DNA of 19,244 bases. Source: Candidatus Caccocola faecipullorum. Its GTDB lineage: Bacteria; Synergistota; Synergistia; Synergistales; Synergistaceae. The stretch spans positions 1-19,244 of the forward strand of contig DVKA01000077.1 in the NCBI GenBank assembly GCA_018716365.1, given 5' to 3'. The position numbers were made by a program, and so were the translations under genes. The notes beneath the pieces are model-generated. The model was given only the letters and a program-made list of their open reading frames with translations. It was not told where the DNA came from and ran no database searches. Shown here one piece after another: positions 1 to 19,244 of this stretch. The first letter of the stretch is position 1; each line of letters starts with the position of its first letter.

Positions 1-977
1 TATATGGACTGTTCGCCGTGGCCGAGAGCGAGAAGCTCCTTCGGCCCGCGCGAGAGCACCTGGCGGCATATCTCCGAGCCTATCGAGCCGCCGGCCCCCG
101 TAACCATGACGGTCTTGTCCTTTATGACGGCGGAGATGTTTTCGTTGTCGAGCTTTATCGGGTCGCGGCGCAGAAGGTCCTCAAGGTTGACCGAGCGCAG
201 GCGGCTGACGCTGACGTGCCCGTCGGCGAGCGCGAGGAAGCTCGGCAGCACGCGGACCGTCACTTTTTCTTTGTTGAGTATGTCGACATACTCGCGCATC
301 TGCGCGCCTGTCGCGGATGGGATCGCAAGCAGCACCGTGTCGACTGCGAAGCGTTTTATTATCGTGGATATTTCGTTTTTCGTCCCCAGAACTTTGAGCG
401 ACGCGACCGTCATGTTGCGCAGATTCGGATCGTCGTCTATGAAGCCTACCGCTTCGAGCGCCGACTGGTTGCGCAGCAGGTCGCGCGCGATGAGCGTCCC
501 GGCCTCGCCCGCGCCGACGATAAGCGCGCGCTGGCTGACGGCGCCGCCCCTGTGACGGCTGACCGCGGTCAGACGCCACAGCGCTCGAATTCCAGTCATG
601 AACATAAGCGCGAGAAGGATCAGTATGAGGAACGACGAGCGCGGCACACGTACGAGGCGGAAGAAGTAATTGAAGACGACGAAGACCGCGACGCCGATGC
701 AGTACCACTGCGCGAAGCGTGTATATTCCTCAATGCTCGCGCGCGTCCAGACGACGTTGTAGGTTTTCCCGATGAACAGGGCGCCTATGATTACGGCGAT
801 GAACGCGACGAGCGTATGAATGAAGCCGGCGGCGTCTTCGACTCCTATGAAGAAGTAGGAGAAGCGCATGGAGTAGCCGATAAAGACGGCCGCCGCTATA
901 CAGCATACGTCCACCGCCATAACGCGGCGGTTGCGCATACCGAGCCATACCATTAAATCCAGCATTTTCCTGTACAT
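1..977 (-). CDS. PglF/WbpM/CapD-type nucleotide-sugar 4,6-dehydratase (3' part beyond window)
   Basis: Membrane-bound NAD-dependent sugar-nucleotide dehydratase/epimerase of the kind that makes UDP-linked deoxy-amino sugars for surface polysaccharide or protein glycosylation. Read from the ATG at 977, 325 codons are present before the window edge. Residues about 20-135 form four hydrophobic segments, the usual N-terminal membrane domain. A first Rossmann domain carries ALIVGAGEAG (151-160), followed by FIDDDP (179-184). The stretch LLRRDPI (268-274) precedes the second, catalytic short-chain dehydrogenase domain, which begins with MVTGAGGSIGSE (291-302). The active-site region lies outside the window. 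The start lies 19 bases after the Wzz stop on the same strand, so the two genes are almost surely one transcript. The family is clear; the exact substrate (for example UDP-GlcNAc 4,6-dehydratase) is inferred. Confidence 0.9.
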   Translation of the reverse strand, partial: MYRKMLDLMVWLGMRNRRVMAVDVCCIAAAVFIGYSMRFSYFFIGVEDAAGFIHTLVAFIAVIIGALFIGKTYNVVWTRASIEEYTRFAQWYCIGVAVFVVFNYFFRLVRVPRSSFLILILLALMFMTGIRALWRLTAVSRHRGGAVSQRALIVGAGEAGTLIARDLLRNQSALEAVGFIDDDPNLRNMTVASLKVLGTKNEISTIIKRFAVDTVLLAIPSATGAQMREYVDILNKEKVTVRVLPSFLALADGHVSVSRLRSVNLEDLLRRDPIKLDNENISAVIKDKTVMVTGAGGSIGSEICRQVLSRGPKELLALGHGEQSI

Positions 978-996
978 CGGAGCGCCTCAAATAAAT

Positions 997-1842
997 TTAC
1001 GCCTTCGGTTTGAAGCCGAGAAGTTTTTTCAGATAGTTTTTCTTTTCCGTGGTCTCGGGATCGTCCGCCGCGGCCCAGAAGTGGCGCGCGAAAGCCGCCG
1101 TGACGGCGCAGAAGAAGCCGAGCAGAGTTGCGAGGACGATCACCTTGCCGCGTCCCTGAGCCTCCGGCCCCGCGGGCATCGACGCGGGCGAGACGAGCTG
1201 GAGCACATTCTGACTGTCATAGACACGTCTTTCTCCGTTCTGCATAAGCATATCAAGCTCAAACATCGGAGAGACAGGCATATCGGGAGCGGGCATCAGC
1301 TCGCGGCGCTCTTTCTCCCAGCGCTTGATTTTGTCCGCGCGTTTCTTGCCCGGGAAGTTTTCTCCATTCTGCGGCGAGGACATGGCAAGCAGCATTGCGT
1401 TCGACCGCCTGTATATGAAATCCGCCGCTTTCATGGATAACTCCGGCGACGCCGAAGTTACCGAGATGGTGATAAGTTTATCCCTGTTCACGTCTACTGA
1501 TATGCTGATGCCACCAGCGCCTTCCGCAGCAAATTCTTCATTCACGGCGTTCTGCATCGAACGGCTCGTCACAATCGATTTGATCATATCTGTCGGCCGG
1601 TAAAGAGAAAGTTCTCCGTCTCCCATGACGTAGCGAACTTCTTCGGTTATCATCTGCACGTCGCTCCTGTACCTCGGCGTCGTATCCTTTACGAACGTCG
1701 TGTAACCGAACCCAGCGACCGCGAAGAGCAGCGTTATCGCAACAATTAATTTTTTCTGTTCCGCAAGAACTATAAGGATGTCAAGGAGAGATAACTCTTC
1801 TCCATCGTCGGGAAACGTTTCCGCGCAGTTATATTTTTCCAT
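997..1842 (-). CDS. Wzz-family polysaccharide chain-length determinant protein
   Basis: Inner-membrane polysaccharide co-polymerase that sets the chain length of O-antigen, capsule or exopolysaccharide. The 281-residue protein has the Wzz topology: a short cytoplasmic N-terminus with LSLLDILIVLAEQKK (18-31), a first membrane helix at about 31-51, a periplasmic domain, a Pro-containing segment LVSPASMPAGPE (216-227) and a second helix at about 233-252. A basic tail follows (KKNYLKKLLGFKPKA). No tyrosine-kinase (BY-kinase) domain is fused to it. It is a little short for the family and has only a small charged stretch (165-182) where longer homologues carry an extended coiled coil. The ATG at 1842 has GGGAG about 6 bases upstream. 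It is the first gene of a minus-strand operon continuing into the dehydratase, so it probably opens a polysaccharide locus left of the window. Confidence 0.85.
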   Translation of the reverse strand: MEKYNCAETFPDDGEELSLLDILIVLAEQKKLIVAITLLFAVAGFGYTTFVKDTTPRYRSDVQMITEEVRYVMGDGELSLYRPTDMIKSIVTSRSMQNAVNEEFAAEGAGGISISVDVNRDKLITISVTSASPELSMKAADFIYRRSNAMLLAMSSPQNGENFPGKKRADKIKRWEKERRELMPAPDMPVSPMFELDMLMQNGERRVYDSQNVLQLVSPASMPAGPEAQGRGKVIVLATLLGFFCAVTAAFARHFWAAADDPETTEKKNYLKKLLGFKPKA

Positions 1843-1909
1843 TGTTCTCCCTCACAGCTGAAAAGATTGTAGGCGTTTGCAAAAATAATGCCGCCGGTGA
1901 ATCCAGCGA

Positions 1910-1931
1910 CATTATAACAGAGTCATTATAA
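1910..1931 (-). promoter_or_regulatory. Tandem -10-like elements upstream of wzz
   Basis: Read on the minus strand, TTATAATG occurs twice with starts 14 bases apart (plus-strand CATTATAA at 1910-1917 and 1924-1931). Each contains a perfect TATAAT. They lie about 70-90 bases upstream of the wzz ATG in the only AT-rich part of this gap. I see no good -35 at 16-18 bases for either, so this could be two overlapping weak promoters or a direct-repeat operator. Confidence 0.4.
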
Positions 1932-1952
1932 GAAAGAAAGATTATCGACTGT

Positions 1953-1983
1953 AAGCGCGCCGTGCATGAAAGCCGGCGCGCTT
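1953..1983 (-). terminator. Hairpin after oadB, likely terminator
   Basis: Perfect 10-bp inverted repeat (AAGCGCGCCG at 1953-1962, its complement at 1974-1983) with an 11-base loop. It begins 9 bases after the oadB stop in the minus direction. The following minus-strand sequence is only moderately T-rich, with no clean U-tract, so the call rests mainly on the strong stem and its position. Confidence 0.5.
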
Positions 1984-1992
1984 CGTCAAAAG

Positions 1993-3126
1993 CTATCCGA
2001 GGTAGGCGAGCAGGATGCCGCCCGCGAGGACTGATCCGATCTGCCCCGCGACGTTCGCTCCGACCGCGTGCATCAGCAGATGGTTGCCGGGGTCGGCCTC
2101 CTGTCCAAGGCGCTGGATGACGCGCGCGGACATCGGGAAGGCGGAGATTCCGGCCGCGCCGACCATCGGGTTGACCTTCTTGTCCTTCGGCAGGAAGAGG
2201 TTCAGTATCTTGGCCGTGATGACGCCGCCGGCCGTGTCGAGCACAAAGGCTATGAGCCCCATTCCGATGATGGCGAGCGTGCCGATGTTGACGAACTTCT
2301 CGCCGGTCATCGCGGCGGAGATCGAGAAACCGAGGAGTATCGTCACGATGTTCGCCATTTCGTTCTGCGCGGCCTGCGAGAGGCGCTCGGTGACGCCGCT
2401 GACGCGCAGCACGTTGCCAAACATGACGAAGCCGAGCAGCGCGACGGAGGCCGGCGCGATGAGGCCGCCTATTACCGTTATCGCTATCGGGAATAGGAAG
2501 AGCTTCGTCTTCGAGACGGGGCGCGGCGCGTAAGGCATGCGCATTTTGCGCTCTTTTTCAGTCGTGAGCGCCTTTATGACGGGCGGCTGAATGAGCGGGA
2601 CGAGCGCCATGTAGGTATATGCCGCGACTGAAATCGGGCCGAGCAGGTTGGGCGCGAAGCGCGTCGAGACGTATATCGACGTCGGACCGTCGGCGGCTCC
2701 GATGATGCCTATAGAAGCTGCTTCATATATATTATAGTCGAATACGAAGTAGGCGATGCCCATCGTGAGGAATATGCCCGCCTGCGCCGTGAGGCCGAAG
2801 AGGAAGACCTTCGGGTTCGCAAGCAGCGGCGTGAAGTCGCACATGGCTCCGACCGCGACGAGTATCAGCAGAGGGAATATCTCGGTCGCTATGCCGAGGT
2901 CGAAGAACATCTGCAGAGCGCCGTGCACAACGCTGCCGCCTTCGATTACCTGGTCTAGCGCCGAGGAAAGCGGAAGGTTGACGAGTATCGTGCCGAAGCC
3001 CATCGGCAGCAGCAGGTTAGGCTCAAAATTCTTCTTGACGGCCATGTACATAAGGAAGCCGCCCACACATATCATTACCAAGCTCTGATAGGTTATAGCT
3101 TGAAAGGTCGCCACAAATGATTCCAA
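1993..3126 (-). CDS. oadB: Sodium-translocating decarboxylase beta subunit (oxaloacetate/methylmalonyl-CoA/glutaconyl-CoA type)
   Basis: Integral membrane beta subunit of a biotin-dependent decarboxylase. It decarboxylates carboxybiotin and exports Na+, turning decarboxylation into a sodium gradient. The 377-residue protein is full length for the family and hydrophobic throughout. It carries the signature GAADGPTSIY (143-152), with D146 matching the essential membrane aspartate of the family, and the conserved C-terminal helix MHAVGANVAGQIGS (352-365). The start is a TTG at 3126: AAGGAG lies 13 bases upstream, no start codon occurs in frame between them, and the next Met (18) would remove the first helix. 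The alpha (carboxyltransferase), gamma and biotin-carrier subunits are not adjacent, so the substrate cannot be fixed from context. The hairpin just downstream suggests a single-gene transcript. Confidence 0.92.
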   Translation of the reverse strand: MESFVATFQAITYQSLVMICVGGFLMYMAVKKNFEPNLLLPMGFGTILVNLPLSSALDQVIEGGSVVHGALQMFFDLGIATEIFPLLILVAVGAMCDFTPLLANPKVFLFGLTAQAGIFLTMGIAYFVFDYNIYEAASIGIIGAADGPTSIYVSTRFAPNLLGPISVAAYTYMALVPLIQPPVIKALTTEKERKMRMPYAPRPVSKTKLFLFPIAITVIGGLIAPASVALLGFVMFGNVLRVSGVTERLSQAAQNEMANIVTILLGFSISAAMTGEKFVNIGTLAIIGMGLIAFVLDTAGGVITAKILNLFLPKDKKVNPMVGAAGISAFPMSARVIQRLGQEADPGNHLLMHAVGANVAGQIGSVLAGGILLAYLG

Positions 3127-3169
3127 TCTAGCGTCACCGCTCCTTTGAGTTATTTAAACTACGGGGGTT

Positions 3170-3175
3170 ACTATA
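3170..3175 (-). promoter_or_regulatory. Candidate -10 for oadB
   Basis: Minus-strand TATAGT, preceded by TG one base further upstream (TGGTATAGT, the extended -10 pattern). It lies about 45 bases upstream of the oadB start, leaving room for a leader of roughly 35 bases containing AAGGAG. No convincing -35 is seen. Confidence 0.4.
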
Positions 3176-3230
3176 CCATAAAACCGTGCGAAAAGCGCTC
3201 GGCAATTTCTCCGCTTACGCAAAAATCATG

Positions 3231-3236
3231 TAAAAT
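3231..3236 (+). promoter_or_regulatory. Candidate -10 for the MFS/EamA operon
   Basis: TAAAAT in the AT-rich part of the divergent gap between oadB and the exporter genes. A start about 7 bases downstream would give a short leader running into GGGGAAGGTGG, the probable Shine-Dalgarno of the ATG at 3261. The -35 region is weak. Confidence 0.3.
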
Positions 3237-3260
3237 AGAGACGCAGGGGAAGGTGGAAAA

Positions 3261-3347
3261 ATGCTTATTCGTTCGACGACAGAGAGCCTTTTTATATCCG
3301 TCCGCCTCGGCGCGGCGAAACTCGCCGCGTCCCGCCGCCGCGCGTAA
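3261..3347 (+). CDS. Possible 28-codon leader ORF coupled to the MFS gene
   Basis: A short ORF begins at ATG 3261, directly after GGGGAAGGTGGAAAA, a good ribosome binding site. It ends with TAA at 3345-3347, one base before the ATG of the MFS transporter (TAA-A-ATG). The MFS ATG has no Shine-Dalgarno of its own; the bases just before it are CCGCCGCCGCGCG. The predicted peptide starts MLIRSTTESLF and ends AASRRRA, with Arg codons clustered at the end. The arrangement fits translational coupling or a regulatory leader peptide. It is too short for coding statistics, so this is an inference from the ribosome binding site and spacing. Confidence 0.4.
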   Translation: MLIRSTTESLFISVRLGAAKLAASRRRA

Positions 3348-3348
3348 A

Positions 3349-4602
3349 ATGCGTTTCCCCGACGCGCTGCGCGCGCTGAATTCGCGCAACTACCGGCTTT
3401 TCTTCACGGCGCAGATGATTTCAATGACGGGGCTGTGGATGTACCGCGTCGCCATCGGCTGGCTCGTCTTTCGCCTCACGGATTCGAACAGCGCGCTCGG
3501 CCTGATGGACTTCGTCGCCTCGCTGCCCGTTTTCTTCCTTTCGCCGCTCGCCGGAGCCGTCGTCGAACGGCTCGACCTGCGCAAGCTCATCTTCCGCACG
3601 CAGTTCTGCTGTATGTGCATCGCATTCGCATTCGCTTTTTTGACTTTCACGAATCTCATAACATACGAGATAATTCTCGCGCTCGTCCTCACGCGCGGGC
3701 TGCTCGACGCGTTTGAGATGCCGGCGCGCTATTCGCTCGTCTCGTACATGGTGGACAGGCGCGAGGACGTCGGGAACGCCGTCGCGCTGAACTCGACGCT
3801 CTTCAACACGGCGCGCATGATCGGGCCGACGGTCGGCGGCTTCGTAATCCACGCCTTCGGCGAGGCGTTCTGCTTTTTCTCCAACAGCTTCTGCTATCTC
3901 AGCACGCTGCTGGCGCTCAAGAAGATGAGGCTTTCCCGCCCGCCTGTCGGCAAGACCGGCGGACGAGGGCGGCCTCTCCACGATATGGCCGACGGGCTGC
4001 GCATCGCGCGCGACTTCGCGCCGTACAGGTATTTCCTGCTGATGATCACGGCGACGGGATTTTTCGCCTTTCCGAGCATCACTCTGATGCCGGCTATGGC
4101 GAAGAGCGTGCTGAACGGCACGTCGCAGACGCTCGGCTTCCTGCTGATGGGCGTGGCGATAGGCGCGCTCGCGGGTTCGCTGCTGATGGCTTCGCGCAGG
4201 AACGTAGCGCGCCATTCATGGTGGTGCACGCGCACGTGCGTGGGCTTCGGCGCCGCCGTCATGCTCTTCTCGCTTTCGCGCAGCGTCTGGCTGAGCATAG
4301 CGCTCGCCGCGCCGCTCGGCTTCTGCCTCGTAACCTGTACGATCGCCTGCAACACCCTGCTCCAGACTATGACGGCGCCGGAGAGCCGCAGCCGCATCAT
4401 GGCGCTCTACACTCTCGCAAACATCGGCATTCCGCCCTTCGGCAGTATGCTCGCCGGAAGGTTCGGCGACCTGACGAACACGGGCTGGGCGCTCTTCGCC
4501 TGCGGAATATGCTGTACGGCGTCGTCGGTTTACTTCATGCGCAAAATCGACCGCATCAACGGCGAAGTCACGGACGCGCTGAAGCGTCAGGGCGCTCTGT
4601 AA
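3349..4602 (+). CDS. MFS exporter, EntS-like (MFS_3 family)
   Basis: A 417-residue, 12-helix major facilitator permease, probably a proton-driven exporter. The N-terminus MRFPDALRALNSRNYRLFF (1-19), followed by AQMISMTGLWMYRVAIGWL, is the usual opening of the EntS-like MFS group, where NYRLFF precedes the first helix. A basic cytoplasmic loop, VVERLDLRKLIFRT, lies between helices 2 and 3, and MPARYSLVSYMVDR is also typical. The reading frame stays open back to 3145, but that N-terminal extension is not MFS-like, so I place the start at ATG 3349. No Shine-Dalgarno precedes it; a short ORF ending one base upstream may supply ribosomes. Its stop overlaps the next start (TAATG), so it is cotranslated with the EamA permease. 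The substrate is unknown. Confidence 0.88.
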   Translation: MRFPDALRALNSRNYRLFFTAQMISMTGLWMYRVAIGWLVFRLTDSNSALGLMDFVASLPVFFLSPLAGAVVERLDLRKLIFRTQFCCMCIAFAFAFLTFTNLITYEIILALVLTRGLLDAFEMPARYSLVSYMVDRREDVGNAVALNSTLFNTARMIGPTVGGFVIHAFGEAFCFFSNSFCYLSTLLALKKMRLSRPPVGKTGGRGRPLHDMADGLRIARDFAPYRYFLLMITATGFFAFPSITLMPAMAKSVLNGTSQTLGFLLMGVAIGALAGSLLMASRRNVARHSWWCTRTCVGFGAAVMLFSLSRSVWLSIALAAPLGFCLVTCTIACNTLLQTMTAPESRSRIMALYTLANIGIPPFGSMLAGRFGDLTNTGWALFACGICCTASSVYFMRKIDRINGEVTDALKRQGAL

Positions 4603-5504
4603 TGAATCTCGATCCCCGCCGGAATTCCGTACTCGCGGCGGACCTTATGCTCGCGGTCGTCGCTCTGATATGGGGTGCGGGCATTCCGCTCTCGGCAGTG
4701 CTCGCGCGCGGCCTTACACCGCTCTGGGCCGTCGCGCTGCGTATGCTGCTCGCGTCATTCTTCCTTATGATAATGTTCAGGCGCACGATAATGACGTCGA
4801 CTGCGCGCGACTGGAAAATTTCGTTTCTCCTCACCGCGGTGCTGACTGCCGTCTTCACGTCGATGACCTTCGGCCTCGTCTTCAGCACCGCGAGCAAGCA
4901 GGCGTTCATCGGCGGCCTCAACGTCATCCTCGTGCCAATATTCGTCTGGATGATTTACCGGAAACGCCCTTCGGCGTGGCTCTTCGCAGGCGCGGGGCTG
5001 ACGACGGCGGGGCTGCTCGTCATGGGGTTCACGCCGGGGATGGAGTTCAACTTCGGGGATTTTCTTTCTTTCATAATGGCCGTAACATACGCGCTTCAGG
5101 TTATTTCCAGCGAATACTGCGCGCGGCGCGTCGATCCGGCGCGGCTCACGGCGCTGCATATAATCATGCTCTCCGCCGTGCTGACCGTGCTCGCGCTCAT
5201 ATTCGAGCCGCTGCCGGAGGTCTCGGACTTCACGCCGAAAATATGCGGCGCGCTGCTCTGCGTCTCGCTCTGCAATACGATCCTCTGCTTCAATTTACAG
5301 TTCCGCGCCCAGAAGAACACGAACGCGACGCACGCGGCCGTCATTTTCTCGCTCGAAGGTCTTTTCGGCTACGTGCTCGCGGTGGCGAGCGGTCAGGACC
5401 CGTTCCACTTGCAGGGCGCGCTCGGCGGCCTGCTGATAATCTGCGGAATGCTCGTGACGGAGCTCGAAGGCGCGATACGCGCGAAGTTCGCGCGCGGCTC
5501 ATAA
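4602..5504 (+). CDS. EamA/DMT-superfamily permease
   Basis: A 300-residue drug/metabolite transporter with two EamA repeats and about ten membrane helices, likely an exporter of metabolites or amino acids. The opening LMLAVVALIWGAGIPLSAVLARGLTP is typical, as are the end of the first repeat (KQAFIGGLNVILVPIFVWMI) and the second-repeat tail LEGLFGYVLAVASGQ. The start ATG at 4602 overlaps the MFS stop by one base (TAATG), indicating translational coupling. A DMT and an MFS exporter in one tight operon suggests export of related compounds, but no substrate is visible. The gene ends in a convergent arrangement with ccdA; its TAA stop lies at the edge of the shared terminator. Confidence 0.9.
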   Translation: MNLDPRRNSVLAADLMLAVVALIWGAGIPLSAVLARGLTPLWAVALRMLLASFFLMIMFRRTIMTSTARDWKISFLLTAVLTAVFTSMTFGLVFSTASKQAFIGGLNVILVPIFVWMIYRKRPSAWLFAGAGLTTAGLLVMGFTPGMEFNFGDFLSFIMAVTYALQVISSEYCARRVDPARLTALHIIMLSAVLTVLALIFEPLPEVSDFTPKICGALLCVSLCNTILCFNLQFRAQKNTNATHAAVIFSLEGLFGYVLAVASGQDPFHLQGALGGLLIICGMLVTELEGAIRAKFARGS

Positions 5505-5532
5505 AAAAAACGGCGCTCCGCACGGAACGCCG
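5503..5532 (-). terminator. Rho-independent terminator of the thioredoxin-ccdA operon
   Basis: Inverted repeat CGGCGCTCCG (5511-5520) / CGGAACGCCG (5523-5532). On the minus strand the one imperfect pair becomes G-U, and the stem is followed at once by eight T (plus-strand A tract 5503-5510). This is a textbook terminator for transcripts coming from ccdA. On the plus strand only a weak T-run follows, so it may help stop the EamA transcript less efficiently. Confidence 0.85.
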
Positions 5533-5555
5533 CAGTTTCTGAATTTTGCGCAAGC

Positions 5556-6227
5556 CTACCAGAAGAGCGCCGACCAGTAGGCGAATGTGTCGGTGAGTAT
5601 CGCGAGTCCAGCGGCGGCCAAAATTGCGCCGGAGACTTTTTTTATCGTCTGGCCGTGACGGCGCAGCCACTGGAAAATCCCTTTGATGCGCGTGAAGAAG
5701 AGCGCCGCGAGGATGTACGGGACGCCGAGGCCCATCGAGAAGACGAATAGATAGAATACTCCCTCCGCGACCGTTTCGCGCGCCCCCGCAAGCATGAGCG
5801 CCGAGCCGAGGAACGGGCCGAGGCAGGGCGTCCATCCGAGCGAGAAGGCCGCGCCGAAGAACAGCGCGCCGATGAAGCCGCGCCGCTTGACGCTTACCTC
5901 GAGCTTCTTTTCAACGTCGAGGAAGCCTATTCTGAAAACTCCGAGAAAGTGAAGCCCGAATATCAGAATCACGATTCCGCTCGCGCGCTGGAGCAGAAGC
6001 CTGTGCGCGTCGAGCGCGGCTCCAATCGCCGTCGCCGTCGCGCCGAGCGCCATGAAGAGCAGCGTGAAGCCCGCGACGAAGCCCACAGTGTTGACGACGC
6101 TCGCGCGCTTGCCCTGCTCCGTCTCCGCCGCGAGGTACATCAGATATACCGGCAGCATCGGCAGCATGCAGGGCGAGACGAACGCAAGCAGCCCTTCGAG
6201 AAAGAGAAGAGGAACTTCCCCTCCCAC
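5556..6227 (-). CDS. ccdA: CcdA-like thiol-disulfide transmembrane transporter
   Basis: A 223-residue membrane protein of the CcdA/DsbD-beta family, which carries electrons from cytoplasmic thioredoxin across the inner membrane to extracytoplasmic thiol reductases. It has about six helices in two pseudo-repeats, each with the hallmark Pro-flanked cysteine: SPCMLP (C20) and TPCLGP (C135). The start is a GTG at 6227 whose first base is the last base of the upstream TAG stop (TAGTG), so translation is coupled to the thioredoxin-like partner. The pair is the standard module for supplying reductant to a TlpA/ResA-type protein. No cytochrome c maturation gene is next to it, so the client may be other envelope proteins. 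A strong terminator follows. Confidence 0.92.
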   Translation of the reverse strand: MGGEVPLLFLEGLLAFVSPCMLPMLPVYLMYLAAETEQGKRASVVNTVGFVAGFTLLFMALGATATAIGAALDAHRLLLQRASGIVILIFGLHFLGVFRIGFLDVEKKLEVSVKRRGFIGALFFGAAFSLGWTPCLGPFLGSALMLAGARETVAEGVFYLFVFSMGLGVPYILAALFFTRIKGIFQWLRRHGQTIKKVSGAILAAAGLAILTDTFAYWSALFW

Positions 6228-6736
6228 TATTTTTTCTCCCCGCGCACGAGCTTCAGCACGGCGTCCTTCGTCGTTGCGCCCTGTATCTGCCCGATTAAAT
6301 TCCCGTCTTTGTCGAGGACGAAGGTCGTCGGTATGTAGCGCACGCCGAAGAACGACGCCGCCTCCTGTTTCTCGTCGAGCAGCACGGTCATCGTGTAGCC
6401 AGTCTCTTTTAGGAACTCCGCGACGCGCTCCGGCGTTTCGCGCCGTCCGTCGGTGAGGTTGACGGCGAGCAGCACCGCTTCGCCGCTCTTCTGAAATTCT
6501 TTATGCAGCTCGTCGAACTCCGGCATCTCGCCGCGGCACGGCGGACACCACGTCGCCCAGAAATTCAGGACGACGGTCTTCCCCTTGAAGCTGTCGAGAG
6601 ATACCTGTTTGCCGGACATATCCGTGAGCACTATATCGCGCGCCAGCTCGCCGCTTCCGACGGCGAACGACGGAACTGTGAAGAGCGCCGCCGCGAGCAG
6701 CGCCATGACCAACGTAGCGAAAATTTTCCTGCGCAC
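6227..6736 (-). CDS. Exported TlpA/ResA-type thioredoxin-like protein
   Basis: A 169-residue extracytoplasmic thiol-disulfide reductase. A signal peptide is evident: MRRKIF, a hydrophobic core at about 7-20, then PSFA with likely cleavage after residue 25. There is no lipobox cysteine, so it is probably soluble in the periplasm unless anchored by an uncleaved signal. The redox motif is WCPPC (63-67, C64 and C67) inside NFWATWCPPC, the standard TlpA/ResA form, and the cis-proline region is YIPTTF (P136). The start is a GTG at 6736 with AAGGAG about 11 bases upstream. It forms an operon with ccdA, which would keep its active site reduced; the likely role is reduction of disulfides in envelope proteins. 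Confidence 0.92.
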   Translation of the reverse strand: MRRKIFATLVMALLAAALFTVPSFAVGSGELARDIVLTDMSGKQVSLDSFKGKTVVLNFWATWCPPCRGEMPEFDELHKEFQKSGEAVLLAVNLTDGRRETPERVAEFLKETGYTMTVLLDEKQEAASFFGVRYIPTTFVLDKDGNLIGQIQGATTKDAVLKLVRGEKK

Positions 6737-6779
6737 CGTAAAATCATCTCCTTGATGTTTTTCTTTGCCCTGCGAGCGT

Positions 6780-6788
6780 ATTATATCA
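6780..6788 (-). promoter_or_regulatory. Extended -10 promoter for thioredoxin-ccdA operon
   Basis: Minus-strand TGATATAAT, a perfect TGnTATAAT extended -10, lies about 45 bases upstream of the GTG at 6736. The predicted start gives a leader of about 37 bases containing AAGGAG. The -35 is poor, which extended -10 promoters tolerate. Confidence 0.55.
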
Positions 6789-6861
6789 TGGACGCGGCGT
6801 TTTGAAGGACAATGCCGTGCTTCATCTGAAAAGAGAAAAATTTAACTTCCTCCGGCTGGCG

Positions 6862-7935
6862 TTACAGATACGCGCCGTCGGGGTAATTCCGCGCGCGCTC
6901 CTCGCCGCGCATGACGCGCAGAGCGCCCAGCGCGAGCGCCTCAAGTTCGTTCTCTCCCGGCAGCACGACGACGCGGCCGAGGAATTTTATCTTTTTCGTA
7001 ATGCGCGCGGCGAGCTCCTGCGAGTGCGCCATGCCGCCGGTCAGTATCACTGCGTCGATGTTCCCGTCGAGCGCCGCCGCGAGCTCGCCGATCCCCTTCG
7101 CAACCTGATAGACGAAGGCGTCGAGGACGAGCGCCGCGCGTCCGTCGCGCGAGGCGAGCGCGAATATCTCGCGCAGGTCGCGCGTGCCGAGGTAGGCGAC
7201 GAAGCCCCAGCCCGAGAGCAGCTTGACGCGCAGCTCGGCTTCCGTCCAGCGCCCGCTGAAGCAGAGCTCTATGAGAGCGTCGGCCGGCAGCCCGCCCGCG
7301 CGCTCGGCGGAGAACGGCCCGTCGGCCTTCGCGCCAATCACGTCGACGATGCGCCCGCCTTCGTGCGCGCCTATCGTAACGCCCGTGCCAAGATGCGCGA
7401 CGACGAAGCGGCACTCCTCGTAGCGTTTGCCGAGCGACGCGGCGGCGCGGCGCGCCATGGCGCGCTGGTTGAGCGCGTGAACGAGGCTGCCGCGCTCTAT
7501 CTCCGGCGCGCCGGAGACGCGTGCGACTGCGGATAGCTCGTCTACCGACACAGGGTCTACGATGTAGGCGGGCGCGTGCGATTCATCCGCGAAGCGGCGC
7601 GCGATGAACGGCCCGAGGTTCGACGCGTGCTCGCCGCGCGGCGCGCGAGCGAGCCACTCCGTCATCGCGTCGTTGACGAGGTACGTCCCCGACGGAACGG
7701 GCGCGAGCAGCCCGCCGCGGCCGACGGCGGCGTCGAACTTGCGCGCGCCGAAGCCCGCTTCGGAAAGGGCCGACGCTATCGCCGCGCAGCGCGCCGGCAG
7801 CTGCGCGAGTATCGTTCCATACTTCGCGCGCTCCTCGTCGGGGAACGGCAGATTTTTCTCGAATATCCCGCTCTCGCCCTCGTAGACCGCGATCTTCGTC
7901 GAAGTCGAGCCCGGGTCGGCGGCGAGTATCAGCAA
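6862..7935 (-). CDS. buk: Butyrate (branched-chain fatty acid) kinase
   Basis: Acetokinase-family enzyme that converts acyl phosphate plus ADP to the free acid plus ATP, the last energy-yielding step of butyrate or isobutyrate/isovalerate-type fermentation. The 357-residue protein has the ASKHA phosphate-1 motif DPGSTSTK (7-14), the central HLGTGVTIGAHEGGRIVD, then DGPFSAERAGGLP and the C-terminal VILTGGMAHS, all in butyrate-kinase order and length. The reading frame is open further upstream, but the protein fold starts here. The best start is TTG at 7935, with GGAGGA 8 bases upstream inside the end of ptb. This overlaps ptb by 7 bases and indicates coupling. It forms a pair with phosphate butyryltransferase. 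The acyl chain specificity cannot be read from sequence. Confidence 0.93.
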   Translation of the reverse strand: MLILAADPGSTSTKIAVYEGESGIFEKNLPFPDEERAKYGTILAQLPARCAAIASALSEAGFGARKFDAAVGRGGLLAPVPSGTYLVNDAMTEWLARAPRGEHASNLGPFIARRFADESHAPAYIVDPVSVDELSAVARVSGAPEIERGSLVHALNQRAMARRAAASLGKRYEECRFVVAHLGTGVTIGAHEGGRIVDVIGAKADGPFSAERAGGLPADALIELCFSGRWTEAELRVKLLSGWGFVAYLGTRDLREIFALASRDGRAALVLDAFVYQVAKGIGELAAALDGNIDAVILTGGMAHSQELAARITKKIKFLGRVVVLPGENELEALALGALRVMRGEERARNYPDGAYL

Positions 7936-8849
7936 CGATGCATTCCTCCCGCGACGAGGCAGGAGAGAGCGATGGCGTTGAACTTCGTCTCGTGGTCGTC
8001 CGTGCGCGAGACGAGGATTATCGGGGCCTTCGCGCCGAGGACGACGCCCGCGGACTTCGCGTGGCAGTAATGTATGAGCGTCTTGCAGTGGACGTTGCCG
8101 CACTCGATGCTCGGCACTATCGTGAGGTCGACCTTGCCCGCTATGACGCTGCGGATGCCCTTGCGCTCCGCCGCCTCCTTCGACGCGACGACGTCTATCG
8201 CCATCGGCCCCTCTATCGTGCAGGTGCAGGGCAGGCCGTCGAACTCGCCCGCGCGCCACGCCTCAACGAGCGCCGCGGCGTCCACCGTCGCGGGCATGTC
8301 GGGGTTGACGCGCTCGTTCGCGGCGAGTATTGCGACGTTGACGTGTTCGTAGCCGAGCGCGTGTATCGCGCGCAGAGAGTTCGCAATGATATATTTTTTC
8401 TCCTTAAGCGTCGGCGCGATGATGAATCCGCTGTCGGCGCAGAACGAAAGATGACGCTCCCCCGGTATCTCCAGCACGGCGAGGTGGCTCAGTATGCGCC
8501 CTGTGCGCAGGCCGTTCTCCTTGTCGAGCACCGCGCGCAGGAAGTCCTCAGTGTTGACTAGCCCCTTCATCAGCGTGTGGCCGGCGCCTTCGCGCACGAT
8601 CGCTACGGCCCTGCGCGCGGCTTCGGCCGGCGTATCAGCGTGGACGAGCTCCGCGCGTCCCGCGACGCCGAACTCCTCCATCGCGGGGTGCAGCACGGCC
8701 TCGTCGCCGACGAGCACAGCATGGCCCAGCCCGTGGTCGAAGGCCAGCTTCATAGCCTCGACGGTCTCCCTGTCCGCGGAGGCCGCCACCACGTTGCTGC
8801 CGCCGAGACAGCCGCAGCAGTTTATCATTTCCTCGAAAGTCTTATACAT
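7929..8849 (-). CDS. ptb: Phosphate butyryltransferase (phosphate acyltransferase)
   Basis: Converts acyl-CoA plus phosphate into acyl phosphate plus CoA, feeding the downstream kinase. The 306-residue protein has the PTA/PTB-family layout and length: VLVGDE early, LMKGLVNTEDFLRAVL (93-108), then LSHLAVLEIPG, ADSGFIIAPTL and a C-terminal GAKAPIILVSRTDDHETKFNAIALS. The N-terminus has an odd cysteine cluster, CCGC (11-14). The start ATG at 8849 has GGGAGG 7 bases upstream. It is the first gene of a two-gene operon with buk and is divergent from the first MATE gene. With IorAB-type oxidoreductases nearby, amino-acid-derived acyl-CoA is a plausible substrate, though this is inference. Confidence 0.93.
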   Translation of the reverse strand: MYKTFEEMINCCGCLGGSNVVAASADRETVEAMKLAFDHGLGHAVLVGDEAVLHPAMEEFGVAGRAELVHADTPAEAARRAVAIVREGAGHTLMKGLVNTEDFLRAVLDKENGLRTGRILSHLAVLEIPGERHLSFCADSGFIIAPTLKEKKYIIANSLRAIHALGYEHVNVAILAANERVNPDMPATVDAAALVEAWRAGEFDGLPCTCTIEGPMAIDVVASKEAAERKGIRSVIAGKVDLTIVPSIECGNVHCKTLIHYCHAKSAGVVLGAKAPIILVSRTDDHETKFNAIALSCLVAGGMHRC

Positions 8850-8909
8850 AGAACAGCCTCCCGTCGTTTCAGCCGTCGCGCGCGGCGCGGCTGTATATTT
8901 GCTGAGATT

Positions 8910-8919
8910 ATTATATAAT
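8910..8919. promoter_or_regulatory. Shared palindromic -10 between ptb and the MATE operon
   Basis: ATTATATAAT is a perfect palindrome giving TATAAT on the plus strand (8914-8919) and on the minus strand (8915-8910). It lies in the 112-base divergent gap, about 43 bases from the MATE start and about 61 from the ptb start. Neither side has a good -35. It is the only AT-rich patch in the gap, which favours use as a -10 in one or both directions. Confidence 0.5.
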
Positions 8920-8928
8920 GTCCCGAGG

Positions 8929-8946
8929 CTCCGCCGTTTTGCGGAG
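8929..8946 (+). other. Leader hairpin just upstream of MATE ribosome binding site
   Basis: CTCCGC (8929-8934) and GCGGAG (8941-8946) form a perfect 6-bp stem with a 6-base loop. It ends 3 bases before the GGAGG of the first MATE gene. No T-run follows, so it is not a terminator. CTCCG could instead pair with the ribosome binding site; any regulatory role is speculative. Confidence 0.4.
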
Positions 8947-8961
8947 AACGGAGGTAATGCG

Positions 8962-10389
8962 ATGAAATTTCTTTCAAAGGCGAAGAGCCTGTTCGTTCAT
9001 AAAGGGCCGGTCGACCTCGGCGACGGGCACGTGCTTTCGTCGCTCGCGCGCCTCTCGGTGCCGTCGATCGGGATGGTGCTCTTTCAGACGCTTTTCAACC
9101 TCGTCGATACGATTTTCATCTCGTGGCTCGGCGAGAGCCACATGGTCGCAATTTCGTACACATTCCCCGTCCAGCTCGGCGTCTTCGCGCTGCTCGAAGG
9201 CGTCGGCAACGGCGTGACGGCGCTCGTGGGACGCCGCCTCGGCGAGAACGACCTTGAAGCGGCGCGGCGCACCGCGCGCTGCGGCCTCGCCTTCGCCTAC
9301 GTGCTGAGCCTCGTCTGGCTGCCGTTCCTCTTCCCCGGCCCGTCGAACGCTTTCTTCCGTATGCTCGGCGCCTCCGACCCCGAGACGCTGCGGCAGGCGT
9401 GGCTCTACAACATGTGGATACCGCCGATGACGCTCGTCATAGGCTTCACCTACATCGTCAACTCCATCTTCCGCTGCCAGGGCGACACGATGACGCCGCT
9501 GCGCTTTTTCGTCGTCGCAAACTGCCTGAACTTCGTGCTCGACCCGCTCTTTATCTTCGTCTTCGGCTGGGGCATGACCGGCGCGGCGGCGGCCACATTC
9601 ATCGGGCGCGCCGCGGGCGCGGTCTATCTCATCAGAAAAATGCGGCGCGACAGCGCGATACAGATTCCGCTTCTCATCGCGCCGCGCGGAGATATGTTCC
9701 CGATATGGCGCGCAGTCACGGCGATCGGGCTACCGATCACGCTCTCGACCGGAAGCGTCGCGCTCGGCATGGGCTCGGTCAACCGCGTGCTCACCGAGGC
9801 CTACGGCAACGTCGCCATCGCGGGCTGGATGATTTCGCTGCGCATCGAGGACATAGCCTTCGGCACGCTGATGGGCGTCAGCAACGCGCTCGTGCCGTTC
9901 ATCGCATTCAACTACGGGCGGCGCAGCTTCGTAAGGATAAAGGAAGGAATCCGCGCCGCGTTCATAATCTGCGGCTGCGTCACTCTCTCGCTCTGCTTCC
10001 TGCTCGCGCTTTACCCGTGGCCCGCGATCGGCCTCTTCAGGCCGGAGCCGGACGTAGCGCACGCGGCTGCACGTTCTTTACGCCTCACGATGATGGGATA
10101 TCCTTTTACAATGTACAATGTATTATTTAACTCGCTCTTCGTTGCGACTGGCAGTTCCATATATGGTCTAATCGTTCAAACCTGCCGCTGCATCGTTTTC
10201 CGCCTGCCAATGGCGTGGCTTTTCGCCGCAACTGTCTCAATGAGCTGGGTCTGGCTTTTCCAGCCAATTTCATTTTTCTGTGCCGCAATGCTGACGTGGA
10301 TTTTTGCTCTTCGAATCATGAAAAAACTAGAAAAAGATCTCGGCGGCGCCACGCTTCCTCCAGGCGCCGGAACCGGGGCGCGCGGGTGA
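8962..10389 (+). CDS. MATE-family efflux transporter 1
   Basis: A 475-residue multidrug and toxic-compound extrusion transporter, a Na+- or H+-coupled exporter with 12 helices in two halves. The family opening LFNLVDTIFISWLGE (44-58) is present. The loop after helix 6 and the second-half opening MGSVNRVLTEAYGNVAIAGW match the family, as does LMGVSNALVPFIAFNYGRRSF. The start ATG at 8962 has GGAGG 7 bases upstream. The last part of the gene (about 10085-10345) is clearly AT-richer and uses codons rare in the rest of the window. The gene overlaps the next MATE gene by 4 bases (GTGA). The substrate is unknown. Confidence 0.92.
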   Translation: MKFLSKAKSLFVHKGPVDLGDGHVLSSLARLSVPSIGMVLFQTLFNLVDTIFISWLGESHMVAISYTFPVQLGVFALLEGVGNGVTALVGRRLGENDLEAARRTARCGLAFAYVLSLVWLPFLFPGPSNAFFRMLGASDPETLRQAWLYNMWIPPMTLVIGFTYIVNSIFRCQGDTMTPLRFFVVANCLNFVLDPLFIFVFGWGMTGAAAATFIGRAAGAVYLIRKMRRDSAIQIPLLIAPRGDMFPIWRAVTAIGLPITLSTGSVALGMGSVNRVLTEAYGNVAIAGWMISLRIEDIAFGTLMGVSNALVPFIAFNYGRRSFVRIKEGIRAAFIICGCVTLSLCFLLALYPWPAIGLFRPEPDVAHAAARSLRLTMMGYPFTMYNVLFNSLFVATGSSIYGLIVQTCRCIVFRLPMAWLFAATVSMSWVWLFQPISFFCAAMLTWIFALRIMKKLEKDLGGATLPPGAGTGARG

Positions 10390-11780
10390 GAAATCTGCCG
10401 AAGGAGGCCGACCTCGGCAGAGACCCCGTCGACCGCCTGCTCTTCACGCTCGCCGCGCCCGCGATAACGTCGCAGATCGTCAACGCGCTCTACAACGTCG
10501 TCGACCGTATGTACATCGGACACATCCCGGGCGAAGGAGCCGCCGCGCTTACCGGGCTCGGCGTCTGCTTCCCGCTCATCATGCTCATATCGGCCTTCGC
10601 CAACCTCATCGGCATGGGTGGCGCGCCGCGCGCGAGCATACTGATGGGCCACGGCGACGAAGAGGGAGCGGAGCGTATACTCGGCAACTGCTTCGCTGCG
10701 CTCGTCGCGCTCTCCGCAGTCCTCACGGCCTTCTCCTTCCTCTTCATGCGCCCGATGCTCATGCTCTTCGGCGCGAGCGGCGCGACCATCGGCTACGCCA
10801 TGGACTACATGGAAATTTACGCCGCGGGCACGATCTTCGTACAGATCACGCTCGGCATGAACGTCTTCATAACCGCGCAAGGCTTCTCTAAGGTCAGCAT
10901 GATGACCGTCGTCATAGGCGCGGCTGTCAACATCATACTCGACCCGATTTTTATCTTCGTCCTCGGCATGGGCGTGCGCGGCGCGGCGTGGGCGACAGTC
11001 ATATCGCAGGCGGTCAGCGCCGTCTGGGCGCTGCGCTTCCTCTGCGGCGGGCGCGCCGTGCTGAAGCTCAGAAGCGCGAATATGCACGTGTCGCGCGCCG
11101 TCATCATGCCATGCGTCGCGCTCGGCTTCGCGCCGTTCGTCATGCAGTCCACCGAGAGCCTGCTCGTGCTCTCATTCAACTCGTCGCTGCTGAAATACGG
11201 CGGCGACGTCGCCGTCGGCGCGATGACGATATTGTCAAGCGTCATGCAGTTCGCAATGCTCCCGGTACAGGGGCTTACGCAGGGGGCGCAGCCGATTGTG
11301 AGCTACAACTACGGCGCTGGCAACCCGGAACGCATGAAGCAGGCGTTCCTCCTGCTCCTCAGGTCGTGCCTCGTATGCACCGCCGTGATCTGGGCCCTCT
11401 CGCTGCTCTGCCCCGGGCTGTTCGTCCATATTTTTACCGACGACCCAGAGCTCGCCGCCACGGCGCGCTGGGCTCTGCGCATATACATGGCCGGAATCGG
11501 CGTATTCGGCGCGCAGGTCGCCTGCCAGCAGACCTTCATCGCGCTCGGGAATTCAAGAACTTCGTCGTTCCTAGCAACGCTGCGCAAGATAATCCTGCTT
11601 ATCCCGCTCATATATATTCTGCCGCACTTCTTCGACGACAAGGTCTTCGCGGTCTTCTTCGCCGAACCTGTCGCCGACGTTATAGCGGTCGCGACGACCG
11701 TCACGCTCTTCAGCCATGAGTTCCGCCGCCTGCTGCGCTCGATGCGCGAGCCGCGCGCCGGAAGAGATGCCCGCGCTTGA
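10386..11780 (+). CDS. MATE-family efflux transporter 2 (MepA-like)
   Basis: A 464-residue MATE transporter, different in sequence from its upstream neighbour and closer to the MepA-like group. It has LYNVVDRMYIGHIPGEG (35-51), ALTGLGVCFPLIMLISAFANLIGMGGAPRASILMG (split here across helix 2), and the second-half motif PVQGLTQGAQPIVSYNYGAGN, typical of MepA-like proteins. The GTG start at 10386 overlaps the previous stop by 4 bases (GTGA), so the two are translationally coupled. The frame is open further upstream, but that region is the other gene in a different frame. Its own stop TGA (11778-11780) lies inside the -35 of the next promoter. Tandem MATE genes could act on different substrates. 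Confidence 0.92.
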   Translation: MRNLPKEADLGRDPVDRLLFTLAAPAITSQIVNALYNVVDRMYIGHIPGEGAAALTGLGVCFPLIMLISAFANLIGMGGAPRASILMGHGDEEGAERILGNCFAALVALSAVLTAFSFLFMRPMLMLFGASGATIGYAMDYMEIYAAGTIFVQITLGMNVFITAQGFSKVSMMTVVIGAAVNIILDPIFIFVLGMGVRGAAWATVISQAVSAVWALRFLCGGRAVLKLRSANMHVSRAVIMPCVALGFAPFVMQSTESLLVLSFNSSLLKYGGDVAVGAMTILSSVMQFAMLPVQGLTQGAQPIVSYNYGAGNPERMKQAFLLLLRSCLVCTAVIWALSLLCPGLFVHIFTDDPELAATARWALRIYMAGIGVFGAQVACQQTFIALGNSRTSSFLATLRKIILLIPLIYILPHFFDDKVFAVFFAEPVADVIAVATTVTLFSHEFRRLLRSMREPRAGRDARA

Positions 11781-11805
11781 CACTTCGCGCGCAAGCGGTT
11801 ATAAA
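11777..11805 (+). promoter_or_regulatory. Near-consensus sigma-70 promoter of the iorAB leader
   Basis: Perfect -35 TTGACA (11777-11782), a 17-base spacer and TATAAA (11800-11805). The -35 overlaps the stop codon of the second MATE gene. The predicted transcript start near 11812 leaves a leader of about 160 bases before iorA, which holds the hairpin, NAG array and attenuator listed next. This is the best promoter in the window. Confidence 0.85.
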
Positions 11806-11816
11806 TTACATCGGAA

Positions 11817-11836
11817 GAGGGAGGGGAGCCTCCCTC
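11817..11836 (+). promoter_or_regulatory. 5' stem-loop of the iorA leader
   Basis: Perfect 8-bp stem (GAGGGAGG at 11817-11824, CCTCCCTC at 11829-11836) closed by a GGAG loop. It sits only a few bases after the predicted transcript start and just before the NAG triplets. The Bacillus subtilis trp leader has a 5' stem-loop in the same place that contacts TRAP. The GGA-containing loop is also compatible with a CsrA site. Confidence 0.7.
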
Positions 11837-11839
11837 GCA

Positions 11840-11882
11840 CAGGAGACAAGACGAGATTAGATAAGCTGCAAGATCAGACGAG
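11840..11882 (+). promoter_or_regulatory. NAG-triplet array in the iorA leader (TRAP-like RNA site)
   Basis: AG recurs with 5-base period at 11844-45, 11849-50, 11854-55, 11859-60 and 11864-65. After one 4-base spacer it resumes at 11871-72, 11876-77 and 11881-82. Each is a NAG triplet (GAG, AAG, TAG or CAG) separated by two bases, mostly AC or AT; a further CAG lies at 11840-11842. TRAP (MtrB) binds (G/U)AG repeats with 2-3-base spacers. Several triplets here are AAG or CAG, which are weaker TRAP ligands. The array and spacing are seen directly; the protein is inferred. Confidence 0.6.
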
Positions 11883-11937
11883 TGTGTTGACTGCTTGAAC
11901 GTTCAAGACTCTGTCGTATGCGGCGGGGTCTTTTTTT
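11877..11937 (+). terminator. Attenuator (antiterminator/terminator pair) before iorA
   Basis: Terminator: 11905-11916 pairs with 11921-11932 as a continuous stem with three G-U pairs and a TATG loop; seven T follow at 11931-11937. Competing antiterminator: GACGAGT (11877-11883) pairs with ACTC(T)GTC (11908-11915, one bulged T) and encloses a self-complementary CTTGAACGTTCAAG hairpin (11894-11907). The antiterminator's 5' arm contains the last GAG triplet and part of the preceding CAG, so a protein on the array would favour termination. Because the promoter lies after the MATE genes, this is a leader terminator rather than only an end-of-operon one. Confidence 0.75.
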
Positions 11938-11974
11938 ATGACTTTATACATCTTCAACGTTTGGGGGAATTTTC

Positions 11975-13777
11975 ATGGTCCTCAGGGTCTGTATGGGAAA
12001 CGAGGCGATAGCGCTCGGCGCGCTCGCGGCGGGGCTGAAGCTCGCCGCCGGTTATCCCGGCACTCCTTCGACTGAAATTATAGAAACGCTCGTGCGCGAG
12101 CGCCGCGACGGCGTGGACGTGCAGTGGTCCGTCAATGAGAAGGCCGCGCTCGAAGTCGCGGCGGGCGGCGCTTACGCAGGCGCGCGCACGATGTGCACGA
12201 TGAAGCAGGTCGGCCTCAACGTCGCTTCCGACCCGCTGATGAGCCTCGCATATATAGGAGTCAAAGGCGGCATGGTCGTCGCCGTCGCGGACGACCCGGG
12301 GCCGTGGTCGTCGCAGACGGAGCAGGACACGCGCAACTTTGCGAAGCACGCGAACCTTCCGGTCTTCGACCCGTCGTCGCCAGAAGAGGCCTACGAAATG
12401 ATACAGACGGCCTTCGACTTCTCCGAAAAATTTGAACTTCCCGTATTTCTGCGCCCGACGACGCGCGTCTGCCACGCGAGCGCCGAGGTCGAGCTGCGCG
12501 AGCCGTCGCCGGTAAAAGAAGCTGGCGGCTTCGAACGCCGCCCAGAGTGGTGCATCTTCCCCGCGCTCTCATACCGCAAGCACGGCGAGCTTGAGGTCAA
12601 ACAGCACGAAATGGCGTGCGCATTCGACGAAATGCCCTACAACAGGATAGAAAACTACGGAGCCGGAAGTCGCCGCGCCGTCGCCGCCTCAGGCATATCG
12701 TACCTCTACGCGAAGGAAGCTCTTAACGAGCTCGGCGCGGACGCGACGCTCTACAAAATAGGCACCCCCTACCCGATGCCCGAGAAGCTCACGAAGGATT
12801 TCCTCGCGGGCGCGGATTCCGTGCTCGTGCTTGAAGAGCTGGACCCCGTCGTCGAAGAGCAGCTTCTCATCGAAGCGGCGGGCCGCGTGCCTGTGCTCGG
12901 CAAACGCAGCGGCGACATGCCGTGGAACGGGGAATACTCGTTCGAGCTGATAAAGGCGGCGCTTGCAAAATATCTCGGCCTCTCCGCCGAAGCTGAAGCC
13001 ACGCCCGAACTTCCGCAGCTTCCCGTGCGCCCGCCGGTCCTCTGCGCGGGCTGCCCGCACCGCGCTTCGTTCTACGAGGCGAAGATTGCGACGAAGGACT
13101 GCAAAAAAGCAATTTACTGCGGCGACATCGGCTGCTACACGCTCGGCAACGCCGCGCCGCTCAACATGGTGGACACCTGCCTCTGCATGGGCGCAGGCAT
13201 AACGCTCGCTCAGGGTCTCGCGCTGGCCGAGCCGGGAACGAAATGCCTCGCCTTCATCGGCGACTCGACATTCTTCCACACGGGAATCCCCGGCGTAATC
13301 AACGCCGTCTATCAGGGGACGGACATAACGATAATAGTGCTCGACAACCGCACGACCGCGATGACGGGCCACCAGCCGCACCCCGGCACTGGAAAGCGCG
13401 CGCTCGGCGGCGACAGCATCGCGCTCGACATAGAGACCATACTGCGCGCCTGCGGCGTGGAGCATGTCGCGCGCGTCAATCCCTTTGATTTTGAAAAATC
13501 CCTCGCCGCGATGAAGGAGGCAGTCGCCTACGCAGGCCCCTCCGCCGTCATCGCCGAAGCGCCATGCATCGCGAACGTCAGAAAAAAAGCTCCGGCGCAC
13601 TTCGTCAACGATAAATGTATAAAATGCGGCAGATGCGTGCGCGAGATAGGCTGCCCCGCGATAACGCCGGACGCCGAAGGCCGCGCGGTCATCAGCGCGT
13701 CGCTCTGCACTGGATGCGGCCTCTGCGCAAACGTCTGCCCAGTAAACGCGATAAAGGAGGGCGAAGCCCATGCTTAG
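11975..13777 (+). CDS. iorA: Indolepyruvate:ferredoxin oxidoreductase, alpha subunit
   Basis: Thiamine-diphosphate and iron-sulfur subunit that oxidatively decarboxylates aryl-pyruvates (from Trp, Phe, Tyr) to aryl-acetyl-CoA with ferredoxin; the reaction can run in reverse. The 600-residue protein is full length. MGNEAIALGALAAG (7-20) then GYPGTPSTEI opens the pyrimidine-binding domain. LCAGCPHR (356-363) and GDIGCYTLG (383-391) start the TPP domain, which has GDSTFFHTG (429-437) and VLDNRTTAMTGHQPHPG (455-471). The C-terminus carries two [4Fe-4S] motifs: C548, C551, C554, C560 and C578, C581, C584, C588. ATG 11975 has GGGGGA about 8 bases upstream. It overlaps iorB by 8 bases. Expression is probably set by the leader attenuator. 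The family call is secure; the physiological direction is not. Confidence 0.95.
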   Translation: MVLRVCMGNEAIALGALAAGLKLAAGYPGTPSTEIIETLVRERRDGVDVQWSVNEKAALEVAAGGAYAGARTMCTMKQVGLNVASDPLMSLAYIGVKGGMVVAVADDPGPWSSQTEQDTRNFAKHANLPVFDPSSPEEAYEMIQTAFDFSEKFELPVFLRPTTRVCHASAEVELREPSPVKEAGGFERRPEWCIFPALSYRKHGELEVKQHEMACAFDEMPYNRIENYGAGSRRAVAASGISYLYAKEALNELGADATLYKIGTPYPMPEKLTKDFLAGADSVLVLEELDPVVEEQLLIEAAGRVPVLGKRSGDMPWNGEYSFELIKAALAKYLGLSAEAEATPELPQLPVRPPVLCAGCPHRASFYEAKIATKDCKKAIYCGDIGCYTLGNAAPLNMVDTCLCMGAGITLAQGLALAEPGTKCLAFIGDSTFFHTGIPGVINAVYQGTDITIIVLDNRTTAMTGHQPHPGTGKRALGGDSIALDIETILRACGVEHVARVNPFDFEKSLAAMKEAVAYAGPSAVIAEAPCIANVRKKAPAHFVNDKCIKCGRCVREIGCPAITPDAEGRAVISASLCTGCGLCANVCPVNAIKEGEAHA

Positions 13778-14363
13778 CAGCATAGTGATAGCCGGAGTCG
13801 GCGGACAGGGCACGCTGCTCGCCTCGCGCATACTCGCGGAGGCGGCGCAGGAAAAGGGCCTCTTCGTCCGCACCTCGGAGACGATCGGCATGGCGCAGCG
13901 CGGCGGCTCCGTTTCGAGCCACCTGCGCATAGACGCGCGCGAAGTATCGCCGATAATCCCCGCGCGCCACGGCGACGTGCTGCTCGCCTTCGAGCCGGCC
14001 GAGGCCGTGCGCATGATACCGAAGCTCAAAAGCACGGCGCAGTGCGTCGTCAACACCGACGAGATAATCCCGACCAACGTCGCGCTCGGCAAGGGCGCCT
14101 ACCTCGGCGAAGAGTACGTCGCGACGATGAAGCGCCTCTATCCAGACGCGCTCTTCATCAAAGGCGCGGCTTTGGCGCTTAAAGCGGGAGACATCCGCAC
14201 TCTCAACATCGTCATACTCGGCGCGGCCTGCGGAGCTGGATACCTGCCCTTCTCGACGGAAGAGGTGAGGGATGCGATAACGCGCTGCGTAAAGCCGAAG
14301 CTCCTTCCGATGAACGAAAAAGCCTTCGCGCTCGGCATAGACGCGGCCTCGCGCCGATGGTGA
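13770..14363 (+). CDS. iorB: Indolepyruvate:ferredoxin oxidoreductase, beta subunit
   Basis: A 197-residue gamma-type domain partner of IorA; together they form the aryl-pyruvate:ferredoxin oxidoreductase. The N-terminal nucleotide/CoA-type motif is IAGVGGQGTLLASRIL (7-22). The family hallmark MAQRGGSVSSHLR (41-53) follows, then DVLLAFEPAEAVR. ATG 13770 lies inside the end of iorA, with GGAGG about 9 bases upstream, giving an 8-base overlap and probable 1:1 translation. A 102-base gap separates it from paaK, and that gap contains the second NAG array. No separate ferredoxin gene is nearby, so electrons probably go to a general ferredoxin pool. Confidence 0.95.
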   Translation: MLSSIVIAGVGGQGTLLASRILAEAAQEKGLFVRTSETIGMAQRGGSVSSHLRIDAREVSPIIPARHGDVLLAFEPAEAVRMIPKLKSTAQCVVNTDEIIPTNVALGKGAYLGEEYVATMKRLYPDALFIKGAALALKAGDIRTLNIVILGAACGAGYLPFSTEEVRDAITRCVKPKLLPMNEKAFALGIDAASRRW

Positions 14364-14416
14364 GAAACTTCCGCAGAATTTAGAAAAACGCGCAGATTTC
14401 ACGCGCTTCCCGCAAA

Positions 14417-14465
14417 GAGCGCAGACAAGCATAGATTAGACAAGCAAAGACAAGGAGAAGAAAAG
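14417..14465 (+). promoter_or_regulatory. NAG-triplet array covering the paaK ribosome binding site
   Basis: Eight NAG triplets run at an exact 5-base period (G at 14419, 14424, 14429, 14434, 14439, 14444, 14449 and 14454). Three more follow at 14455-57, 14458-60 and 14463-65, eleven in all, ending right at the ATG. The Shine-Dalgarno AAGGAG (14452-14457) is part of the array. A bound ring protein would therefore block initiation, as TRAP does at Bacillus trpG. Part of it (14423-14445) closely matches 11844-11866 of the iorA leader. A small GC hairpin (14403-14407/14418-14422) overlaps its start. A CsrA site is an alternative reading of ACAAGGA. Confidence 0.6.
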
Positions 14466-15695
14466 ATGAACGAACTTACGATAATGAGCCAGTGTTTCGC
14501 ACAGGTGCGCCGCGTCGCAAAAGAGAGCCCGATGTACCGCGAGAAGTTCAAGGATATACCGGTCAACACGATGATGACTAAGGAGCAGTTTGAGACGCTG
14601 CCCTTCACGACGAAGCAGGACCTCCGCGACGCCTACCCGATGGGTATGCAGTGCGTGCCGAACGATAAAATAGTCCGCGTCCACTCGTCGTCGGGGACGA
14701 CCGGAACGCCCGTCATCATGCCGTACAGCGCGCAGGACATCGAAGACTGGGCCGTCATGTTCGAACGCTGCTACCAGTTCGCGGGCGTCACGCCCGAAGA
14801 CCGCGTGCAGATAACGCCGGGCTTCGGCCTCTGGACGGCGGGGCTCGGCTTCCAGGCCGGGGCGGAGCGCCTCGGCGCGATGGTCATACCGACCGGCGCA
14901 GGCAACACCGACCGCCAGCTCCAGCTCATGCGCGACCTCAACGCGACGGTGCTTTGCAGCACGTCGTCCTACGCGCTCGTCATCGCCGAAGAGGTGGACA
15001 AGCGCGGAATGCGCGACCAGATTCACCTCAAGCGCGGAATCTTCGGCTCCGAGCGCTGGGGCGACAAGATACGCGAGCGCATCCACGAGACGCTCGGCAT
15101 AGAATTCTTCGACATCTACGGGCTGACGGAAATCTACGGCCCGGGCATCGCAATAGACTGCGAGGAGCACACGGGGATGCACTATTTCAACGACTACATC
15201 TACTGCGAGATCATCGACCCCGTCACCGGCAAGGTGCTGCCCGACGGCGAGCAGGGAGAGATCGTCATCACGACCTTCCGCAAAGAGGCCGCGCCGCTCA
15301 TCCGCTACCGCACGCGCGACATCTCGCGCATAATCCCCGGCGAATGCCCCTGCGGCTCGCCATTCCCGCGCCTCGACAGAATCGTCGGGCGCAGCGACGA
15401 CATGATAAAGGTCAAGGGCACGAATATCTATCCCGCGCAGGTCGAGGAGATACTCAAGAACATCGACGGCTTCTCCAGCGAGTACCGCATCATCCTCGAA
15501 AACAAGGACCTCCGCGACCGCATGATCGTGCAGGCGGAGATGAAGGAGGGCGCAGACCCGGAGCGCCTCGCCGAAGAACTCATCCGCGAATGCAAATCCG
15601 GCCTCGGCATCCGCGTCGTCCCCGACGTGAAAAAGCTCGGCGAACTTCCGCGCAGCGAGAAAAAGACGCAGCGCGTCATCGACAACAGATATTAG
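14466..15695 (+). CDS. paaK: Phenylacetate-CoA ligase family (aryl-CoA ligase)
   Basis: AMP-forming ligase that activates phenylacetate or a related aryl acid (indoleacetate, hydroxyphenylacetate) to its CoA ester. The 409-residue protein is somewhat short but complete. The P-loop-like motif is HSSSGTTGTP (73-82); YGLTEIYGPG (218-227) is the adenylation A5-type motif; YRTRD (281-285) follows. CPCG (294-297) precedes GRSDDMIKVKGTNIYPAQVEEIL, and the C-terminal domain ends PRSEKKTQRVIDNRY with the likely catalytic lysine at about 400. Linkage iorA-iorB-paaK is common in anaerobic bacteria and archaea and ties this ligase to aryl-acetyl-CoA. The start ATG at 14466 sits directly after AAGGAG inside the NAG array. 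A terminator follows, ending the operon. Confidence 0.92.
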   Translation: MNELTIMSQCFAQVRRVAKESPMYREKFKDIPVNTMMTKEQFETLPFTTKQDLRDAYPMGMQCVPNDKIVRVHSSSGTTGTPVIMPYSAQDIEDWAVMFERCYQFAGVTPEDRVQITPGFGLWTAGLGFQAGAERLGAMVIPTGAGNTDRQLQLMRDLNATVLCSTSSYALVIAEEVDKRGMRDQIHLKRGIFGSERWGDKIRERIHETLGIEFFDIYGLTEIYGPGIAIDCEEHTGMHYFNDYIYCEIIDPVTGKVLPDGEQGEIVITTFRKEAAPLIRYRTRDISRIIPGECPCGSPFPRLDRIVGRSDDMIKVKGTNIYPAQVEEILKNIDGFSSEYRIILENKDLRDRMIVQAEMKEGADPERLAEELIRECKSGLGIRVVPDVKKLGELPRSEKKTQRVIDNRY

Positions 15696-15712
15696 ACGGA
15701 ACGATAGGAAAC

Positions 15713-15747
15713 GCGCGGCGGAGGGAAATTTTCCCCCGCCGCTTTTT
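15713..15747 (+). terminator. Rho-independent terminator after paaK
   Basis: GCGGCGG (15715-15721) pairs with CCGCCGC (15736-15742), extended by GGG/CCC and A/T pairs around a bulged A, and is followed by five T (15743-15747). It starts about 18 bases after the paaK stop and closes the iorAB-paaK operon. Confidence 0.85.
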
Positions 15748-16060
15748 CATGCCCGCGCGGCGGCGCGGCGCGACCTCCGCGCGCTTTACGAAAACAGGCT
15801 ATGTCCGCGCCGCTTCCGCGCGTTCACGGCCCACGCGCAGGTTTCGCGCGGCTTCGCAAGTTCCGCGCGGACGCCGCTGCTTCGTCGTGCGCGCGCGAAA
15901 TCGCCGCCGCTCCGCGCGTTTCACGCGCGCGCAGTAAGCTCGCCGTTCACGCGCGTAACCGCCGCGTTTTTCACGGTCCGAGGCGCGCGCCGCAGTTCTA
16001 CGCGCTTGACTTAGAGCCGGCTCCCGCGGCTATGCTTTATGGCACGCGGCGCAAATCCGC
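15748..16060. other. CGCG-rich stretch with no gene seen
   Basis: About 310 bases between the paaK terminator and the RND promoter. It is packed with CGCG and short alternating C-G runs, and TTCACG occurs four times (15823, 15920, 15946, 15970). Frames open here give only Arg/Ala/Ser-rich strings with no ribosome binding site and no recognisable fold, so I do not call a gene. It could be a decayed gene, a structured untranslated RNA or simply biased spacer. Confidence 0.5.
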
Positions 16061-16064
16061 GCCA

Positions 16065-16117
16065 TTTACAAAACGTATACGTTACATCATAAAATCTCCA
16101 CATCGAAGATGTATAAT
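16065..16117 (+). promoter_or_regulatory. Candidate promoter and operator of the RND pump
   Basis: TTTACA (16065-16070) is followed almost directly by the perfect 12-base palindrome AACGTATACGTT (16072-16083). TATAAT lies at 16112-16117, about 50 bases before the ATG. The TTTACA-to-TATAAT distance is too long for one promoter: TTTACA may pair with CATAAA/TAAAAT at 16088-16094, or TATAAT may act alone. The palindrome is the size and type bound by TetR-family dimers, which often control RND pumps. A short inverted repeat ACATC-GAA-GATGT (16100-16112) abuts the TATAAT. Confidence 0.45.
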
Positions 16118-16165
16118 TGCTATGTGTGGGAAAAGACATAGACGATAACAGGGTGGGCTCGTTTC

Positions 16166-19100
16166 ATGAAAATCACTGAAATCTCTCTGCGCAGGCCGGT
16201 AACGGTCCTCATCATCACGATCGCCACCGTCATCTTCGGCGCTTATTCATACATGAACATGGGCGTCGAGAGGATGCCCAACGTCGAGTTCCCGATCGTC
16301 GTCGTGCGCACGACGCTCGAAGGCGCGAGCCCCGCGATCGTCGACAACGACGTGACGGACGTCCTCGAATCGCGCATCAACACCATCGAAGGAATCAAGA
16401 GCATGAGTTCGAGCAGCTACGAGGGGCGCTCCGTCATCGTCGTGGAGTTCGAGCTCGACCGGGACATAGACTTTGCGACCGCGGACGTGCGCAACAAGGT
16501 GAGCCGCGCGCTCGGCTCGCTGCCGGACGACTGCGACGAGCCTGAAATCGACAAGTTCGACCCGAGCGACCGCCCGATCATGCGCGTCGCGGTCAAGAAC
16601 GACGGGCGCACGGACATGAAGACGCTTTCGCGCTACGTCGACCAGGTCGTGCAGGAACGCCTCCAGACGGTGCGCGGCGTCGGCGGCGTGCAGCTCCCAG
16701 GCTTCCGCGAGCGCGAGATGCGCGTCTGGCTCAACCCCGAGGCGCTCGAAGGCTACCGCATAACCACCAAGGAAATCAAGGACGCGATATACAACAAGCA
16801 CGTCGAACTGCCCGCGGGACGCGTCGAGACGGGGACGAAGGAGTACGGCATACGCATCATAGGCGAGTACGCCTCTGCGGCTGAGCTCGAATACCTGCCC
16901 ATCGCCGTGCGCGACGGCGCGGTGATACGCCTGCGCGACGTGGCGCGCGTCGAGGACGGCCTCGAAGACGCGCGCAGCTCGTCCATATACGAGGGCAAGC
17001 CGGCCATCATGGTCAGCATCCGCAAGCAGCGCGGCGCGAACGAAGTCGCGCTATCGCGCCTTATGCACGAGCGCATCGAGGAGCTTAACAAGACCGCGCC
17101 GGTCGGCACGACGCTTGTAGTCGTCTCAGACAACGCGCGCTTCATCATGCGCTCGATGAACGGCGTCTTCGGCGACATCATAGCCTCGATAATCCTGACG
17201 GCGCTCATCATGTTCGTCTTCCTGCGCACGATACGCGCGACGATAATCGCCTGCATAAGCATTCCCGTCTGCCTTCTCGGCAGTATGTCCGTTCTCTATT
17301 TAATGGGAATAACGATAAACAATATGTCGATGATGGGTATTTCGCTCGCCGTCGGCATGGTCGTAGACGCGACGACCGTCATAATGGAGAACATATCGCG
17401 CCACAAGTCGATGGGCAAGAGCGCCTTCCGCGCCTCGGAGGACGGAACGAACGAAATAGCATTCGCCGTCGTCGCGGGCGCTGCGACGACGCTCGCCGTC
17501 TTCGTCCCCGTCGCCTTCATGGGCGGCATGATGGGACGCTACTTCAACGCCTTCGGCGTCACCGTCTCTACCACAATCGCCATCTCGCTCGTCATCGCGG
17601 TTACTCTAACGCCCTTTCTCTGCTCGCGCATCATGGGGCGCTCGCATAAGCCGACGCGCCTCGAAATCGCGCTCGAACGCCCGTTCCTGCGCCTCGAAGA
17701 GCAGTACGAACGGGCGCTCGGCTTCGCGGTGCGCCACCGCGCGCTCGTGCTTTCGTCCGGCATAGCGCTTTTCCTGATAGGCATGGTTTTCGCATTCAAC
17801 CTCGGCACGGAGTTCTTCCCCTCGGAGGACCAGGGACGGCTGCGCGTCGAACTTGAACTTCCGGCCGACACATCGCTTGAGGTGACGACGGACATAACGA
17901 AAGAAATGGTAGACCTCATCCAACAGAACAAATACGTCGCGTACACCTACGGCGAAATAGGCAGCGGACGCGGCGAGGAGGTCTACAAATCGACGATAAA
18001 CATAGAGCTCATCGACCGCTCGCTGCGCCCGCGCGCCGCAGTCATAATGCGCGGCCTGCGCGAAGAACTTGCGCGCTACCGCGACGCGGACATCAAGATG
18101 GGCACTTGGGGCAACTCAGATATATCGCTCGTCGTCATGGGGCCGACCAGCGAAGAGCTCGCGGCCCTCGGCGACCTGATAAAGAAAGATCTGACGGAGA
18201 ACGCGCGCGGCCTCGTCGACATAACGACGGATCTCCAGATGAACAAGCCGCGCATAAACCTTGAACTTAACCGCGGCCTCGCCGACGACCTGAATATAAG
18301 CATACGCGACCTCTCAGACGAGATGCTGACGTGGTTCGGCGGCGACGACGCGGGAACCTTCAACGACCGCGGATACCGCTACGACATCCGCCTGCGCTCA
18401 GAGCTCAGCGGACGCGACGACCCTGAAAAGGTCCTCAAGACGCTCATAACGACGCAGGGCGGAGAGACGATACCGGCCGAGGGCGTCATAACAAGCTCGA
18501 TAGGCATGGCCCCGAACGTCATAACGCGCTACAACCGCCAGCACTCCATAGAAATCGAAGCCAACGTCGACGGAATATCGCCCGGCGAAGGAATAGAGAT
18601 AATGCAGCAGGTCTTCATGAAGTACGCGCCCAAGGACGGCATGTACAGCATGGTGCCGACCGGCGACTCCGAGGATATGCGCGAAAGCTTCCGCTACATG
18701 ACCGTCGCGCTGATATTCGCAATAATGCTCGTCTACATGGTGATGGCGATACAGTTTGAATCGTTCATCCACCCGCTGACGGTCATGTTCTCTCTGCCGC
18801 TGATGACGGCGGGCTCCTTCGGCCTTCTCGCGCTCGGCGGGCTGCGCATCTCCGTCATGAGCTTCATGGGGATAATCCTGCTCGTCGGCGTCGTCGTCAA
18901 CAACGCGATACTGCTCGTCGACGTCATAAACCAGCTGCGCGCCGCGGGCGACGACAAAATCACCGCCGTCCTCAAGGCCGGGCCGCTGCGCCTGCGCGCG
19001 ATACTGATGACCACTATTTCGACGCTCATAGGCTCTCTGCCCGTCGCGCTCGCGCTCTCCGAGGGCGGCGAGACGCGCCAGCCGATGTCCGTCGCCGTCA

Positions 19101-19244
19101 TCGGAGGGCTGACGACCTCGACGCTGCTGACGCTGCTCGTCATTCCCGTCGTCTATCTGATTTTCGACGACATTACCGACAGGGTCAAAGCTTCGATACG
19201 GCGCTTCAACGCATACAGGCGTCTGAAAAGTCATGGGAGGGGCG
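16166..19244 (+). CDS. RND-family efflux transporter, HAE1/AcrB-like (stop beyond window)
   Basis: Inner-membrane pump subunit of a tripartite exporter. Reading from ATG 16166 (GGGTGGG about 8 bases upstream) gives 1026 codons without a stop. AcrB-type proteins are about 1030-1050 residues, so it probably ends just past the edge. The layout is classic: MKITEISLRRPVTVLIITIA (1-20), a porter domain, helices 2-6 from about 335, a second porter domain, and helices 8-12 near the end. In helix 4 the sequence is GMVVDATTVIMENI: D401 matches AcrB D407, but A402 replaces D408. In helix 10, GVVVNNAILLVD has N912 where AcrB has K940. No membrane-fusion-protein or outer-membrane-channel gene lies upstream; they would have to be downstream or elsewhere. 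Substrate unknown. Confidence 0.93.
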   Translation, partial: MKITEISLRRPVTVLIITIATVIFGAYSYMNMGVERMPNVEFPIVVVRTTLEGASPAIVDNDVTDVLESRINTIEGIKSMSSSSYEGRSVIVVEFELDRDIDFATADVRNKVSRALGSLPDDCDEPEIDKFDPSDRPIMRVAVKNDGRTDMKTLSRYVDQVVQERLQTVRGVGGVQLPGFREREMRVWLNPEALEGYRITTKEIKDAIYNKHVELPAGRVETGTKEYGIRIIGEYASAAELEYLPIAVRDGAVIRLRDVARVEDGLEDARSSSIYEGKPAIMVSIRKQRGANEVALSRLMHERIEELNKTAPVGTTLVVVSDNARFIMRSMNGVFGDIIASIILTALIMFVFLRTIRATIIACISIPVCLLGSMSVLYLMGITINNMSMMGISLAVGMVVDATTVIMENISRHKSMGKSAFRASEDGTNEIAFAVVAGAATTLAVFVPVAFMGGMMGRYFNAFGVTVSTTIAISLVIAVTLTPFLCSRIMGRSHKPTRLEIALERPFLRLEEQYERALGFAVRHRALVLSSGIALFLIGMVFAFNLGTEFFPSEDQGRLRVELELPADTSLEVTTDITKEMVDLIQQNKYVAYTYGEIGSGRGEEVYKSTINIELIDRSLRPRAAVIMRGLREELARYRDADIKMGTWGNSDISLVVMGPTSEELAALGDLIKKDLTENARGLVDITTDLQMNKPRINLELNRGLADDLNISIRDLSDEMLTWFGGDDAGTFNDRGYRYDIRLRSELSGRDDPEKVLKTLITTQGGETIPAEGVITSSIGMAPNVITRYNRQHSIEIEANVDGISPGEGIEIMQQVFMKYAPKDGMYSMVPTGDSEDMRESFRYMTVALIFAIMLVYMVMAIQFESFIHPLTVMFSLPLMTAGSFGLLALGGLRISVMSFMGIILLVGVVVNNAILLVDVINQLRAAGDDKITAVLKAGPLRLRAILMTTISTLIGSLPVALALSEGGETRQPMSVAVIGGLTTSTLLTLLVIPVVYLIFDDITDRVKASIRRFNAYRRLKSHGRG

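Follow-up and report, generated by a model that had tools for sequence, protein, structure and literature searches.

Why would the genes for indolepyruvate:ferredoxin oxidoreductase (IOR), known chiefly for its oxidative role in amino-acid fermentation, follow a leader built like those through which TRAP, the ring-shaped tryptophan sensor, shuts off tryptophan synthesis in Bacillus? Such an arrangement lies in the 19,244-nt stretch of Candidatus Caccocola faecipullorum DNA (contig DVKA01000077.1) analyzed here and referred to as the window. We consider it highly probable, judging from sequence, that iorA-iorB-paaK is repressed by tryptophan-bound TRAP at both the leader and the paaK start and that the operon is biosynthetic, serving arylacetate salvage.

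Anatomy of the iorA leader

An earlier note, made from the bare sequence, had described upstream of iorA a near-consensus promoter, a perfect hairpin near the RNA start, eight NAG triplets with 2-base spacers and a single 4-base exception, and a terminator after the array; all four are present exactly so (Table 1). The promoter is missing from an automated promoter scan because that scan demands T at position 6. The triplets read, in order, GAG AAG GAG TAG AAG AAG CAG GAG, and six of the seven spacers are 2 nt, within a regular 2- to 3-nt spacing. The weak point that the note had conceded, several AAG or CAG triplets, is real: only four of the eight are (G/U)AG and the other half are AAG or CAG, short of an array of ~11 GAG/UAG triplets. 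The array scores 5.7. When the whole window was shuffled 300 times (one strand), the best score per shuffle averaged 3.1 and never exceeded 5.0, and none of 5,000 shuffles of the leader itself reached 5.7.

TABLE 1 Features of the iorA-iorB-paaK locus, in positions of the window
Feature	Position	Strand	Details
Sigma-70-type promoter	11777..11805	+	TTGACA 11777-11782, 17-nt spacer, TATAAA 11800-11805
Whole leader RNA as modeled (covariance model R1)	11809..11937	+	R1 match, E 2.2e-18 (this leader is one of R1's own 24 training sequences)
5' stem-loop	11817..11836	+	Perfect 8 bp, loop GGAG, -16.9 kcal/mol
TRAP-type array, leader	11843..11882	+	8 NAG triplets, spacers 2,2,2,2,4,2,2
Candidate antiterminator, left arm	11877..11883	+	Inside last two triplets
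Candidate antiterminator, right arm	11908..11915	+	Part of terminator left arm
Intrinsic terminator hairpin and T run	11905..11937	+	Hairpin 11905-11932, 12 pairs, then five more T
iorA, IOR alpha subunit, 600 aa	11975..13777	+	TIGR03336, 745.6 bits (cut-off, 650.9)
iorB, IOR beta subunit, 197 aa	13770..14363	+	PF01558, 120.9 bits (cut-off, 27.4); matches to NCBIfam IOR beta models below their cut-offs
Second TRAP-type array	14417..14465	+	8 evenly spaced NAG (14417-14454), then 2 more up to ATG
paaK-like arylacetate-CoA ligase, 409 aa	14466..15695	+	PF00501 and PF14535 above cut-off; TIGR02155, 394.2 bits, below cut-off of 646.3

The alternative pairing that the note had seen for the left arm of the terminator also exists, with one bulged base. 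Its conservation holds in part: among the 10 leaders nearest to this one, 69 of 70 cells (98.6%) are complementary, but over all 24 leaders it falls to 70.8% of cells and no single shared register is kept. As modeled, the antiterminator is thermodynamically weak. The terminator is predicted to be the more stable structure in all 10 leaders examined, and in 9 of these the predicted fold of the partial transcript contains none of the seven antiterminator pairs. Shuffle tests of each sequence were clear only in L128 and L131 among the 24 (combined p 0.005).

Conservation of the leader in Synergistota

A search of 185 Synergistota genomes with R1 yielded 25 with a match at E ≤ 1.8e-11, one such place in each; 24 of these genomes supply the training sequences, and G130 is the sole independent match. 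Each of the 25 matches is followed, after 20 to 135 nt, by an iorA of this type, and the leader anatomy is kept in all 25 Synergistota genomes listed with that iorA. In the 24 loci examined (G130 lies outside this set), paaK is always downstream of iorB, and a TTGAC/TATAA-type promoter pattern matches in 21, including the window's own locus (exceptions, L124, L128, and L131). Weak R1 matches (E 0.001 to 0.05) were treated as noise; five were inspected (L168 to L172), and the TRAP-bearing G134, G166, G009, and G023 are among those left out. The only plausible one of the five, in G123, precedes trpB2, the gene for the tryptophan-forming enzyme TrpB2.

The periodicity of AG that the note had proposed as a check persists in these relatives. 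Pooled over the 24 leaders, an AG-AG distance of 5 occurs 135 times, versus 38.4 ± 5.6 in shuffles; spacings of 5 and 10 nt have z scores of 17.3 and 9.1, respectively, or 14.8 and 7.4 when each genus contributes one leader (12 leaders). Five of the 24 arrays are individually not clear of shuffles (reached by 16 to 48 of 500). The pooled first bases of the triplets display no G/U preference, and grouping them according to which residue TRAP has at position 43 revealed nothing clear. Covariation, the companion check, was found as well: the 5' hairpin and the terminator carry compensatory changes on both sides at 15 of 20 pairs, including 7 of the 8 pairs of the 5' stem-loop.

The family comprises 52 genomes, of which 22 have both leader and TRAP, 3 the leader only (G131, G165, and G168, which are 89, 66, and 89% complete), 6 TRAP only, and 21 neither. 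The 10 genomes listed with a 53 to 58% identical iorA have neither leader nor TRAP.

TRAP encoded in the same genome

The mtrB gene that the note had suggested searching for is present, its product matching PF02081 (TrpBP) with 112.2 bits (cut-off, 21.3). The match to the NCBIfam equivalog NF009724 (113.7 bits; E 2.3e-33) lies below the cut-off of 117, and the protein closely resembles structurally characterized TRAPs (1wap; E 3.6e-23). The RNA-binding positions, which we take in numbering and role to be Lys37, Lys56, and Arg58, correspond to K41, K60, and R62; they are kept here and in 30 of 30 loci. In a larger set of 50 TRAPs, the first Lys is found in 48 and the other two positions in all 50, and two TRAPs of leader genomes are without one conserved RNA-binding Lys. 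Together with the AG periodicity and the covariation of hairpin and terminator, mtrB supports the note's reading of a probable TRAP-type attenuation leader at iorAB.

No anti-TRAP above the cut-off was found in this genome (87.7% complete assembly), where the best match (20.7 bits; cut-off, 32) lies inside an 857-aa frame, and an anti-TRAP circuit was rejected. Only 1 of the 185 genomes (G006) has an anti-TRAP above the cut-off.

A second array at the start of paaK

The best array in the window lies at the start of paaK, with a score of 6.8 and ten triplets, mostly AAG, that are more regular than those of the leader. Its eight regular triplets run into the Shine-Dalgarno sequence AAGGAG (14452-14457) of paaK. 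The earlier note had missed this array. It is the only exact site of six AG(N3) repeats in the 2.15-Mb assembly; with up to two mismatches allowed, the pattern is no commoner in the genome than a reversed control (64 + 47 versus 74 + 60). Pooled over the 24 loci, the array signal at the paaK start has a z score of 9.7, versus 0.2 in six TRAP-less relatives. It is patchy among relatives: five or fewer of 500 shuffles reach it in only 9 of the 24 loci, and in eight others (L116, L117, L119 to L122, L125, and L126) it is reached by 62 to 444.

Proposed mechanism and direction of the operon

From what is read in the sequence (the leader anatomy and its conservation, the TRAP gene, both arrays, the operon linkage, and the T-boxes described below), we infer TRAP binding, the effect of tryptophan, the role of the antiterminator, and the direction of IOR. 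Most likely, tryptophan-bound TRAP ends transcription ahead of iorAB and prevents translation of paaK. With the aid of the 5' stem-loop, it would wrap the NAG array of the leader and keep the last triplets off 11908-11915, and the terminator would form before iorA. When tryptophan is scarce, TRAP would let go and RNA polymerase would read through into iorA. On mRNA that is read through, TRAP at the second array would cover the paaK ribosome-binding site. PaaK would activate indoleacetate and other arylacetates to CoA esters, IOR would reductively carboxylate the aryl-CoA to an arylpyruvate, and a transaminase would turn this into the amino acid. The operon seems capable of regenerating tryptophan from scavenged indoleacetate. 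Since tryptophan would repress iorAB-paaK, the operon would be biosynthetic rather than catabolic, a point that the earlier note had not raised, and this direction combined with tryptophan repression would constitute end-product control of a salvage route.

T-boxes in other phyla bear on this direction. A T-box core precedes iorA in 10 of 79 loci (the best of the relatives listed, mostly Clostridia), and by eye the specifier position reads TGG in all 10. Rfam, run on nine of them, matched T-box in each at E ≤ 3.8e-13, two above the gathering score. In nine of the 10, paaK follows iorB; the contig of the tenth ends first. These Trp-type T-boxes on Bacillota iorAB-paaK operons point the same way as a biosynthetic role. 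The longest NAG chain before iorA in other phyla (L035, 8 triplets) reads, by eye, as lysine/glutamate-rich coding sequence and was rejected as an array.

TRAP-dependent termination might instead act on a catabolic operon that degrades aromatic amino acids, with TRAP sparing tryptophan or tuning flux. The best-known role of IOR speaks for this possibility, as does a second IOR (40 to 46% identical): many of these genomes are listed with one, it has no strong R1 match, and, by frame lengths, it is not followed by a same-strand gene of paaK size in G134 and G123. However, it would be unusual for a substrate to repress the operon that degrades it, the neighboring AMP-forming-type ligase would consume ATP, and the Bacillota T-boxes switch related operons on when charged tRNA is short. 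Moreover, iorAB-paaK is kept although 18 of the 25 leader genomes have no TrpA above the cut-off and one more has only fragments. We therefore regard a catabolic operon as unlikely.

There is also a slim chance that the TRAP of this clade has a changed ligand or logic, sensing, for example, an aromatic amino acid other than tryptophan, or an arylpyruvate, in place of free tryptophan. Of the Trp-pocket positions, presumably Thr25, Thr30, Gln47, and Thr49, three are kept in this genome's TRAP and Thr30 is replaced by Asn. The same Asn occurs in all 20 TRAPs read from leader genomes, whereas 29 of 30 other TRAPs read have Thr; the lack of a G/U preference in the triplets also fits a changed protein. 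On the other hand, the remaining three positions are unchanged in 20 of 20, and G123, whose TRAP likewise has Asn, carries its weak leader match before a TrpB2 gene.

That the leader amounts to no more than a conserved 5' untranslated region with a terminator, its periodicity reflecting purine-rich drift and its partner being a different protein such as CsrA, or none, seems very improbable. The leaders are indeed purine and AG rich, and the per-sequence antiterminator tests are weak, but drift would not account for spacings of exactly 5 and 10 nt or for a second array of equal period at paaK in a genome with a TRAP gene. CsrA was rejected: csrA has no PF02599 match in the 87.7% complete assembly, and only 7 of the 24 hairpin loops read GGAG, yet 23 end in AG (NNAG).

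A different tryptophan sensor, i.e., a T-box or ribosome-mediated leader-peptide attenuation, both of which occur on trp genes within Synergistota (and three of nine relatives lacking TRAP have WW-bearing short open reading frames upstream of iorA, G148 having been dropped beforehand for its short upstream stretch), was rejected as having almost no likelihood here, with no Rfam match (T-box RF00230 included) at E ≤ 1 in the whole window and neither a TGG nor a Trp-codon leader open reading frame in 11809-11904.

Possible re-targeting of TRAP and its implications

In this genome the trp operon itself carries a T-box, not a NAG array, which the earlier note had not anticipated, and TRAP control of it was rejected. 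We see an even chance that TRAP was re-targeted in one Synergistota lineage from the trp operon to two points of iorAB-paaK, changed alongside its targets, and became one of up to three unrelated tryptophan sensors converging on this operon. The trp operon there appears to be no longer under TRAP, being T-box bearing or without TrpA. Asn at Thr30 and a relaxed first base of NAG would be the marks of a TRAP that changed along with its targets, and its ligand response may also have been altered. The converging sensors would be TRAP, the Trp-type T-boxes of certain Bacillota, and, in relatives lacking TRAP, perhaps leader peptides with Trp codons.

If TRAP does control iorAB-paaK, its repertoire would, as far as the literature searched shows, extend to a further phylum and to targets of a new kind, and TRAP would be seen to persist in bacteria where no TrpA was found. 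In the open-licence literature, no paper was found for TRAP with indolepyruvate, mtrB and TRAP with Synergistes, or T-box with indolepyruvate and tryptophan, and the main texts of PMC2494555 and PMC3766115 contain no indolepyruvate, ior, or iorA. Regulation would also give a reading of IOR direction, which annotation alone cannot settle, and tryptophan-responsive control could then help to tell whether an iorAB operon is biosynthetic or fermentative in those anaerobes that trade indoleacetate and phenylacetate with a host or with other microbes.

Comparison with known systems

The leader has the same order of elements as the Bacillus subtilis trp leader (5' stem-loop, triplets, candidate antiterminator, and terminator) and, likewise, a TRAP gene in the genome. 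It differs in its target (iorAB-paaK, not trp), its phylum (Synergistota), its short, weak candidate antiterminator, and its eight NAG triplets, half of them AAG/CAG, compared with 11 (G/U)AG triplets in B. subtilis (PMC3913778). The paaK array resembles those of B. subtilis trpG, trpP, and ycbK, which lie in the translation initiation region (PMC11255114), where TRAP blocks ribosome binding. Unlike these genes, paaK stands third in its operon, behind a leader that is also predicted to attenuate, and its array has eight regular triplets plus two, mostly AAG. The Bacillota T-box leaders share the operon and the presumed signal (tryptophan shortage turning it on) but sense uncharged tRNA directly by RNA, with no protein and no triplet array. 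Finally, the proposed synthetic use of IOR has a parallel in Methanococcus maripaludis, which makes aromatic amino acids out of aryl acids by means of IOR (Porat et al., cited in PMC4162585); unlike in that archaeon, a paaK-like ligase lies in the operon here, and TRAP is the probable regulator.

TRAP and a conserved leader upstream of iorA

The genome of Candidatus Caccocola faecipullorum (2.15 Mb, 299 contigs, 87.7% complete; the window is contig C271) encodes the mtrB product TRAP, known as a Trp-sensing ring protein in Bacillus, for which the earlier note had suggested a search; we identified a single gene (PF02081, 112.2 bits), flanked by what we take from their translations to be dnaE-like and pyk-like genes. 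TRAP genes were found in 57 of 185 Synergistota genomes, and among 14 control genomes PF02081 matched only in B. subtilis. Residues 10 to 78 of the 82-aa protein match TRAPs of solved structure. The position equivalent to Thr30, presumably a residue of the Trp pocket, is Asn in this protein and in all 20 TRAPs read from other leader-bearing genomes (21 of the 22 such genomes with TRAP; G127 was left out), and Thr in 29 of the 30 other TRAPs read (of 35). In mtrB of two leader-bearing genomes (L264 in G137 and L265 in G138), Asn replaces a conserved Lys that we assume to bind RNA. The sole anti-TRAP-like protein above the Pfam cutoff among the 185 genomes is L223 (G006; 36.8 bits). Elsewhere in the window, adjacent minus-strand frames presumably encode phosphate butyryltransferase and butyrate kinase, judging from their translations (see the table).

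Features of the window and of two further loci
Feature	Location	Strand
Phosphate butyryltransferase- and butyrate kinase-like frames	6862-8849	-
NAG triplets of the iorA leader	11843-11882	
Proposed antiterminator arms	11877-11883 / 11908-11915	
iorA start	11975	
paaK array	14417-14465	
paaK (arylacetate-CoA ligase-like)	14466-15695	+
T-box upstream of trpE (this genome, C11)	L231:9317-9555	
Weak leader match before TrpB2 gene (G123)	L170:1471-1640	

Every part of the TRAP-like attenuation leader proposed in the earlier note (i.e., promoter, 5' hairpin, eight NAG triplets, and terminator) was found in its place, and the array scores 5.7, compared with a top score of 5.0 across 300 whole-window shuffles. 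Among the matches listed, 25 genomes carry iorA of this type (65 to 100% identity; partial in G130), 10 carry a 53 to 58% identical iorA, and many carry a 40 to 46% identical paralogue. The iorA of a Synergistes sp. (L002) is 78% identical, which places the present genome near Synergistes. In an alignment of 24 leaders, the hairpin and terminator covary, with changes on both sides at 15 of 20 pairs; RNAalifold recovers both without a supplied structure, and AG forms the last two bases of the hairpin loop in 23 leaders. A covariance model of the leader (R1) gave 25 matches across the 185 genomes at E ≤ 1.8e-11, 24 of them its own training sequences, with the next only at 1e-3; by coordinates, all 25 lie 20 to 135 nt upstream of iorA of this type. 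The AG periodicity is likewise conserved, with 135 pooled AG pairs at distance 5 against 38.4 ± 5.6 expected (67 against 16.7 ± 3.4 with one leader for each of 12 genera), and the full set has fewer pairs than expected at distances 4, 6, and 8. Taken singly, 19 of the 24 arrays are matched or beaten by no more than 4 shuffles in 500, a threshold exceeded for L115, L116, L125, L132, and L133.

TRAP and an R1 match are both absent from all 10 genomes with the 53 to 58% identical iorA. Upstream regions were read for six of these, one of which (L139) has an irregular five-triplet chain reached by 3 of 500 shuffles. Across 52 genomes of the family, 22 have leader and TRAP, 3 the leader only (completeness, 66 to 89%), 6 TRAP only, and 21 neither (Fisher P = 1.7e-6, only indicative because the genomes are related). 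TRAP very likely controls iorA-iorB-paaK.

The antiterminator pairing proposed in the earlier note holds among the 10 closest leaders, in which 69 of 70 cells pair, but its register is not common to all 24 (70.8%). In those 10, slid registers pair at 31 to 60%, and A-U/G-C exchanges occur at two pairs. Bases of the right arm have partners in the terminator as well. Against shuffles, 2 of 24 leaders win clearly on their own (L128 and L131; combined P = 0.005). Energy favors the terminator in all 10 leaders examined; the antiterminator, if it acts, must do so kinetically. Because B. subtilis TRAP can provoke termination without the attenuator hairpin (PMC3913778), the antiterminator may matter less than in the model.

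A second array at paaK

The window's top array is not that of the iorA leader; it lies directly upstream of paaK (score, 6.8), reads GAG CAG AAG TAG TAG AAG AAG AAG with 2-nt spacers, and ends in the Shine-Dalgarno sequence AAGGAG. It is the sole site in the assembly with an exact AG(N3) x6 match (three overlapping registers). One mismatch yields nine places, including the iorA leader, and two mismatches give no excess over the reversed control (64 + 47 versus 74 + 60), so only the exact match is informative. In relatives the array is variable: 9 of 24 loci have one that no more than 5 shuffles in 500 equal, and in eight others (L116, L117, L119 to L122, L125, and L126) 62 to 444 do so. Pooled, the z score is 9.7 for the 24 loci versus 0.2 for six TRAP-less relatives.

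Likely operon role and other probable Trp sensors

iorA, iorB, and the PaaK-like ligase gene are consecutive at each of the 24 loci examined, as they are in six TRAP-less relatives. If Trp represses this operon, the operon should supply Trp, and it likely runs in the biosynthetic direction. Five observations independently support Trp supply. (i) TrpA is near full model length in 6 of the 25 leader genomes, fragmentary in 1 (G128), and absent above the cutoff from 18, of which 12 are at least 90% complete. (ii) Of 79 iorA loci outside Synergistota (most from Clostridia; the best among the matches listed), 10 have an upstream T-box core, namely the Bacillota loci L006, L007, L008, L009, L013, L021, L039, L050, L053, and L061; RF00230 matched all nine tested, with two exceeding the gathering score, TGG by eye occupies the specifier position in all 10, and paaK follows iorB in 9, the tenth contig stopping before it. 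(iii) In G123, which has TRAP without this iorA type, R1 matches weakly (E = 0.0028) upstream of a gene for TrpB2 (TIGR01415, 579.8 bits). (iv) Indolepyruvate:ferredoxin oxidoreductase serves aromatic amino acid synthesis in Methanococcus maripaludis, as cited in PMC4162585.

(v) The trp operon of this genome has a T-box upstream of trpE (RF00230, 71.2 bits, E = 1.8e-13, under the gathering score of 93; specifier TGG by eye), and no array was found there. Since that operon bears a T-box, each of the two Trp sources in this genome seems to be under a Trp sensor of its own kind. The same core with TGG occurs at the trp operons of G124, G133, and G134; contigs of G162 and G168 are too short to judge. 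In other families, GAG-rich arrays lie at the start of trpE (G024 and G002) or trpD (G024, G021, and G173), the genes being identified by Pfam (G021 trpD by place and likeness).

Among 10 TRAP-bearing genomes inspected from other lineages, 9 have short ORFs with three consecutive Trp codons (e.g., NWWWRA) near their trp genes (L237 to L244 and L246). L239, L242, L244, and L246 also have a GAG array at trpE or trpD and may subject a single operon to attenuation of both the enteric and the Bacillus type. Upstream of iorA, three of nine TRAP-less relatives (L138, L141, and L142) have a short WW ORF (GLWW...PP) followed by a strong terminator (shuffle mean, 0.36; maximum, 3), possibly a third Trp-sensing mechanism on the iorA operon. 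The same scan matches 6 of 24 leader genomes, where by eye the ORF appears to be the terminal part of the MATE gene lying upstream.

As predicted here, the system is the same machine in a new phylum and on a new target, with double control and relaxed triplets.
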